DNA of 64,000 bases, taken from the NCBI RefSeq assembly GCF_009905545.1, contig NZ_JAAALB010000010.1, positions 62,001-126,000 of the forward strand, given 5' to 3'. Positions within the stretch are counted from its first letter, which is position 1, and every line of letters begins with the position of its first letter. The notes beneath the pieces were generated by a model. The model was not told the origin of the DNA. It did no database searches and saw only the letters and a program-made list of their open reading frames with translations. Of the stretch, positions 1 to 64,000 are shown piece by piece. The DNA comes from Cellulophaga sp. BC115SP (lineage in GTDB: Bacteria; Bacteroidota; Bacteroidia; Cytophagales; Spirosomataceae). A program made the position numbers and the translations under genes.

Positions 1-355
1 CTGTTTCGAAGTCATCAGCTTTGTAGCGCATCGGAGGAAGCATCATCAAACCAGCGGCACCCCACTCTTCGGCTAGTTTAGCCAATTGAATTGCATCTCT
101 GGTAGCTCCTTCAGCAATATTTAAAACTACTGGAACACGTCCAGCTACCTTTTCAACGGTAAACTTTACCAACGCTCCTTTTTCTTCTAGACTCAGTACA
201 CTTGCCTCACCTAAGGTTCCGCCAAGAATGATACCGTCGACACCTGCCTCAAGTTGGAATTGCAAGTTTTTGTCAAATAATTCAAAATCAAGTTGGTCAT
301 CTGCACCAAACTTTGTCGTCACAGCGGGAAATACGCCTTGCCAATTGATTGCCAT
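1..355 (-). CDS. Dihydrodipicolinate synthase family aldolase/lyase, N-terminal part (cut by window edge)
   Basis: Reading from an ATG at 353-355 towards base 1 gives about 118 residues with no stop. They begin MAINWQGVFPAVTTKFG and carry GGTLGEAS, the DapA/NanA-family counterpart of the GTTGE motif that precedes the Schiff-base TIM barrel, followed by a typical LAKLAEEWGAAGLMMLPP barrel strand. The family condenses or cleaves pyruvate or semialdehyde substrates. The catalytic Lys and Tyr lie off the window, so the subtype cannot be decided. An AraC regulator is transcribed divergently 304 bp away, which fits an inducible catabolic member (sialic acid or hydroxyproline type) better than lysine biosynthesis; that part is inference. 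Confidence 0.85.
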   Translation of the reverse strand, partial: MAINWQGVFPAVTTKFGADDQLDFELFDKNLQFQLEAGVDGIILGGTLGEASVLSLEEKGALVKFTVEKVAGRVPVVLNIAEGATRDAIQLAKLAEEWGAAGLMMLPPMRYKADDFET

Positions 356-659
356 AGTTCTGTTGTTGTTTTTTATCAAAATTACCCAAAACATAAGCGG
401 GTCAAAGGTTGATTTTTAATCAATTATAGCCAGATATTAACCTGTTTATGTGTGATATATCTATAAAGTTGTTTATATTTAGCTAATTAGTAGAAAAGAG
501 TGTTCGGGTAGCATGAAGGCAAACTAATTTTAGCTTTTGGGTATTGGATTTGGGTAGCGGAGTTTAAATGTTATTTTGTGATAGACTCATAGATTGAGTA
601 CCTGTAGATTCAAAACCAAGACAGACGTTGAATCCTTTTAAATAGTATTTAATGAGCAA
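356..659. other. Divergent intergenic region, DapA-family gene / AraC regulator
   Basis: This 304-bp AT-rich region separates two divergent genes, so promoters for both should lie here. I see no hairpin terminator and no exact TAnnTTTG element. A site for the adjacent AraC protein would be expected here but is not recognisable by eye. Confidence 0.4.
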
Positions 660-1529
660 ATGAAAGTATTACAATTTACTATTCCCGTACCGCACGATCA
701 TACGATTATCGTTCAGCAGGACATCATGCCTTATTTCTATCCACATTTGCATAGACATGAGGAAATACAGATTACATGGGTGCAACAAGGTGAAGGAACT
801 TTGATTGCGGATAATAATATGCACACCTTCAAATCGAATGATATTTTTTGGTTGGGTGCCAATCAACCGCACATGTTTAAGAGTGATCCGAGCTATTTTT
901 TACCTAAAAGCGAATTAGAGATTCAAGCCTTGGTACTATTTTTTAATCCTCATGGACCATTAGCGGCTTTGTTTAACTTACCCGAAATGCTCAATGTAAA
1001 ACGCTTTTTACAACAAAATCCCAACGGATTTAAGATACCAGCAGAAAAAGCGGAGGAGATTTCGACCAAAATGATGCTCATTCACGAACATATCGGTATC
1101 GAGCAAATGATTCATTTTATGGATTTGCTGAGGCTAATTTCTAGCATAGAACCACTGGATGCACTTTCGGAAGGCTCAAGACCAAAACTTTACAGTGAAA
1201 ACGAGGGCTTGAGAATGAGTAATATCTATAATTTTATCATTCAAGAATTTGAAAAGCCTATTACTCTCGAAGATGCAGCTAATAAAGCGCACATGACTCC
1301 GCATGCTTTTTGTAGATATTTCAAAAAGCACACAGGTCATACCTTTTTATCGTTCCTAAATGAAGTACGTATTAATGAAGCCTGTAAAAAACTCACCAAC
1401 GAATCTCCCATTGGTATTGCACAAGTAGCCTACAGTTGTGGTTTTAATAGTATTACCAACTTCAACCGTATCTTCAAACGCATCAAGGGCAAATCCCCAA
1501 GTGAGTATTTGGAGGAGTTTTTTAAGTGA
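660..1529 (+). CDS. AraC family transcriptional regulator
   Basis: The 289-residue protein has an N-terminal cupin-like sensor domain (HLHRHEE at about residues 29-35, in the position of the metal- or ligand-binding strand) and a C-terminal double helix-turn-helix DNA-binding domain at about 188-287. The latter contains ITLEDAANKAHMTPHAFCRY and ends with the AraC signature (VAYSCGFNSITNFNRIFKR, then GKSPSEYL). It is divergent from the DapA-family gene and presumably controls it in response to that pathway's substrate. The regulatory target is inferred from position only. Confidence 0.9.
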   Translation: MKVLQFTIPVPHDHTIIVQQDIMPYFYPHLHRHEEIQITWVQQGEGTLIADNNMHTFKSNDIFWLGANQPHMFKSDPSYFLPKSELEIQALVLFFNPHGPLAALFNLPEMLNVKRFLQQNPNGFKIPAEKAEEISTKMMLIHEHIGIEQMIHFMDLLRLISSIEPLDALSEGSRPKLYSENEGLRMSNIYNFIIQEFEKPITLEDAANKAHMTPHAFCRYFKKHTGHTFLSFLNEVRINEACKKLTNESPIGIAQVAYSCGFNSITNFNRIFKRIKGKSPSEYLEEFFK

Positions 1530-1571
1530 GGAATTGGGAATGTTAAGTTTTGAATATGCTATAGTTATCTA

Positions 1572-2618
1572 TCATACAATACACTCCAGAATCTGTACTT
1601 GTAATGCTTTCCAATCGAGTGGCTCTGACGAAATGAGCTCTAGACGGCTATCCCTTCTGTATGCCAAATAATGGCTCGTTGGCATACCTTCTACGCAATT
1701 GTACAAATACCAATCTTCGCCTGTTCGTAAGATTCCTTTAGCTCGATGAATTTTATTGTCAAAATACCAGCGTACTATCAACATATTGAGTTTGTTGAGG
1801 TCGAATACCTCTTTATGAGAAAAAATCCAGCCACATGAATAACTTCCCAAGCCTTTGTTGGGTTTCATGATTGGCTTACCTACTCTTGGAACTTGCTGAA
1901 ATAAAACTGATTGAGTCGTATGATTTTCTACAGGCGACTCGTGCTCTAAATGCTCATTTGGGAATTGAGGTAAACGATTTTCATCAATTCCTAAACTTAG
2001 CCATTCTGGCTTTAGACGTCCTTGCTCAATCCTATCTACAACTAATTTGGGTGGATATATCTCATCGGCATATTCCCAAAAAAATTCAAGTTCCTCCTCG
2101 GTACACAAATCAGTTTTATTAGCGACCAACACATCTGCCAGAGAAATCTGGTCGAGATAAGTGCCATCGGTTTGATAACGCTCACGACTCAATTGTGCTG
2201 GATTCAAGATACAAATTGTGGTGTCAACATAGATATCGTTGGAAAAGGCACGGCTTCGTAGCAAATCCAAAATACTCGCTGGATGCCCCATCCCTGTTGG
2301 TTCAATCAAAATGCGATTAGGACGCAAACGTGTGAGCATCATTTGAAGCGAAAAGTGCATATTTTGTGCCGCTGAGCAACAAATACAGCCTCCTTCTACT
2401 TCCAAAACTTGTAAATCCTTATCACCTTCGGATGCTAACGTAAGATGATCAATTGAGACTTCTCCAAAGTCATTGACCAATACTGTCCATTTTTCATCTT
2501 CTGGCTTCTGCTTGAGCAAGTTAACGATAGCGGTTGTTTTTCCAACTCCTAAATAGCCAGTAATCAAATTGACTGGTATTCTTTCCAACATAATTTTATC
2601 TTTTACGGAAACGTGCAT
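1572..2618 (-). CDS. CobW/COG0523 (G3E) family GTP-binding metallochaperone
   Basis: The 348-residue protein has the family hallmarks in order: Walker A GYLGVGKT (21-28), metal-binding GGCICC (76-81, the CxCC motif), EPTG (106-109) and NKTD (167-170), followed by a C-terminal CobW_C region. COG0523 proteins deliver Zn, Co or other metals to client enzymes using GTP. Family members usually start about ten residues before Walker A, so the internal ATG at 2591 is a likely alternative start. Nothing nearby identifies the metal. It lies upstream of, and in the opposite direction to, the AraC gene, ending 42 bp beyond it in convergent orientation. Confidence 0.88.
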   Translation of the reverse strand: MHVSVKDKIMLERIPVNLITGYLGVGKTTAIVNLLKQKPEDEKWTVLVNDFGEVSIDHLTLASEGDKDLQVLEVEGGCICCSAAQNMHFSLQMMLTRLRPNRILIEPTGMGHPASILDLLRSRAFSNDIYVDTTICILNPAQLSRERYQTDGTYLDQISLADVLVANKTDLCTEEELEFFWEYADEIYPPKLVVDRIEQGRLKPEWLSLGIDENRLPQFPNEHLEHESPVENHTTQSVLFQQVPRVGKPIMKPNKGLGSYSCGWIFSHKEVFDLNKLNMLIVRWYFDNKIHRAKGILRTGEDWYLYNCVEGMPTSHYLAYRRDSRLELISSEPLDWKALQVQILECIV

Positions 2619-2712
2619 TTTGATGATGAATTACGAATGGGTGAATTATGAGTTTAAGCTTTTTAGGCAAGGACAAAGGACAATTCAAAACTCAGCACTC
2701 ACAATTCAACAC

Positions 2713-3168
2713 TTATTCTCGTTCCATATTACGTTTTACATCTTTTTCCTTAATGGTTTCACGTTTATCGTAAAGCTTTTTACCTTTCGCCAAAGCGATT
2801 TCAACCTTAGCAAAACCTCTATCCGAAATATACATACGTGTGGGAACCATGGTTAAACCTTGATCTTTTAGTTTGTTTTGTAACTTGCCTAACTCACGTT
2901 TGGTTAACAACAATTTTCTATCACGAAGAGGTTCGTGATTGTAGTGAGTTCCTTCGCTATATTTCGAAATATTCATCTGACGGATAAAAAGTTCTTCATT
3001 CAAAAACACGCAATACGCATCTGTAAGATTTACTTTTCCTTGACGAATAGATTTGATTTCGGTTCCCATGAGCATAATTCCTGCCGTATAGGTTTCTAGG
3101 AAAAAGTATTCAAAAGAGGCTCTTTTGTTTTTGATGTTAATACTTTTTTCAATTTTTTCTTTTCCCAT
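2713..3168 (-). CDS. smpB: SsrA-binding protein SmpB
   Basis: SmpB binds tmRNA and delivers it to stalled ribosomes for trans-translation. The ATG at 3168 gives 151 residues, the usual length, beginning MGKEKIEKSINIKNKRASFE. Diagnostic segments are GTEIKSIRQGKVNLTDAY, the KRELGKL / GLTMVPTRMYI core and a basic tail ending KDVKRNMERE. The reading frame stays open for 41 more codons upstream, but that segment is low-complexity intergenic sequence lying in the left arm of an imperfect hairpin and is not part of the family. No tmRNA gene is recognisable in this window. Confidence 0.95.
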   Translation of the reverse strand: MGKEKIEKSINIKNKRASFEYFFLETYTAGIMLMGTEIKSIRQGKVNLTDAYCVFLNEELFIRQMNISKYSEGTHYNHEPLRDRKLLLTKRELGKLQNKLKDQGLTMVPTRMYISDRGFAKVEIALAKGKKLYDKRETIKEKDVKRNMERE

Positions 3169-3184
3169 TTTTTTAATTGTGATT

Positions 3185-3390
3185 GTGTGAATGATGAATG
3201 AGAGATTGGTACTGTACGAAGGATTATAAAAACTGTTTATGTCGGATGTTGGATTTCGGAAGTATAATCTTCTATATTTTGCAAAAAACAAAGGTGTTTT
3301 ACTTTATTTCCGAAATCAGAAATCCCAAATCTGCAATAGTTTGAAGTCATTCGTACAGCCCTAATAAGAGATTTATCTCATTCATTTCAA
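3185..3390. repeat. Long imperfect inverted repeat between smpB and the OmpH-like gene
   Basis: Blocks match in mirror order: ATGAATGAGA at 3194-3203 with TCTCATTCAT at 3376-3385, CTGTACGAA at 3212-3220 with TTCGTACAG at 3350-3358, and GATTTCGGAA at 3252-3261 with TTCCGAAATC at 3308-3317. The arms span roughly 80 bases each and the loop about 45. The sequence has a repetitive word texture (TCGGATGTTGGATTTCGG). It belongs with the TTCCGAAATC repeats at 23.68 and 25.09 kb. Its function is unknown. Confidence 0.75.
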
Positions 3391-3422
3391 TTTCATAAAT
3401 AGTTTTTTGCTCTAGGTATGAC

Positions 3423-3457
3423 AAAAAAAGCCATACAGTTTATGGCTGTATGGCTTT
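3423..3457 (-). terminator. Intrinsic terminator downstream of the OmpH-like gene
   Basis: A perfect 12-bp stem pairs AAAGCCATACAG (3427-3438) with CTGTATGGCTTT (3446-3457) around a 7-base loop. On the minus strand it is followed by a run of seven T, about 40 bases after the stop codon of the gene at 3496-4098. Confidence 0.85.
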
Positions 3458-3495
3458 ATGAGCAAAAGACTTATAGCTAAGTCGGGCAAATAAGA

Positions 3496-4098
3496 TTATT
3501 TCTTAGCTGCGCCTTTTTTCTCAGCGTATTCTTTGTTAAGACCGTCGATAATTTGCTGTGTTACATCTACTGCGTTGTCAGCATATAGAATACCACCACC
3601 ATTTGAACTATAACCTAAAACAAACTCGTATTTGTTCTCGGCATTGTGCTTTTTGATATACTCACGAATGTTTGTATAAAGTTCTTCTTGTTTTTTAGCT
3701 TGCTCTTGAGCCAAAGCAGCTTGCTTTTGTTGGCTGTATTGTTGCAATTCACCAGCTTTCTTTCTCAACATCATGTCTGCTGCTTGCAATTCTGCTTGAG
3801 TCATTGCTTGAGCACGTTGTTGGATAGCAGAACCTTCAGTTTGAAGTGCACGCTCACGTTGACCTAAATCAACTTGCAAACGGTAACCTTTGTTTTCAAA
3901 TTCTTTTTGAGCGTCTTTGTAAAATTGATAGTTCGTCAACAAAGAATCTGTATTTACAAAAACTACTTTTTTTCCGTCAACTGAGATTGCAGCAGAGGAT
4001 GAAGAAGCTGTACTTGCTTTTTCTTCGCCTTTGTTACAAGAGAATAAAGTTGTTGCAATTGCCAAACCTCCACACAAAATTAGGGATAATTTTTTCAT
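3496..4098 (-). CDS. OmpH/Skp family periplasmic chaperone-like lipoprotein
   Basis: The 200-residue protein starts with a lipoprotein signal peptide (MKKLSLILCGGLAIATTLFSC, lipobox LFSC at 18-21), so it is probably lipid-anchored in the envelope. It continues with KVVFVNTDSLLTNYQFYKDA, the typical OmpH first strand and helix start, and then a long Gln/Ala/Glu-rich helical region (about 70-150) forming the coiled-coil tentacles of Skp. Skp holds unfolded outer-membrane proteins in the periplasm. Bacteroidota carry several OmpH paralogues, many of them lipoproteins. It is flanked by a terminator (3423-3457) and a promoter element (4154-4161), so it is probably monocistronic. Confidence 0.85.
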   Translation of the reverse strand: MKKLSLILCGGLAIATTLFSCNKGEEKASTASSSSAAISVDGKKVVFVNTDSLLTNYQFYKDAQKEFENKGYRLQVDLGQRERALQTEGSAIQQRAQAMTQAELQAADMMLRKKAGELQQYSQQKQAALAQEQAKKQEELYTNIREYIKKHNAENKYEFVLGYSSNGGGILYADNAVDVTQQIIDGLNKEYAEKKGAAKK

Positions 4099-4153
4099 TT
4101 TTAAATTGTTAATAGTATTGATAAATCAGATGATACTTGTTAAAAAATGTTCG

Positions 4154-4161
4154 CAAAGATA
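4154..4161 (-). promoter_or_regulatory. Bacteroidota -7 promoter element (TATCTTTG) for the OmpH-like gene
   Basis: The minus strand reads TATCTTTG, an exact fit to the Bacteroidota sigma-ABfr -7 consensus TAnnTTTG, 56 bases before the start codon at 4098. I could not recognise a clear -33 TTTG box. Confidence 0.55.
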
Positions 4162-4335
4162 GTTTTTTTTAGGAATTATCCATCGTTTTCTCACTGTTAC
4201 TCAGCATGGTATTGGTGTGGGTGACTGCCTATCTATCTGATGCTAATCTTTGACAAGATAATCATTCTTGACCCAAAAATGCAAATTGAGGTTTGGTAAT
4301 AGCTACTTTTAGAAGTAGAAGGGGGAATTCTACCC

Positions 4336-4707
4336 TTATTTCTTTATTAATTGCCTTACCTGAAAACCACTTAATGCTCCTAAACCGCCGATTAATCCTC
4401 CTACTACAAGAGTCACTACAAATAGGGCAATAGCACTGCCACCCAAAGGTAAAACTCCTGCAATTTTGGTCGTCAAAATACCTTCACTTCGCCAATGGCT
4501 CCAGAAAGCTATAGCTAACCAAACGAGTATGTTGATGAATGCACCAATGCGGAAAGCACCTCCTGCCGAACCTGCCAATAAAAACGCCGCAATAGCGCTT
4601 GCCAAAGCCATAGACCACCATGGTAATAAATATTGAAATAAGATGACCAAAGCCAACAATAGCCCTGCAAAAGGACTGAATATTTTGTTATTTGAAAATG
4701 CGCTCAT
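4336..4707 (-). CDS. Small integral membrane protein, unknown function
   Basis: The 123-residue protein is almost entirely hydrophobic, with about four membrane spans: residues 10-27 (FAGLLLALVILFQYLL), 33-50, 52-68 and 85-115 (a Gly-rich pair of helices, VVTLVVGGLIGGLGALSGF). I do not recognise the family. It starts 56 bp after the penicillin acylase gene on the same strand, so the two are probably co-transcribed. It has no catalytic motif. Confidence 0.65.
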   Translation of the reverse strand: MSAFSNNKIFSPFAGLLLALVILFQYLLPWWSMALASAIAAFLLAGSAGGAFRIGAFINILVWLAIAFWSHWRSEGILTTKIAGVLPLGGSAIALFVVTLVVGGLIGGLGALSGFQVRQLIKK

Positions 4708-4763
4708 TTGCTTTCTACTATTTTGAATAAAACATCGTAAAATGACATGAATGGAGATTCTTA

Positions 4764-7205
4764 CTATTTCTTTTTCAAGACTAAGGTTTGTTTGATTCGT
4801 TCACTTTTTTCTTCTTTGTTTTGTAAGAAAAGTAAAGAATTTAATTCTCCCTTACGCCAAGTTTCGATCATATCGTCATAATGTGGGCTTCCTGGGTTTC
4901 CTGACTGTCCACCAGGGAATACGCCATATCCTTTTACCGATTTGTCTTTGCCTAACTGTACAATCATACGCCAAGATGGTCCCGTACGACCCGTTGTAGC
5001 ATTGACTATTCCACTTCCACCGCCGATTTTAACATCCATTTTACTCAAAGCATCTAAGCCCGGAATCAAGTGTTTAATGTCCGTTGATTTATATTTTTCC
5101 CAAGCCCAAGCGGTTCCCATTGGTGCATTTTGCCATTTTGTCAAACTATCGATTGTAGCATTAAGTGTCACATTGGCCAATTCTGTCAAGGTCTCTTTCT
5201 TATCTTTAGTTCTTACATCATCAAACCATTTAGCATCTGGTTGCTTTAAGATTAACTGAAGTGTGCGTGCATGCGATGGCGATTTCATTGGAATGTTTTT
5301 GTCATAGCCAAAGTCGTCTTCCCAAATAGCGTTGTTCAGTAATTCTACCCAAACCGTAAATATTGTTGGTCCTATTTCATCTGGATTATTGAATTTGTTC
5401 CAGAGTTGTAACACGCGTACCGCAGCCATTTGTTTTTGGGAAGGCTTTTGTACAAAACTCAACATCGTTGGCAACCAATCTTCTGCCTTAAGGTTATAAT
5501 TATCGTTTTGCAATTCTCTCAAACTATCAACCGTTGCTTTGTTCATGGTTTGCAAACGAGTATTGATACGGCGTCCACGCTCGGCAGGAGCAAATTCCCA
5601 GTTGATATAGTAAGGATACTTAGGGTCAGTTGACGATTGGTTTGCAGAGCTCACAAAACCACGTTTAGGATTTTTCACATGTGGATTATGCAACTGAGGG
5701 ATAAAACCTTGCCAATCAGCTGCAGGGTTGGTTCCATCCAAAATGTATTTGCCTTGCTCACGAGCTTTTAGTGGGAATTTCCCATTGACCCACAAGGCAA
5801 TATCGTTTTGATTACTGGCAAAAATAAAGTTTTGAGCAGGAGCCGAATAATATCCTAAAGCCTTCACATATTCATCATAGTTTTTGGCACGGTTCAAATG
5901 ATAAAAAGCACTCAACTCCTGTGATTTTTCATGAGCAATCCAACGCAAAGCGTGACCAGTCGGGATATTGTCACGGATAGGCTTTTCATTATCCAAATAC
6001 ACTACAGGACCATGATGTGTATAAAGAACGGTATCCACTACAGTTTTTCCACCTTTTACGGTATAGGTTTCTATTCGTTTCTGGATTTTTTTCCATTGGT
6101 TGTCGTGCCAATATTCTTCTTTCTTAGCATCCTTAAATTTTACTTGATACCAGTCTACAACATCGGCACCAACATTGGTTACACCCCACGCAATATCGTT
6201 ATTGAAACCGATGATTACATTGGGTGTTCCTGGCATAGTGGAGCCATAAACATTTACCCCTGGCGCTGTCAACTGAACTTGATACCAAATAGATGGTAAA
6301 CTCAAGGTAAGATGTGGGTCATTAGATAAAATTGGTAAGCCTGTCACGGACTTTTCGCCACCTACAGCCCAGTTGTTGGAGCCTATTCCTTTGTCACGTT
6401 CTTCGGCTACTTTGTTACTTCCCATTCCAACAAAATCTACAGGAGCTTTGGGTAATGGAATTGGTTTAAAATCTAAAGGCGTTCCTTCTGGAATAATAGG
6501 ACTTTCTTTGAAAGGATAGTTAGGAAAAAGCTCTTCGGCTATGGCTTTACCATATTTCCCTAAAATATTCGTCATGCGCAAATCGTCTGTTCCAGACGCA
6601 AGGACAAATGACATATTTTTGAGGAACAAAGCACTTTTAATGGGAGTCCAAGGTTCGGGAGCATAGCCCAACAATTTATATTCTACGGGATAATCTCTTG
6701 GTTTTAGTTGAGAAATATAGGCATTGATCCCGTCAGAATAGGCTTCGAGTGCCACTTTGCCTTTGGGATCTTCCATCATTCCTTCGAATGATTTTTCTGC
6801 ACCAAAAACCGACCCCATTCTTCGTTGATAGCGGTCTTGCTCGAGGGCTTTTTCACCCACGATTTCAGTTAAGCGACCTGCGGCAAAATGAGTCTGAAAC
6901 TCCATTTGCCAGAGGCGGTCTTTGGCTGTAACATATCCTTGAGCCAAATACAAGTCGTGATCGTTTTGAGCAAAAATATGCGGCACACCAGTTTCGTCAT
7001 ACTCTACCGTAACTTCGTCTTGTAAGCCTGGGATATTTAATATTTGAAGCTCAGATTTGGGAGCAATAGCCTCGGCATTGGTCCAGAAGCCTGTAAATGG
7101 ACTTAGAAAATTTCCCATCGGAGGAATATTTCCCCAGCCACGGTTTAGGGCATAGCAAAGACCTACAGTAATTCCAACAGTGACAAGAGTTTTAACAACT
7201 TTCAT
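4764..7205 (-). CDS. Penicillin acylase family protein (peptidase S45, Ntn hydrolase)
   Basis: The 813-residue precursor has an N-terminal membrane or signal segment (VVKTLVTVGITVGLCYAL, residues 3-20). It is followed by an alpha-chain region containing DETGVPHIFAQNDHDLYLAQGYVTA (given here only as its position, about 70-94) and the characteristic GSNNWAVGG at 275-283. Autocatalytic cleavage before Ser276 would free the N-terminal nucleophile of the beta chain, and SNDPHL follows as usual. Enzymes of this family hydrolyse amide bonds of beta-lactams, N-acyl-homoserine lactones or other N-acyl compounds; the substrate cannot be read from sequence. It is probably exported to the periplasm. A small membrane protein follows it on the same strand. 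Confidence 0.92.
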   Translation of the reverse strand: MKVVKTLVTVGITVGLCYALNRGWGNIPPMGNFLSPFTGFWTNAEAIAPKSELQILNIPGLQDEVTVEYDETGVPHIFAQNDHDLYLAQGYVTAKDRLWQMEFQTHFAAGRLTEIVGEKALEQDRYQRRMGSVFGAEKSFEGMMEDPKGKVALEAYSDGINAYISQLKPRDYPVEYKLLGYAPEPWTPIKSALFLKNMSFVLASGTDDLRMTNILGKYGKAIAEELFPNYPFKESPIIPEGTPLDFKPIPLPKAPVDFVGMGSNKVAEERDKGIGSNNWAVGGEKSVTGLPILSNDPHLTLSLPSIWYQVQLTAPGVNVYGSTMPGTPNVIIGFNNDIAWGVTNVGADVVDWYQVKFKDAKKEEYWHDNQWKKIQKRIETYTVKGGKTVVDTVLYTHHGPVVYLDNEKPIRDNIPTGHALRWIAHEKSQELSAFYHLNRAKNYDEYVKALGYYSAPAQNFIFASNQNDIALWVNGKFPLKAREQGKYILDGTNPAADWQGFIPQLHNPHVKNPKRGFVSSANQSSTDPKYPYYINWEFAPAERGRRINTRLQTMNKATVDSLRELQNDNYNLKAEDWLPTMLSFVQKPSQKQMAAVRVLQLWNKFNNPDEIGPTIFTVWVELLNNAIWEDDFGYDKNIPMKSPSHARTLQLILKQPDAKWFDDVRTKDKKETLTELANVTLNATIDSLTKWQNAPMGTAWAWEKYKSTDIKHLIPGLDALSKMDVKIGGGSGIVNATTGRTGPSWRMIVQLGKDKSVKGYGVFPGGQSGNPGSPHYDDMIETWRKGELNSLLFLQNKEEKSERIKQTLVLKKK

Positions 7206-7469
7206 TGGGTGTTTGCGTTTTAGTTTGGTGAATCGGTAAGTTTACAGCGTTCAACAATTGAACAATTGCAATATTTTTTATAAATATAAACATTAGAAAC
7301 AGAAGAACAATTAGTAGATTGATTACATTGAGTATTTAGCAATGCTTTTTCAGTAAGATAGGCTTTAATTCCTAACAAGCTATTATTAAAATAAAGCTTC
7401 TATTCGATAGTACTTTAGCTTAAATATATTGTCTTTTTTGCAAAAACATATAAAATCCCACGTTATATC

Positions 7470-8303
7470 ATGATACAATCCATTATTTTTCAAGGACATA
7501 GAGGTTGTAGAGGACTTTTACCAGAAAATACTATTCCAGCCTTCTTGGAGGCTTTGAAGTATCCTATTGACTATCTGGAATTAGATGTTTGTCTGAGTAG
7601 AGATCTCGATGTAGTAGTTTCACATGAACCGTATATCAACTCACTTTTTTCTTCTTATCCAACAGGTAAAGCGGTGCGTAAAAGCGAGGAGAAAAACCTT
7701 AATTTGTTTCAGCTTTCTTATGAACAAATTCGCAGTTTTGATGTTGGCCAAAGAGGAAATAAGTTATTTCCAGAGCAAAAGCCAATGGCAGCTTACAAAC
7801 CCTTGCTTGCTGAAATGTTAAAGGCTTGTGAAGCTCAACGTAAAAAATACCCTGATTTTGGATACAATATTGAGATAAAATCTGAAGAGAAAGAATATGG
7901 GATTAGCCAGCCATACGATGTCAAGGTATTTTGTGACAAAGTATTTGAAGTCTTCAAAAATATTAATCCTGAGCATGTTATTGTTCAGAGTTTTGACTTT
8001 AATATTTTGAAATACTGCAAACAACAAATGGATTTGGGAGTTTATCCTAAAGTACAACTTTCGGCTTTAGTGACTAATGAAGGGGTTCGTCCATCTTTAG
8101 AAAAGTTGGGATTTTTACCTGATTATTTTAGCCCTTACTTCAAAAGTTTAACGGAAGGTAAAATAGAGATTTGTCACCAAAAAGGAATTCGTGTGGTGCC
8201 TTGGACGATTAATGAAATTGAAGATATGCGTCGTTTGATTATGATGGGCGTCGATGGAATTATCACTGATTATCCGAATAGGATAGATGATATTTTAAGT
8301 TGA
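7470..8303 (+). CDS. Glycerophosphodiester phosphodiesterase family protein
   Basis: The 277-residue TIM-barrel GDPD enzyme hydrolyses glycerophosphodiesters to glycerol-3-phosphate and an alcohol. The motifs seen are QGHRG (8-12, catalytic His10), PENT (18-21), ELDV (37-40, metal ligands), SHEP (51-54, second catalytic His52), IEIKSE (134-139) and the C-terminal VPWTINEIEDM. There is no signal peptide, so it is probably cytoplasmic like UgpQ rather than periplasmic GlpQ. It stands alone, divergent from the penicillin acylase gene. Confidence 0.93.
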   Translation: MIQSIIFQGHRGCRGLLPENTIPAFLEALKYPIDYLELDVCLSRDLDVVVSHEPYINSLFSSYPTGKAVRKSEEKNLNLFQLSYEQIRSFDVGQRGNKLFPEQKPMAAYKPLLAEMLKACEAQRKKYPDFGYNIEIKSEEKEYGISQPYDVKVFCDKVFEVFKNINPEHVIVQSFDFNILKYCKQQMDLGVYPKVQLSALVTNEGVRPSLEKLGFLPDYFSPYFKSLTEGKIEICHQKGIRVVPWTINEIEDMRRLIMMGVDGIITDYPNRIDDILS

Positions 8304-8368
8304 TAAACTTTACAAAAAATTAGTCTGAGACTTGAATTAGAGTGTATAGACTTAACCTACACCTCTAG

Positions 8369-8376
8369 TATATTTG
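8369..8376 (+). promoter_or_regulatory. Bacteroidota -7 promoter element (TATATTTG) upstream of ispE
   Basis: TATATTTG matches TAnnTTTG and lies 37 bases before the ispE start codon, just after the GDPD gene ends. It would allow ispE and the following gene to be transcribed independently of the GDPD gene. No -33 box is evident. Confidence 0.5.
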
Positions 8377-8413
8377 TGACTATTAAACATTAAACTTATT
8401 AGAATTACTCAAA

Positions 8414-9226
8414 ATGCTAACTTTTCCCAACGCTAAGATTAATATAGGGCTTTATATCACCGAGAAACGTGCTGATGGATTCCATAATTTAAGTTCATGT
8501 TTTTATCCTGTGGGTTGGAGCGATGCGCTAGAGATATTACCAGCAGAAACTTTGAGTTTTGAGAGTACAGGTATTGATATTCCTGGAGATGCCAGTCAAA
8601 ATCTCTGTTTGAAAGCCTATCATTTACTCAAAAAGGATTTTCCAGAAATGCCTCCTGTACGTATTCATTTACACAAGGTTGTACCAATTGGAGCAGGTTT
8701 GGGAGGAGGGTCGGCAGACTGTGCATTTACCATTAAATCACTCAACTCATTGTTTAGTTTAGGTCTTGACGATAAAGCCATGCAGGCGTATGCGAGTCAG
8801 TTGGGGAGTGATTGTGCCTTTTTTATCGAAAATAAACCAAAATATTGTTTCGGAAAAGGAGACCAATTTGATGAAATAGCTGTTTCACTAAAAGGGAAAT
8901 ATATTGTATTGGTCAATCCCAATATTCATATTTCAACGGCTGAAGCATACAGCTCTATTAAGCCTAAGCCAGCCAATGTCGATTTGCAAATAGCTTTGTC
9001 TCAATCCTTAGGTACTTGGAAAGAGTCCGTACTAAATGATTTTGAGATAAGTCTCGCGCCCAAATATCCTATCATTCAAGACATCAAAAATCAACTTTAT
9101 AGCCTTGGGGCTGAATATGCCTGCATGACAGGATCGGGCTCAACGGTATTTGGTATTTTTGAAAATACCCCAGCAATAAAACAAGCATTTAAAGAATATA
9201 TGGTTTGGCAAGGTCCTTTGGAATAA
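8414..9226 (+). CDS. ispE: 4-diphosphocytidyl-2-C-methyl-D-erythritol kinase
   Basis: IspE phosphorylates CDP-methylerythritol, the fourth step of the MEP isoprenoid pathway. The 270-residue protein shows the GHMP-kinase order: AKINIGLYI (7-15, substrate Lys8 and Asn10), RADGFHNL (19-26), the ATP loop PIGAGLGGGSAD (91-102), GSDCAFF (131-137, catalytic Asp133) and the C-terminal glycine loop MTGSGSTVFGIF. It lies 34 bp upstream of an oxidase subunit gene on the same strand. Its product feeds the isoprenoid users in this window (UbiA-type prenyltransferase, CrtZ). Confidence 0.95.
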   Translation: MLTFPNAKINIGLYITEKRADGFHNLSSCFYPVGWSDALEILPAETLSFESTGIDIPGDASQNLCLKAYHLLKKDFPEMPPVRIHLHKVVPIGAGLGGGSADCAFTIKSLNSLFSLGLDDKAMQAYASQLGSDCAFFIENKPKYCFGKGDQFDEIAVSLKGKYIVLVNPNIHISTAEAYSSIKPKPANVDLQIALSQSLGTWKESVLNDFEISLAPKYPIIQDIKNQLYSLGAEYACMTGSGSTVFGIFENTPAIKQAFKEYMVWQGPLE

Positions 9227-9260
9227 GTACAGAGGTATTGTCTTCCTTCAAGTTAAAATT

Positions 9261-9833
9261 ATGCAACGCAAAGAACCGTTTAAGTTTATGCTACAGTTAG
9301 CCATGTTTGGAAGTGGCTTATTGTTTTTGGGCTTATTGGTATTCTATACCATTTTGAGCAGACCCGAAGCTGGTTTTGGTAAACTGATTTTGCCTGAAAT
9401 TTTTTGGGCAAGTACTTTATTAATGCTCATCAGCAGTCTTACGTTATATCTTGCCGAATGGAGTTTTGATAAGCACAATTTTAAAAGCTATCGATTCTAT
9501 ATGGGTAGCACGCTCGCCCTTGGTATTTGCTTTATTGTCATGCAGCTATTAGGTTGGAAGGAGTTGTTTGAACTCAATGCCAACTCAGCGATTCGAACCT
9601 CCCGAGGATTTATTGTCATGATTTCGGGACTACATATTCTTCATATCGTTGTGGGATTGATTTTTTTGGTAAAAATCTTTATTGAATCGCTCAAACGACT
9701 CTCTTATGTAGAATCTTTTGTGTATTCGGTCAATCCTCCCAATCAGCTCAAAGTCAACTTAATCGTGTTCTATTGGCATTTTGTAGATATTCTCTGGGTA
9801 ATCCTATTTTTGTATCTATGGTGGCAGAATTAG
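9261..9833 (+). CDS. Heme-copper oxidase subunit III-like membrane protein
   Basis: The 190-residue protein has five hydrophobic spans and COX3 features: the conserved Trp/Glu-bearing helix (LYLAEWSFDKHNFKSYRFY region), GFIVMISGLHILHIVVGLIF, and the final VNLIVFYWHFVDILWVILF helix characteristic of subunit III. Subunit III stabilises the catalytic subunit of terminal oxidases. Catalytic subunits I and II are not in the window, so this is an orphan subunit III next to ispE. A family member acting in oxidase assembly is an alternative. Confidence 0.85.
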   Translation: MQRKEPFKFMLQLAMFGSGLLFLGLLVFYTILSRPEAGFGKLILPEIFWASTLLMLISSLTLYLAEWSFDKHNFKSYRFYMGSTLALGICFIVMQLLGWKELFELNANSAIRTSRGFIVMISGLHILHIVVGLIFLVKIFIESLKRLSYVESFVYSVNPPNQLKVNLIVFYWHFVDILWVILFLYLWWQN

Positions 9834-9879
9834 ATATAAATGCTGAATTGTGAGCGATAATTTTAATTTTACTCGCAAT

Positions 9880-10002
9880 AGGCATTAAGCGCTATCCCTA
9901 TTGCTGAAGGTATAAAAGTGTTTCTAATAAAATCATGAATACATTTATTGCCTAATGCCTACGGCTTACCGCTTAAAGCTTACTAATGCAATTTTATGGT
10001 GC
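9880..10002. repeat. Dispersed word-repeat element between convergent genes
   Basis: TAATGCCTACGGCTTACCGC followed by TTAAAGC (9953-9979) aligns without gaps to 30824-30850 at 22 of 27 positions, and all five differences are transitions. A related GGCATTAAGC occurs in the opposite sense at 9891-9900. It lies between the oxidase subunit gene (plus) and the gene at 10011 (minus), where a bidirectional terminator is expected. Confidence 0.6.
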
Positions 10003-10010
10003 ATTAATAC

Positions 10011-10784
10011 TTATTTCTTGTAATACAGCATTTTTTTACCCGTGTTATAATCCGTCAACAGTAAAGCTCCTTTGTCGATGTAGTATTTCGAGTTGGGTAC
10101 ATCTGTGACTTTGCCATTAATGGTAATACGCCAGTACAACATATTCCCTTTGGTAAACCAACGTGCTCCCGCTGCTTTGATTTGAGCAATTACAGAGTTA
10201 TCTCCGCCTGAGGAATTTCCAGAGCTATTAGGTCCACTTACGTAAGCGCTCGAGCCACCATCGTCTATCGTCCCATCGGCATTGAGAACGATGGAAGTAC
10301 TACTCCCGCCATAGAACCCTCCGTTTGACGAGTAATTTTCGTGGTGCGTCCATGTACCAACAAGGTTAGGGTCACGAAATAATCCATCAGGTTTTGTAGA
10401 TGTGACAGCAGGCTTTGTAGCCTCTGTTTTCTTAGAAAAGCTTCCTTGTAGAATAACCTGATTATTATAACTAATTTGTTGTTGGATTGTGTTGTTTTGC
10501 CAAATCATTTCAAGACCAAATACGGTTCCATCTTTGTATGAAAGTGTACCAGATGCGTTATAGGTATTGACGATACATTTTAATTCATAGCTTTCAAGAT
10601 TTGCACCTGAGTGCACATGTAGTTGGCCAACAATTTGGTTATTCCCAGCACTTGAAATGGACATTTCGGCTTGTAAAGCACCTCCACTGCCCTGAACTTG
10701 TCCTTGCCAGTTACCAATAAAATTTTGAGCGATCGTTTCAAATAAAGACATAAAGAAAAAAGATAGATATATGAGCGTTTTCAT
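10011..10784 (-). CDS. Secreted two-domain beta-rich protein, unknown function
   Basis: The 257-residue protein begins with a signal peptide (MKTLIYLSFFFMSLFETIAQ). Residues about 21-115 form a beta-strand-rich module starting NFIGNWQGQVQG. After a Thr/Lys-rich linker a second module from about 138 begins NLVGTWTHHENY, contains a Gly/Ser-rich stretch and ends TGKKMLYYKK. Both modules open with a G-x-W motif, reminiscent of lipocalin-like domains of Bacteroidota secreted proteins. I do not recognise a specific function. It is transcribed alone, with a nested hairpin upstream and a repeat downstream. Confidence 0.7.
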   Translation of the reverse strand: MKTLIYLSFFFMSLFETIAQNFIGNWQGQVQGSGGALQAEMSISSAGNNQIVGQLHVHSGANLESYELKCIVNTYNASGTLSYKDGTVFGLEMIWQNNTIQQQISYNNQVILQGSFSKKTEATKPAVTSTKPDGLFRDPNLVGTWTHHENYSSNGGFYGGSSTSIVLNADGTIDDGGSSAYVSGPNSSGNSSGGDNSVIAQIKAAGARWFTKGNMLYWRITINGKVTDVPNSKYYIDKGALLLTDYNTGKKMLYYKK

Positions 10785-10952
10785 ACTGAGAGTTTAGGAT
10801 TAATACAAAACTAAAATAGCTCATTATGAAGCGTTCTACAAAAAAACAGAAGGTTTCTGAGTAAGTGGAAAGATATATTCACATTTGATTTTCAGAAACT
10901 TACTCTTGTGAGGTATTTAGTAAATTAAGATTGAGTAGATGAGTGATTAATT

Positions 10953-11060
10953 GTAGAGACGCAATGCTTTCGTCTAAAGCTCAATCGTATCTAAATCAAA
11001 AAAAGGGGTCGAAAAAATAATTTTCGACCCCTTTTTAGACGCAAAGCATTGCGTCTCTAC
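10953..11060. repeat. Nested palindrome: GTAGAGACGC inverted repeat enclosing a terminator
   Basis: The left arm, 10953-10978 (GTAGAGACGCAATGC then TTTCGTCTAAA), and the right arm, 11034-11060, are inverted copies that differ by a single inserted base. Between and overlapping them lies the perfect terminator hairpin at 11000-11036. A second, degraded copy of the same arm is at 23433-23459. The whole 10785-11093 intergenic region holds nothing else I can recognise. Confidence 0.85.
11000..11036 (-). terminator. Intrinsic terminator of the metal-efflux operon
   Basis: A perfect 16-bp stem (AAAAAGGGGTCGAAAA at 11000-11015 with its complement at 11021-11036) has a 5-base loop, with A/T runs on both sides. 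It lies 58 bases beyond the stop codon of the adaptor gene at 11094-12248. Confidence 0.9.
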
Positions 11061-11093
11061 TACTAAAGATTCATGTTTCAATAAAACACCCTA

Positions 11094-12248
11094 CTATTCT
11101 CCTTCGCCTCCTGCTAGCATAGCCTGTAAAATAGAAGCATTTGCTTTGACAATTTCTTTTGATGGAAGCGTTTTTTCAAGGATGATTTCTACCATGCCAT
11201 TTTCTGTAATTCCTAATTTCACAGGTACTTGTTGATAGCTATTTGTTTTGAGTCTTACAAAGATAAAACCGCCTTCTCCACGACGCACAACAGCATCTTC
11301 TGGTAAAGTTTGTACGGCTTTTTTACCTGTCAAAATTTTGGTATTGACATACTGACCCACCACTAGTTTCTGCTCTAGTACTTCATTATCCAAGTGTCCA
11401 TGAACCAGAATAGCTTTGGTTGGGCCTTCGATGGTTTGTCCTACCAAAATCACTTTTCCTGTTAAAGGCTTATCTGCTAATCTCGGATTTTCGAGTAATA
11501 ATGTTTGACCTACTTGCACTTTATTAGCATCTTTTTCAAAAACATTCAATTCTAAGTGCATGTGCTCACGGCTCACTAATTCCATCATGACATCGGTAGG
11601 AGCGATGTTTTTTCCAATATTGACATAAACCATTTTGGTTACACCATTAATAGGAGAAATCACATTGATAGAGGGTGTAATATTCCCAGCTTTGAGCTTA
11701 GCGATATTACATCCTATCAGCTTTAGTTTTTCTTCCAAGCCTTTTATCATTGCTTTACCTGTCTGATACTCAGAATCAATCTGCTGCAATTTCTTTTTTG
11801 AACCTACATTTTCTTGGTTCAGGGTTTCTTGGCGGCTCAAATCCTGCTCTTGGAATTTTTGTTTGCTCAACGCTTGCAAATATTCTTGTTGTAGCTGAAC
11901 ATATTCCATACTCTGTACTACTGCTAGCACTTGTCCTTTACGAACGGGCGTACCTGGCAATAGGCTAAAGCTTTTGACAAAACCTGCAATCGGAACACTC
12001 ACCGAAATCATTTGTTGTGGCGGTACTTCTACTTTACCATTAGCAGTAACCTCTTCGCCTACAATGGTTTGTTCAAAACCACCTACTGGTAATTGAATAT
12101 TTTTGGCTTGTGCCTCGCTCACATGAACGATATCGACTACTTTTTCGGCTGTCGATTCAGCATTTGCTTCAGATTTGGGGTCTTTTGAACAGTTCCATAA
12201 AAGTAAACTCGACAAAAGTGCAATATATATAGGGGCTTTCTTATTCAT
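11094..12248 (-). CDS. RND efflux periplasmic adaptor subunit (CusB/CzcB-type lipoprotein)
   Basis: The 384-residue membrane-fusion protein bridges the inner-membrane RND pump to the outer-membrane channel. It has a lipoprotein signal with lipobox LWNC (Cys20), a first beta-barrel/lipoyl half (QMISVSVPIAGFVKSFSLLP then GTPVRKGQVLAVVQS), an alpha-hairpin (about 115-175, Gln/Lys-rich), the second lipoyl half (VISPINGVTKMVYVNIGKN) and a C-terminal VQTLPEDAVVRRGEGGFIFV strand region. Its start overlaps the end of the pump gene by 8 bp, indicating translational coupling. Metal efflux is inferred from the CzcA-type pump. Confidence 0.92.
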   Translation of the reverse strand: MNKKAPIYIALLSSLLLWNCSKDPKSEANAESTAEKVVDIVHVSEAQAKNIQLPVGGFEQTIVGEEVTANGKVEVPPQQMISVSVPIAGFVKSFSLLPGTPVRKGQVLAVVQSMEYVQLQQEYLQALSKQKFQEQDLSRQETLNQENVGSKKKLQQIDSEYQTGKAMIKGLEEKLKLIGCNIAKLKAGNITPSINVISPINGVTKMVYVNIGKNIAPTDVMMELVSREHMHLELNVFEKDANKVQVGQTLLLENPRLADKPLTGKVILVGQTIEGPTKAILVHGHLDNEVLEQKLVVGQYVNTKILTGKKAVQTLPEDAVVRRGEGGFIFVRLKTNSYQQVPVKLGITENGMVEIILEKTLPSKEIVKANASILQAMLAGGEGE

Positions 12249-15200
12249 GACCTACAAGAGTTTCGATATTGATAATTACTTGATTTAAATTATGGACTTC
12301 GCTCAAATACATTTCTTTGATTTGCCAAGCCTGCGTAATGCTTTGGACAAACTCCACGTATTCTATTTCTCCAGCTTGATAGCTTTTATGCGCAGTGCTA
12401 ATCATCAAATTAGCCTGCGGAATAGCAGAACTTTGATAATACTGTACTGATTTCCTTAGCTTTTCTAGCTGAATCTTTAGCGATTGTAATTGCTTGGCAG
12501 TTTGCTGTTCGGCTAGAGACAAACTTTCTTTAGCAATTTGCTCGTTGATACCTGCTGCATTAATACGTGCCTTTTGTGCCTTCGCAAAAAGGGGAAAATT
12601 GAGTCCTGCCTGAACAAAATTTTGGTTATAGTTTCGCTCAATACTCTGGTTGGTAATCCCAACTTTAAAATCAGGTTTCAAACGCTCTTTTTCGAGTTTT
12701 GTTTGTAATTGACTTACTTCAATTTGCTGTCTAAGCAATTCCAGATATGGATTATTGCTCAATTCTGTTATTTGAAGTTGCAAAGGTTTTTGCATATTGG
12801 TCTGCGTATCAATCACAAAATCAGCAGTAATATTTAACAAAAATGAAAGACTCTGATATAGACTCTTTTCATCAGACAAAATACTTTGAATTCTATTTTG
12901 GATTTCATGCAAACGAGTTTCGGTCGAAACCTTTTCGAGTAAATTGGTTTCACCCGTTTGATAGCGTAAAGACGCCGCCTTGAAAGCACTTTGGTACAAA
13001 CTATCTTGTTGCTGAACCACCTTGAGTAATTGGGTATTGAGTAAAATTTGATAATACAAACTTTTTACCTCTGCTACTACTTGATTCTTTGTCATATTCA
13101 AACGCTTTTCGGACGAAGCTGTATGACTTTTCAACAAATTCTCTTGTGCTTTATACAAAGACGGAAAGGCAAATGATTGACCCAAACTAAAAGTCACATC
13201 ATTGTTTGTATACGTCTGTGTACGACCAAATTGGGTATCAAAACTGGTTTTGGGTAAGTCCTTTGCTGTTTTTTCCAAAGCCCTATTTCCTGAAATCTCT
13301 AGTTTTCCTACTTGTAAGCTCTGATTTTGTTGAATCGCTTTTTCAATACAATGATCAAGCGTTAGCACTGGAGAATTTTGAGCGTTTGTAGTATTTCCTA
13401 CCCCAAAACCTAACAGTACAATAATGATTACTACCGAAGGTTTTACTTTTATTCTAGAGGCCGCTAGACTATAAATAGCAGGCAATACGACTAAGGTCAA
13501 TAACGTTGCAGAAATCAACCCTCCGATAACTACCGTTGCCAAAGGACGTTGTACCTCAGCACCTGGCGAATGTGAAAGTGCCATTGGCAAAAAGCCTAAA
13601 GAGGCTACTGCGGCTGTCATTACCACAGGACGAAAACGAGTTTTAGTTCCTTCAATAATTCGCTCATAAATATCAGTAATGCCTTGCTTTTCGAGACTAT
13701 TGAAATAGGCTATCAATACAATCCCGTTGAGTACAGCTACACCAAACAAAGCTATAAAACCAATACCTGCCGACACAGAAAACGGCATTCCACGAAGCCA
13801 TAGCGCCATTACACCGCCAATAGCAGATAGCGGAATAGCAGCAAAAATAATAAGCGCTTCTTTGAGAGAATTAAAAGTAAAAAACAGTAAAGCAAAAATG
13901 AGAAATAGCGCAACAGGAACCGCTATTGCCAAACGACTTTTGGCGGCATTGAGGTTTTCAAAAGCTCCTCCATATACAAAGTTGTAGCCTGCAGGAAGTT
14001 CCACTTTTTTGTCTAATACTTGTTGAATTTCATGTACCAGACTTTCGACATCACGATTACGAACATTAATCCCAATTGTAATACGACGGCGAGCGTTATC
14101 ACGAGCAATTTCGGTAGGAGCATCTTGGTATGAAATATTGGCAACTTGCGATAACGGAATTTTACCACCATTGGGTAAATCAACATACAAATCGCTGATA
14201 TTTTGTAAATCTTTGCGATACGCAGAATCAAGGCGAACAACTAACCCAAAACGTTTTTCTCCTTCATATACAACACCTGCTTCTTCGCCAGCAAAAGCAG
14301 TCTTAACAAGAGCGTTGAGTTCTTTTATTTTGAGACCATACTGAGCTATTTTCTCACGATTATAGTCCACAACCATTTGCGGAACGCCTTCAATTTGTTG
14401 TACTTTCAAATCTCCAACACCTTCGATTTTGGCAATATGCTTGGCACTTTCTTGTGCTTTTTGGTATAAAATATCCAAGTCCTCTCCAAAAATTTTAATC
14501 GCAACATCAGATTTCGTTCCTGCTATTAGCTCATTAAAACGCATTTGAATAGGTTGTGTGAATTCAAAATTTACCCCAGGTAATTCTGACAAGGCATCAT
14601 CCATTTTGGCAGAAAGCTCTTCCATCGTTTCTGCTTTTTTCCAGTGCTTCATGTCTTTTAATTCAATAATTAAATCACATGAATTGATTCCCATAGGATC
14701 AGTAGGTATTTCGGATGCTCCAATACGAGATACCACTTGACTTACCTCATCTGGAAACTCACGAAGTATAATTTGTTGAGCTTGGTTGTTCATTTTGATA
14801 CTTTGCGATAAAGAAGCATTGCTATGCAAAAGCGTCTCAACCGCAAAATCGCCTTCGTTTAACTCTGGAATAAACTCACCTCCCAATGAATTGAATAACA
14901 ATAAACTACCCGCAAACATCGCCACTGCTCCACCAACTACCACCGCCTTGTTATGCAATACCCAGCGAATAATAGGGGCGTAGAATTTGTATAAAAAGTT
15001 GATGATTTTATCAGAAATTGTCTCTTTCAAATTGACTTTTTTGCTCAATAACAAAGACGACATCATTGGAACATAAGTCAATGATAAAATCAAGGCTCCG
15101 ATTATGGCAAAACCAACCGTTTGCGCCATGGGCTTAAACATTTTTCCTTCAATACCCGTCAAGGCTAATATCGGGAAATACACAATCAAAATGATAATCT

Positions 15201-16569
15201 CTCCAAAAGCTGCTGACTTACGAATTGTTACGGCAGAATGATATACTTCGTCGTTCATTTCCTGTTGCGTCAACGTTAGGGTATGTGTTCCTGACTTCTG
15301 AGCTCTTTCGTGTAAATGATGAATGATAGCTTCGACAATAATCACGGCGCCATCCACAATCAACCCAAAGTCAATAGCACCCAATGACATCAAGTTGGCC
15401 GATACGCCAAAGAGGTTCATCATACTAAATGAAAACAACAAGCACAGAGGAATCACAGAGGCTACCACAAGCCCAGCACGAAGATTTCCTAAGAGTAAAA
15501 CCAAGACAAAAATCACAATCAAACCACCTTCTACAAGGTTTTTCTCTACGGTACCTATCGCCTTGTCAATCAATTTACTACGATCCAAGAAAGGTTGAAT
15601 TGTAATACCTTCTGGAAGTGATTTTTGAATTTCTTTGATTCTAGCTTTTACGTCTTGAGTTACGACCTGAGCCGAAGCGCCTTTGAGTAATAATACCACC
15701 GCTCCGACAGCCTCTCCTTCGCCATTACGCGTCATTGCTCCATAACGAACAGCGTGTCCAAACTGTACGGTAGCCACATCTTTAACTAATACAGGAATCC
15801 CTCCTCGATTAGCTACTACAATATTGCCAATGTCCTCGACATTTTTTACCATCCCTTCAGAGCGGATAAAATAGGCATCTGTACCTTTCTCGATATAGCT
15901 ACCACCCGAGTTCGAGTTGTTATCTTGTAACGCCGTAAACAGTTCGTTTAGGGTAATATTGGCCGCACTAAGGCGTTCGGGATTAATGGCAACTTCGTAT
16001 TGTTTTAGATTTCCACCAAAAGAACTAACCTCTACAACGCCCTTGATACCAAGCAATTGTCGTTTCACAATCCAATCTTGAATCGTACGAAGCTCGGTGA
16101 GAGAATAGTTATTTTTAAATTTTGGATCAACTGCTAACGTATATTGATAAAATTCGCCAAGCCCTGTCGTAATAGGTGCTAATTCGGGACGCCCAGCTCC
16201 TGCAATTAGATTAGGTTCGGCTTCTTTAAGCTTTTCAGTTACTTGCTGACGAGCTTTTTCTATAGGTACGTCGTCTTCAAAGACTACCGTAATAATTGAC
16301 AAGCCCATTCTCGAAAAAGAGCGAATTTCCTTCGTATTTGGAACGGTTCTTAATGAGATTTCTAGTGGAATAGTGATAAATTTTTCAACCTCAGTAGCAG
16401 GTAAAGCGGGAGATTGAGTGATTACCTGCACTTGGTTAGATGTAATATCTGGCAGGGCATCTACGGTAAGCTGAGTCAAGGAAATTCCACCCCAAGCAAT
16501 TAAGCTCAAGACAAATAATCCAATAATCAGCTTTTGATTTATGCTGAATCGAATTAATGAATCTATCAT
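12241..16569 (-). CDS. CzcA/CusA-family heavy-metal RND pump fused to a TolC-type outer-membrane channel
   Basis: A single 1442-residue frame holds two proteins. Residues 1 to about 1039 are a complete heavy-metal RND pump: first span LIIGLFVLSLIAWGGISL, the TM4 proton-relay motif DFGLIVDGAVIIVEA, two large periplasmic loops and a final SATLLTLVVLPAIYSL helix. From about 1045 a new hydrophobic segment (VVIIIVLLGFGVG) and NAQ, signal-peptidase-like, lead into about 380 residues of TolC/outer-membrane-factor sequence (LTLDHCIEKAIQQNQSL ... ASLRYQTGETNLLEKV ... SYQAGEIEYVEFV). The pump C-terminus is cytoplasmic, so the extra span puts the TolC part in the periplasm. Such fusions are known in Bacteroidota. 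It likely exports Cu, Co, Zn or Cd. Confidence 0.93.
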   Translation of the reverse strand: MIDSLIRFSINQKLIIGLFVLSLIAWGGISLTQLTVDALPDITSNQVQVITQSPALPATEVEKFITIPLEISLRTVPNTKEIRSFSRMGLSIITVVFEDDVPIEKARQQVTEKLKEAEPNLIAGAGRPELAPITTGLGEFYQYTLAVDPKFKNNYSLTELRTIQDWIVKRQLLGIKGVVEVSSFGGNLKQYEVAINPERLSAANITLNELFTALQDNNSNSGGSYIEKGTDAYFIRSEGMVKNVEDIGNIVVANRGGIPVLVKDVATVQFGHAVRYGAMTRNGEGEAVGAVVLLLKGASAQVVTQDVKARIKEIQKSLPEGITIQPFLDRSKLIDKAIGTVEKNLVEGGLIVIFVLVLLLGNLRAGLVVASVIPLCLLFSFSMMNLFGVSANLMSLGAIDFGLIVDGAVIIVEAIIHHLHERAQKSGTHTLTLTQQEMNDEVYHSAVTIRKSAAFGEIIILIVYFPILALTGIEGKMFKPMAQTVGFAIIGALILSLTYVPMMSSLLLSKKVNLKETISDKIINFLYKFYAPIIRWVLHNKAVVVGGAVAMFAGSLLLFNSLGGEFIPELNEGDFAVETLLHSNASLSQSIKMNNQAQQIILREFPDEVSQVVSRIGASEIPTDPMGINSCDLIIELKDMKHWKKAETMEELSAKMDDALSELPGVNFEFTQPIQMRFNELIAGTKSDVAIKIFGEDLDILYQKAQESAKHIAKIEGVGDLKVQQIEGVPQMVVDYNREKIAQYGLKIKELNALVKTAFAGEEAGVVYEGEKRFGLVVRLDSAYRKDLQNISDLYVDLPNGGKIPLSQVANISYQDAPTEIARDNARRRITIGINVRNRDVESLVHEIQQVLDKKVELPAGYNFVYGGAFENLNAAKSRLAIAVPVALFLIFALLFFTFNSLKEALIIFAAIPLSAIGGVMALWLRGMPFSVSAGIGFIALFGVAVLNGIVLIAYFNSLEKQGITDIYERIIEGTKTRFRPVVMTAAVASLGFLPMALSHSPGAEVQRPLATVVIGGLISATLLTLVVLPAIYSLAASRIKVKPSVVIIIVLLGFGVGNTTNAQNSPVLTLDHCIEKAIQQNQSLQVGKLEISGNRALEKTAKDLPKTSFDTQFGRTQTYTNNDVTFSLGQSFAFPSLYKAQENLLKSHTASSEKRLNMTKNQVVAEVKSLYYQILLNTQLLKVVQQQDSLYQSAFKAASLRYQTGETNLLEKVSTETRLHEIQNRIQSILSDEKSLYQSLSFLLNITADFVIDTQTNMQKPLQLQITELSNNPYLELLRQQIEVSQLQTKLEKERLKPDFKVGITNQSIERNYNQNFVQAGLNFPLFAKAQKARINAAGINEQIAKESLSLAEQQTAKQLQSLKIQLEKLRKSVQYYQSSAIPQANLMISTAHKSYQAGEIEYVEFVQSITQAWQIKEMYLSEVHNLNQVIINIETLVGHE

Positions 16570-16896
16570 TAGTTTTTAAAATAAAGGTAGTGAGGCTGGT
16601 TATTGAGGGAATTGGTGATGGAGCGATTGAGTGATTATAATCGTTTATGAATCTCTCAAAAACATCAATACAAGTAGGAGGGCTGTGTAGTGATTTGAAT
16701 CGTTTAAACTCATTACTACACTCAAACTTATAGTCATGCTGATTATTGAGAAAAGGGTAAATACATGAAGTTTGGATGATATTATTAAAATTCATCTACG
16801 TATTTAACCACAAAATACTCAATAGTAAATCACTCATTCACTTTCTCTCAATAAAGAGCCGAGAATGTTAATTTGAAATAAAAGGAAGATATTCGA
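16570..16896. promoter_or_regulatory. Repeat-bearing upstream region of the metal-efflux operon
   Basis: Two 18-base direct repeats lie 59 bases apart: AGTGATTATAATCGTTTA (16630-16647) and AGTGATTTGAATCGTTTA (16689-16706), differing at two positions. The second is inside an imperfect palindrome, 16685-16721, with outer arms GTGTAGT/ACTACAC. Position just ahead of the pump gene makes an operator possible, but the texture also resembles the intergenic word repeats elsewhere in the window. Confidence 0.5.
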
Positions 16897-17289
16897 TTAG
16901 AATCGGGGTGGATTGAGTAGCGACGAGGCTAATAGGAAGTCGTAAAGGTTTTGCCAAGCAAAGTTGGGACCAACAAAACCCCTAATAATGGGCTTAAATT
17001 TCAACGAAATTTGCTGAAAAAAGGATGGCAAAAAGGCATGAACCGCCTGAGAGTCCAGACTAGGCAAGTGTGAATGCGAGTGCTTGGCAGTTTTGGTATG
17101 ATTTGAGGCTGCCGAATAGTGCATTGCTAAAAAGCTCAAAAAACTCATATTGCTCTTCTCAGTTTTGCAATGCCATTGGTAATGCTTCACTAACTCGCCT
17201 ATTTTTGCCAACTGCAAAGTATCTACCTTTGGAAAAAGACTTCCCAAAAGGATAGTGACACTTAGAAATATGGCAATAATTTGTTTCAT
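16897..17289 (-). CDS. Small secreted His-containing protein upstream of the metal-efflux operon
   Basis: The ATG at 17289 gives 130 residues with a signal peptide (MKQIIAIFLSVTILLGSLFP). The body includes the His-rich patch KTAKHSHSHL, two Cys-free aromatic regions and a hydrophobic C-terminus. The open frame extends upstream but the extension is not signal-like. I do not recognise a named family. The location, 327 bp upstream of the CzcA-TolC fusion and in the same direction, and the HSHSH patch suggest periplasmic metal binding, which is inference. The start codon is inside an 18-bp perfect palindrome and follows a TACCTTTG promoter element. Confidence 0.65.
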   Translation of the reverse strand: MKQIIAIFLSVTILLGSLFPKVDTLQLAKIGELVKHYQWHCKTEKSNMSFLSFLAMHYSAASNHTKTAKHSHSHLPSLDSQAVHAFLPSFFQQISLKFKPIIRGFVGPNFAWQNLYDFLLASSLLNPPRF

Positions 17290-17293
17290 GAAA

Positions 17294-17301
17294 CAAAGGT
17301 A
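17294..17301 (-). promoter_or_regulatory. Bacteroidota -7 element (TACCTTTG) adjacent to a start codon
   Basis: The minus strand reads TACCTTTG ending 4 bases before the ATG at 17289, with TTTTG about 16 bases further upstream as a possible -33 box. If used, the mRNA would be almost leaderless. The perfect palindrome TTTGTTTCATGAAACAAA (17280-17297) overlaps it. Confidence 0.5.
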
Positions 17302-17483
17302 GTTGTTAAATCCAATCCAAAAGTATTTCGCCATAAAAACTTTTCCAGATTGGATTATTTTTATTTTTTGGTTGGAGCCCAATAAGATGAAAAAGTTTAA
17401 TCTTATTGCTTCTTTTTACAAAAATGTTGAAAAACAGACAGTTTTATAACCGTATCTATCCGTTTTTAATGAAAAACTAACAA

Positions 17484-17548
17484 TTTTCCACAAAAGTTAT
17501 CCACATTGCAAACTTATCCACTGTGGAAAAGCCCCTAATTGTGGATAA
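17484..17548. other. Cluster of five DnaA-box-like nonamers (candidate replication origin or DnaA-binding site)
   Basis: Within 65 bp lie TTTTCCACA (17484-17492), TTATCCACA (17497-17505) and TTATCCACT (17514-17522) on the plus strand, and TTTTCCACA (17522-17530) and TTATCCACA (17540-17548) on the minus strand. Two match the TTATnCACA consensus exactly. AT-rich sequence flanks both sides, and a 9-bp hairpin (CAATAAGAT/ATCTTATTG) lies at 17380-17408. The intergenic region 17290-17648 has no gene. Local gene direction does not change here, which neither proves nor excludes an origin. Confidence 0.6.
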
Positions 17549-17648
17549 GTCTTTTTTAGCCGATTTTATGTCAAACGTCCTAAATTGGGCTAATTATTTA
17601 TAACGATTCTAAGGAGGTCTTATAACTGTTGTGGTCTATAATAAATAC

Positions 17649-18482
17649 TTACATATTTAGATTGAAATATGTTAAAAACCACTTGTACTTCATTAAATCA
17701 TCTTTCTTAGTAGGAATTAAATTTCTATTCTGATCCCAAAAATTATTTAATATTAGCTCTGTATCATTTCTTGAGAGAGCAACCTTTAGGATAGCAGCAT
17801 TGATGTTATCATCAGAAGTAGGATTAGGATATAAGTCAACATTTGCCAATTCATTCCAAATTCTTCTGTAGACAATCAAATTATTATTAGTTGAAATTTT
17901 TAAAATTGCTAGCTCGTTTTCATATGCCTCAGCAAAAGCTCTTCCTTCCTGATCATAGCTTACTTTATTTTGAATATTTCTATCATAAAAAAGAGGTTTT
18001 AAGAATTTACTTCCTCTTTCATGATTACAATGAACATTACTCTTACAAGACGCAACTAAATTATAATAAGCTATATCATGAGGATATTGAGGATGCGTAG
18101 CTCTATAGGTAAACCTGTCAAAATTTACACGAAAAATCACATACCTATCTAGTTCATCGAATCCTATTCCTATATATTGATTAAACTTGTCCTGTGTTTT
18201 CGTTTTATGAGGAATTATATGTTCTAATGTTGTATCTGCATCTGATATTTCTTTCATACAATAACAACAGTAGTTATTCTGATTTTGTAGAATAACCAAC
18301 TTCAAAGACGAATAGTATGATATATCTTGATTACCAGGCAAAATAATCTTTCTTATACGTAACCCATTATCATAGTCAAAATTACTGTACTCTCGATTTT
18401 GAGCTATCCATGAACTTTCAAGGAAACTATCAATAATCTGATGCCCTTCGATACGATGTGTAGATTTATCTATATACTGCAT
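17649..18482 (-). CDS. HNH endonuclease, PtuB-like (Septu / retron-associated HNH family)
   Basis: The 277-residue protein has a Cys/His HNH nuclease core: NNYCCYCMKEI (Cys72, Cys75), LEHIIPHKTK (Glu87-His88 and Pro91-His92, the first HNH segment), and YNLVASCKSNVHCNHERG (about 140-156, Cys145, Cys151, His153). This spacing matches the HNH family found beside retron and Septu ATPases (TIGR02646 type). In Septu, PtuB is the nuclease effector bound to the PtuA ATPase. Its ATG overlaps the ATPase stop as TAATG, so the pair is translationally coupled. It is AT-rich (line 18001: 18 G/C in 60). Family is from motif reading; phage defence is inference from known systems. Confidence 0.8.
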   Translation of the reverse strand: MQYIDKSTHRIEGHQIIDSFLESSWIAQNREYSNFDYDNGLRIRKIILPGNQDISYYSSLKLVILQNQNNYCCYCMKEISDADTTLEHIIPHKTKTQDKFNQYIGIGFDELDRYVIFRVNFDRFTYRATHPQYPHDIAYYNLVASCKSNVHCNHERGSKFLKPLFYDRNIQNKVSYDQEGRAFAEAYENELAILKISTNNNLIVYRRIWNELANVDLYPNPTSDDNINAAILKVALSRNDTELILNNFWDQNRNLIPTKKDDLMKYKWFLTYFNLNM

Positions 18483-19843
18483 TACTTATACGATTTCTTG
18501 AGTTGGTTAATTTCTTCTTTTAAAACACTGGGAATTTCACCACCAACATATTGTTCCAGTTTTTTCAACATCTTATCAGCTTCTTCTTGCTTATTTTTTC
18601 CATACAAAAATAAATAGGCATTGATGTATTTATCGATAGTCGTAGAACGAGGAGCAACTTCCATGATTTCTGATAAATTAGTGGAGTAATCTATCCCATA
18701 AATATTATCAATATCTTGATTTGTGTAATTATCTCCATCATTTTCTAATTTGATGATTTTACTTGTTTCACCATCCGCCTTCTGATTACTGATAATCAAA
18801 GGGGAGTGAGTGCTAATGATAAACTGTATTTGCGGAAAAGTTTTCTGAAACCGCTGAAGAACTTCTTGTTGTAGGGTAGGATGTAAATGCAACTCCAATT
18901 CGTCGATAATTACAATTCCTTGGGGTTCATGAAGACCATTTAAAATATAACTTCGATAGGCAATATCAAATACAATGGATAATAGACGATTATATCCTTG
19001 AGGTAAATGTTCAAAGAAAATCTCCCTTCTATTCTCAAAAATAAATTTAATAGATACAGAATTAGAATTTTTCAATGGTCTATCCATTACAATCTTATTA
19101 ACCTTAAATTCCGGATTGATAAAGTCATAATTACCCTCCAATTGCTCAGTAAATATCTTTATCCGATTATCAATAAACTCAATCTCATCTCTTTCTGCTT
19201 TTGTATCTTCTTCTGTTCTTTTAAAATCGTTTACCTTGCTGTATTGAGAAACGTATCTATTTTGCCAAATCTCAGCACAACTTGTATCGGCATCCCATTG
19301 GTAATACCCAAAGGCTCGTGGAATATTTCCACTTTCTAAAACTCCTTTGGCATAAGAACCAATATTGGTTTTAGTATGTGGATAAGAATCAGAAAAATAA
19401 GCCAGAACTGGCAGTGGTGAATTCTGTAAGTCTTGATTATATTGTTTTATAAAAGACATAAAGGCCTCTCTATATTTAGTATCAAGCAATTTACTATTAG
19501 AGGTATTTTTAACGATGGCCCAATCAATAATCGTTTGTTCAAAATTCGCTATGGCATGTATATCAATAGGATACTCATAAAGTTTTTTATCGATATTAAA
19601 AAAAGCATCAGTTTCTTTTAGAGTTACTAAGCTCAAATAGGCATTTGTTCCTAAAAGCTTAAAGGATTCATTTTTTGTTTGATACTTCGAAAAAATAAAA
19701 CTCAAAGATGCTTTTATAGCGTTCAATAATGTTGTTTTCCCCGTTCCATTTTTACCAATCAATATGGTAGATTGTGCGGCAAATGAAATGTAATATTGTT
19801 CAAAACATCTAAAGTTTTTGATTTTCAATTCTTTTAGTTTCAT
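18482..19843 (-). CDS. AAA/ABC-type ATPase, PtuA-like (Septu)
   Basis: From the ATG at 19843 the protein has 453 residues, starting MKLKELKIKNFRCFEQ, the classic RecF/OLD-like N-terminus; an ATG ten codons upstream (19873) is less typical. The motifs are Walker A GKNGTGKT (30-37), a degenerate signature region LPQGYNRLLSI (280-290), Walker B VIIDELELHLHP (311-322) and the H-loop STHSPLI (344-350). The C-terminal 100 residues are helical and charged. PtuA ATPases gate the activity of PtuB nucleases in Septu anti-phage defence. It is flanked by valS 130 bp upstream and the HNH gene downstream. RecF-like ATPases occur in several defence systems, so the Septu label rests mainly on the HNH partner. 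Confidence 0.82.
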   Translation of the reverse strand: MKLKELKIKNFRCFEQYYISFAAQSTILIGKNGTGKTTLLNAIKASLSFIFSKYQTKNESFKLLGTNAYLSLVTLKETDAFFNIDKKLYEYPIDIHAIANFEQTIIDWAIVKNTSNSKLLDTKYREAFMSFIKQYNQDLQNSPLPVLAYFSDSYPHTKTNIGSYAKGVLESGNIPRAFGYYQWDADTSCAEIWQNRYVSQYSKVNDFKRTEEDTKAERDEIEFIDNRIKIFTEQLEGNYDFINPEFKVNKIVMDRPLKNSNSVSIKFIFENRREIFFEHLPQGYNRLLSIVFDIAYRSYILNGLHEPQGIVIIDELELHLHPTLQQEVLQRFQKTFPQIQFIISTHSPLIISNQKADGETSKIIKLENDGDNYTNQDIDNIYGIDYSTNLSEIMEVAPRSTTIDKYINAYLFLYGKNKQEEADKMLKKLEQYVGGEIPSVLKEEINQLKKSYK

Positions 19844-19972
19844 AAAACAAAGGTTTATTTTATAATAGCTCATTTTGAAATGAGTGCTGCACTGAGGTAT
19901 CTACCAAAAAATTACTCTTGACGCCACTTAGATGCCAAGAGTAATTTAATGCTTTTTATTGTTGTAATAAAA

Positions 19973-22603
19973 TTATTTTTTCAAACGAGCGATAGTCTCT
20001 TCCAATGCCTTAATCTTTGACTCCGCATCGGCTAACTTTTGGCGTTCTTTTTCTACTACATCAGGTTTGGCGTTGTTGACAAATCTTTCATTCGACAATT
20101 TTGCTTCTACTGATTTTTTGAACCCTAAGTTATATTCTAACTCTTTGGTCGCATTTGCTAATTCTGCTTCTACATCTAGTTCTCCTTCAAGACTAATAAA
20201 GAATTCATCAGCTTTTAATACAAAAGAAATAGCGTTTTCAACATTGCTAGAAACGTACTCAATCGCAAAGGTGTTAGCAAGCTTCACGATGATAGATTCT
20301 AATTGTTTGTAACGGGCTACATCTTCGGTTTTAATCGCCAATGGCAACTCTGTCTTTGGTGAAATTTGCTTAGTGTTACGAGTATCACGCACTTTTGAAA
20401 CGATTCCGAACAAGATTTCAAAATCAGCCAAGACTTGTGTATCGATTTCGCCAACTACTGGATAAGCAGCACGACAAATACTTTCGCCTTCTTGACGTTC
20501 TGCAATTGCTTGCCAGATTTCTTCGGTAATAAATGGCATATATGGGTGAGCCAAAGCCATTAATTTTTCAAAAATTTCGATAGTAGCATCATACGTAGCT
20601 TGGTCGATTGGTGAACCAAAAGCAGGTTTGATAATTTCGAGGTATTGTCCACAGAAATCATCCCAAATCAAGTTATAAATCGACAACAAGGCATCCGAAA
20701 TACGGAATTTGCTAAAATGGTCTTGAACTTCAATTACAACCTGACTGATTTTTGAGTTAAACCATTTAATCGCTAATGTATTACCTGTTGGTTGTTCTGC
20801 ATCGGCAATTTCCCAACCTTTTACCAAACGGAATGCATTCCAAACTTTGTTACAGAAGTTACGTCCTTGTTCACACAGTTTTTCATCAAAAAGTAAGTCA
20901 TTACCCGCAGGTGCTGAAACCAACAAGCCCGTACGAACGCCATCGGCACCGTACTGCGCAATTAAATCTAATGGGTCTGGAGAGTTACCCAATGATTTGG
21001 ACATTTTGCGACCTTGCTTATCACGCACAATACCTGTCAAGTACACATTGCGGAATGGCAATTCGTCACGCCATTCATAACCTGCGATAATCATACGAGC
21101 TACCCAGAAGAACAAAATATCTGGTCCAGTTACCAAATCATTGGTAGGGTAGTAGTATTTAATATCTTCGTTTTCAGGGTTTTCGATACCATCAAATACC
21201 GAAATTGGCCACAACCAAGACGAGAACCAAGTATCCAATACGTCTGGGTCTTGTGTCAAATCCTCTTCGGTCAAGGCAAACAATTGTAATTCGTGTTGAG
21301 CTTTGCGTAAAGCTTCACGCTTATTTTTAGCAACGATTACCGTACCATCTTGCAAATAGAAAGCCGGAATTTGTTGTCCCCACCAAAGCTGACGGCTAAT
21401 ACACCAATCATGAACATTTTCCATCCATGAGCGGTAGGTATTTTTGAATTTTGAAGGATACAACTTAATGTTGTCATTCATTACGTTTTCGAGTGCAGGT
21501 TTTGAAATGTCTTCCATTTTCAAGAACCACTGCAACGATAACTTTGGCTCGATTACAGCACCAGTACGTTCTGAAGTTTTAACGATTGATTTATATTCTT
21601 CAACTTTTACTAAAAATCCTGCTTCTTCTAAGTCTTTTACGATATTGCGACGAGCCGCAAAACGATCTTGACCAACATATAGGACAGCTTTTTCATTCAA
21701 GAAACCAGCGTCATCCAGAATATCGATAACAGGTAATTTGTGCTTCAAGCCTAATTCATAGTCATTCAAATCGTGTGCAGGTGTTACTTTCAAACAACCT
21801 GTACCAAAATCCATGGCTACGTATTCGTCGGTAATCACAGGTATGGCACGACCCAACAATGGAATCTCCACTGATTTTCCGTGATAGGCTACATAACGCT
21901 CATCGTTTGGATTCACACAGATAGCAGTATCGGCCATGATGGTTTCAGGGCGCGTAGTTGCAATCGTCAAAAACTCACCATCAGCACCAACTACTGGATA
22001 TTTGATATGGAAAAGTTTTGCCTGAACGTCTTTCTCGATTACCTCTTCATCTGAAAGCGCCGTTTTGCCTTGTGGATCCCAGTTTACCATACGAACGCCA
22101 CGGTAAATTTGTCCTTTTCCGTACAAACGAACAAACGTATCGATTACGGCTTCGTACAAAGATGGCTCCATGGTAAAGCGAGTTCTATCCCAGTCACAAG
22201 AAGCACCTAGCTTTTTCAATTGATCAAGGATAATACCGCCGTATTTATCTTTCCATTCGTGAGCATATTCCAAAAACTCCTCACGAGTAATATCTTTTTT
22301 CTCGATACCTCTCTCTTTCAACATTGCCACGACTTTAGCTTCAGTTGCAATCGAAGCGTGGTCAGTACCAGGCACCCAACAAGCCTCCTTACCTTCCATA
22401 CGAGCCTTACGAATAAGGACGTCTTGGATGGTATTATTCAACATGTGTCCCATGTGCAAAACGCCTGTGACGTTTGGTGGTGGAATGACTATTGAATAAG
22501 GTTCTTTATCAGGATTAGGCTTGGATGCAAATAGCTTGTTGTCAAGCCAATATTGATACCATTTGGCTTCAATTTCTTGTGGAGTGTACGTTTTTGAAAT
22601 CAT
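19973..22603 (-). CDS. valS: Valyl-tRNA synthetase
   Basis: ValS charges tRNA-Val. The 876-residue class I enzyme has PPPNVTGVLHMGHMLNN (HIGH motif, about residues 41-57), an editing domain with TTRPETIMADTAI and VTPAHDLNDYE, the KMSKS loop GRKMSKSLGNSPDPL, the anticodon-binding helical domain and the C-terminal coiled coil (last 70 residues, ELEYNLGFKKSVEAKL onward) typical of ValS. Length is normal. It is preceded by a TATCTTTG promoter element and followed, on the same strand, by the Septu-like pair. Confidence 0.97.
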   Translation of the reverse strand: MISKTYTPQEIEAKWYQYWLDNKLFASKPNPDKEPYSIVIPPPNVTGVLHMGHMLNNTIQDVLIRKARMEGKEACWVPGTDHASIATEAKVVAMLKERGIEKKDITREEFLEYAHEWKDKYGGIILDQLKKLGASCDWDRTRFTMEPSLYEAVIDTFVRLYGKGQIYRGVRMVNWDPQGKTALSDEEVIEKDVQAKLFHIKYPVVGADGEFLTIATTRPETIMADTAICVNPNDERYVAYHGKSVEIPLLGRAIPVITDEYVAMDFGTGCLKVTPAHDLNDYELGLKHKLPVIDILDDAGFLNEKAVLYVGQDRFAARRNIVKDLEEAGFLVKVEEYKSIVKTSERTGAVIEPKLSLQWFLKMEDISKPALENVMNDNIKLYPSKFKNTYRSWMENVHDWCISRQLWWGQQIPAFYLQDGTVIVAKNKREALRKAQHELQLFALTEEDLTQDPDVLDTWFSSWLWPISVFDGIENPENEDIKYYYPTNDLVTGPDILFFWVARMIIAGYEWRDELPFRNVYLTGIVRDKQGRKMSKSLGNSPDPLDLIAQYGADGVRTGLLVSAPAGNDLLFDEKLCEQGRNFCNKVWNAFRLVKGWEIADAEQPTGNTLAIKWFNSKISQVVIEVQDHFSKFRISDALLSIYNLIWDDFCGQYLEIIKPAFGSPIDQATYDATIEIFEKLMALAHPYMPFITEEIWQAIAERQEGESICRAAYPVVGEIDTQVLADFEILFGIVSKVRDTRNTKQISPKTELPLAIKTEDVARYKQLESIIVKLANTFAIEYVSSNVENAISFVLKADEFFISLEGELDVEAELANATKELEYNLGFKKSVEAKLSNERFVNNAKPDVVEKERQKLADAESKIKALEETIARLKK

Positions 22604-22719
22604 ATTTGTATGAATCTATTGCATTGGGCAAAATAGTTCAGCCTTCAATAACATGGTTTTAGGATAAAAATTATGAATACCAAAAGCTTAGATTATCTTG
22701 CCTAACAAATTTTAGTTTG

Positions 22720-22727
22720 CAAAGATA
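22720..22727 (-). promoter_or_regulatory. Bacteroidota -7 element (TATCTTTG) for valS
   Basis: The minus strand reads TATCTTTG, matching TAnnTTTG, 116 bases before the valS start codon. The resulting leader of over 100 bases is long for this window. I see no clear T-box or attenuator in it. Confidence 0.5.
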
Positions 22728-22866
22728 GGGATTTTGGCGCAATGGCAGGCTAATAAAGTGATTTTCAAGAGTACGCTTTTTATAAATCTGCATGTATCTT
22801 CACCAAACAATTATATTTCTTTATTGGTTAATCCTTTAGATTTTAACCAGACATCTACTCAAAATT

Positions 22867-23322
22867 ATGTTACTCAAACTTGGATTATTCTTCGGCACGT
22901 TTTTCTTCATGGAAGGATTTGCGTGGTTTACTCATAAATACATTATGCACGGAATCATGTGGAACTGGCATGAATCCCATCATGTGCATCACAATGAAGT
23001 ACTTGAAAAAAATGATTTGTTTTCGGTGGTATTTGGTCTGGTTTCTACTGTTACAATTATAGTAGGGGATTTGGTGCCAGAGTTATGGTTTTTGTTCTGG
23101 ATAGGGCTAGGGGTGGCGCTTTACGGCACATTTTACTTTATTTTCCACGATATTATTGTTCATCGTCGTCTCAAAATTAAATACGTCGCCAAAAGCAAAT
23201 ATATGAAAAGGATTATGCGTGCCCACTTTATTCACCACAAAGTACATACACGCGATGGAGCAGAAGCATTTGGTTTTTTGTATGCTCCCAAAAAATACGA
23301 AGGAGGAAAAGAAAGAATCTAG
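22867..23322 (+). CDS. crtZ: CrtZ-type beta-carotene hydroxylase (fatty acid hydroxylase superfamily)
   Basis: The 151-residue membrane di-iron hydroxylase adds 3-hydroxyl groups to beta-ionone rings (beta-carotene to zeaxanthin). The eight-His pattern is present: HKYIMH (23-28), HESHHVHH (35-42), HDIIVHRR and HFIHHKVH, with hydrophobic spans at 1-18 and 55-95. Length fits CrtZ. No other carotenoid gene is in the window, so the pathway is completed elsewhere. It converges with the gene at 23760 across a 437-bp repeat-rich region. Confidence 0.88.
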   Translation: MLLKLGLFFGTFFFMEGFAWFTHKYIMHGIMWNWHESHHVHHNEVLEKNDLFSVVFGLVSTVTIIVGDLVPELWFLFWIGLGVALYGTFYFIFHDIIVHRRLKIKYVAKSKYMKRIMRAHFIHHKVHTRDGAEAFGFLYAPKKYEGGKERI

Positions 23323-23759
23323 TCGAGTGCGGAATGCGGAGTTAGGAGTGCGGAGTTTAATAGAATTTTCTCAAACATGAATCATTCCAAATCTAATGAC
23401 AGGTGCTCAGAACTTCTATTTGAATTTTACTTGTAGAGACGCAATACTTTGCATCTAAATCGGTAGAATTTTGATTGATAATATCAGCAAAAGTCATTAA
23501 AAAAGCGGTTGAAAATTATTTTTTTCGACCGCTTTTTTAATATTATTATGCTAGAGTTGACTTGGATTGGTACGTAAGAATTACGTATCTACAGTTAGCA
23601 CAAAATTTTACCATAATCATTCATGAACTCAATTTAGAGATAACATACCATGAAATAGATTAGATTACACTTCCGAAATCCTACATCAGAAATCCGAAAT
23701 AGATAATTTCATTATCCACTTTGTACCTTTGCTACTTGACACTTTGTCCTTACAATATT
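23323..23759. repeat. Repeat-mosaic intergenic region between convergent genes
   Basis: In 437 bp there are: a GTGCGGA word array (23327-23357), a copy of the GTAGAGACGC arm (23433-23459), a strong terminator (23499-23538), a weak inverted partner of the arm (23571-23594), a TTCCGAAATC word copy (23675-23705) and a CACTTTGTACCTTTG copy (23717-23731, 14 of 15 identical to 33693-33707). Each word type recurs elsewhere in the window. I find no gene here. Confidence 0.65.
23499..23538. terminator. Bidirectional intrinsic terminator between crtZ and the gene at 23760
   Basis: AAAAAAGCGGTTGAAAA pairs with TTTTTCGACCGCTTTTTT with one G-T wobble. A- and T-runs on each side allow use from both strands, as expected between convergent genes. 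Confidence 0.85.
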
Positions 23760-24938
23760 CTACTCCAACAAAAGCAACAACATTTCAGCAGCCTGCCAAG
23801 CGTTGGTTGGAGCAATGCGTAAATCCACCAAGGTTTGGTCAATAATACCGAGTGATTCGTATTTCAAATCTGTTACTTCTGCTTCCCAAGTCAAAGGATA
23901 TTCACGTGCTGAGATTGGACCTTTATTTTGTTTGAAAAAATGATCTTCGGCCCATACATATTGTGGAGAGTTTAAGGCTAAGTTATCATCGACTTGATCT
24001 CCTTTCACATAGTCTTTTTGAAAATCCCACCAAATCAGAGAAGAGAACGAATCATATTGTGCGGGAATTTTGTATTTATCGGGCAACTGCATCTCTTTCA
24101 AGCCAAATTTCAACCATTTTGTCTGATAAACAGGATGCGGAAGCATATCAGCAGTACGACCTTCAATGAAACCTCCTTTATCAAAATTATCGGCTTCATC
24201 CAAAATTTTACTCACCAAAGGATGCTTTTTATCAGCAACAGTCGAAAGCATATATAATACCTGCCCTAGGTTGTCAGCCTCTGCATAGCCAGCATTATTA
24301 TTACGGTCGAAAGGCGTATTCAAGCCTTTAATCCAAGCTTCTACCAACGGTAAATTATTCGTCTTTTTTAGCGCCATTGTGATGATTGCGGCACTTTTAA
24401 ACCAAGGTTTGGTATAAACTGTGGTATTTACTAGCGGTTTCCCATCTTGAATATTTACCAACAGTTCATGATGTAGCGTTCTTAATACCGTAGGGAATTT
24501 TTTATCACTAAAGGTTGGTAAGGTAATAGGACTTTCGGCAAGAATAATCTGAAGGCTATTTTCATACACATAAATACCTGTTTCATCTTCTTGAATATCG
24601 ACAGCACGTCCGTCTTGCAACTCCAAATGAACCAAATATTCCGAAGGTACAATCAGGGCAGATTTTACTTTCCAACGGCGAATCACACGTTTATCGCTTA
24701 GTGAAATAATACGTCCGTCCTTATAAAACATTTTAGGACGATTACCCATTCCGAAAAAGAAAAACTTAGCATCGGGAAGATTACGCTTTTTGGGGTGTTC
24801 TTTTCTAAAGCCTAATAATTCTTCACGATAGGTCTGAAGAGCTTTTTCGGCTTTGGGTTGAGTATATAACTGCGCGTGGCTGTAATTAATACCAAGCAGA
24901 TATAGGAGGCTAGTGATTAAGAGTATATAATGTTTCAT
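23760..24938 (-). CDS. Secreted protein of unknown function
   Basis: The 392-residue protein has a signal peptide (MKHYILLITSLLYLLGINYSHAQ). Residues 24-160 look beta-rich (KMFYKDGRIISLSDKRVIRRW, given as a motif at about 70-90). Residues about 170-340 are helical with W/G-rich segments (WIKGLNTPFDRNNNAGYAEA, GGFIEGRTADMLPHPVYQT), loosely reminiscent of a helical-toroid glycan-active fold. I do not recognise the family. It stands alone, with intergenic word repeats on both sides; an inverted pair of TTCCGAAATC repeats brackets the gene. Confidence 0.7.
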   Translation of the reverse strand: MKHYILLITSLLYLLGINYSHAQLYTQPKAEKALQTYREELLGFRKEHPKKRNLPDAKFFFFGMGNRPKMFYKDGRIISLSDKRVIRRWKVKSALIVPSEYLVHLELQDGRAVDIQEDETGIYVYENSLQIILAESPITLPTFSDKKFPTVLRTLHHELLVNIQDGKPLVNTTVYTKPWFKSAAIITMALKKTNNLPLVEAWIKGLNTPFDRNNNAGYAEADNLGQVLYMLSTVADKKHPLVSKILDEADNFDKGGFIEGRTADMLPHPVYQTKWLKFGLKEMQLPDKYKIPAQYDSFSSLIWWDFQKDYVKGDQVDDNLALNSPQYVWAEDHFFKQNKGPISAREYPLTWEAEVTDLKYESLGIIDQTLVDLRIAPTNAWQAAEMLLLLLE

Positions 24939-25078
24939 GGCTTATTGATAGCATTAAAACATCAAATTTAGAGAATTTAAGGATATGAACTCTATATTCC
25001 TGATTTTTCCCTGTAGGTACATCGGTTGAATAAGTACTAATACTTATTGCTATTGAGTGAGTTATGATTTAGTGAATG

Positions 25079-25120
25079 TGTTATTTCGGATTTGAGATTT
25101 TTGATTTCGGAAATATGAAA
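25079..25120. repeat. TTTCGGATTT/GATTTCGGAA word repeat
   Basis: TTATTTCGGATTTGAGATTT and TTGATTTCGGAAATATG, read as the complement, resemble 23675-23705 and the arms of the 3.2-kb hairpin. It lies in the 265-bp gap upstream of the gene at 23760-24938. No gene or terminator is apparent in the gap. Confidence 0.55.
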
Positions 25121-25204
25121 ACTCACCTTTATTACTTCCCAAAAGTAGGTTATACTGCCAAAATCCAATAACTGATCTACTATTAACTTGTAACTTCTTT
25201 TTAC

Positions 25205-25933
25205 TTAAATTCTTTCGATATTGTCCTCAGGAACTAAAGGGAGATTATGAAATTTGAGATAGAGCTGCGCTAATACGACCACATCTTCTTGGCAATATCT
25301 GGCAATTTTAGGAAGGTCTTTTTCCACATAATAGGTGTGATTTACCAAATCGCCACTCAACTCAACCTTACTACTTGGTATATTGAAAATGGCTGCGAGT
25401 AAATCTAATGAAGTATAATTTTTCTTATCACCAAACTTCCACAACTCTAAAGTATCCAAATGAGGTATTTCCCATGGTTTCTTACCTGCTAATTGTAAGG
25501 ATTTGGGAATATTAACGCCATTTACCAACATTCGTCTACATAGATATGGGTAATCAAACTCCTTGCCGTTGTGTGCACAAAGCATGAGACTGTTACCTTT
25601 ATATTTGGATTCAATGAGTGATGAGAACTGCGATAGAAGTTCTGTTTCCGAATCGGCAGTAAGCGTTTTCACCTTAAAACAAAGTTGATTGTCGTCGTCC
25701 CAATGAAAAAAGCCTAAGCCAATCGCTACGACTTTACCAAACTCAGCATAAATCCCTGCTCGTTCAAAATACAATTTTCCCTCATCGTATTGGTGAGGGT
25801 TTTGCATATAACTTGCTTTTTTTGACCAAAATTCTTGCATACGTGTAGGTAATTTGTCCCAACTTCCGTGAGCAGAAACAGTTTCGATATCAATAAATAA
25901 GAGATTTTTTGCGATTTTAGCTAAGTCAAGCAT
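25205..25933 (-). CDS. DEDDy-type 3'-5' exonuclease domain protein (RNase H fold)
   Basis: The 242-residue protein has the three exonuclease motifs: LLFIDIETVS (Exo I, Asp15 and Glu17), LCAHNGKEFDYPYLCRRM (Exo II) and YCQEDVVVLAQLYLKF (Exo III with the DEDDy Tyr and Asp). It corresponds to the family annotated as predicted polysaccharide-biosynthesis 3'-5' exonuclease. It probably degrades single-stranded DNA or RNA ends; its cellular role is unclear. It is followed 59 bp upstream, on the same strand, by a small conserved hypothetical gene. Confidence 0.85.
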   Translation of the reverse strand: MLDLAKIAKNLLFIDIETVSAHGSWDKLPTRMQEFWSKKASYMQNPHQYDEGKLYFERAGIYAEFGKVVAIGLGFFHWDDDNQLCFKVKTLTADSETELLSQFSSLIESKYKGNSLMLCAHNGKEFDYPYLCRRMLVNGVNIPKSLQLAGKKPWEIPHLDTLELWKFGDKKNYTSLDLLAAIFNIPSSKVELSGDLVNHTYYVEKDLPKIARYCQEDVVVLAQLYLKFHNLPLVPEDNIERI

Positions 25934-25992
25934 AGAAGGTTATGGTTAAAGTGTAGTAAAACTGGCTGATAGATTACTATCAGCCAAAATGA

Positions 25993-26400
25993 TTATTCAT
26001 GAAGTACCCCTTCAAGCTCCAATTGAGCTATTGGAATTAGGTTTTCTTCTCGAATACTTTCTGGAACAAAGATAAACTTTTTATCAAAAATCTGATTTCC
26101 AATATAATAACTTACCCAATATTCATTATTAATATGAAAAACATCAGGGGAGATAGGCTCTATTCTGACAATTTCTTCAGCAGGAATTTCTTTAAAAAAA
26201 TGACGTAAAGAAGCCGTTTTGATTTTGTTTCCTTCCAAATCAATGCCATAACCACTTGATGTTACAAATACGGTATCAATAGGGTTTTTCAAGCGATTAA
26301 TTAAATATACATCCCAAAGGATATTTCCAAGTTCATCCTGACGACGTGCAACCGCTACTTTTACGCCATCAACGGTAGGATGGATTATATCTTTTTTCAT
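25993..26400 (-). CDS. Conserved hypothetical protein
   Basis: The 135-residue soluble protein begins MKKDIIHPTVDGVKVAVARR and is mostly beta-strand in appearance (WDVYLINRLKNPIDTVFVTS, EYWVSYYIGNQIFDKKFIFV). It has no signal peptide or membrane span. It looks like a small Bacteroidota-conserved protein. It sits between lipB and the exonuclease gene on the same strand, 51 bp after lipB, so the three may form one transcript. No function can be assigned. Confidence 0.7.
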   Translation of the reverse strand: MKKDIIHPTVDGVKVAVARRQDELGNILWDVYLINRLKNPIDTVFVTSSGYGIDLEGNKIKTASLRHFFKEIPAEEIVRIEPISPDVFHINNEYWVSYYIGNQIFDKKFIFVPESIREENLIPIAQLELEGVLHE

Positions 26401-26451
26401 AAATGCTTTGTTGTGTGGTTAGCTGTTTTAAACAGCTTTTTAAACCTAATT

Positions 26452-27165
26452 TTACGCTACTTCAAATTCAAATATATCTTTCAAATGCCCTAGCATACGG
26501 CTTTCTACTTCAGCCATTTCTATCTCGCGACCAACTTCCAACGAAATTGAAGTCACAGCTTTATCGTCGATTCCACAGGGTACAATATGAGAAAAATAAC
26601 TCAAGTCAGTATTTACATTCAAAGCAAAACCGTGCATAGTGACCCAACGACTAGCTTTTACACCCATTGCACAGATTTTACGAGGATTTTTTTGTTCAAC
26701 AAAATCAATCCATACACCTGTGAGCCCATCGATACGACCTGCTTCGATACCGTAATCTGCACAAGTACGAATCACGGCTTCTTCCATAAAACGCATATAT
26801 CGATGAATATCGGTAAAGAAATTTTCTAAATCAAAAATCGGATAACCTACTAACTGACCGTAACCATGATAGGTAATGTCGCCCCCTCGGTTGATTTTAA
26901 AATACTGGGCATGATACTTCTCCAAACCTTCGTCGTCCAACAATAAATGCTCTGGTTTACCACTTTTTCCTAGCGTATATACATGCGGATGCTGACAAAA
27001 CAAAAGATAGTTAGGCGTTGCCCTTGGGGTTTCCTCAGGACTAATTTTACGGTTTTGTAGTTTAATCTCTACTATTTCAGCATGGAGTTTTTCTTGATAA
27101 TCCCAAGCTTCTTGGTAATCTATTACTCCTAAACTCTGAAACTTTACCTTTTTATGCTGTTCCAT
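26452..27165 (-). CDS. lipB: Octanoyltransferase (lipoyl biosynthesis)
   Basis: LipB transfers octanoyl from acyl carrier protein to lipoyl domains. The 237-residue protein carries HPHVYTLGKSGKPEHLLL, the signature RGGDITYHGYGQLVGYPIFD, GVWID, KICAMGVKASRWVTMHGFAL (with the catalytic Lys) and PCGI (catalytic Cys). Length is normal. It is divergent from the YraN gene, whose start is 92 bp away. Confidence 0.96.
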   Translation of the reverse strand: MEQHKKVKFQSLGVIDYQEAWDYQEKLHAEIVEIKLQNRKISPEETPRATPNYLLFCQHPHVYTLGKSGKPEHLLLDDEGLEKYHAQYFKINRGGDITYHGYGQLVGYPIFDLENFFTDIHRYMRFMEEAVIRTCADYGIEAGRIDGLTGVWIDFVEQKNPRKICAMGVKASRWVTMHGFALNVNTDLSYFSHIVPCGIDDKAVTSISLEVGREIEMAEVESRMLGHLKDIFEFEVA

Positions 27166-27257
27166 TTTTCACAACACTGTTCTTTCTAGTGCCAAAGAAA
27201 TTTAAAGTAAAAAATATTTATTTTCTTATCAAACAACAAACCCTAGTAGATAATTCA

Positions 27258-27611
27258 ATGGCCGAACACCTAGACACTGGTCGCGAAGCAGAAGACTTGG
27301 CAGCGTCCTATTTAATCGACAAAGGCTACGAAATTGTAGCCCGAAATTACCGTTATGGTCATGCCGAAGTGGATTTAATTATCCGAAAAGGCATTTTTTT
27401 AGTCTTTGTTGAGGTAAAATCCCGCAAGAATATCAAATTTGGAATGCCCGAAGCCGCAGTTAGCAAACTCAAAGTTTCCTTGGTAAAACGTGCCGCTGAT
27501 TTTTATGTTTACAAAACCAATTGGCACAAACAAATACGATTTGATGTCATTTCGATTGTTTTTCGCTCAGATGGTTTCGAAATCAAGCACTTTGAAGATG
27601 CCTTTTATTAG
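27258..27611 (+). CDS. YraN family (UPF0102) endonuclease-like protein
   Basis: The ATG at 27258 gives 117 residues, the usual UPF0102 length, beginning MAEHLDTGREAEDLAASYL. The restriction-endonuclease-like core is visible: GYEIVARNYRYGHAEVDLII, FVEVKSRKNIKFG (E-x-K) and KQIRFDVISI. The family is widely conserved with a poorly defined nucleic-acid role. The frame is open 23 codons upstream, but that segment is not conserved in character. It is the only plus-strand gene in this stretch. Confidence 0.9.
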   Translation: MAEHLDTGREAEDLAASYLIDKGYEIVARNYRYGHAEVDLIIRKGIFLVFVEVKSRKNIKFGMPEAAVSKLKVSLVKRAADFYVYKTNWHKQIRFDVISIVFRSDGFEIKHFEDAFY

Positions 27612-27676
27612 ATGTTAGCAAAAGGGGCAAAGCCTATTCACAAAGCTTTGCTTTGTCCCTTTTGGTTAAGTTTACG

Positions 27677-28408
27677 CTATTTTTCTAAAATAAAAATCAT
27701 TCGTGGCGATGTTTCAATATCAAAAGCATTGAGATGATAATCCCCAAAAATTTGCTTGAGTTTTAAACCCGCCGCCGAGAAATAATGTTGGAAATCAGTC
27801 AATGAAATAGCCTGTACTTTTTCATGAAAGTGATACTCATGACCCTCATCCATAAAATCTATATCTTTGATGATAAAGCCATCTTGTAAGGTTTTAGTAA
27901 TCTCAAAACGAATACCGTCAATTTCTTTTACCTGAAAAGGTAATAATTGTTTTTTCACGTATTCTGTATTGAAAAAATCCATCACAAAAATACCTCCTTT
28001 ACGCAGGTTGCGAGCTGCCGCCTGAAATGCCTTGATATTTTCGTCGTGATTTTCGAGATACCCAAAACTTGTAAATAGGTTTAGGATAAAATCGAAATAT
28101 CTTTCTTCAAAAACTTCACGCATATCGTGCACAAAAAAATGAAGATGTGCATTTTCGTAAATTTTAGCAAAAGCAATACTCTGTGGCGATAAGTCAACGC
28201 CTGTTACCTCAAACCCTTTTTGATTGAGATAAATAGCGTGACGCCCCTTACCACAGGCCAAATCCATAATATGATGTTCTGGCTGAATTTGTAAATACGA
28301 TGATAGTTGGTCCATAAAAAGCTGAGCTTCCTTGTCATCACGTTCTTTGTAAAGAATGTGATAATAAGGCGAGTCAAACCACGAGCTAAACCATTCTTTC
28401 GTCATCAT
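27677..28408 (-). CDS. Class I SAM-dependent methyltransferase
   Basis: The 243-residue protein has motif I MDLACGKGRHAIYL, an acidic end of strand 2 (VTGVDLSPQSIAFA), motif DFILNLFTSFGYL and a post-II ARNLRKGGIFVMDFFN. The substrate is unknown. It starts 120 bp downstream of the end of the fcl gene on the same strand and converges with YraN 65 bp away. Confidence 0.88.
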   Translation of the reverse strand: MMTKEWFSSWFDSPYYHILYKERDDKEAQLFMDQLSSYLQIQPEHHIMDLACGKGRHAIYLNQKGFEVTGVDLSPQSIAFAKIYENAHLHFFVHDMREVFEERYFDFILNLFTSFGYLENHDENIKAFQAAARNLRKGGIFVMDFFNTEYVKKQLLPFQVKEIDGIRFEITKTLQDGFIIKDIDFMDEGHEYHFHEKVQAISLTDFQHYFSAAGLKLKQIFGDYHLNAFDIETSPRMIFILEK

Positions 28409-28528
28409 TGTAAATGTTTGTTACTGGTGAATAGTGATATGTTATCAGGAAGGTTTGTAAGCTTTTGATGATAACTCTATTACTATTTTACTTCAGGTTA
28501 TTGGTTGTGATTAACCTTAAGCTATTTT

Positions 28529-29470
28529 TTACAATCTTAAAGCGTCATGATTGGTCAAGAAATCTTGATAAGCCAAACCAATTCCCTCTTCTAATTCAAT
28601 TTTATGTTTCCAACCATAACTGTGCAATTTGGACACATCCATCAACTTACGTGGTGTACCATCTGGTTTAGAGGTATCCCAAACTAGTTCACCTTCAAAA
28701 CCTACAACATTCTTTACGGTATTCGCCAATTCTTTAATGGTTACGTCGGTACCTGTTCCTATATTTACCAACTCACGCTCGTTGTAATTTTCCATCAAAT
28801 ATAAGCATGCTTCTGCCAAATCGTCAGCGTGTAAGAACTCACGCATAGGAGAGCCTGTACCCCAAAGTGTTACGTTGGGAGCACCGTTGATTTTTGCCTC
28901 ATGAAATTTACGAATCATTGCTGGCAATACGTGAGAATTTTGTAAGTCATAATTATCATTAGGACCATACAAATTGGTAGGCATTGCCGATATAAAATTA
29001 CAGCCATACTGGTTGCGATATTCTTCACACATTTTGATACCAGCAATTTTGGCAATAGCATAAGGCTCATTAGTATATTCCAAATAGCCACTTAACAAGT
29101 ATTCTTCTTTTAAAGGCTGTGGCGCTAATTTTGGATAAATACAAGAAGAACCCAAAAACATCAATTTCGTCACCTTATTCACATAAGCACTATGAATGAC
29201 ATTGTTCTGTATCGAAAGGTTTTCGTACAAGAAATCGGCACGATAAGTGTTATTAGCTACAATACCACCCACTTTGGCAGCAGCAAGGAATACATAGTCA
29301 GGTTTTTCGGCAGCAAAGAAATCGGCTACTGCCTGTTGGTTGCGTAAGTCTAATTCCTTAGATGTACGAAGCAGAAAATTGGTATATCCTGCTTTTTGTA
29401 ATGCTCGTAAAATGGCAGAACCCACCATTCCACGATGTCCTGCTACATAGATTTTTGCGTCTTTTTCCAC
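28529..29470 (-). CDS. fcl: GDP-L-fucose synthase
   Basis: This short-chain epimerase/reductase converts GDP-4-keto-6-deoxymannose to GDP-L-fucose for surface glycans. The 313-residue protein has the NADP loop [22 protein letters not shown] (active-site Ser and Cys), the YxxxK pair in [10 protein letters not shown], and [23 protein letters not shown], the preceding enzyme, is not in the window. A 230-bp spacer precedes the divergent gene at 29709. Confidence 0.95.
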
Positions 29471-29708
29471 GGGTTAATTGATTATTGATGTTCTGGAAAA
29501 CAGAATCATTTCCAGCGATTTATATCTTAAATAACATTTTTTTGCCAAACAAAAGTTTACAAATATCACCTAAATTCAAGAGTTTTGCCAGAAGGCTTTT
29601 TGTTGAAATTTGGATAACAAGATTTCTCTTCCTTCTTTTGTTTAAAAATAAATAAGCAAATTTTTCGTTTGCAAAAGTAATAGATTAGCCTTTGACTACG
29701 TGCTACCC

Positions 29709-30731
29709 ATGAGAAGTTTATCCTTTCCCACTACTTTTATCTCTTTGATTTCCATCTTACTACTTCATAGTACTGTAACTTGTATTGCCCAACAAAAAGA
29801 CGAATTTAAGTCGAGTAGTAAGCCCAAAACCGATACTACCGCTCGCAAAAAAGGGATTTTGGGAGGACTTATCCAGACTGATGTGCTCGATAATATCAAA
29901 AATGCAAAGAAGACTATTTCGGACGTAAAAGACGATATAAAAAATAATAAAGAAAAAGCCGAAGAGTTTTCAGCTGACTTAAGCGGTGACCTTGGTTTGA
30001 AAGTAAAAAAAGATACCAAGAAAGGTAAAAAAGTAAAAAAAGCACCTAAAGACGAATATTCGGGAATCAAGTTTGAACGCCGTATCGGTGAATATGGTAC
30101 GGGAAACCGCTTCACTGTGGAAGAAATCAATGTTCTGAGAAACCCTGACGAGGCTACTCCAAGTACTTATGCCAAAGAAATTTGGTGGTATGATCCCAAA
30201 CTACGTCGTATTACCAATACTCCTCGTAAAGACTTAGATTATGGTGAAGTCTGTCATGGTCCTTACAAGAAATACGTCAACGATGAATTGGTTGAAGAAG
30301 GCTTTTTTTATGTTGGCGTAAAAGATGGTCGTTGGGAAACTTACAATCAAGAGTATATTCTTTTGACAAAAGATAAATACAAAAATGGCTTTCCAGCAGA
30401 GTCTCATTTTTCGTATTATGACAAAGAACAAAAGAAATTAAAAGAAGTAATCCCTGTAAAATTTGGGAAAGTAACGGGTGAATATCGTTCATTTTATGAT
30501 GGAGGACAGCTCAAAGAAGAAGGGAAATTTGAAGACAGTATCAAGGTGGGTCGTTGGAGAGAATATCATCAATTTGGTGCTATGGGTCGTCTGAAAAAAG
30601 AAACGATGTATCCCAAAGATAAATTCGAAAAAGGCGAAGCGGTTGTTCTTCAAGAGAGAGATAATACAGGAAAATTGATTTATGAAGCACCCAAACAACA
30701 AAAGCGTAAGGCAGAGGATGACGACAATTAA
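29709..30731 (+). CDS. Secreted MORN-repeat-like protein
   Basis: From the ATG at 29709 there are 340 residues (an in-frame GTG three codons earlier is less likely). A signal peptide (MRSLSFPTTFISLISILLL) precedes a Lys/Asp-rich helical stretch (about 30-110). The C-terminal 170 residues have repeated MORN/YwqK-type strands: HGPYKKYVNDELVEEGFFYV, KDGRWETYNQ, GEYRSFYDGGQLKEEGKFED and VGRWREYHQFG. MORN-type repeats mediate protein or lipid contacts. Function is unknown. It ends with a strong terminator at 30867-30892. Confidence 0.78.
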   Translation: MRSLSFPTTFISLISILLLHSTVTCIAQQKDEFKSSSKPKTDTTARKKGILGGLIQTDVLDNIKNAKKTISDVKDDIKNNKEKAEEFSADLSGDLGLKVKKDTKKGKKVKKAPKDEYSGIKFERRIGEYGTGNRFTVEEINVLRNPDEATPSTYAKEIWWYDPKLRRITNTPRKDLDYGEVCHGPYKKYVNDELVEEGFFYVGVKDGRWETYNQEYILLTKDKYKNGFPAESHFSYYDKEQKKLKEVIPVKFGKVTGEYRSFYDGGQLKEEGKFEDSIKVGRWREYHQFGAMGRLKKETMYPKDKFEKGEAVVLQERDNTGKLIYEAPKQQKRKAEDDDN

Positions 30732-30744
30732 GTGAGTAATAATT

Positions 30745-30855
30745 TTACCTGCATTAAGCTATAGACTTTATGCCATAAGCTAAAAGTTAAAAAGTATTTT
30801 TCAGAATAAGTAAAGCTTTTGCTTAATGCCTGTAGCTTACTGCCTAAAGCATTAA
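30745..30855. repeat. Imperfect hairpin / dispersed word repeat
   Basis: TGCATTAAGCTATAGAC ... TAAGCTAAAAG (30750-30786) is roughly complementary to 30814-30852. The right arm TAATGCCTGTAGCTTACTGC plus CTAAAGC (30824-30850) is a dispersed copy of 9953-9979. It lies just after the stop of the gene at 29709. The remaining bases to 31090 hold the terminator and otherwise nothing recognisable. Confidence 0.6.
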
Positions 30856-30866
30856 AAATATTTTTT

Positions 30867-30892
30867 AAGCCTGAGGGGTATCCCTTAGGCTT
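30867..30892 (+). terminator. Intrinsic terminator after the MORN-like gene
   Basis: An 11-bp stem, AAGCCTGAGGG with CCCTTAGGCTT (one G-T wobble) and loop GTAT, is followed by TTTTT. Confidence 0.9.
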
Positions 30893-31090
30893 TTTGTATT
30901 TTATCATGATTGTATGCAGTTGAAATATGAGAGTAATCTCCATTTATAAAAGATAATCTTCAGTCAAGAACACTAAATTACAGATAGGCTGTTAAATTGC
31001 TCATGAAATGATTTTAGAGCACCAAAATGTGGGAAATAGCTTTTTTCTATGTCTTAGTCCTCTCTTTAGTTCTTTACAAAAAACAAACTC

Positions 31091-32563
31091 ATGGAAAATC
31101 TTCAGCAACATATTGATTCAGTCATGCAAAAAGCCTCTCAGGCTTTTAAGATATATCGTAAAGTTTCAGGAAAAGATAAAGCTATTTTTCTCAGAACAAT
31201 TGCACAAAATATCTTGGATTTAGGTGGTAGTTTAATTCAAACAGCACATCAAGAAACTAATATTCCAGAGGCTCGACTCATAGGCGAGCGCACACGTACC
31301 TGCTTTCAGCTTGAAACCAATGCCCGTTTGCTAGAGGAAGGCTCGTGGGTTGAGGCTCGTATTGATACCGCATTGCCTGAACGAGCGCCGATGCCTCGCC
31401 CAGATATTCGCAAAATGTTGATTCCGATTGGTCCAGTCGTGGTTTTTGGTGCTAGTAATTTTCCTTTTGCTTATTCTACTGCTGGAGGCGATACCGCCTC
31501 GGCTTTGGCTGCTGGTTGTCCCGTTGTGGTAAAAGGTCACCCTGCTCATGCCAAAACCTCCGAAATGGTAGCGGAAGCTGTTTTAAAAGCTGTATCAACT
31601 TGTGGTTTACCAGATGGTACATTTGCACACGTGGCTGGACACAGCTTTGAAGTTGGTCGAGCATTGGTATTGCATCCTATAACCAAAGCCGTTGGTTTTA
31701 CGGGGTCACTCAATGGAGGAAAAGCACTTTTTGATTTGGCCAATCAGCGTCCTGAGCCAATTCCTGTATTTTCAGAAATGGGAAGTATCAATCCTGTAGT
31801 GTTAATGCCAGAAAAACTCAAAGCTGAAGCATCGCAAGTGGCTCTTACTTATGCCAATTCAATTACTTTGGGTATGGGGCAGTTTTGCACTAATCCTGGG
31901 CTAATTCTGGCAATAGATCATCCAGATTTAGATACTTTCATCGAAACGCTCAGTAAAGCCGTTGAACAGGTAGCACCAGCAGCTATGCTCAATGCAGGCA
32001 TTTATCAAAATTTTGAAGGAAAAAGAACGGTAGCGCTGTCACAAGAAGGTGTCAAAACAGAGGTAGAATCATTAGTCGAAAAAACTGGTATTATTCAGGC
32101 TATTCCAACCATAGCCTCGGTATCGAGTAGTATATTTTTAGAAAATCCTACTTTACACCAAGAAGTATTTGGTCCTTATTCCTTGATTGTGAAATGTACG
32201 GATCTAGACAACTTATTGCAGGTTATCCAACATTTAGAAGGTCAACTAACCTCTACCTTGATGGCTACAGAAAAGGAGCTACAAGACAATCCTGAAATTG
32301 TTGAAACACTGAGAAATATCTGTGGTCGACTGATTTTCAATGGTGTGCCTACTGGTGTGGAAGTATGTTATGCCATGCAACACGGTGGGCCATTTCCAGC
32401 AACTACTGATGCTCGTTTTGGTGCAGTAGGACCTGACGCCATCAAACGTTGGGTACGCCCAGCCAGTTTTCAAAATTTTCCAGAAAAACTATTACCAGCC
32501 GAACTACAAAGTCAAAATCCGCTGAATATCTGGAGGATTGTCAACGATGAATGGACCAGATAG
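31091..32563 (+). CDS. Aldehyde dehydrogenase, alpha-ketoglutaric semialdehyde dehydrogenase type
   Basis: The 490-residue NAD(P)-dependent ALDH oxidises aldehydes to acids. The segments QETNIPEARLIGERTRTCFQ, FGASNFPFAYSTAGGDTASA, GFTGSLNGGKALFDLA, the catalytic-Glu region FSEMGSINPV and the catalytic-Cys region GQFCTNPGL closely follow the 2,5-dioxovalerate (alpha-ketoglutarate semialdehyde) dehydrogenase branch, which ends sugar-acid and hydroxyproline catabolism by making 2-oxoglutarate. The sub-branch is judged by eye. It stands alone here. The DapA-family gene with an AraC regulator at the left edge could belong to the same catabolic route, but that is speculative. Confidence 0.85.
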   Translation: MENLQQHIDSVMQKASQAFKIYRKVSGKDKAIFLRTIAQNILDLGGSLIQTAHQETNIPEARLIGERTRTCFQLETNARLLEEGSWVEARIDTALPERAPMPRPDIRKMLIPIGPVVVFGASNFPFAYSTAGGDTASALAAGCPVVVKGHPAHAKTSEMVAEAVLKAVSTCGLPDGTFAHVAGHSFEVGRALVLHPITKAVGFTGSLNGGKALFDLANQRPEPIPVFSEMGSINPVVLMPEKLKAEASQVALTYANSITLGMGQFCTNPGLILAIDHPDLDTFIETLSKAVEQVAPAAMLNAGIYQNFEGKRTVALSQEGVKTEVESLVEKTGIIQAIPTIASVSSSIFLENPTLHQEVFGPYSLIVKCTDLDNLLQVIQHLEGQLTSTLMATEKELQDNPEIVETLRNICGRLIFNGVPTGVEVCYAMQHGGPFPATTDARFGAVGPDAIKRWVRPASFQNFPEKLLPAELQSQNPLNIWRIVNDEWTR

Positions 32564-32760
32564 ATATTAGTGCTGAATTATATTTAAGTTTTGTGTTTTA
32601 GGGACAAGGCAACAGGCACAAGGCAAAGAGTGTTGAAATGTTTTTTAGTAACGATAGATATGTTTTTGCCGAATCCCCAAAGCTGAAAGCCAAAGGCTCA
32701 AAATTAAATTTTATTTTACCTACTGAATTTACTGAAATTAATTACCAACTATCAATAACA

Positions 32761-33633
32761 ATGAAAAAACGTCTGATTACCTCTCTGCTTTTAGGGCTTT
32801 CGTGTATGACTTTTGGACAAAAAAAGAGCGATACAAAAGAATGGGAGCAACTATTTAATGGAAAAAACTTAGATGGCTGGGACATCAAAATCCGCCATTA
32901 TGATTTGAACGACAACTTTGCCAACACGTTTCGTGTAAAAGACGGGAAATTGGTTGTGTCGTATGATGGTTACGATAAGTTTGATGAAAAATTTGGTCAT
33001 ATTTTCTACAAAAAGAAATTCTCCAACTACATCATCGCTACTGAATATCGTTTTGTAGGCGAGCAAGCGCCTGAAGGACCAGGATGGGCATATCGTAACA
33101 GCGGTATCATGCTTCACTGTCAGCCAGCAGCATCAATGGGGAAAGACCAAGATTTTCCAATTTCGATTGAAGTACAGCTTTTAGGTGGCTCAGGCAAGGG
33201 CGAACGTACTACTTGTAATCTTTGTACCCCAGGAACAAATGTAGAAATGAATGGCAAGTTATTTACACCACACTGTATCAACTCCAAATCAAAAACATAC
33301 GACGGTGACCAATGGGTAAGAGCCGAAGTAATGGTCTTGGGTGATTCATTGGTAAGACATTATGTAAATGGAGAAATGGTTTTGGAATATCAAAAACCTC
33401 AAGTAGGAGGGGGCAATGTTGATGCTTATAATCCTGCCTTCAAACCTGATGGAAAGCTATTGAATGAGGGATATATTTCACTCCAAAGCGAAAGTCATCC
33501 TGTTGAATTCCGCAAAGTTGAAGTGTTACAATTAGAAGGTTGTACAGATCCTAAAGCTTTGAACTATAAGTCTTATTTTATCAAATCTTTACCTAATACC
33601 TGCAAATACGCTAAGAAAAAGGGTAAAAAGTAA
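32761..33633 (+). CDS. Secreted DUF1080 (3-keto-disaccharide hydrolase-like) protein
   Basis: The ATG at 32761 gives 290 residues with a signal peptide (MKKRLITSLLLGLSCMTFGQ). The concanavalin-like DUF1080 domain is evident from WEQLFNGKNLDGWDIKI at the start, then YRNSGIMLHCQ, FPISIEVQLLGG and GYISLQSESHPVEFRKVEV at the end. A Cys-containing tail (EGCTDPKALNYKSYFIKS) resembles a short C-terminal module. The domain occurs in secreted carbohydrate-active proteins. The frame is open for 41 codons upstream, but those cover intergenic repeat-like sequence. Confidence 0.9.
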   Translation: MKKRLITSLLLGLSCMTFGQKKSDTKEWEQLFNGKNLDGWDIKIRHYDLNDNFANTFRVKDGKLVVSYDGYDKFDEKFGHIFYKKKFSNYIIATEYRFVGEQAPEGPGWAYRNSGIMLHCQPAASMGKDQDFPISIEVQLLGGSGKGERTTCNLCTPGTNVEMNGKLFTPHCINSKSKTYDGDQWVRAEVMVLGDSLVRHYVNGEMVLEYQKPQVGGGNVDAYNPAFKPDGKLLNEGYISLQSESHPVEFRKVEVLQLEGCTDPKALNYKSYFIKSLPNTCKYAKKKGKK

Positions 33634-33642
33634 GTATTAGGA

Positions 33643-33733
33643 AAGTGGCAAAGGCATAAAGTAACAAAGGCACAAAGTGTAGTGTTTATTTTCACTTTGT
33701 GCCTTTGTGCCTTAATAGCTTTGTCACTCTCAA
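33643..33733. terminator. Bidirectional hairpin terminator with GGCACAAAG word repeats
   Basis: The perfect 15-bp core CAAAGGCACAAAGTG (33665-33679) pairs with 33693-33707 around a T-rich 13-base loop. Degenerate extensions of the same words (GGCAAAGGCATAAAG on the left, GTGCCTTAATAGCTTTG on the right) lengthen the arms to about 35 bases. It fills the gap between convergent genes. The tail TTTGTCACTCTCAA (33720-33733) recurs exactly at 60332-60345. Confidence 0.75.
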
Positions 33734-33734
33734 G

Positions 33735-34280
33735 CTATTTTCTCTTCTCTCTGAGTGATTTGGCAATTTTTACGGCTGTCATAATCAGTACCGCAAAGAC
33801 TAATAACCCTACTACACCCCAAATCCAGTCGATGGTATTTTTTAGGATTACTAGAAAAACAATTGCAAAAAGGAATATCGTTGCTACTTCGTTATAAAGT
33901 CTTAATTGAAAGCTTGTAAATCGAAATTTACCTTCTCTAAGCTCAAAAATGATTTTTCGGCAAAGAAAATGGTAAATTAAAAGTCCTACCACAAAGCTTA
34001 ATTTAAGATGTAACCAGCCATGTTGTGCGAAACTATCCCACCAAGACCAATATACCAACGTCGCTCCCGAAATCAGGGTCAACCACATAGCGGGAACCAT
34101 GATGGCATTGAACAAAACCTTTTCCATCTTCTTGAACTGCTCTTGGATAATATCTCGTTCGAGTTCAGGCTTGGTATTGGCTTCGGTATGATAAACAAAT
34201 AAGCGTGGCAAATAGAATAATCCAGCGAACCAGCTCACCACAAAAATAATATGTATGGCCTTGATATGGTTATAATCCAT
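33735..34280 (-). CDS. hemJ: Protoporphyrinogen oxidase HemJ (CopD-like membrane protein)
   Basis: HemJ oxidises protoporphyrinogen IX in bacteria lacking HemG and HemY. The 181-residue protein has four spans and the family pattern IKAIHIIFVVSWFAGLFYLP (His10), TKMEKVLFN-like EQFKKMEKVLFNAIMVPAMW, WLHLKLSFVVGLLIYHFLC and LRLYNEVATIFLFAIVFLVI. Length is as usual for UPF0093. It follows the glycosyltransferase gene by 6 bp on the same strand, so the two are co-transcribed. Confidence 0.92.
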   Translation of the reverse strand: MDYNHIKAIHIIFVVSWFAGLFYLPRLFVYHTEANTKPELERDIIQEQFKKMEKVLFNAIMVPAMWLTLISGATLVYWSWWDSFAQHGWLHLKLSFVVGLLIYHFLCRKIIFELREGKFRFTSFQLRLYNEVATIFLFAIVFLVILKNTIDWIWGVVGLLVFAVLIMTAVKIAKSLREKRK

Positions 34281-34286
34281 TTCTGA

Positions 34287-35018
34287 CTAGCGTTTGTATG
34301 ATTTGAATAAACTCAACCATTTCATCTGAAGAACTCCAAATACAGCTTCTTTAAAGATATTTGCTGACATTTTAGATTCTCCTTTGGTACGGTCGGTAAA
34401 GATTATTGGAACTTCTTCGATTTTGAATCCGTACTTCCAAGTCGTAAATTTCATTTCTACCTGAAAGGCGTATCCTACAAATCGAATTTTATCTAGATCA
34501 ATCGTTTTTAAAACGGTATCACGGTAGCACTTAAAACCTGCTGTGACATCCATAATAGTCATTTGAGTGATAAATCGCACATAATATCCAGCAAAATAAG
34601 ACATCAAAACACGTCCCATTGGCCAGTTTACAACATTAACACCCTTGATATAACGTGAACCTATGGCCAAATCCGCGCCTCCTACGGCACAAGCGTTGTA
34701 AAGACGAACTAAGTCATCAGGATTGTGAGAAAAGTCGGCGTCCATTTCAAAGATATACTCAAAACCACGAGCCAACGCATATTTGAACCCATGGATATAG
34801 GCGGTTCCTAGTCCTAACTTTCCTTTTCGTTCTTGCAAATGAAGTCTCTCACCATATTGCACTTGCAATTCTTTTACCTTGAGTGCAGTCCCATCTGGAG
34901 AGCCATCATCCACAATTAACAAGTCAAAACTTGGTTCTAGACTCATTACTTTATGAATAATAGCTTCAATATTTTCAATTTCGTTGTACGTTGGGATAAT
35001 GACGATACGATTGTTCAT
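34287..35018 (-). CDS. Polyprenol monophosphomannose synthase-like glycosyltransferase (GT2)
   Basis: The 243-residue GT-A fold enzyme has PTYNEIENIEAIIHKV at the N-terminus, LLIVDDGSPDGTA (nucleotide-binding DxD partner), FEMDADFSHNPDDL (metal-binding DAD) and FVGYAFQVEMKFTTW plus IIFTDRTKGESKMS. This matches dolichol/polyprenol-phosphate mannose synthases, which make lipid-linked sugar donors at the inner membrane. There is no C-terminal membrane domain, so it is the short soluble type. It forms an operon with hemJ. Confidence 0.93.
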   Translation of the reverse strand: MNNRIVIIPTYNEIENIEAIIHKVMSLEPSFDLLIVDDGSPDGTALKVKELQVQYGERLHLQERKGKLGLGTAYIHGFKYALARGFEYIFEMDADFSHNPDDLVRLYNACAVGGADLAIGSRYIKGVNVVNWPMGRVLMSYFAGYYVRFITQMTIMDVTAGFKCYRDTVLKTIDLDKIRFVGYAFQVEMKFTTWKYGFKIEEVPIIFTDRTKGESKMSANIFKEAVFGVLQMKWLSLFKSYKR

Positions 35019-35235
35019 TGATAAAACGATTTTAATAGCTCTTTCTCAAAAAACTATAGAGCTCTTTGGTTTTGTATTAGTAGAATGATAGAATAATGAT
35101 TCAAAACTTGAATAACTTCCTAAAATAAGCCCAAATCCACTGAATTTTGTCAGATAATAGAAAAACTTATTTTAAGTGCATTCTTGCAGGTGTTTGAAAG
35201 TATTGGCCTCTGATACAATTTTATCATGCCATTTT

Positions 35236-35613
35236 TTAGATTGGCTTTTTGGTAGAATCAGGTTTTGACGTACGTTGCTTTTTTAGATAACGTTCATTTT
35301 TGGCTTCGAGATCTTTCACAACTTTTTCGTACATAGCTTTAAATTGCTCTGGTCGAGCCACATAATATTTAAAGCTTGCATGATAAATAGCCGTGTCGAT
35401 ACTGTATTTCTTAAAAATTTCTTTTTCTAGCCCTTTATAGACTACCAATGCCGAATCTGCGCTGCCCATGTGTAAATTATTCACTTGGTTTTCAGCGATA
35501 TGCACCTCTTCCAGAAGGGTAATCATTTTGTCCTCTGGAATCAAATTTTCGGGTTTGTCAGATGTGCTACATGCCGACAAAAGCCCTATTAGTAGAAGAA
35601 TTCTTGCTCTCAC
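35236..35613 (-). CDS. DUF4296 lipoprotein
   Basis: The 125-residue protein has a lipoprotein signal (MRARILLLIGLLSAC, Cys15) and a helical body with IPEDKMITLLEEVHIAE, the family's first helix, and YYVARPEQFKAMYEKVVKDL at the end. It is a Bacteroidota-specific family of unknown function. It is divergent from the Bat operon across 170 bp; that gap contains an imperfect palindrome, GTTCACTTT/AAAGTGTGAAC, at about 35700-35722. Confidence 0.88.
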   Translation of the reverse strand: MRARILLLIGLLSACSTSDKPENLIPEDKMITLLEEVHIAENQVNNLHMGSADSALVVYKGLEKEIFKKYSIDTAIYHASFKYYVARPEQFKAMYEKVVKDLEAKNERYLKKQRTSKPDSTKKPI

Positions 35614-35783
35614 ATTTCAAAATTACAGGGATTTTAGGTAGTTTTAAAGCAATTCTTGGATAATTAGGAATTATTAACACTTTTATCTACAAGTACTTGG
35701 TTCACTTTATAAAAGTGTGAACTCCTTTCAGCGTTTCGAGTTATTTCTCTTAATTAGAAATAATTCCATCTACTCAGAAGGCT

Positions 35784-36653
35784 ATGAACCCACAGGCTTT
35801 TTTAGCGAAATTACATAAATTTGAAATTCGTATTCGCAAAGCGGTTACTTCCCAAATGCGAGGTAACTTCAACTCTGTATTTAAAGGTTCTGGGCTAGAA
35901 TTCAGCGACTTACGTTTATATCAATATGGCGATGACGTCCGCCTAATCGACTGGAATACCACTGCTAAAGGTCATGGTACTTTTGTCAAAATCTTTAAGG
36001 AAGAAAAAGAACAAACCGTATTTTTTATGGTCGATGTGAGTGCTTCGCAAGATGTAGGACGCTCTGATCGCTCAAAATTAGATACTGCTAAAGAAATTTG
36101 TGGCGTTCTAACTCTATCTGCCATCAAAGAAGCCAGTCACGTAGGGTTGCTTTGTTTTTCGGACCAAAAAGAAAAATACATCAAACCCGCCAACACCCTC
36201 AAACATGGCTATAGAACGATTTTGGAGCTTTTCAAACTCAAACCTGAATCAGCAGGAACCAACCTCAAAAAGATGATTTTGTTTGGTTTGGAGGTTATCA
36301 AACGACGTAGCCTTATTTTTATCGTTTCTGATTTTATTGATACTGGCTACGAAGACAACCTAAAAGCACTAGCTAGAAAACATGATTTGGTGGTGATTCA
36401 CCTATACGACCAGCGTGAAACCAACTTACCTCGTTTGGGCATTATTCCTGTATTTGATACCGAAAGTAAAAAAACCATTTGGGTCAATGCATCATCTAGT
36501 TGGTTTAGAAATCGTATGAAAAATCTTTTTGAAGATAACTCCAAAACACTCGAACAACTTTGTAAGCAAAATAAAGCCAATTATTTATCCATCGATGCCT
36601 CCGAAGATTACGTTAATAAGCTCATTAAATTATTTAAAGTTCGCAAAAAATAA
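35784..36653 (+). CDS. DUF58 domain protein of a Bat-type operon
   Basis: The 289-residue protein has the DUF58 signature LRLYQYGDDVRLIDWNTTAK (about 43-62) followed by a VWA-like domain with FFMVDVSASQDVG (the MIDAS motif). In Bat operons this protein accompanies a MoxR AAA+ ATPase and BatA to BatE; no moxR gene is next to it here. It is the first of three plus-strand genes with 15-bp and 48-bp gaps. The operon is linked to envelope stress and oxygen tolerance in Bacteroidota. Confidence 0.92.
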   Translation: MNPQAFLAKLHKFEIRIRKAVTSQMRGNFNSVFKGSGLEFSDLRLYQYGDDVRLIDWNTTAKGHGTFVKIFKEEKEQTVFFMVDVSASQDVGRSDRSKLDTAKEICGVLTLSAIKEASHVGLLCFSDQKEKYIKPANTLKHGYRTILELFKLKPESAGTNLKKMILFGLEVIKRRSLIFIVSDFIDTGYEDNLKALARKHDLVVIHLYDQRETNLPRLGIIPVFDTESKKTIWVNASSSWFRNRMKNLFEDNSKTLEQLCKQNKANYLSIDASEDYVNKLIKLFKVRKK

Positions 36654-36668
36654 GTAGGCAAAATTTTT

Positions 36669-37598
36669 ATGAAGCTATTATCCTCTCACAATATCTATCG
36701 TTATATCAAGGTCTTTGGTCTGGTATGGGCTTTATTATTGGCTCATACATCAGCTTGGGCACAGGTAAAGGGTAAGTTTATGGAAGATAGTATTGGTATT
36801 GGCATTCCTGTTAAATATATTCTAAGTTTTAAGCATCCAGAAAAATTTGATGTTTTTTTCCCAGATTCTACCTATAATTTTGCGCCATTCGAACTAGTTA
36901 AAAGGGAATATACTCCCACTTCAACACAAAAAGGTATTAGTCTTGATAGTGTTATTTATACCTTGATTTCATTTGAAGTAAAACCGATTCAAAAACTTCA
37001 GTTGCCTGTTTATATCCGTACCAAAAGTGACTGTACGAAGGTGATGCCACTCGAAGACTCGATTTACTTTCAGTCGATGATTCCTGCCAAAGCTCAAATA
37101 GACACTTTGCAGCTCAAAATGGATACCCAGCCTATTCACTTGTCGCAACAAGCCAATTATCCTTTGACGATTATGGTTTTTATGGGCTTAGGAGCATTTG
37201 GTATGATTATTTTTTGGTTATTCGGAAAGCCCATTAAACGACAAATCAAACTTTTCCAATTTCGTAGAAGATTTGACGAGTATCAGCGTGTATTTCAGCG
37301 CCTTAGCAAAGACACAAATGAGCTAAATAGAAGATTAGAAAATGTAGAAAAAGCACTTGTGCTTTGGAAAAAATATATTGAACGTCTTGAGGAGAAACCC
37401 TTTACCACATTTACCACCAAAGAAATTCTCGACAATATCAAAGATGCTCGTTTGCCAGAAGCTCTTCGAGAAATCGACGCAACTATTTATGGAGGTAACT
37501 TTTCCAAAAAAACGGTTTCATCTTTAGCAATTTTACAAGAACTAGCCGAAGGTCTTTACCGCGAACATCGCCAAGACCTTATCGACAGTCCAGTTTAA
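36669..37598 (+). CDS. Bat-operon single-span membrane protein
   Basis: The 309-residue protein has a signal peptide (to about residue 31, HTSAWAQ), a periplasmic beta-rich region (about 32-165), one membrane span (LTIMVFMGLGAFGMIIFWLF, about 159-178) and a cytoplasmic coiled-coil and helical region (RRRFDEYQRVFQRLSKDTNE, LNRRLENVEKALVLWKKYIE). Position between the DUF58 and VWA genes suggests a partner in the same membrane complex. I do not assign a specific Bat letter. Confidence 0.75.
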   Translation: MKLLSSHNIYRYIKVFGLVWALLLAHTSAWAQVKGKFMEDSIGIGIPVKYILSFKHPEKFDVFFPDSTYNFAPFELVKREYTPTSTQKGISLDSVIYTLISFEVKPIQKLQLPVYIRTKSDCTKVMPLEDSIYFQSMIPAKAQIDTLQLKMDTQPIHLSQQANYPLTIMVFMGLGAFGMIIFWLFGKPIKRQIKLFQFRRRFDEYQRVFQRLSKDTNELNRRLENVEKALVLWKKYIERLEEKPFTTFTTKEILDNIKDARLPEALREIDATIYGGNFSKKTVSSLAILQELAEGLYREHRQDLIDSPV

Positions 37599-37646
37599 TG
37601 TTGTTTTGTATCAATTCAACATTCATTTCTCAGCAATTAATAGCAC

Positions 37647-38639
37647 ATGGAGGCTTGGTATTCAAAATATTGGTTTAGTATTCAAACTCTTTCATCATTT
37701 GAATGGGCACAACCGTTTTATCTGTATTGTATCCCTGCCATACCTTTTCTATTTATAATACGTAACTGGATCGTTGGCAACAACGTACAAAAACTCAACG
37801 TTGCATTTCCTGCGCAGCAATTTCGCTCCAGCTGGATAAGTGCTCTTCGATTTGTTCCTGGACTATTGCTTGTTTTGAGTATTATGCTAATTTTAGTAGC
37901 CTTAGCTCGTCCTCAAAGAGCTATTTCTACACAGGAAGAAGTTTCAGAAGGTATTGACATTATGTTGGCATTAGATATTTCGGCATCAATGGAAGCTACC
38001 GATATTCCTCCAAGTAGATTAGGCGTTGCTAGAAAGGTAGCCAAAAAGTTTATCGAAGGACGTTTTCAGGATAGAATTGGCATGGTCATTTTTGCGGGAG
38101 AACCATTTTCTCTTTGTCCACTCACCAATGATTATGATATGCTCAAAGATTATATCGATGAGATACATCCTTCGTTGATAGCAACCTCGGGTACTGCGCT
38201 GGGCAATGCATTGGGTATGTGTATCAACCGAATGCGAGAAATTACCTCTAAATCAAAAGTGATTATTTTGCTTTCGGATGGAGACAACACTGCGGGAAAT
38301 CTCGACCCTGCACTTTCGGCACAAATGGCTCGTGCTTTCGGGATGAAATTATACACGATTGCAGTTGGTTCGAATAAACTCAATACCGAAAAAGTTGATG
38401 AAAGTGCTCTTCGAAATATTGCTACTATTGGTAACGGTAAATTTTTCCGAGCAACGGATGCACGTTCTTTGGAGAATATTTTTAAAGAAATTAACCGTTT
38501 AGAAAAAGTAGAAATCAAGCAAAATCGTTATAAGAATCTACGTGATTTCTACCATAATTATCTTCGTTGGGCAATTATGCTATTATTGCTCTCTTTTGCT
38601 TGCAAAAACACATTTATGGGTAATATTTTGGAAGATTAA
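37647..38639 (+). CDS. BatA-like VWA domain membrane protein
   Basis: The 330-residue protein has N-terminal spans (about 24-40 and 66-88), the VWA domain with MIDAS motif DISAS (110-114) and downstream LTNDYDMLKDYI and TSGTALG, and a C-terminal span (YLRWAIMLLLLSFA). This is the BatA layout. It ends 10 bp from the convergent helicase gene, with no terminator visible in the gap. Confidence 0.92.
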   Translation: MEAWYSKYWFSIQTLSSFEWAQPFYLYCIPAIPFLFIIRNWIVGNNVQKLNVAFPAQQFRSSWISALRFVPGLLLVLSIMLILVALARPQRAISTQEEVSEGIDIMLALDISASMEATDIPPSRLGVARKVAKKFIEGRFQDRIGMVIFAGEPFSLCPLTNDYDMLKDYIDEIHPSLIATSGTALGNALGMCINRMREITSKSKVIILLSDGDNTAGNLDPALSAQMARAFGMKLYTIAVGSNKLNTEKVDESALRNIATIGNGKFFRATDARSLENIFKEINRLEKVEIKQNRYKNLRDFYHNYLRWAIMLLLLSFACKNTFMGNILED

Positions 38640-38649
38640 TGCCATACTT

Positions 38650-41604
38650 TTATTCCAATAAAGCTATTACGTCATCTTTACTCAACGATTTTACGAAATG
38701 TTCTTCCGTTGTAATAAGCTCTGAAGCTAGCTTTTGTTTGTTTTGTTGTAGTGACAAAATCTTTTCTTCCACAGAATTTTTGGTAATAAACTTATAGGTA
38801 AATACCGTTTTTACTTGCCCAATACGGTGAGCCCTATCTACCGCTTGCGCTTCAATAGCTGGATTCCACCAAGGGTCCAAAATAAACACATAATCCGCTG
38901 CGGTAAGATTGAGACCCAAACCTCCTGCTTTTAAAGAAATCAAGAAGATTTTTACATCATCATTTTCTTGAAATAGCTGTACCTGAGCTTGTCGATCATA
39001 AGTGCTCCCATCCAAATAGGCATAACGGCGTTTTTCTTGGTCGAGGCGCTCTCTAAACAAATCCAAGTGTTTTACAAATTGGCTAAATATCAACACCTTG
39101 TGTCCCTCTTCCAAGACAGTTTCGAGTTTTTCTAATACATCATCTAATTTGCCCGAATCGCCATCGTACTCATGATCCGTAAGGCGTGGGTGATTGGCTA
39201 TTTGACGAAGTTTGGTCAAACCTTGTAAAACTACCATTTGTGATTTTGCCATTCCTTCGGTATCGATATGCTCCAAGATGAGATTACGATAATAGGATTT
39301 TGCCTCTTCGTATTCTTTTTCCTGTAATTCGGTCATTTTTGCATAATGTATACTTTCAATTTTTGGTGGTAATTCAGTCGCCACTTGCGATTTGTGCCTT
39401 CTCAGCATAAAGGGCTTGATAATCGAATAAAGGCGCTGTATTTTGAGCTCATCACTTTTCTTTTCAATCGGAATTTGAAATTCGTTTTTGAAAAAATGTT
39501 GTGTACCCAACAATCCAGGATTTACAAAGGTCATTTGTGACCACAAATCCATTGTACTGTTTTCGAGCGGAGTACCAGTCAACACCAACCTATGTCGAGT
39601 ATTCAATTGCATAACAGCTTTGGTAATAAACGACGAAGGGTTTTTGATAGACTGAGATTCATCTAAAATGGCATAATGAAAACGATAATTTTTGAGAATA
39701 TCTATATCAATTCGTACGATGCCATACGAAGTCAAAACCACATCATAATTGTCAAATTGCTCGATATTTTTATCACGATAGGTACCTGTGTAGGTCAAAA
39801 CCTTAAGTTCTGGAGCAAATTTACGTGCTTCGGCCTCCCAGTTATAAATTAGGGAAGTAGGCATGACCAATAACGATGGACTGGCAACACCACTTTCTTT
39901 TTGAGATTGCAAAAGTGCCAAAGTTTGAACCGTTTTTCCCAAGCCCATATCATCCGCCAAGCAACCACCGAAGTTGTAATCATTCAAAAAGCGCATCCAA
40001 TCATAGCCTGCTTTTTGGTAGGGGCGAAGGTTCCCTGCAAAGCCTTTGGGAACAGAATACTCTTGAATTTCTTCAAAATCACGGAGCTTTTGCAGTTTTC
40101 GGCTCATGATTGTCGTTGCTAACGAATCACGTTCCATATCTTGCACCAAAGACAAATGATGTTTTTTTAGAATAAAACCATCATTGTGATGATGCTCAAC
40201 AAAGGCAAATAGCTCTGAGTATTGCGTAAACCATACCTCTGGAATAACCGCAATTTCGCCATTGGGTAAAGCAAATTCTTTCTTTCGCTGAAGAATCAAA
40301 TTGCGGAGTTTTAGGAATGGTATTTCAAAATCTCCAAATTTTACCAACGTATGAATGTCAAACCAGTCGTTGCCTTCAGTGATGGTAACCTCGATTTTAG
40401 AATAACCCAAAAAGTATTTCTTTCCGTCAGATTCTACCTGTTGAGAAATCTCAAAACCTGCTTCGATTAGCTGTGGGTAACTAGCTTGTAGCCAAGAAAA
40501 AGCTTCCGTTTTGGGTAAAAGCATTTTACCGTTTTGGAGACTCATTCCCAAACTTTGCAACACTTTTAACTTCTCTTTTTCTAATGGTAAATCTCTTTTT
40601 ACTTTATGAAAAATATAATCATCACCCTTCTTTTCCATACTTACATTGGACGATGCCGAGAAACTATCGAATCGAAAAGTATATTTTCCATACTGAAAAG
40701 CTAGACTCAGCACAACTTGTGTTTCGCTGGTATCTTCTTCTGGCGCGCCCGAATCGCTATCTACAAGTACCAGTTGGTTTTTCGTTTTTTGTTCAGAAAT
40801 ACTCAAAACTGGCACACAACGATAATTTTCAGAATGAATATCAAATCCTTTAGCATATACATCAAACATCGTAATGATTGATGTGACGAATTTACGGTAA
40901 TAGTCTTCCTCAATACTTTTTGGAATAACTATGAATTTTTTATTGAGAAAAGGACGAAGTTTTTTACCATCCACATCTTTTTCAAAATGGTACAATTTAT
41001 TTTCCAAAATCATCCAAGCAGGCTCTTCACAAACAATAAAGGCGTTTTTGTACTGAAAATCTACTTTCTGTCCAGCATATTTAATCGTCGGAAAGTAATG
41101 TGTATTATCAGCGTTGCGCATAAAATGGAAAAGAACCGTTGCACTTTCAGACAATACATCTACTTTTTGCCACACAGGATTACCATCGCTTCCCATAATG
41201 AAAAGCTGCTTATTGAGCAACAAAGGCATGATTTCAGCTTTTACACGCTCGTTATAATCCGTAATTAGCTCTTGAAGCGCTTTATCTCCTTTCTGAACGT
41301 CATACGTTTTGAGGAAAAAATCTACAATAGTCCGTTTTTTGGTTCCTCCAAATTTTTTAAAGATAGCATCTTGCTGAATCGAGTCGATTAGTTTGACCAA
41401 CTTAAAGTCATTTTCATCGGGCTGGTATTCGCTAAGTCCTTCGCAAAATTCACGGATATTTTTAGTAGAAATATTTTGGTTCAGTAAAGTAAGTTCGCCT
41501 TTGGCGTCCAATTGTACTACAAAAGCCTCAAATAAATATCCAAGATACTCATGACTCAGTATCGTATAGATAATTTGAAAAGGCTGTGTTGTAGAAACTT
41601 TCAT
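38650..41604 (-). CDS. SNF2-family DEAD/DEAH-box helicase
   Basis: The 984-residue protein has a long N-terminal region (1 to about 520, no recognisable zinc motif) followed by an SNF2 ATPase: LRPYQKAGYDWMRFLNDYNF, Walker A ADDMGLGKTVQTLALL, ILDESQSIKNPSS (motif II variant DESQ), LTGTPLENS, then helicase C with LIFSQFVKHLDLF, LKAGGLGLNLTAADYVF and DRAHRIGQ. Bacterial members remodel protein-DNA or RNA polymerase complexes. The exact partner is unknown. Confidence 0.93.
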   Translation of the reverse strand: MKVSTTQPFQIIYTILSHEYLGYLFEAFVVQLDAKGELTLLNQNISTKNIREFCEGLSEYQPDENDFKLVKLIDSIQQDAIFKKFGGTKKRTIVDFFLKTYDVQKGDKALQELITDYNERVKAEIMPLLLNKQLFIMGSDGNPVWQKVDVLSESATVLFHFMRNADNTHYFPTIKYAGQKVDFQYKNAFIVCEEPAWMILENKLYHFEKDVDGKKLRPFLNKKFIVIPKSIEEDYYRKFVTSIITMFDVYAKGFDIHSENYRCVPVLSISEQKTKNQLVLVDSDSGAPEEDTSETQVVLSLAFQYGKYTFRFDSFSASSNVSMEKKGDDYIFHKVKRDLPLEKEKLKVLQSLGMSLQNGKMLLPKTEAFSWLQASYPQLIEAGFEISQQVESDGKKYFLGYSKIEVTITEGNDWFDIHTLVKFGDFEIPFLKLRNLILQRKKEFALPNGEIAVIPEVWFTQYSELFAFVEHHHNDGFILKKHHLSLVQDMERDSLATTIMSRKLQKLRDFEEIQEYSVPKGFAGNLRPYQKAGYDWMRFLNDYNFGGCLADDMGLGKTVQTLALLQSQKESGVASPSLLVMPTSLIYNWEAEARKFAPELKVLTYTGTYRDKNIEQFDNYDVVLTSYGIVRIDIDILKNYRFHYAILDESQSIKNPSSFITKAVMQLNTRHRLVLTGTPLENSTMDLWSQMTFVNPGLLGTQHFFKNEFQIPIEKKSDELKIQRLYSIIKPFMLRRHKSQVATELPPKIESIHYAKMTELQEKEYEEAKSYYRNLILEHIDTEGMAKSQMVVLQGLTKLRQIANHPRLTDHEYDGDSGKLDDVLEKLETVLEEGHKVLIFSQFVKHLDLFRERLDQEKRRYAYLDGSTYDRQAQVQLFQENDDVKIFLISLKAGGLGLNLTAADYVFILDPWWNPAIEAQAVDRAHRIGQVKTVFTYKFITKNSVEEKILSLQQNKQKLASELITTEEHFVKSLSKDDVIALLE

Positions 41605-42083
41605 ACGATTTACAAGTTGTTTAAGTCTTTGAGGACTCTCAAAGACGTCTGTTAATGTTATAACCTCTAAGCTGATTGGTTCTCAGTAAGGAAAATGAAA
41701 CCTATCAAACTCATTTTAGTAGATTCGGAGGCGAATAGCTACAATCAATCTTTAAAATTTGGGCAGTTGATGAAAATTTGGCTATTAGGTTTATTGGTAT
41801 TGCAAAATGGCAGTTGACAGCCATACAATCGTTTTTTTAACATTTAGAAAGCTTTCAAAAGCAGTGTATTAAACTCAAAACGATTAAATTCTGAATTTGT
41901 CTGAATAGTAAATATAAATAAAATCAATTAAATAGCACGATTTATAGCACTAATTTGAGTTTATGGAAATAGTTTTTTTGTATTTCTAAAAATCAGTCAT
42001 CATTGCCACAAAAAGCAAATTCCTGTAAAAGAAATTCTTTTACAGGAATTTGAGCACTCACCTTCTTAAGTTATACGCAATGA
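41605..42083. other. 479-bp intergenic region
   Basis: It contains a terminator at its right end (42017-42051) and a doubtful 40-codon plus-strand frame (41695-41817) that I do not accept as a gene. The rest is AT-rich without recognisable structure. The promoter of the helicase gene should lie at the left end, but no clear TAnnTTTG was found. Confidence 0.4.
42017..42051 (-). terminator. Intrinsic terminator of the TPR gene
   Basis: A perfect 15-bp stem (AAATTCCTGTAAAAG with its complement) and 5-base loop are followed on the minus strand by GCTTTTTG. It lies 33 bases beyond the stop codon of the gene at 42084-43304. Confidence 0.85.
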
Positions 42084-43304
42084 TTATCTACTCTTACGAC
42101 GTAATTTTTTGGTTTCTGACAACAACTTTTTAGCCTCGTCGTGCTGGCTAGATTTACGTTCGGAGTCGTCTAATACTTCCTTGAAATAATCAATCGCCTT
42201 ATCATAATCTTTTTCCATAGAGGCAATTTTGCCTAAAGTCAGTTTTGACGAAAGATAATACCCTGATTTTGTAGAATTGGTTAAAGTAGCAAAATCGATG
42301 GTTTTTTGGTAATATTTCTTTGCTTCTGCATAATCGCGGTTATAATTGAAGGCATAATACCCCAAAATATAGCTTGCATAGCGTCCGCTTACACCTTCGT
42401 AGCCAGGATAGTGCTCTTCAATTTTTTGTAAAATCCCTTTTGCTTCTTTTTCCGCTTCTGCTACACGTCCTGCCACAAATGCTGAACGAGCATGGAATCG
42501 ATGAAAAAATGGATTATCGGGATAGGTCTCATGTGTGTATTTCGACAACTCATAAGCCTTCTCATTCATGTTTTCCATGCCATAAATCTGAAGTAAGAAA
42601 TAACGTGCTTCGGTACGCGTATAAAAGGCATTATAGCTTACTTTTTCGAGCTGACCAATACCTTTTGGTTTGTCGCCTTTTGGAAATAGCCAAAGCACAG
42701 GACGGAGCAATGGGTAATTATCTTTGACATACTGGAAGTAATAATTGTACAAACCATCGCCAAACATCAGCTCTGGACTAAAATCTGAGAAACTTCTTGA
42801 TTTATCTAAGTATTTTAAGGCATTTTTGGCTGCTAAGGTCGCTTTTGTCCAATGTTTACGTTCTGAATGCAAACGTCCTTTAAAAGCATACGCTGCTGCC
42901 ATAAAGAAGGCCGCTTCGGGGTTTTCGGTATCATCCCAAATCACCTCTGCTTTTCGGATACTTTCGTCCATATATTCCAAACACTTTTCGTCATAAAGTA
43001 CGTTGTCGGTGTTAGGTACAATTTTCCACCATTCCATCAATCCCAACAAAAAATCGGGGAGTGGATGATTAGGGTGTTTGATTTTCAAATAATTAAATTC
43101 TCTTTCTGCTTCGTAAAATTTAAAATTATACATGTGATTGATGGCCGTGGTAGCCTCAATCTGCACCTCTGTAGTCAGCAAAAGCATTCCTTTCGAACGC
43201 TCTTGTTCGGCTTTTTCGGTATCTTTCCACCATTGAGCTTGGCTCGTATTGATGACCAATAATACACTACACAAAAAAGCAATTAGGGACTTCATCGTAT
43301 TCAC
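42084..43304 (-). CDS. Secreted tetratricopeptide-repeat protein
   Basis: The 406-residue protein has a signal peptide (MNTMKSLIAFLCSVLLVINTSQAQ) and helical TPR-like pairs throughout: YNFKFYEAEREFNYLKIKHP, FFMAAAYAFKGRLHSERKHW, YELSKYTHETYPDNPFFHRF and DYDKAIDYFKEVLDDSERKS. It is probably periplasmic and mediates protein contacts. No catalytic motif is seen. It is monocistronic by the terminator at 42017-42051 and divergent from hpt. Confidence 0.85.
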   Translation of the reverse strand: MNTMKSLIAFLCSVLLVINTSQAQWWKDTEKAEQERSKGMLLLTTEVQIEATTAINHMYNFKFYEAEREFNYLKIKHPNHPLPDFLLGLMEWWKIVPNTDNVLYDEKCLEYMDESIRKAEVIWDDTENPEAAFFMAAAYAFKGRLHSERKHWTKATLAAKNALKYLDKSRSFSDFSPELMFGDGLYNYYFQYVKDNYPLLRPVLWLFPKGDKPKGIGQLEKVSYNAFYTRTEARYFLLQIYGMENMNEKAYELSKYTHETYPDNPFFHRFHARSAFVAGRVAEAEKEAKGILQKIEEHYPGYEGVSGRYASYILGYYAFNYNRDYAEAKKYYQKTIDFATLTNSTKSGYYLSSKLTLGKIASMEKDYDKAIDYFKEVLDDSERKSSQHDEAKKLLSETKKLRRKSR

Positions 43305-43583
43305 TTGGCTTGGTTGATTGAGTTGGTTTATTTTTCGGATTCAAAATTATCACTCTTTTGAAGATATATCGTCCTGTTATCCACAATTAGTCGGTGAATA
43401 TTGGAATTAACCTTCCTTAGGCATACAACAATCAGTGGGAGGCTTGCAAGCTACTCAAGTAGTTAACGTAAATCTTATTTGAAATATTAAAAACTAATTA
43501 AAAAATTTCTTCAAAATCTTGAATATTGCCTGATAGACAGTAATTTCACTTTTGATTTATTCTATTATAACGAGACCAATCCG

Positions 43584-44126
43584 ATGAAACCAATCATCCA
43601 ACTTCACGACAAGCAGTTCGAAATTTTTATTAAGCAAGAAATCATTGAGGATAAAATACGCCAAATGGCACAAGAAATCAGTAAAGATTATGAAGGCAAA
43701 TGTCCAATTTTCTTAGCGATTTTGAATGGATCTTTTCTATTTGCTGCCGAGCTCATGAAGTCTGTATCTATCGATTGTGAAATCACGTTCTTGCGTGTTT
43801 CATCTTATCACTCGACCACTTCGACAGGGAAAATAACAGAAGTATTAGGTTTAAAAGAGGACATCACCGATCGTGATGTAATTATTCTTGAAGATATTAT
43901 CGATACAGGGCTTACTATGGCGAAAATACAGGAGCAATTATTAGGTAAAAATCCAAAATCTCTAAAAGTTGCTTCTTTATTCCAAAAACCAGAAGCTCTC
44001 AAAACTCCAATTGACATAGCCTATTTAGGTTTTGAGCTTGAAAATCGTTTTGTATTAGGTTATGGACTAGACTATGATGGTTTAGGTAGAAATTTACCAG
44101 ATTTATACGTTTTACATGAAGCCTAA
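43584..44126 (+). CDS. hpt: Hypoxanthine phosphoribosyltransferase
   Basis: Hpt salvages hypoxanthine and guanine to IMP and GMP using PRPP. The 180-residue protein has the PRPP loop VIILEDIIDTGLTM, the flexible loop LRVSSYHSTTSTG, and the purine-contacting PIDIAYLGFELENRFVLGYG end. Length is standard. It converges with serS across the 44.2-kb hairpin. Confidence 0.95.
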   Translation: MKPIIQLHDKQFEIFIKQEIIEDKIRQMAQEISKDYEGKCPIFLAILNGSFLFAAELMKSVSIDCEITFLRVSSYHSTTSTGKITEVLGLKEDITDRDVIILEDIIDTGLTMAKIQEQLLGKNPKSLKVASLFQKPEALKTPIDIAYLGFELENRFVLGYGLDYDGLGRNLPDLYVLHEA

Positions 44127-44159
44127 TAAGCTTATCAGGTAATTTTCCACAGATATTAA

Positions 44160-44288
44160 GTGGGTTGTGAATTGTGAATTAGTGATTTTATAAAATTTGT
44201 GTTTTAGCATGAGAGACACAAATCATTAGTCTCTATGTGTAAAATTCAAATAAAAATATTCACTAATTCACAATTCACTCATTCACCA
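44160..44288. repeat. Long imperfect hairpin between hpt and serS
   Basis: GAATTGTGAATTAGTGA (44169-44185) is a perfect 17-base inverted match to 44260-44276, and an inner pair, CATGAGAGAC with GTCTCTATG, closes the hairpin near 44210-44236. Flanking words (GTGAATTG, GAATGAGTGA) extend the arms to about 55 bases. Placed between convergent stop codons, it is likely a bidirectional terminator. Confidence 0.75.
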
Positions 44289-44292
44289 TTAT

Positions 44293-45564
44293 CTACGCAA
44301 TCATATCAAATCCACAGTATGGTACCAATGCTTTTGGAATACGAATACCTTCTGGTGTTTGGTTATTTTCGAGAATAGCTGCCAAAATACGTGGTAAAGC
44401 CAATGCCGAACCATTAAGCGTATGCAACAACTGAGACTTTCCTTCAGTTTTCATACGAAGTTTCAAACGGTTAGCTTGATATGTTTCGAAGTTAGATACA
44501 GAACTAACTTCCAACCAACGTTTTTGTGCACCAGAGAATACTTCCATATCGTACGTCAAAGCAGATGTGAAGCTCATATCGCCACCACAAAGACGAAGCA
44601 CACGATATGGCAATTCTAACTTTTGCAACAAGCCTTGCACATGCAATGACATTTCTTCCAAAGCCGCATAAGAATTTTCAGGCTTTTCAATACGTACAAT
44701 TTCTACTTTATCGAATTGGTGCAAACGGTTTAGTCCACGAACGTGAGCGCCCCAAGAGCCCGCCTCACGACGGAAACATGGTGTATAACCTGCGTTTTTA
44801 ACAGGCAATTCTGCTTCTTGCAAAATCACATCACGATACAAGTTGGTAATAGGCACCTCAGCCGTTGGAATCAAATACAAATCATCTACAGTTGCATGGT
44901 ACATTTGTCCATCCTTATCAGGTAATTGACCCGTACCAAAGCCAGAATCCTTGTTAATCAAGATAGGAGGTTGTACTTCGGCGTAACCCGCAGCAATAGC
45001 TTCGTCCAAGAAAAAGTTAATCAACGCACGTTGGATACGAGCACCTTTTCCTTTATACACTGGGAAACCAGCCCCTGTGATTTTATTTCCTAATTCGAAA
45101 TCAATAATATCGTATTTCTTAATCAAGTCCCAGTGAGCCAAAGCATCTTCAGCAAGAGTTGGAACAGTACCATTTTCAAGAATTATCTCATTTTCTTCTG
45201 GCGTTTTACCTTCAGGAACACTGCTATGTGGTAAGTTTGGCAAAGTTACCAATACCTCATAAAGCTCAGATTCGATAGATTTTAGCGTCTCATCCAATTC
45301 TTTAGAGCGAGTTTTCAAGGTAGAAGTTTCAGCTTTGGCAGCTTCGGCTTCCTCTTTTTTACCAGCTTTCATCAAACCGCCAATCTCTTTGGCTAAAGCG
45401 TTTGATTTAGCGAGAGTAGAGTCTAACTCATTTTGGGTTTCGCGACGCTTATCATCCAGCACGATGATTTGCTCAACAGCTTCTTCAGCATTTTTAAAAT
45501 GCTTTTTTTTCAAGCCAGCAATAGTGGCTTCTTTGTTTTCCTTGATTTGTTGAATTTGTAACAT
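44293..45564 (-). CDS. serS: Seryl-tRNA synthetase
   Basis: SerS charges tRNA-Ser. The 423-residue class II enzyme has the N-terminal coiled-coil arm (residues about 25-105, Lys/Glu/Ala-rich), TAEVPITNLYRD (motif 1 region), FRREAGSWGAHVRGLNRLHQ (motif 2) and GSALALPRILAAILENNQ (motif 3). Length is normal. It begins only 16 bp after the DUF4435 gene on the same strand and I see no promoter element in that gap, so it is probably read from the defence-pair promoter. Confidence 0.97.
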   Translation of the reverse strand: MLQIQQIKENKEATIAGLKKKHFKNAEEAVEQIIVLDDKRRETQNELDSTLAKSNALAKEIGGLMKAGKKEEAEAAKAETSTLKTRSKELDETLKSIESELYEVLVTLPNLPHSSVPEGKTPEENEIILENGTVPTLAEDALAHWDLIKKYDIIDFELGNKITGAGFPVYKGKGARIQRALINFFLDEAIAAGYAEVQPPILINKDSGFGTGQLPDKDGQMYHATVDDLYLIPTAEVPITNLYRDVILQEAELPVKNAGYTPCFRREAGSWGAHVRGLNRLHQFDKVEIVRIEKPENSYAALEEMSLHVQGLLQKLELPYRVLRLCGGDMSFTSALTYDMEVFSGAQKRWLEVSSVSNFETYQANRLKLRMKTEGKSQLLHTLNGSALALPRILAAILENNQTPEGIRIPKALVPYCGFDMIA

Positions 45565-45580
45565 GGATTCTAATTATATA

Positions 45581-46426
45581 CTAGCGATATATGACACAGT
45601 TGTTTTGCAAAGCCCAGTTGGAGGTATCCCGAAATAGCTGAGTTTGTTTGAAATGCTCAAGGCTGTAGCTAATGCGACATTGAGCAGCAATATTTTTTTC
45701 ACTTATATCTTTACCATTTCCTGAACAGAAAAATGCTAAAACTTTCATAAAATCATGCCCGTTGCATACTTGAAGTAAATTATGAGAGTCGTGATACAAG
45801 GCTTTTACACCACTTATAATACTTTCAATATTTCTATTCTTTGCATTGGGAGAAAATGAAAGTATTTTTTCTACTATTTGCGTTTCCCCATAAACTATCA
45901 AAGATTCTTTATCAACAAAGTTGCTAATATTTAAAGGAGAAAATCTAAACTCGCATTCATTTCTTTCATTATACCACCTCAAATATCCGATAAATTGGAT
46001 TGCATTCAGGAGTTTTGTTACAAACCCATTCATTTCACTATACCTAATATCTCCATTATATTCACTAATTACTGAGTATATGGCATCCTTATTTGCCACA
46101 ATCATCATTTCTTCATCGTGATAATCCGAAAGAAACAAATTACTGTAAGTACTTTTTATCCCTTCCAAATGTAAAAAATCAGCATCTCTGATACCCATCA
46201 GCTTTGATTTATTACTTAGTAGTTTTATACCTTGCTCTAAAGAGTTTTTTCCGCCAGGAATGTATTCTACCTTTGTAATATCAGGATAAAAGAATTTTCG
46301 ATAAAATCTCACATCACTTTCCCCTTCCAGTAAAATAAATACTTTCTCTTTATTTAAAGGGTGAGACATATCGAGGCGTAGTTCTGTTATTTTTTGGGCA
46401 GGTGTAATGTCTTCTTTTTTCATCAC
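45581..46426 (-). CDS. DUF4435 TOPRIM-like protein, AriB-like (PARIS)
   Basis: The 281-residue protein opens with FILLEGESDVRFYRKFF (Glu34 and Ser37-Asp38 region) and continues LMGIRDADFLHLEG (Asp81 and Asp83) and LSDYHDEEMM. This E ... D-x-D arrangement is that of TOPRIM nucleases and of DUF4435, the AriB family of PARIS anti-phage systems, in which AriB is the toxic nuclease released by the AriA ATPase. The start is 5 bp after the ATPase stop. The C-terminal half is helical and unrecognised. Assignment to PARIS rests on domain pairing; other AAA-DUF4435 systems are possible. Confidence 0.8.
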   Translation of the reverse strand: MMKKEDITPAQKITELRLDMSHPLNKEKVFILLEGESDVRFYRKFFYPDITKVEYIPGGKNSLEQGIKLLSNKSKLMGIRDADFLHLEGIKSTYSNLFLSDYHDEEMMIVANKDAIYSVISEYNGDIRYSEMNGFVTKLLNAIQFIGYLRWYNERNECEFRFSPLNISNFVDKESLIVYGETQIVEKILSFSPNAKNRNIESIISGVKALYHDSHNLLQVCNGHDFMKVLAFFCSGNGKDISEKNIAAQCRISYSLEHFKQTQLFRDTSNWALQNNCVIYR

Positions 46427-46431
46427 AATGA

Positions 46432-47592
46432 TTAAGTTTCTAAATTAAATACTAAGTCCCATCTATCATTGATAATTTGCGGCGAATGTGTCGCTATAAT
46501 GACTTGCATTTTCTGAAGCTTCATTATTTGCAAAATGTCGTTCAAAAAACCTTTTTGCCAAGTCACATGTAACGAAAGCTCCGGTTCGTCTATTAGTACT
46601 AATGTATTTAGGGTAGTCTTAAAGATTAGCTCGTATAACATCACAACCTCATGTTGTTCGCCAGATGAAAGTTCTGTTAACTTTAATTCTTTACCTTTAT
46701 TGGTAATAAAAACAAATCCCTTTTTTCGGTCTATCTTAATCGTTTTATAAATAAATCGACTACTGTTTAAGATACTGGTAAAAAGCTCTAACCTTGCCAA
46801 TAATCCCTCAAAAACTTTAATCTTATCTTCTGAGTCTTTCAAATAAACTAACAGCACATTAGCATTCCTTTCATCATAGATTGGTATTTCTTGAATACTT
46901 TCCATAAGCCCAAAAGATTGAAGTTTTTCATGTTTCATTCTAAGTATTCTGAAACGATTATTAAACTCTTCAATTGATATTTTTTCGTTTTCAGTAAGTA
47001 ATCTTTTGGGAAAAGTACTATCTATTTGCTGATTGATAATATAAGACTGCTGTGTATATCTATCTAGTAACCCTTTTAATTCAATAGCACATCTATGAAT
47101 CGTATCGATTGTCAATTCTTCTTCATCTAACTCTAATAAATTGCCACTTACAAAGAGTGAACTTCTATTAATTAATCGTTGCTCTTTAATTAGGTGAACT
47201 TTGGGTGAATTTAAAACTTCATTCAGTTTCTGATAAAAAAATGATAATTGATTGTCTTGTTCCTCAGCACTAAAAAGTTTATTAATATTTTGTTCCAGTT
47301 TATAATTAGCTAAAACAATATCAAGTTTTTCTAATTGTAGTAATACATAATCTTGATCTTTCACTAGGGAAAGTTTGGTCTTATCTTCGGTTTCTATCAA
47401 AATACTCTCAAAAACTAGAGTTTGAAAAAACGCAAGGTTATTATTAAACAAACTATCAATGATATTCAAAATCATAGTCTTTCCAAAACCATTTGGTCCT
47501 GTAATAATAGACAAGCTCTCTTCATTATGAAGAGGAATAGAATAATCAAATATGTCGAAAAGACCTTTTATTTCGATTTTTGATAGTTTCAT
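46432..47592 (-). CDS. ABC-type AAA ATPase, AriA-like (PARIS)
   Basis: The 386-residue SMC/RecF-like ATPase has Walker A GPNGFGKT (32-39), a coiled-coil-rich middle (about 95-300), ABC signature ELSSGEQHE (307-315), Walker B LVLIDEPELSLH (331-342) and an H-loop IIATHSPQII (365-374). AriA forms a sensor scaffold that holds AriB until a phage protein triggers it. It is AT-rich (line 47041: 18 G/C in 60, against 29 in line 22141 of valS), which suggests acquisition. Its promoter element (47616-47623) lies immediately after the lysC terminator. Confidence 0.82.
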   Translation of the reverse strand: MKLSKIEIKGLFDIFDYSIPLHNEESLSIITGPNGFGKTMILNIIDSLFNNNLAFFQTLVFESILIETEDKTKLSLVKDQDYVLLQLEKLDIVLANYKLEQNINKLFSAEEQDNQLSFFYQKLNEVLNSPKVHLIKEQRLINRSSLFVSGNLLELDEEELTIDTIHRCAIELKGLLDRYTQQSYIINQQIDSTFPKRLLTENEKISIEEFNNRFRILRMKHEKLQSFGLMESIQEIPIYDERNANVLLVYLKDSEDKIKVFEGLLARLELFTSILNSSRFIYKTIKIDRKKGFVFITNKGKELKLTELSSGEQHEVVMLYELIFKTTLNTLVLIDEPELSLHVTWQKGFLNDILQIMKLQKMQVIIATHSPQIINDRWDLVFNLET

Positions 47593-47615
47593 TTGCTTTT
47601 ATTTTTTTGTGAGAA

Positions 47616-47623
47616 CAAAGATA
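47616..47623 (-). promoter_or_regulatory. Bacteroidota -7 element (TATCTTTG) for the ATPase-DUF4435-serS operon
   Basis: The minus strand reads TATCTTTG directly after the T-run of the lysC terminator and 23 bases before the ATPase start codon. The spacing fits a functional promoter. Confidence 0.55.
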
Positions 47624-47665
47624 AAAAAAATAGCCGTGGCGTAAGCTTCTGACGACACGGCTATT
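47624..47665 (-). terminator. Intrinsic terminator of lysC
   Basis: The 10-bp perfect stem AATAGCCGTG (47629-47638) with CACGGCTATT (47656-47665) is followed on the minus strand by eight T. The T-run merges into the promoter element of the next gene. Confidence 0.85.
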
Positions 47666-47687
47666 AGTATTTATTGCTTTTTATCAC

Positions 47688-49046
47688 TTAGGGCGCTGAG
47701 AAAATACTTTTCATAGCATCTTCATATAAAAAACAACGCTCGTTAAGTGCATTTAGCGCTTCTGCCTTGTGCTTGCCGTGAATCAACAAGGAGATATTGT
47801 GCTCGGACGCACCGTAGGATATCATACGAATAGGGATGTTTTTCATGGCATCCAATACTTTCAAGGCAATACCTTCTTTGTCTGCCGAGAAGTTACCTAC
47901 GATACAAACGATAGTTTGATCTTTATCGCATTCTTCTAGGTCAGCAAATTGTCTCAATTCTGCCATGATTTCTTCTAAGTGCTCATCGCTGTCGATTGTT
48001 ACCGATACCGATACTTCAGAAGTAGTAATCATATCCACTGGAGTTTTGTATTTCTCGAATACTTCAAATACTCTACGCAAAAAGCCGTAAGCATTTAACA
48101 TACGAGTAGAGTGGATATAAATAGCCGTAAGGTTATCTTTCGCTGCGATAGCTTTGATTTCACGATCAGATGTTTTATCTGCAATCAAAGTACCATAAGC
48201 TGAAGGCTCCATCGTATTTTTCAAACGAACAGGAACACCTTTCAATTTAGCAGGAGTAATCGTGCTTGGGTGCAAAATTTTAGCCCCAAAATAAGCTAAT
48301 TCAGCAGCTTCTTCGAATGTCAACTCACGAATTGGGAATGTTTTTTTCACAATTCGTGGGTCGTTGTTGTGCATACCGTCGATGTCTGTCCAGATTTGAA
48401 CTTCTTCAGCTACAATAGCACCACCAATCAATGAAGCGGTATAGTCAGAACCACCACGTTTAAGGTTATCTACTTCGCCACGTGGGTTACGGCAGATAAA
48501 TCCTTGTGTGATGAAGACTTGTTTATCCTCTAATTGCGAAAGGATAGAGCTCAATTTTTCTTCTGTAAACTTCAATACAGGCTCATTATCTGCATCGATT
48601 AGCATAAAGTCTAATGCTGGCAACAATACCGCATTGATACCTTCTTCACGCAAGTATGCTTCGAACATTTGAGTTGAAAGCAATTCACCTTCAGCAACGA
48701 TTTCTTTTTCTTGCTTAACGCTAAAAGGTTTGATGCTTACCAACGAGCGAATGAATGAAAATTCTTTATCAATGATTGCTTTACCTTCTGCATATCCAGC
48801 AGGAGTTTTGTAAAGTTCTTTGATAAATGTTTCATAATGTGCGTACAACTCTTCGATTTTTTGAGTTGCTTCTGCATCATTATTCGCCTTTAATGATTCC
48901 CCAATCGAAATCAAGGCGTTTGTGGTTCCCGAAAGAGCTGACAATACCACGATCTTACGTGTGCTATCTTCGGTAATCAAATTTCTAATCGAGTGCATTC
49001 GCTCGGGCTTCCCTACGGAAGTTCCCCCAAATTTCCAAACTTGCAT
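47688..49046 (-). CDS. lysC: Aspartate kinase (monofunctional)
   Basis: This enzyme phosphorylates aspartate, the first step to lysine, threonine and methionine. The 452-residue protein has KFGGTSVG at residues 5-12, LKRGGSDYTASLIGGAI (substrate and ATP loop), TDIDGMHNNDPRIV, and two C-terminal ACT domains (about 300-375 and 380-450). There is no homoserine dehydrogenase fusion. ACT-domain feedback by lysine or threonine is expected from the family. It ends with a strong terminator. Confidence 0.95.
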   Translation of the reverse strand: MQVWKFGGTSVGKPERMHSIRNLITEDSTRKIVVLSALSGTTNALISIGESLKANNDAEATQKIEELYAHYETFIKELYKTPAGYAEGKAIIDKEFSFIRSLVSIKPFSVKQEKEIVAEGELLSTQMFEAYLREEGINAVLLPALDFMLIDADNEPVLKFTEEKLSSILSQLEDKQVFITQGFICRNPRGEVDNLKRGGSDYTASLIGGAIVAEEVQIWTDIDGMHNNDPRIVKKTFPIRELTFEEAAELAYFGAKILHPSTITPAKLKGVPVRLKNTMEPSAYGTLIADKTSDREIKAIAAKDNLTAIYIHSTRMLNAYGFLRRVFEVFEKYKTPVDMITTSEVSVSVTIDSDEHLEEIMAELRQFADLEECDKDQTIVCIVGNFSADKEGIALKVLDAMKNIPIRMISYGASEHNISLLIHGKHKAEALNALNERCFLYEDAMKSIFSAP

Positions 49047-49135
49047 TGTTATTGTGAATTATTGATTTTCTGGTTATTATATGCTTGAGATTGTCGTGGT
49101 AATGGGTAAAACCTTTTCCCATTTATTTTGTACGC

Positions 49136-49612
49136 TTAAAACTTCAACATTTTAACTGCTGTAATGGCAGCTTCGTCACCTTTATTGCCATGGATACCAC
49201 CCGCACGATCAAGAGCTTGTTGCTCGGTATTTGGCGTTAACACACCAAATACAACAGGTTTGTCGTATTTCAAACTTACATTGGTAAGTCCTTGTGCAAC
49301 CGCATGGTTGATGTAATCATTGTGTTTGGTTTCGCCTTGAATTACACAACCAATACAAATAACCGCATCGATATCCTCACGTTGAGCCATTTTTTGCGCA
49401 CCAAAGCTTAATTCATAACTTCCTGGTACAGTAACGCGTAAGATATTATCTTCTTGCGCACCATAAGTCAAAAGCGTTTTATGAGCACCATCTGCCAATG
49501 CGTTGGTAACTTCCTCGTTCCATTCTGCTACAACGATAGCAAATCTTTTTTCTGTAATATCTGGTAAATTATCTGTTGAAAAAATGCTGAGATTTTTGTG
49601 GGCCGATGACAT
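49136..49612 (-). CDS. ribH: 6,7-dimethyl-8-ribityllumazine synthase
   Basis: RibH makes the riboflavin precursor lumazine. The 158-residue protein has FAIVVAEWNEEVTNALADGA, VPGSYELSFGAQKMA and AVICIGCVIQGETKHNDYIN (with the catalytic His), ending KGDEAAITAVKML. It forms icosahedral shells in many bacteria. It is 91 bp downstream of the TPR gene, separated by a terminator. Confidence 0.96.
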   Translation of the reverse strand: MSSAHKNLSIFSTDNLPDITEKRFAIVVAEWNEEVTNALADGAHKTLLTYGAQEDNILRVTVPGSYELSFGAQKMAQREDIDAVICIGCVIQGETKHNDYINHAVAQGLTNVSLKYDKPVVFGVLTPNTEQQALDRAGGIHGNKGDEAAITAVKMLKF

Positions 49613-49642
49613 TCTATGATTGTTTTGTAAAAGTTATAACAA

Positions 49643-49684
49643 AAAAGGGACAAGAACTTAAGCTCTTATCCCTTCTGATGTAAT
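49643..49684 (-). terminator. Intrinsic terminator between the TPR gene and ribH
   Basis: On the minus strand AAGGGATAAGA pairs with TCTTGTCCCTT (11 bp, one T-G wobble) and is followed by TTTT. Confidence 0.8.
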
Positions 49685-49703
49685 CAATATTTTGATTTAT
49701 TCC

Positions 49704-50393
49704 TTATTCAGAGACAGAGCCTTCTAACACCGCCTTGTATTTCTTGGCGTTGATATATTCAGCTGACTCTGCGTACTTCTCTACGATTTCGTTGTAAACA
49801 TCCAAAGCTTCTTTGTTTTGCTTGTTTGCCTCGTAAGCAGCAGCCAACTTCATCAAATATGATGGAGTAAAGAATTTGTTTGATTTGTATTCAGAAGCTT
49901 TTTTGTAATAGTCGATAGCATCGCCGAAAGATTTTTTCTCAGCGTAAGCATCTCCAATTAAAGAGTATGCACGAGCTTGAACCAATAAATCTGAGCTACT
50001 GAATGACTTTAAGTGGTCGATAGCAGCATCATATTTACCTTCTTTCAACTCTGCAACACCTGCATAAAAATTAGCCAAGTTACCAGCATGTCCGCCGAAC
50101 TCATTCGCTAATTTAGAAAACTCTTGTGCCGCTACTTTGTTTGAATCAGCTTCAAATTTGTAAACAGCATTGAACATTTTCGCTTGTGCTGCTTCATCTT
50201 GAGTAGCAACATAATATTTATAACCGAAATAGCCAATCACTGCTACGATAATCGCACCAGCTACACCAGAAACTAAACCTTTATTTTTTTCTACGGCTTG
50301 TTGTACTTTTTCGATGTCGTGTCCTAATTCTTGCTTCAATCCTTCTGGACTCTCCAAAAATTCAAGGTTTTTGTGTTCTTCTTTTTTTGCCAT
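49704..50393 (-). CDS. Single-span tetratricopeptide-repeat protein
   Basis: The 229-residue protein has a charged N-terminus, one membrane span (LVSGVAGAIIVAVIGYFGYK, about residues 40-59) and TPR helices after it (YDAAIDHLKSFSSSDLL, SFGDAIDYYKKASEYKS, NKEALDVYNEIVEKYAES). The layout resembles YfgM-like envelope chaperone partners, with TPRs facing the periplasm. It is separated from ribH by a terminator. Confidence 0.85.
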   Translation of the reverse strand: MAKKEEHKNLEFLESPEGLKQELGHDIEKVQQAVEKNKGLVSGVAGAIIVAVIGYFGYKYYVATQDEAAQAKMFNAVYKFEADSNKVAAQEFSKLANEFGGHAGNLANFYAGVAELKEGKYDAAIDHLKSFSSSDLLVQARAYSLIGDAYAEKKSFGDAIDYYKKASEYKSNKFFTPSYLMKLAAAYEANKQNKEALDVYNEIVEKYAESAEYINAKKYKAVLEGSVSE

Positions 50394-50714
50394 TGGGGTT
50401 TTGTAATTATTCGTTTAGGGTTGTTTACCAAATTGGATGAAATGTATTAATAAACAACTTTCTATGTAATTTTGTATTTAGTTGGTAAATGAACCTTTTC
50501 CTCTTCAAAGTACTTCTTTTTATCTACCAATTTGACCTTTGTAGGCTAGTAAAAATTTGGACTGCAAAATTATGAATTCTATTGGAATTTTAAAGGTTTT
50601 TCTGTAATCTTTTGGAGCATAGACCAAAAACTGCTTTTTTTTCGCCTTTTTAAACCCTTTTTTTTATAGAAAACACCTAAAACTCCTTCTCTATGAATGC
50701 CTTATAAAACAGCT
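50394..50714. other. 321-bp intergenic region
   Basis: AT-rich sequence between two same-strand genes. TTGGTAAATGAAC and TTGACCTTTG occur, but no exact TAnnTTTG in the right orientation and no hairpin could be recognised. Confidence 0.35.
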
Positions 50715-52010
50715 TTAGCGATTTCTTAACCAAGATTCTGGATTCTGTTTTGCATTGTTTTTCCAAACCTGAAATTTGATTTCTGAGGTACCATCGCCAT
50801 CAGTTGCTACTTGTCCTATTTTTTGACTTGACGATACACTTTGTCCTTCGCGTACTGTAACATTAGACAATTTGCCATAAACCGTAAAGTAGTCTCCATG
50901 CTGAATAGCTACAATGGTATTAACGCCTTGAATATTTACTACTGAACGTACGATTCCGTCATAAACAGCGTAAACAGAATTACCCGAATTGGTCTGAATA
51001 TCTACGCCATCATTATTAAGCTTGACTCCTCTTAAAACAGGGTGATTATGTACTCCAAAGCGGTCAGAAATAAAGCCACTTTGTACTGGCCACGGCATTC
51101 TTCCTTTGAGTTGAGAAAATGACGTTGCTACTTTGCGTTCTTCTGGACTTAGCTCGATGGTTTTAGAACTAACTTTACTTTCCGAACTTGCATTATTGGT
51201 ATCTTTTTCTCTATTCTTGATTCGTTGCTGAGAACGCTTTATTTCTCTCTCTACCATCTGAGCTATCATATTTTCTAACTTTTCGACGGCTCTCTTATTG
51301 GCATCAAGTTGTTCTTTTAACTGTTGTTCTTTTTGGTTCAGCTCTGCCACTACGCCAGTTTGCTTGACCTTCAAATCTTCAAGATTTTGAGTTTCTTGAA
51401 TTTTTTCTTTCAAAACATTAGCCTGTTCTTGCTTTTTCTGAAGAATCTTTAGCTGTTCTAATCTTAGCTGTTCTCTTACACTTTCAATCAAAGTAGCTTG
51501 TCTTATTCTTGATTCAGAGTATTGACGAAGGTATTTATATCGCTTGACAAGCTTATTGAATGAGGGAGCCGAAAACAAAAAGCTCAACTGATTATACTTG
51601 TTACTCACTTTGGCAGCATTAAAAACCATTTTGGCATACTCTTGCTTGAGTTTTTCCAAATTTCCTGAAAGCTGACCACTTTCACGGGTTAACTCACTTA
51701 CTTCGATATCCAAAAGCTCTTGGTTTTCAGTCAGTAAGTTGATCTGTTTACTTTGTTTATTGATACGCTCACCCAATGCATTGAGTTTGCCAACACTCAC
51801 TTCCTTTTTTTGCTCGGTTTTGGCAATAATTGCATTAAGCTCGTTGATCTTACGAATGTTAGCCTGCTTTTCTGCTTCTAGTTTAGCTCGATTTATTTTC
51901 TTACGCTTGGTTTGTTGCGCATAGGTAGGAGTGAGGTATAACCCCAAGAAAACAACAAACAGTCCTGTGAATACTCTCAGGGCTGCCTTCATTCGGTAGA
52001 TATGTTGCAC
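50715..52010 (-). CDS. EnvC-like murein hydrolase activator (degenerate LytM/M23 domain)
   Basis: The 431-residue secreted protein has a signal peptide (to about residue 31, TPTYAQ), a very long coiled coil (about 35-270) and a C-terminal LytM fold. The active-site motifs are altered: the H-x(3)-D motif reads LNNDGVDI, with Asn-Asp in place of the zinc His; HGDYFTVYGKL has Lys where the second motif has His; and EIKFQVW replaces H-x-H. EnvC-type proteins are inactive M23 domains that switch on amidases at the septum. Start could be ATG1 or ATG7. Confidence 0.88.
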   Translation of the reverse strand: MQHIYRMKAALRVFTGLFVVFLGLYLTPTYAQQTKRKKINRAKLEAEKQANIRKINELNAIIAKTEQKKEVSVGKLNALGERINKQSKQINLLTENQELLDIEVSELTRESGQLSGNLEKLKQEYAKMVFNAAKVSNKYNQLSFLFSAPSFNKLVKRYKYLRQYSESRIRQATLIESVREQLRLEQLKILQKKQEQANVLKEKIQETQNLEDLKVKQTGVVAELNQKEQQLKEQLDANKRAVEKLENMIAQMVEREIKRSQQRIKNREKDTNNASSESKVSSKTIELSPEERKVATSFSQLKGRMPWPVQSGFISDRFGVHNHPVLRGVKLNNDGVDIQTNSGNSVYAVYDGIVRSVVNIQGVNTIVAIQHGDYFTVYGKLSNVTVREGQSVSSSQKIGQVATDGDGTSEIKFQVWKNNAKQNPESWLRNR

Positions 52011-52308
52011 TTGTGCTATAATGGCTTTAGGTATTTATGAAATTTTGAAAACCAAACTCACCACGTCCATTTCACACTATTAGGAACTATATCAGTTAAT
52101 TGTATATCCGTTATTTGAATAAAATCTGTTACAGATATGCCTTTAAATGAATTTTTCTTTTGCTAAAATAAGTAATAATGAGTTTATCAGTAATAAACTA
52201 ACCTCAACTCTATAGCTTCATTTACTTACTTGAGGGTTTGATTCAATAGTGTTAGTGATATGGGTAAATGAGGATTACCAGTAATATGTTGAAATCTTTT
52301 AAAAATGC
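52011..52308. other. Intergenic sequence upstream of the EnvC-like gene
   Basis: About 300 bp of AT-rich sequence on the 5' side of the EnvC-like gene. A short inverted pair GTTTAT/ATAAAC surrounds 52170-52186. No promoter consensus or gene can be supported. Confidence 0.35.
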
Positions 52309-52348
52309 AAGATAAGCTTTAAAGACAATATTGCTTAAAGCTTATCTT
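52309..52348 (-). terminator. Hairpin terminator after the DUF4292 gene
   Basis: A 14-bp perfect stem AAGATAAGCTTTAA (52309-52322) pairs with 52335-52348 around a 12-base loop. On the minus strand a weaker T-run (GCATTTTT) follows. It sits 9 bases beyond the DUF4292 stop codon. Confidence 0.75.
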
Positions 52349-52356
52349 ATTAAGTT

Positions 52357-53226
52357 TTAGTTTTTCTTCAAAAGCTTTTCTGGTACTTTAAAAGGAAACT
52401 GTAATGGCTCGTCTAACAACTCAACTTTGGTATGCTTGATATTGATTACTGTCTGATAAATTTTCTGGTCTTTCTCTGATTTATACTCAACTGTAATCAA
52501 GTTTGAAAGCGGGAAAAGCGTATTATTCAGTGCCGTAAAATCAGCAAAATCCATTTCGAGTTTGGTATTGGTTACATCTTGTGTTACTAAAAGCTTTTTT
52601 AGCTTTTTATCCTGACCGATGTAATTATCAATCTGTACTTTGCCTTCGTGTTGTTTGAGCAAAAAGTATTCATTTTCACGAATAACTCTTGATTTATTTT
52701 TCTTGAAAGGGCGATTTCCTACAATCAAAGCTTGAAGAATATCAAAGGTCAAATTGAATTTGAATTTTTCTGAAAAATGGTCATATCTGTACACATTGTA
52801 CGAGCCTTCATACTTGTTATGAATTTTTACAGAATCTTTCGTAAAAACGGCTGTTGCAATTGACACAGGAAGTCCTGGAACAGACAAGTTCAACCAAATC
52901 ACGCTATCCTTTTTAGCGCGAATGTCCATATTGACTGTCTGGTTTACATCTGCACTTTTGATTCCTACTTTGGCTTTTCCTTTAAGGTATTTAAAATCTA
53001 CTTCATCGACGCTTACTTTTTCTATTTCAGCATCTTCTGTTTTAGGAGCATTGTCCACACTTACTTTCGAGGAGTCTGTGGTGGGAGCCACTACAACATT
53101 CGAAGTTCCATTTTTTAACGAGTCTGTGGTTGTTGAAACAAGTTCAGGAGATTTATTAATTGCTGGTTTTTTACAAGAAGCAATACCCAACATCAATGCG
53201 ATACCTCCAATGATTAGTTTATTCAT
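52357..53226 (-). CDS. DUF4292 lipoprotein
   Basis: The 289-residue protein has a lipoprotein signal (MNKLIIGGIALMLGIASC, Cys18), a Ser/Thr/Val linker to about residue 70 and a LolA/LolB-like beta-rich domain (KAKVGIKSADVNQTVNMDIR, then RAKKDSVIWLNLSVPGLPVS). DUF4292 is a Bacteroidota lipoprotein family found between a TPR protein and an EnvC-like gene, as here. A role in lipoprotein or envelope trafficking is inferred from fold and context. Confidence 0.88.
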   Translation of the reverse strand: MNKLIIGGIALMLGIASCKKPAINKSPELVSTTTDSLKNGTSNVVVAPTTDSSKVSVDNAPKTEDAEIEKVSVDEVDFKYLKGKAKVGIKSADVNQTVNMDIRAKKDSVIWLNLSVPGLPVSIATAVFTKDSVKIHNKYEGSYNVYRYDHFSEKFKFNLTFDILQALIVGNRPFKKNKSRVIRENEYFLLKQHEGKVQIDNYIGQDKKLKKLLVTQDVTNTKLEMDFADFTALNNTLFPLSNLITVEYKSEKDQKIYQTVINIKHTKVELLDEPLQFPFKVPEKLLKKN

Positions 53227-53280
53227 TTGTCTGTTATCAATAAAGCAAACCTGTGGTTTTTAATTTATGCTTGCTGTGAA

Positions 53281-55014
53281 TTATTCTATTAGCTTTTGTT
53301 GCGAAATTTTTTGATCGAGATTATGGCTTGTTCCTCCAATAGCTTTTGCTTTTTTCCATTGCTCTACGGCTTTGGCAACTTCGCCTAATTGAAAAAGTAC
53401 ATCTCCATAATGCTCAACGACTGTTCCACTTTTATTGACGTTATTTTCTACGGCTTTTTCTAGATAAATTTTCGCCTTGGCAAAGTCTTTCATTTCATAC
53501 AATACCCAAGCGTAAGTATCCAAATATGTTCCATTATTAGGATGACGTTCAACTAACCTATTAGCCATTTGAGCAGCCTTTTCGAGTTTTACTTTTCTCA
53601 AAGACAAAAAATAGCTGTAATTATTAAGCACATGGTCATTGTCAGGATCTTCTTTCAAGGCAGCTTCATAAGCCTCATCAGACTTTTCATGTTTGCCGAT
53701 ACTATTGTAGGTATCACCTAATTGGGCAAAAATATGTTGTGCAAGCTCATATCCCTCTGGAGCCAATCGCTTAGCTTCTTCGAGCGCTTCAATAGCTTTT
53801 TCGTTGTTGCGTTTACGATAATGTGCTGAGCCATTCAGATACCAAAAAATAGACTGATTGGGAAACACTTCGATAGCCTCCTCCGAGTGCACAATGGCAC
53901 TATCAATTTGATTCAGGTCAAAGTCTAACTGAATGATTCGTCCCCATACCTCATTGACAGAAGGGTCTAAGTGAGCAGCCTTCACATATTCGTTGCGTGC
54001 TTCGGCAACTTCACCTTTTTGAAACAACAAATCTCCATAAATTGCATGAGATTTGGGATCTTTGGGATTAGCTACAATTAAAGATTTAACTAGGTTGAAT
54101 GCCATTTGTTTCGACTTCTCATCCTTCATCATCGACACGTAGCTCATAAGAATACGAGCTTTGGCATTGACATCTAAGTTGGGGTCAGCAAAAGCCAGCT
54201 CTAACTCCTTGTTGCACTTATCCATATCGCCTTTCTCTTGATACAATTGCGCCAACATTACGTGTGCCTGCGCATTGCCAGAATTCATTTTCAGAATCTT
54301 TTCAAGATAGGGGATAGCTTGGTCATTTCTTTTGTTGGCAATCAATAACTCGGCTTGGTCTATGATATAATCTATTTCTTCGGGGTCGGAGGCAATCAGT
54401 TTTTCTCCTTCCTTGATAGCATCATCTACTTTTCCTATTTTTAACAATACCGCTTGTTTTTGGCGAGAAAGTTCTTCACTAATACCTAATACTTTTTCGG
54501 CTCTATCAAATGCTTTTACGGCATCATCCAAACGATTATCGAAGATATACAAGGCCCCTTGTTGCAGATAGTATTCAGGATTGTTTGGAAACAGATTTAC
54601 CAATTTTTGATACACGGTTTGTGCTTCAGAAAATTGTTTGTTTTTGACATACAAATCTGCTAAAAGCTCGTTATAACTAGCATTGTTTGGATCTAGCTCT
54701 ATCGCTTTTTGCACATATCCTATGGCTTTATCTTCGGCTTCCAACTTACGATATACTTTCCCTAAAGCATAAAGAATACCACTATTTTGGGGAGTTATCG
54801 ACAATGCTTTTTCCAAAGGAGCAATCGCTTTGTCATAATCTTCCATCATGAAGTACTTCATCCCATCAGTAAAATGCCCCTCTGCCTCTAATTGTTGTGC
54901 AGGGGTAATTTCAATCTTTTTGGTAGAGGCATCTTTCTTTTGAGCAAATCCTATTTGATGGCTCATGACAAACACAGCCCCCACAAGGATAGTATTTCTT
55001 AATGTAATATGCAT
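53281..55014 (-). CDS. Secreted tetratricopeptide-repeat protein upstream of DUF4292
   Basis: The ATG at 55014 gives 577 residues with a signal peptide (MHITLRNTILVGAVFVMSHQ). About a dozen TPR units follow, recognisable by A-x(7)-P spaced motifs: YDKAIAPLEKALSITPQNSG, AIGYVQKAIELDPNNASYNE and AYEAALKEDPDNDHVLNNYS. The open frame extends 16 codons upstream without signal character. It ends 54 bp before the DUF4292 start on the same strand, so the two form an operon. The EnvC-like gene lies beyond a terminator. Confidence 0.9.
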   Translation of the reverse strand: MHITLRNTILVGAVFVMSHQIGFAQKKDASTKKIEITPAQQLEAEGHFTDGMKYFMMEDYDKAIAPLEKALSITPQNSGILYALGKVYRKLEAEDKAIGYVQKAIELDPNNASYNELLADLYVKNKQFSEAQTVYQKLVNLFPNNPEYYLQQGALYIFDNRLDDAVKAFDRAEKVLGISEELSRQKQAVLLKIGKVDDAIKEGEKLIASDPEEIDYIIDQAELLIANKRNDQAIPYLEKILKMNSGNAQAHVMLAQLYQEKGDMDKCNKELELAFADPNLDVNAKARILMSYVSMMKDEKSKQMAFNLVKSLIVANPKDPKSHAIYGDLLFQKGEVAEARNEYVKAAHLDPSVNEVWGRIIQLDFDLNQIDSAIVHSEEAIEVFPNQSIFWYLNGSAHYRKRNNEKAIEALEEAKRLAPEGYELAQHIFAQLGDTYNSIGKHEKSDEAYEAALKEDPDNDHVLNNYSYFLSLRKVKLEKAAQMANRLVERHPNNGTYLDTYAWVLYEMKDFAKAKIYLEKAVENNVNKSGTVVEHYGDVLFQLGEVAKAVEQWKKAKAIGGTSHNLDQKISQQKLIE

Positions 55015-55308
55015 ATTGTTTGGGTAGTACATTCGGTGGTTCTGTGGTGGCAAATGAAGCACTACAGGGAATCTTTTTCAAAGTTACTAAAATAATTTTC
55101 AAGTCCTTGAAATCAAAGCAATTCGCTAAATCATTCGGTATTTTATGGCTTTAGACTTGTTAGCTATTGGCTGCTCTTTTGCTATAAAATTATCTGAGTA
55201 TAGTTTAGGGCAATAACGTAGAATTATAAATATCTGGTATAAAAATGCTTGGCTTTGAGCAATCGGTTCTCAATTTTGAAGCCCCGTCCACTCAAAGCCA
55301 ATTTTTTC

Positions 55309-55941
55309 TTATACTTTTTTCGCAGGGTTACCAAATACCGTTTCTTTGGCTTTTACATCTTCGATTACGACAGAACCAGCGCCAATTCTAGCGCTTTTGC
55401 CAATTTTTACTCCACCTACAATTGTTACACCTGTTCCAATAAAGGCATTGTCCTCGATTACTGCTCCTGCACCAATGACTGTTCCTGCTCCGATTTGAAC
55501 AAAATCGCCCACCTTCGCATCTACATCTATCAATACTCTACTGTGTAAAATATTATGATTACCAATTTCAGCTCTTGGGTTGATAATTGCACCTGCTGCA
55601 ATCAAGTTCCCATGACCAATTGATGCCGTTGAAGCAATGATAGACTGGTCATGAATAGCATTGACAGGCTGTACTTTGCGCACATCATGAAGCATTTCTA
55701 CAATGTTTTTACGCACCTTTGTTTCGTCGATTGCGACAAATGCTTCACATTTTTTACCAATCAATTTGGTATATCCCTCATCGTCAGGTGAGCCTAATAC
55801 AGTAATATCATCTATTTCGGTATTGTGTAGCTTTTCGTTATCGTCCAAAAAAGCATATACTACGACATTGTTTCTCTTAAAAATATCAAGTGCCACTGCG
55901 CCCAAACCGCTTGCACCAATAATAATCACTGGATTTTCCAT
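55309..55941 (-). CDS. NeuD/PglD-type sugar O- or N-acyltransferase
   Basis: The 210-residue protein has an N-terminal Rossmann-like sugar-nucleotide domain (PVIIIGASGLGAVALDIFKR) and a left-handed beta-helix of hexapeptide repeats (HGNLIAAGAIINPRAEIG, GDFVQIGAGTVIGAGAVIED) ending GNPAKKV. Such enzymes acetylate sugars in surface-glycan or sialic-acid synthesis. It starts 39 bp after the M14 peptidase gene on the same strand, though without an obvious functional link. The 294-bp gap to the TPR gene shows no clear terminator. Confidence 0.9.
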   Translation of the reverse strand: MENPVIIIGASGLGAVALDIFKRNNVVVYAFLDDNEKLHNTEIDDITVLGSPDDEGYTKLIGKKCEAFVAIDETKVRKNIVEMLHDVRKVQPVNAIHDQSIIASTASIGHGNLIAAGAIINPRAEIGNHNILHSRVLIDVDAKVGDFVQIGAGTVIGAGAVIEDNAFIGTGVTIVGGVKIGKSARIGAGSVVIEDVKAKETVFGNPAKKV

Positions 55942-55980
55942 TTGTTTGATTGAATTAGACTGTCTCTAGACTTTCGGAGC

Positions 55981-57234
55981 TTATTGAATCACTCCATTTT
56001 TTATCACATATTTTACTTCGTCATTTTTCAACAAAGTAAAATCGGCTTTCATTCCTAAACTAATTTCTTTTTTTGCTTGTATTGTCAATCCTTTCCCATC
56101 GATTTCATCTGTTCCAAAAAAGACAGACATATCTCCGATTTCTTCGACTGTACTTGTATTGACAAAATCATCATCTCCACTAACGGGTTCTTCGCCACGA
56201 TTGATGGCAATATCTGCGACATAACTTACTTTACCTTTTTGGATAGTTACATTTCTGATAATTAAATCAAAAATTGCCTTCCCATTTACGGGCAAAGCAT
56301 CATAAGTCTCAGTAGTTTCGTTGACGTAGGACTTTGTAGCAACCGAATTTAAGGCAGATAAAATAGAAATATAATTTAGCTTACGAATATACTGTTTCTC
56401 GGGGTCGTTTTTAAATCCTCCAGATTCGATCAGTATCAGCGAAGTTCCCCATTTTTGGATATTATCCCCAAAAGCTCTTGGTTCAAAATCTGATGGCCAC
56501 TTGCCCACACAATTCGGTAAATATTGTTGCAAACCACGGTTCATCTGTACAATTACTTGCATTGCTTTTTTGCGAACATTGTTTACTTCTTGAGCCTCGT
56601 TGTAAGCTGTTGCCAAAAATGACATCGTTGCTAGATTACCCGTTTGTCCAGCCGAATATCTACGGTCTTTATCGTGCAGGTTAAAACCAAAATCAGGTTT
56701 TAAGGTTTTGACCAATTTTTTCAACAAACGCCCTTCAGGGGTTTGTAAAGCCAAAGCATCACGGTTCATATCTATGCCCAAAGCGGTGTATCTCGACCAT
56801 GCTTCGGCACCGTCAGGATTGAGCATTGGCACAAAATAAAAAGTACATTTTTCGAGCAATGTCTTTTTAAAATCCGTATATGAAGGTGTATCTTTTCCAA
56901 AAAAATTGAAAATATCCATCAAAGCCATTGTAGCAGTGGCCTCATTGCCATGCATCTGCGACCATAAAAGTACTTTGATTGGTCCATTTCCTATTTTGAC
57001 TTGATAAATAGCTCGTCCTTCAGTCGATTTTTCTGCAATTTGGACATCAAACAACGGATTTGCCTTTAGTTTTTCTAGTAAATTTACCAAAGTAGCATGC
57101 CCAAAACGACGTTTGGTAATCGCTTTTTCTTGAAACTGCTCATAAGAATCAAACAGATTTTTCTGCAATTCTTGTGCATTTATCTGGGTAAGTTGTGTCA
57201 TTAAAATAATTACCAGTATTAAAAAATTTCGCAT
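55981..57234 (-). CDS. M14 family zinc carboxypeptidase
   Basis: The 417-residue protein has a signal peptide (MRNFLILVIILMTQLTQINA), the zinc motif WSQMHGNEATA (His95 and Glu98), MLNPDGAEAW and DMNRDALALQTPEGR, the third ligand NLHDK and the catalytic-Glu segment LILIESGGFK. The C-terminal 100 residues form a beta-rich extra domain. It cleaves C-terminal amino acids, probably in the periplasm or outside the cell. Confidence 0.9.
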   Translation of the reverse strand: MRNFLILVIILMTQLTQINAQELQKNLFDSYEQFQEKAITKRRFGHATLVNLLEKLKANPLFDVQIAEKSTEGRAIYQVKIGNGPIKVLLWSQMHGNEATATMALMDIFNFFGKDTPSYTDFKKTLLEKCTFYFVPMLNPDGAEAWSRYTALGIDMNRDALALQTPEGRLLKKLVKTLKPDFGFNLHDKDRRYSAGQTGNLATMSFLATAYNEAQEVNNVRKKAMQVIVQMNRGLQQYLPNCVGKWPSDFEPRAFGDNIQKWGTSLILIESGGFKNDPEKQYIRKLNYISILSALNSVATKSYVNETTETYDALPVNGKAIFDLIIRNVTIQKGKVSYVADIAINRGEEPVSGDDDFVNTSTVEEIGDMSVFFGTDEIDGKGLTIQAKKEISLGMKADFTLLKNDEVKYVIKNGVIQ

Positions 57235-57325
57235 GAGACGATAGAGGAATAAAAGGGGGTATCCTAAATTTACCCATTTATTCTCTGAACAAAAACATCT
57301 CTGATAAAATCACTTTAGTATTTAT

Positions 57326-58597
57326 CTAAAAAAATTCATTGATTTCATTCATGGGAGCCTTATTTCCTCCAACAATCTGAGCAGCATAAATACCAATATG
57401 CCCAGAAAATAAATACGCCGTAATACATGAGATAGCAATAAATACAGCCGATTCGGCTCCAAAAAGTTCGATACCCATGAGAGTACACGCCAACGGCGTA
57501 TTAGAAGCACCCGAAAACACTCCTACAAAACCCATCGCAGCTAATAAACTCAAAGGTAAAGGAATTATCGTAGAAAGCGTATTTCCTAAAGTAGCTCCTA
57601 TATAAAACAAAGGTGTTACTTCGCCACCTTTAAACCCTGAACCGAGCGTAAGAGAAGTAAAAAAAGTTTTCCCCAGAAAATCATACCAATTAACCGACTT
57701 TTGAAAAGCTTCTACAATTACTGGCACGCCCAATCCGCTATATCGTTCAGCTTTGAAACCAATCAAAAGAATTGCCACAAGCACGCCCCCAATTACGGCA
57801 CGAAGAGGGGGATAGGATACTTTTTGCTTGAAAAAATTCCCCCAAGCATGTGTCATTTTGGCAAATATCAAACCCATCAGTCCAAAGATAGCTCCAGCCA
57901 GCATTGCCCATACGAGTGACGTCGGTATCAATGGCGTTTGTTCGCTCACTACATAATGTGTGTGCCCTACATGCCAAACCGACTGACAAACATAATCTGC
58001 TATAATTGCACCCAATAAACTTGGTAAAATAGCCTCGTAGCGCATTTTGCCAATAATGGCCACTTCCAAGGCAAAGACTGTTCCCGCCAAGGGTGTTCCA
58101 AATACTGAGGCAAAACCTGCACTGATACCCACAATGAGTATGATTTTTCTATCAAAATGAGTGGTATCTCTTTTAAACCCTAGTTTTCCAGTAAGTTTAG
58201 AACCCCAGAGATACAAGTTATCCGCCAATGCTCCACCCATTTGGACCGCAGTACCTTCACGACCAGCGGAGCCACCAAATAAATGGGTTATGACAGTTGT
58301 CACAAGGATCATAGGCATCATTAGCAAAGGAATCGTTTGAGTCGATTTTTGTAATTCCTCTATTAGCTGATTATTTCCTTTGGCAACAGATGCCCCCCAA
58401 TAATGATAAATACCACCTACCACCATGCCTGCCAGAGGTAATAGCCAGATTAGCCATGTATGATTTTCATGATAATGCGTAGCCCAATCTAATGCAAGCA
58501 GAAAAAAAGCTGACGCACTTCCTACCACAAACCCGACTACAATACATATCAATAGCCACTTGATGACAAACTGAAGTGAAACAAGTTGTAAATTCAT
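57326..58597 (-). CDS. CLC-family anion transporter, probably fluoride-type (CLC-F)
   Basis: The 423-residue membrane protein has about ten helices. Selectivity motifs differ from chloride CLCs: AKGNNQLIEEL (residues 72-82) replaces GSGIP, with Asn in the place of the chloride-binding Ser; GGSAGREGTAVQMG (108-121) has Thr where chloride CLCs have Pro; and GFKGGEVTPLFYIGATLG follows. These are the substitutions described for CLC-F fluoride/proton antiporters. No cystathionine-beta-synthase domains are present. Fluoride specificity is inferred from motifs only. Confidence 0.85.
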   Translation of the reverse strand: MNLQLVSLQFVIKWLLICIVVGFVVGSASAFFLLALDWATHYHENHTWLIWLLPLAGMVVGGIYHYWGASVAKGNNQLIEELQKSTQTIPLLMMPMILVTTVITHLFGGSAGREGTAVQMGGALADNLYLWGSKLTGKLGFKRDTTHFDRKIILIVGISAGFASVFGTPLAGTVFALEVAIIGKMRYEAILPSLLGAIIADYVCQSVWHVGHTHYVVSEQTPLIPTSLVWAMLAGAIFGLMGLIFAKMTHAWGNFFKQKVSYPPLRAVIGGVLVAILLIGFKAERYSGLGVPVIVEAFQKSVNWYDFLGKTFFTSLTLGSGFKGGEVTPLFYIGATLGNTLSTIIPLPLSLLAAMGFVGVFSGASNTPLACTLMGIELFGAESAVFIAISCITAYLFSGHIGIYAAQIVGGNKAPMNEINEFF

Positions 58598-58669
58598 ATT
58601 GCAAAGTTAAGTTGTTGATTTAAAACAGCCAATTTTCCATAAATCGCCTTATCCCTTTCAAAGATTTAG

Positions 58670-58677
58670 TATATTTG
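58670..58677 (+). promoter_or_regulatory. Bacteroidota -7 element (TATATTTG) before the second AraC gene
   Basis: TATATTTG matches TAnnTTTG 68 bases before the AraC start codon. No clear -33 TTTG is present. Confidence 0.5.
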
Positions 58678-58745
58678 AATATCTATGCCATTCAACCACC
58701 AATCGTAGAAACAAAGCTCGTCTGATTTTTAATTTTTTAATTTCT

Positions 58746-59627
58746 ATGAAAACACTTCGACTTGAAGAGGTGACGCCTTCTAAACTTCATTTTGAACTCA
58801 ATACCATGCAGTGGCTAGAAGAACACCGTTCTGAGCAGTCCAACGAAATGCACAAGCATGATTACTATGTGATTATTTGGGTAAAAGAAGGCACAGGTAC
58901 ACATACGGTTGATTTTCAACAATTCGAATTACATCCTCAAACTTTTTGGTTTCTTTCACCAGGTCAAGCGCACGCTTTTCATTTTCAATCGCCTCCTAGT
59001 GGGTATGTTATTTCGTTCGATAGTGATTTTTTCTTTACTTATGAAAATAATAGAGAACTCCTGATTGACACTGGACTTTTCCACAATACTTTTCAGTTTA
59101 AGCCTTTCACATTAGATACCTCTCTTACTTTTGGTTTAGAGAATATCCTTCAAAACATTCAAGCCGAATATCAAAATCGTGATGGTATTTACCAAGAAGA
59201 TATGCTGAGAAGCTTAATCAAAATGTTTTTGATACAATGCGCACGCTTATTTTCGAGCCAATTAGCTCCGACACATGATGAATCTTCAAAGTCTGTTTGT
59301 TTGGTCAGACGATTTCAGGATTTGGTAGAACTTCGTTTTAGTCAAAAAAACAAAGTTGCTGATTACGCCGACCAACTGAGTGTTACACCAAGCCATTTGA
59401 ACGATACTGTCAAAAAAGTAACAGGACAACCAGCCTCCGAACACATCAAGCAACGTGTTATTCTGGAAATTAAACGAAAAGCCAATTTTGGAATGGTATC
59501 AGCCAAAGAAATTGCCTTCGATTTGGGCTTCGAAGATGAAGCACACTTTTCTAAATACTTCAAAAATTATACAGGACAAACCTTTTCTGAGTATAAAAAA
59601 CAGCTTGCCAGCCACTCAAAACGCTAA
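58746..59627 (+). CDS. AraC family transcriptional regulator
   Basis: The 293-residue protein has an N-terminal cupin sensor (HKHDYYVIIWVKEGTGTHTV, residues about 37-57) and a C-terminal AraC helix-turn-helix domain (about 195-290) with KVADYADQLSVTPSHLNDTV and IAFDLGFEDEAHFSKYFKNY. It precedes YceI and pirin genes on the same strand, with a separate promoter element before YceI, so it may regulate them. The inducer is unknown. Confidence 0.9.
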   Translation: MKTLRLEEVTPSKLHFELNTMQWLEEHRSEQSNEMHKHDYYVIIWVKEGTGTHTVDFQQFELHPQTFWFLSPGQAHAFHFQSPPSGYVISFDSDFFFTYENNRELLIDTGLFHNTFQFKPFTLDTSLTFGLENILQNIQAEYQNRDGIYQEDMLRSLIKMFLIQCARLFSSQLAPTHDESSKSVCLVRRFQDLVELRFSQKNKVADYADQLSVTPSHLNDTVKKVTGQPASEHIKQRVILEIKRKANFGMVSAKEIAFDLGFEDEAHFSKYFKNYTGQTFSEYKKQLASHSKR

Positions 59628-59698
59628 TTTTTTTGATAATCCGTAAAATCGACAAGTTTATCCGTAAATTATATATCACAACATTTAATGTATATACA

Positions 59699-59706
59699 TA
59701 GATTTG
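59699..59706 (+). promoter_or_regulatory. Bacteroidota -7 element (TAGATTTG) for the YceI gene
   Basis: TAGATTTG matches TAnnTTTG 42 bases before the YceI start codon. An independent promoter here fits the 121-bp gap after the AraC gene. Confidence 0.55.
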
Positions 59707-59748
59707 CATTATCAAATTAAAACAAACAACATTTAAACATACAAAGTC

Positions 59749-60276
59749 ATGGCAACTAACACTTGGGCAATCGACCCTTCACACTCAGAAATCCAATTCA
59801 AAGTAAAACACTTAGTAATCACTACCGTAACAGGTCATTTCGAAGAGTTTTCGGGTGCAGTAGAAGCAGAAGAAGGATTTGAAAATGCAAGCATTTCATT
59901 CGAAGCTAACACGGCATCTATCAATACAAAAAGCGAACAACGTGACGGTCACTTGAAAAGTGCTGACTTTTTCGACGTTGAACAATTTCCTACCTTATCA
60001 TTCAAATCTACATCATTTGTAAAAGACGGTAGCGATTTTGAATTGAAAGGTGATTTGACTATCAAAGGAGTAACACTTCCAGTTACATTAGACGTTGACT
60101 TCGAAGGTGTTGCTACTGACCCTTGGGGTAATGTAAAAGCTGGTTTTGAAGTAACAGGTAAAATCAACCGTAAAGATTTCGGTTTGACTTGGAACGCCAT
60201 CACAGAAGCTGGTAGTGCATTGGTAAGTGAAGAAGTTAAACTAGTAGCTAACATTCAGTTGGTAAAACAAGCTTAA
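59749..60276 (+). CDS. YceI family lipid-binding-like protein
   Basis: The 175-residue protein lacks a signal peptide and has the YceI lipocalin-like barrel: TWAIDPSHSEIQFKVKHLVI, GHLKSADFFDVEQFPTLSFK (the family's most conserved stretch), FELKGDLTIKGVTLPV and INRKDFGLTWNAITEAG. YceI proteins bind polyisoprenoids or other lipids and respond to stress or pH. Without a signal peptide it should be cytoplasmic, as in many Bacteroidota homologues. Confidence 0.92.
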   Translation: MATNTWAIDPSHSEIQFKVKHLVITTVTGHFEEFSGAVEAEEGFENASISFEANTASINTKSEQRDGHLKSADFFDVEQFPTLSFKSTSFVKDGSDFELKGDLTIKGVTLPVTLDVDFEGVATDPWGNVKAGFEVTGKINRKDFGLTWNAITEAGSALVSEEVKLVANIQLVKQA

Positions 60277-60435
60277 TATAATAGGCAAGGAGGGAACTGG
60301 CTACAAAGCACAAAGTTTATAGCCTGCTTATTTTGTCACTCTCAAATTAAATTTTATTTATTAGGCTTTCAGTAAAGCATTTGTGGTATTTGATATACTA
60401 AATGTTGAGGGCCTATTCCCAGAAAGGAGTTTCTT

Positions 60436-61158
60436 ATGAAACCGCTAAAAAAAACACTCCATCTTGCAGATACAAGAGGAAAAGCCGATCATGGTTGGCT
60501 CAAAGCAAAACATACCTTTTCGTTCTCAAACTATCATGACCCTTCTCGCATCCATTTTGGTGCCTTGCGAGTGCTAAACGATGACTATATCGCAGGAGGA
60601 ATGGGCTTTGGAATGCACCCACACGATAATATGGAAATCATTACGATTCCGACTAGTGGGGTAGTGGCACACAAAGATAGCTTTGGTAATTATGGAACTA
60701 TAACGGCGGGCGAAATTCAAGTAATGAGTGCCGGAACAGGTATTTATCATTCAGAGTTCAACCATAAACAAAACGAGCCTTTGACTTTATTTCAAATTTG
60801 GTTATTTCCCAATGAAGAAAATGTCAAACCTCGATATGCTCAGCAATCTTTTGATGTAGCGGCTCGTCACAATCGTTTCCAAACGGTAGTTACACCAGCC
60901 GACGATCAACAGGAAGATGCTCTTTGGATTTACCAAGATGCTTATTTTAGCATTGGTAATTTTGAAGCAGGGCAGGATTTTTCCTATCAAATTAAGCGCC
61001 CAGACAATGGCTTATATGTATTTGTGATAGAAGGAGAAGTGCAAGTTGCCGAGGAAAATTTGAAGTCAAGAGATGGATTGGGATTGGAAAATCTCCAAGA
61101 AGCACATTTCAAAACCACTAGCGGCGTAGAACTGTTGTTGATGGAAGTTCCACAATAG
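60436..61158 (+). CDS. Pirin family bicupin protein
   Basis: The 240-residue protein has the pirin metal site His61, His63, His105 and Glu107 (MHPHDNMEI and IYHSEFNH) within the N-terminal cupin, and a second cupin in the C-terminal half (GEVQVAEEN). Some pirins are quercetin 2,3-dioxygenases and others are transcription cofactors. It lies 159 bp downstream of the YceI gene and is followed by a strong terminator. Pirin and YceI are often co-regulated in stress clusters. Confidence 0.92.
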   Translation: MKPLKKTLHLADTRGKADHGWLKAKHTFSFSNYHDPSRIHFGALRVLNDDYIAGGMGFGMHPHDNMEIITIPTSGVVAHKDSFGNYGTITAGEIQVMSAGTGIYHSEFNHKQNEPLTLFQIWLFPNEENVKPRYAQQSFDVAARHNRFQTVVTPADDQQEDALWIYQDAYFSIGNFEAGQDFSYQIKRPDNGLYVFVIEGEVQVAEENLKSRDGLGLENLQEAHFKTTSGVELLLMEVPQ

Positions 61159-61223
61159 CTTGCGGCATTGAGCTGTCAGCTTTTAGTTTAATTTTTTATC
61201 CATTCATGGATTTGTGATAAAGT

Positions 61224-61259
61224 AAAAAGCCTTAGTATTTTGATATACTAAGGCTTTTT
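61224..61259. terminator. Bidirectional terminator between pirin and kdsC
   Basis: A perfect 15-bp stem AAAAAGCCTTAGTAT (61224-61238) pairs with 61245-61259 around a 6-base loop, with A- and T-runs on both sides between convergent genes. Confidence 0.9.
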
Positions 61260-61284
61260 TGTTTTACTAGTACTTCGATAGCTC

Positions 61285-61797
61285 CTAAAAAACTAACCAT
61301 TTTTCTTGTGCTCTCATCACCTGTTCTATGATATCTCTCACAGCTCCACGACCTCCATTATGAGGTGAAACATATTGAGAAATACCTAGAATCTCTTCAC
61401 AAGCGTCTGCTGGGCAGGTAGCATATAGATTTTCTCTTGACATTACCTGATAATCGGGAATATCATCGCCCATATATAAAATTTCATCCTCCGAAATACC
61501 AGAATCTTCCAGCCATTGCGTATAAATTTCCAGCTTACTTTTTCCTCCCGAACCCATGAATACATCTTGGATTTTGAGATTTTGTAATCTTTTACGCACA
61601 CCCTCGTGTTTGCCACCTGTAATCACACAGATATGATATCCTGCCTGAATGGCTCTTTCCAAAGCATAGCCATCACGGATATAAAAAGTACGGTAATGTT
61701 CTCCTGTTTCTAGCACATGAACAGACCCATCGGTCATCACACCATCTATGTCGAATACGAATGTGGTTATTTTTTGTAATTTTTGAGCGTCAATCAT
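61285..61797 (-). CDS. kdsC: KDO-8-phosphate phosphatase (HAD-IIIA)
   Basis: KdsC removes the phosphate from KDO-8-phosphate for lipopolysaccharide core synthesis. The 170-residue HAD protein has FDIDGVMTDGS (Asp16 and Asp18), VITGGKHEGVRKR, the FYIRDGYALERA segment typical of KdsC, and LYMGDDIPDYQVM. Its ATG overlaps the stop of the DUF2520 gene by 4 bp (61794-61797), so the two are coupled. Confidence 0.93.
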   Translation of the reverse strand: MIDAQKLQKITTFVFDIDGVMTDGSVHVLETGEHYRTFYIRDGYALERAIQAGYHICVITGGKHEGVRKRLQNLKIQDVFMGSGGKSKLEIYTQWLEDSGISEDEILYMGDDIPDYQVMSRENLYATCPADACEEILGISQYVSPHNGGRGAVRDIIEQVMRAQEKWLVF

Positions 61798-62591
61798 ATC
61801 GTATTTTTATCAATAATATCTTCAGTAATACTTTCGTAAATCTTTTTATAACCAGTATGGTCTTTTAAAGACCCTATTTGTCGCTGTATAATCTTCTGGT
61901 CATTTCGTCTTGCAGGACCTGTTTGCACGGCAAAGATATCTTCCGATTCTAAAGCTTTTCTCAAGGTTTCTTTGATAAGAGGTTCTAATAATTTAAACTC
62001 CAAATCATTCTTTTTCATCAAATCCTGCGCAATTCCCCAAAGGTGATTCGTAAAATTACAAGCGTAAACGGCAGCTAAATGTATCCTCTTTCTTTCCTCT
62101 GAATTTACAGCATAAGTAACGTCAGAAATGGACTGCGCGAGAGTTATTAACAAGTTTTCCACATCTAAATTACTGGATTCCAGACATATAGGAATTTCAG
62201 AAAAATTCACGTGGAACATTTTTGTAAAAGTTTGTAAAGGATAGAACACTCCTGTACGTATAGTCTCATCCAAATATACGTCTACCAACTCTTGTAATTC
62301 GTTGAGTGTTTTTGAGCCAGAAGTATGTACCAAAATAGCACCAGATGGAAGTGATAAATTACGAATAACTTCCTCCATTGCATCATCTGATACACAAAGG
62401 AAGAATATATCAGAATTAGAATCCAAAAAATCTAAACCTCGATGTACTTGCGCATTGTACAGTTGTTGCGTAAGAGCACGAGCGTTAGAAGGATTTCGAC
62501 TATAAACCGTCTCAATATCGTAATTAGCGGTTTCGAGTGCTTGAGAAAGATGCCAAGCCACATTGCCAGCTCCAATGAATGATATTTTCAC
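61794..62591 (-). CDS. Rossmann / DUF2520 domain protein
   Basis: The 265-residue protein has an N-terminal NADP-binding fold (ISFIGAGNVAWHLSQALE, F420-oxidoreductase-like) with ILVHTSGSKTL, and a C-terminal helical DUF2520 domain (HLAAVYACNFTNHLWGIAQD). The family resembles ketopantoate or 6-phosphogluconate dehydrogenases but its substrate is unknown. Operon with kdsC is conserved in many Bacteroidota. Promoter element at 62627-62634. Confidence 0.9.
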   Translation of the reverse strand: MKISFIGAGNVAWHLSQALETANYDIETVYSRNPSNARALTQQLYNAQVHRGLDFLDSNSDIFFLCVSDDAMEEVIRNLSLPSGAILVHTSGSKTLNELQELVDVYLDETIRTGVFYPLQTFTKMFHVNFSEIPICLESSNLDVENLLITLAQSISDVTYAVNSEERKRIHLAAVYACNFTNHLWGIAQDLMKKNDLEFKLLEPLIKETLRKALESEDIFAVQTGPARRNDQKIIQRQIGSLKDHTGYKKIYESITEDIIDKNTI

Positions 62592-62626
62592 CTGTTTGTA
62601 AAGAATAAATGATTAACTGTATCTAA

Positions 62627-62634
62627 CAAAGATA
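62627..62634 (-). promoter_or_regulatory. Bacteroidota -7 element (TATCTTTG) for the DUF2520-kdsC operon
   Basis: The minus strand reads TATCTTTG, 35 bases before the start codon at 62591. Confidence 0.55.
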
Positions 62635-62860
62635 AGGCTATTCAATAGAATTTTATGATAAATAAGTTATGGAACGGTACTTTATCGATTTAAATACTAT
62701 TCAGTGGTCACTGCGAAAGGATCAATTGAAAAATTAAAGTAGTTGCTGCATCGGTATTTGGCCTCAGTATAAATTACATTTTCAGAAAATACTTTAGCAA
62801 AGTGCTGGAAAGGAATATTTTGGCTAAACTCAAAGCTGATAGAAAAGCTTATAAAAGAGA
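62635..62860. other. Intergenic spacer between the DUF2520 gene and tRNA-Leu
   Basis: AT-rich. On the plus strand an open stretch of about 55 codons (ending in the tRNA terminator) reads VVAASVFGLSINYIFRKYFS in part, slightly like an AraC helix. It lacks a start and is judged chance or a decayed fragment. Confidence 0.35.
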
Positions 62861-62892
62861 AAAGAGAGTAATCATTGCTGATTACTCTCTTT
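62861..62892 (-). terminator. Terminator after the tRNA genes
   Basis: A perfect 14-bp stem AAAGAGAGTAATCA (62861-62874) pairs with 62879-62892 around the loop TTGC, six bases beyond the CCA end of tRNA-Leu. A T-rich stretch follows on the minus strand. Confidence 0.85.
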
Positions 62893-62897
62893 AGAAG

Positions 62898-62986
62898 TGG
62901 TACCGGGGACGGGAATCGAACCCGTACGAGCGTTGCGGCTCACAGGATTTTAAGTCCTGCGTGTCTACCAGTTCCACCACCCTGGC
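62898..62986 (-). tRNA. tRNA-Leu (anticodon UAA)
   Basis: The minus strand folds as an 89-base type II tRNA including the encoded CCA. The acceptor arm is GCCAGGG/CCCCGGT (one wobble, one mismatch), the D-loop region TGGTAGACAC, the anticodon stem CAGGA/TCCTG around CTTAAAA (anticodon TAA), a long variable arm (GAGCCGCAACGCTC) and T-arm ACGGGTTCGATTCCCGT. Confidence 0.93.
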
Positions 62987-63017
62987 TTCAGTCAATTTAC
63001 ACTGACCTACTAAACTT

Positions 63018-63042
63018 AAAAAGCACCAGATTGGTGCTTTAA
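63018..63042 (-). terminator. Short hairpin between tRNA-Gly and tRNA-Leu
   Basis: AAAGCACCA (63020-63028) pairs with TGGTGCTTT (63032-63040), 9 bp with a 3-base loop, and T's follow on the minus strand. It could be a terminator or a processing hairpin between the two tRNAs. Confidence 0.6.
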
Positions 63043-63044
63043 AG

Positions 63045-63120
63045 TGGAGCGAAAGACGGGGTTCGAACCCGCGACCTCAACCTTGGCAAGGTTGCGCTCT
63101 ACCAGCTGAGCTACTTTCGC
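63045..63120 (-). tRNA. tRNA-Gly (anticodon GCC)
   Basis: The 76-base minus-strand cloverleaf, including CCA, has acceptor GCGAAAG/CTTTCGC, D-arm GCTCAGCTGGTAGAGC, anticodon stem CAACC/GGTTG around TTGCCAA (anticodon GCC) and T-arm GCGGGTTCGAACCCCG. Confidence 0.96.
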
Positions 63121-63291
63121 ATTTTCTTTTTGTTATCAGCGTTACTTTGTCGCTGAATTGTGATGCAAAATTAGGGGGTATAATTTTACTATGCAAGTGT
63201 TTGATGAAAAAAAATTTAACTTTTTTTTAAATTATTTGGTAATGTTTCCGTAATTTACTGATTATCATTTTCTTGTAAAATCACTAATTTG

Positions 63292-64000
63292 TTAACTTTT
63301 TTTCAAAAAAATCAAGATAAAAAAGGCATTTAAGCAAATTCCACCCAAAAAATTCAAAATCATGGTATTTTTGAAGTTTGCAAATGCTTCATTTTTCAAA
63401 ACTTTCATGAACCATAAGTTGAAAAAAAGTAAAACTGGAGACAAAATCAGTAAATAAATAAGAAAAATAGGAAGTCCAAAAATCATTTTTCCCACAAAAA
63501 AGAAATAAAAGCCAATCGTAACTAAGGAAAAAATCCCTGCTGTAAATAAAAATGTTCCTCTAATTCCTAAAAGTCTACTTATCGTCAAATCTCCGCGTTT
63601 TGCGTCTTCTTCATGCTGATACACTTGTGTCATCGGATAAAACCCTAAAAGATTACAAGTACTCAATACTGCTGGCAAAAGGTTATTTGAAGAAAATAAT
63701 TCTGACCAAGTCAATTGCCCGACGGATTGCAATACTAATAAATAGGTAAATCCTCCTTGAAAGACACCGACTGTCAACCAACTAATTATTGGATATTTTT
63801 TCAAACGAACTTTATCATAAGAATAAGCTTTGGAGACTGTGCTGTACAACAATAAGCCCAGTGCTAAAATCCAAGAATCGAAAACCCAAGCTAAAATAAA
63901 GGCTGCAATATCAAGGCTCCAAGCGGTATAATACAAGCCCTTGGTTACTGGCGGGGGATTTTCTAATCCACCAATAGAGGACTCGTCTTTATCATAAAAA
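63292..64000 (-). CDS. UbiA-family prenyltransferase (N-terminus cut by window edge)
   Basis: The frame stays open from 63292 to the last bases of the window (63999), giving 235 residues. The TTG-initiated internal start at 63936 is not the true start. The partial aspartate-rich motif YDKDESSIGGLENPP at the cut end matches the tail of the first UbiA Asp-motif, and YQHEEDAKRGDLTISRLLG is the second Asp-rich motif. About seven membrane helices are seen. UbiA enzymes attach isoprenoid chains to aromatic or other acceptors (menaquinone, heme, chlorophyll-type); the acceptor cannot be told. Confidence 0.85.
   Translation of the reverse strand, partial: FYDKDESSIGGLENPPPVTKGLYYTAWSLDIAAFILAWVFDSWILALGLLLYSTVSKAYSYDKVRLKKYPIISWLTVGVFQGGFTYLLVLQSVGQLTWSELFSSNNLLPAVLSTCNLLGFYPMTQVYQHEEDAKRGDLTISRLLGIRGTFLFTAGIFSLVTIGFYFFFVGKMIFGLPIFLIYLLILSPVLLFFNLWFMKVLKNEAFANFKNTMILNFLGGICLNAFFILIFLKKS

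What the first reader, a model, noticed from the sequence alone, without database searches (positions are those of the whole stretch)
45581..47592. PARIS-like ATPase plus DUF4435/TOPRIM pair between lysC and serS
A 386-residue ABC-type ATPase (Walker A 32-39, SSGEQ signature, IDEPE, ATHS) is followed after 5 bp by a 281-residue DUF4435 protein with E34 ... D81-x-D83. This is the AriA/AriB architecture of PARIS. The ATPase looks shorter than usual AriA proteins as I recall them, so it may be a divergent branch with a different trigger or target.
Basis: partly seen in the sequence, partly recalled or inferred. Interest (0 to 1): 0.7.

Follow-up and report, generated by a model that had tools for sequence, protein, structure and literature searches.

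The report
Divergent PARIS phage-defence pair in Flectobacillus
Two neighbouring genes in a Flectobacillus bacterium look like a little-known branch of PARIS, a phage-defence system that in E. coli senses infection and cuts the cell's own tRNAs, and they sit in a gap between two housekeeping genes where related bacteria carry other toxin and defence genes.

Summary
In detail: a 386-aa ABC-type ATPase and a 281-aa DUF4435 protein, 5 bp apart, between an aspartokinase gene and serS. Both pass the published PARIS rule. PADLOC's best ATPase hit is AriA; the DUF4435 protein's only hit is AriB. The DUF4435 model's only PDB matches below E 0.001 are AriB, and the ATPase model's 16 best are chains of PARIS entries. 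Direct sequence kinship of the nuclease to E. coli AriB is very weak. The tree puts the ATPase on the AriA side, in a clade separate from E. coli AriA. So it is a PARIS-type pair of a separate branch; trigger and RNA target are unknown. Host tRNA-Lys lacks the cleavage dinucleotide of the E. [quoted passage not shown] Added result: the lysC-serS gap is a cassette hotspot; 39 of 110 family genomes examined hold over 300 bp there, and 30 of the 39 carry MNT-HEPN, PIN, PemK or PARIS-type genes.

The parts
46432..47592 (-). AriA-like ABC/OLD-type ATPase, 386 aa (proposed sensor)
   Evidence: Pfam AAA_15 73.8 bits; PADLOC AriA 1.1e-26; PDB AriA 2.3e-28 by profile; AF2 model mean pLDDT 84.5, 16 best Foldseek hits are chains of PARIS entries
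45581..46426 (-). AriB-like DUF4435/TOPRIM protein, 281 aa (proposed tRNase effector); E34, D81, D83, D104, E106 and the CNGHDFMK motif invariant in 13 rows
   Evidence: Pfam DUF4435 38.4 bits; PADLOC AriB 2e-15; AF2 mean pLDDT 90.6, Foldseek 8ux9_A and 8v46_D the only hits below E 0.001; alignment A2
47616..47664 (-). hairpin with T-run behind lysC (terminator-like), ending in TATCTTTG (47616-47623), a match to the Bacteroidota promoter element TAnnTTTG (element recalled; one search gave only a listing of papers that hold it); ariA starts 23 nt after it
   Evidence: fold of 47613-47664: -16.4 kcal/mol, z -4.9; sequence; TAnnTTTG in 16 of 24 lysC-side stretches, 1.63 expected from single-base shuffles. 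The terminator scan did not list this hairpin
45565..45580 (-). 16-nt spacer from the ariB stop codon to serS; serS may share the transcript
   Evidence: sequence
44293..45564 (-). serS, seryl-tRNA synthetase; border of the cassette site
   Evidence: TIGR00414 421 bits; same neighbour in G001-G004
47688..49046 (-). lysC-type aspartokinase gene; other border of the cassette site
   Evidence: TIGR00657 307 bits, cut-off 208.7; same neighbour in G001-G004 (split into two matches in G003)

Best explanation
A two-gene PARIS-type abortive-infection system of a branch separate from the E. coli one. Shown here: the two proteins are predicted to be an AriA-type ATPase and an AriB-type TOPRIM nuclease, encoded together, with the catalytic motifs that could be compared intact. 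Inferred from E. coli PARIS: the ATPase assembles into a ring that holds the nuclease inactive; a phage protein, possibly an anti-restriction or DNA-mimic protein, binds the ring; the nuclease is released, dimerises and cuts a small set of host tRNAs in the anticodon stem, so that translation and phage growth stop. If E. [quoted passage not shown] The pair is a cassette in a chromosomal gap that other toxin-antitoxin and defence modules also use.
For: Published PARIS rule met: AAA_15 73.8 bits against 32, DUF4435 38.4 against 27. PADLOC: AriA best for the ATPase, AriB the only hit for the nuclease. PDB by sequence: AriA 1e-17, next family PtuA 1.5e-5; with the profile 2.3e-28 against 9.1e-8. 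PDB by fold: the nuclease model hits only AriB below E 0.001 (3.9e-6, 1.0e-5); the ATPase model's 16 best hits are chains of PARIS entries (AriA, AriA-AriB or AriA-Ocr). A related ATPase lies directly upstream in 12 of 13 relatives of one scan, one of them cut by the contig end. Of 8 viral-contig loci with a related ATPase, 8 have an ORF of 280-350 aa directly downstream and all 8 match AriB models, at 2.1e-6 to 2.7e-15. The Yersinia phage pair lies between CI and integrase. E. coli E26, needed for cleavage, corresponds by motif to E34. [quoted passage not shown] coli tRNA-Lys and tRNA-Thr.
Against: No hit of the nuclease to AriB by phmmer (E up to 5) or by profile (E up to 10; the best was a chance-looking nucleoporin at 0.0038). 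hhalign against an E. coli-type AriB alignment of three gave 6.5% probability, E 0.0057, over 84 columns. TM-scores are modest: 0.53/0.49 for the nuclease, 0.49-0.63 (query-normalised) for the ATPase. PtuA profiles also score well on the ATPase (2.6e-23). One relative, the partial match L023, showed no related ATPase; in G308 the nuclease frame is in two pieces. In the tree the split from the outgroups has only 87/80 support and the own-genome AriAB-type fusion fell outside. tRNA-Lys, a main E. coli target, has UAAUGU here. No test of a defence phenotype of this branch was in anything I read.
Confidence: 0.75

Rival explanations
1. An ATPase-TOPRIM defence pair that works as a DNA nuclease (OLD/Gabija-like) rather than a tRNase.
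For: The TOPRIM nuclease of OLD cuts DNA (stated in PMC12409363); sequence kinship to the proven tRNase is weak; the lysines K60/K64 that grip the anticodon in E. coli AriB could not be mapped.
Against: Foldseek puts AriB far ahead of any other TOPRIM protein: topoisomerases and small TOPRIM proteins appear only at E of about 0.6 or worse. The two proteins are separate, and the next genes are lysC and serS, not a helicase.
Confidence: 0.15
2. A plain toxin-antitoxin or selfish module in a TA-rich site, kept by addiction rather than phage defence.
For: The same gap holds MNT-HEPN, PIN and PemK modules in relatives, and serS follows closely.
Against: In E. coli, deleting ariA or ariB was not toxic and abolished defence (PMC9122126, passage); relatives of the pair lie on phages and plasmids. 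G002 and G003 lack the pair at this site, and no DUF4435 match was found elsewhere in them.
Confidence: 0.07
3. A Septu- or retron-type ATPase system whose partner happens to be DUF4435.
For: PtuA profiles match the ATPase at 2.6e-23 and weaker.
Against: AriA leads in PADLOC, PDB by sequence and PDB by fold; in NCBIfam, which listed no AriA model, the best hit was a retron PtuA model far below its cut-off (39.6 against 500 bits). No HNH protein or reverse transcriptase lies beside it: the next genes are lysC and serS. A Septu-like pair in the same window scores 7.6e-65 and 8e-17 on PtuA/PtuB models and its ATPase groups with the outgroup (OUT_L098).
Confidence: 0.03

Closest known systems
PARIS (AriA-AriB) of E. 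coli, PDB 8ux9 and 8v45-8v49 (that these are the E. coli B185 system is recalled)
   Same: Order ATPase then DUF4435/TOPRIM protein; AAA_15-type ATPase; AriB-like predicted fold; acidic motifs that pair by eye (E26 with E34; D88-x-E90 with D81-x-D83; a GH motif near the C-terminus).
   Different: Nuclease 13% identical in the Foldseek alignment; ATPase 386 against 464 aa; separate clade; chromosomal lysC-serS cassette instead of satellite cargo; trigger and target unknown.
DUF4435 pairs of the same wider tree set: Salmonella IncHI2 plasmid (L032), Rouxiella plasmid (L033), Vibrio plasmid (L111), Yersinia P2-like phage (L114)
   Same: Same two genes in the same order, nuclease matching AriB in PADLOC, and in the same supported set of 22 tree rows (99/97).
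   Different: Carried on plasmids or a phage; nuclease about 25-27% identical.
PARIS-type pair in the same lysC-serS gap of another genus (L061, genome G537)
   Same: AriA 7.8e-57 and AriB 2.4e-41 in PADLOC; same site and same TATCTTTG.
   Different: AAA_21 scores above AAA_15, 335 + 345 aa; groups with E. coli AriA in the tree, with a long-branch warning.
Septu (PtuA-PtuB)
   Same: Related ATPase superfamily.
   Different: Partner is an HNH nuclease (recalled), not TOPRIM; a Septu-like pair lies at 17649-19873 of this window.

Membership tests
PARIS | AAA_15 or AAA_21 ATPase (32 or 27 bits) beside a DUF4435 protein (27 bits), rule of PMC9122126 | tested here: met
   73.8 and 38.4 bits, 5 bp apart
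PARIS | ATPase belongs to AriA rather than to related ATPases | tested here: met
   AriA best in PADLOC, PDB by sequence and PDB by fold; tree split 87/80, moderate
PARIS | AriB-type TOPRIM nuclease fold | tested here: met
   AF2 mean pLDDT 90.6; Foldseek only 8ux9_A and 8v46_D below E 0.001, TM 0.53/0.49
PARIS | Sequence kinship to experimentally studied AriB | tested here: inconclusive
   PADLOC AriB 2e-15, but no PDB AriB hit by phmmer or profile, and hhalign 6.5%
PARIS | Catalytic acids (E26 of E. coli AriB and the acidic pair of the second TOPRIM motif) | tested here: met
   E34 and D81-x-D83 invariant in 13 rows; the match to E26 and D88-x-E90 rests on motifs by eye, not on a residue-level superposition
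PARIS | Lysines K60 and K64 of AriB that hold the anticodon loop | not tested
   no alignment good enough to map them
PARIS | AriA hexamer sequestering AriB; release on a trigger such as Ocr | not testable with these tools
   needs proteins; the two Nature papers were not held, the model is read from PMC12409363 and PMC11455837
PARIS | tRNA cleavage in the anticodon stem | not testable with these tools
   only target-site hexamers in host tRNA genes could be compared
Septu | HNH nuclease PtuB beside PtuA (recalled) | tested here: not met
   the partner is DUF4435
OLD / Gabija | TOPRIM fused to the ATPase; in Gabija also a helicase GajB (stated in PMC12839542) | tested here: not met
   two separate proteins; neighbours are an aspartokinase gene and serS

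The most novel reading that the evidence does not exclude
The gap between lysC and serS in this bacterial family is a small defence-cassette socket. Toxin-antitoxin and PARIS modules are swapped in, without any integrase that I could see, between a conserved terminator-promoter and the essential gene serS, so that the module is co-transcribed with serS. The Flectobacillus occupant is a PARIS branch whose nuclease has shifted from tRNA-Lys to tRNA-Thr/Asn, or to another set.
Probability: 0.35. Interest if true: 0.6.

Novelty: new member of a known kind. Interest (0 to 1): 0.42.

Why it matters
The experimental PARIS work that I could read rests on the E. coli B185 system, plus a second assayed system whose branch I could not place. 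A compact pair from a separate clade, with relatives in archaea, a spirochaete and phages, would help to show which parts of sensing and tRNA choice are general. The lysC-serS socket gives a simple place to look for further small defence modules in this family, and a natural comparison of occupied and empty sites in sister species.

Tried and rejected
Tried without result: PDB sequence search with the nuclease alone or as a profile found no AriB. The viral-contig scan with the nuclease alignment found no confirmed relative, while the ATPase alignment found 8. Searches with a fragment of E. coli AriA found nothing in phages or viral contigs and 4 plasmids. A sigma-70 promoter scan found little above chance (14 against a mean of 10.7, sd 3.2).

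Considered and rejected: that the pair is Septu (no HNH partner; AriA leads); that the tandem array of seven tRNA-Lys genes goes with the pair (G002, which lacks the pair, has six closely spaced copies in the list); that the cassette is a transposon or prophage (the borders in G000, G001 and G004 against the gaps of G002 and G003 show only the two genes; compared by eye).

Literature: I saw search listings only. Of PMC9122126 I saw passages; of PMC12409363 parts 1 and 2 of 7, passages and one section; of PMC11455837 the whole text; of PMC12839542 passages. I found no report of a lysC-serS hotspot, but those searches were narrow.

Rows dropped before a count or tree: L016, L018, L023, L006, L007 and L031 were not put in the tree; of ten candidate outgroup loci I used six. 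Five genomes whose lysC and serS lay on different contigs (G031, G036, G512, G543, G553) were left out of the 110 pairs. In one search, L068, L077-L091 and G001 were not among the 24 stretches.

Full report
Check of the observation. The neighbours are an aspartokinase gene and serS. The nearest named relative is Flectobacillus longus LYT7W, whose pair is 98% identical in both proteins. Between the two genomes the ATPase gene has 14 silent and 7 amino-acid changes and the nuclease gene 8 and 5 (dN/dS 0.12 and 0.15). This suggests that both are under selection, although the counts are small.

What the proteins are. Pfam gives AAA_15 (73.8 bits, cut-off 32.1) and DUF4435 (38.4 bits, cut-off 27). 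These are two of the three profiles and, rounded, the thresholds that the discoverers of PARIS used to detect it (passage of PMC9122126). In PADLOC the ATPase's best model is AriA (1.1e-26), followed by a Septu PtuA model (2.6e-23); the nuclease matches one model only, AriB (2e-15). NCBIfam, which listed no AriA model, gave a retron PtuA model for the ATPase far below its cut-off and nothing for the nuclease. Against solved structures the ATPase matches AriA at 1e-17 with PtuA next at 1.5e-5; with a 13-row profile the figures are 2.3e-28 and 9.1e-8. The nuclease finds no AriB by sequence, alone or as a profile, and a direct profile comparison with three E. coli-type AriB sequences is weak (6.5% probability, E 0.0057). 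The structure model speaks more clearly. The AlphaFold2 model of the nuclease (13 sequences, mean pLDDT 90.6) has two PDB matches below E 0.001, both AriB (8ux9_A 3.9e-6; 8v46_D 1.0e-5; TM 0.53/0.49, 13% identity), and the next match is at 0.37. The ATPase model (19 sequences, mean pLDDT 84.5) has chains of PARIS entries in its first 16 ranks (6.6e-20 to 2.2e-13), then retron and Septu PtuA and Rad50.

Active-site residues. E34, G35, D38, D81, D83, D104, E106 and a CNGHDFMK motif are invariant in 13 rows. E. coli AriB has LVEGRHD with E26, CDREF at 87-91, HSLENY at 119-124 and RGH near the C-terminus; E26A abolishes tRNA cleavage. The pairing of these motifs is by eye. The lysines K60 and K64 of E. 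coli AriB could not be mapped.

Relatives and gene order. The genome-contig scan gave 13 loci; 12 have the ATPase directly upstream (one cut by the contig end), and L023, a partial match, has none. Hosts include Arcicella, Chitinophagales, a Leptospiraceae bacterium and archaea. In the two genome panels with the nuclease as query, 5 of 99 and 3 of 395 genomes matched, the own genome counted in each. Of the two others in the second panel, G362's match begins about 130 bases from the contig end, so nothing can be said of its ATPase; in G308 the nuclease frame is in two pieces, with the ATPase only partly seen near the contig end. Eight viral contigs carry a related ATPase; all eight have an ORF of 280-350 aa directly behind it, and all eight match AriB models. 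Pairs on plasmids and a pair between CI and integrase of a Yersinia phage of the Peduoviridae complete the picture.

Tree. In a 34-row ATPase tree the 27 ATPases from two-gene loci, E. coli AriA included, lie on one side of a branch (87/80), away from six other AAA_15-type ATPases of the own genome. The window protein and L011-L014 form a 100/100 set of five inside a 22-row set (99/97) that excludes the E. coli AriA clade (100/100). The own-genome fusion protein (first 300 residues) fell outside with a very long branch, and L061's place beside E. coli AriA carries a long-branch warning. So 'divergent branch' holds, with moderate support at the base. The short length comes from one variable middle stretch (about residues 90-165), part of which is also modelled with low confidence (103-108 and 142-161).

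The site. lysC and serS are neighbours in all five genomes of the genus that were searched. The pair fills the gap in G000, G001 and G004; G002 and G003 have only 237 and 211 bp there. In G004 the pair is only 50-56% identical although lysC is 93% and serS 89%. This points either to fast divergence or to replacement. An Arcicella contig (L012) has the pair between lysC and serS too, and L013 has serS behind it with the other side cut off. L011 and L014 are the same contigs as in G001 and G004. The hairpin behind lysC (-16.4 kcal/mol, z -4.9) is followed by TATCTTTG. TAnnTTTG, which I recall as the Bacteroidota -7 element, occurs in 16 of 24 lysC-side stretches, against 1.63 expected from simple shuffles. 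The cassette starts 23 nt after it and ends 16 nt before serS, so one transcript into serS is plausible but not shown.

A cassette hotspot. From the printed rows of two searches of 200 family genomes I took 110 lysC-serS pairs on one contig. The printed lists were cut by score, so nearer relatives are over-represented, and five pairs split over contigs were left out. 39 of 110 have more than 300 bp between the genes. All 39 gaps were read. 22 hold MNT-HEPN genes or their remnants, 7 a Y1 (IS200-like) transposase, 4 a PARIS-type pair (G000, G001, G004 and, of a different branch, G537), 3 a PIN-domain gene, 1 PemK, 1 GmrSD, and 1 (L063) small ORFs that I could not verify. Pfam was run on representatives; the rest were assigned by tblastn to them. 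Genomes of one genus are not independent, so these are counts of genomes, not of insertions. I saw no integrase among the longest ORFs of the gaps, by eye.

tRNA targets. E. [quoted passage not shown] Among the tRNA genes on the 30 fetched loci of this genome (44 matches were found in all), tRNA-Thr(UGU), tRNA-Asn(GUU) and one tRNA-Met have UAAUCA at 36-41, while tRNA-Lys(UUU) has UAAUGU. With E. coli specificity the host's tRNA-Lys should be a poor substrate. Whether this nuclease has that specificity is unknown.

Mechanism and confidence. The AriA ring, the sequestered AriB, and release and dimerisation on a phage trigger come from the E. coli work (PMC12409363 and PMC11455837) and are inferred here by homology. 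I put 0.75 on a PARIS-type tRNase defence pair.

Noticed in passing
window 17649-19873 (-): A second defence pair in the window: an AAA_15 ATPase (463 aa) followed by a 277-aa protein, matching PADLOC Septu models PtuA (7.6e-65) and PtuB (8e-17); it lies beside valS.
   Followed up: partly
L002, 616-2229 (own genome contig C146): A 537-aa single-gene ATPase-DUF4435 fusion matching the PADLOC AriAB model at 1.1e-64: a candidate second PARIS-type system in this genome.
   Followed up: partly
own genome contig C152, 205896-206905 (L115): Seven tandem identical tRNA-Lys(UUU) genes; sister genomes also have arrays (five identical copies in G001, six 97% identical copies in G002, which lacks the pair).
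   Followed up: partly
L061, 123-2145 (G537, lysC-serS gap): A PARIS-type pair of another branch has settled in the same lysC-serS gap in a different genus.
   Followed up: partly
L070-L075, L077-L091, L054 (lysC-serS gap): MNT-HEPN toxin-antitoxin modules or remnants in the same gap in 22 of the 39 occupied genomes, some visibly decayed.
   Followed up: partly
L059, L062, L064-L066, L068, L069 (lysC-serS gap): Y1 (IS200-like) transposase genes in seven of the gaps; L068 also has a run of near-identical short repeats in front.
   Followed up: no
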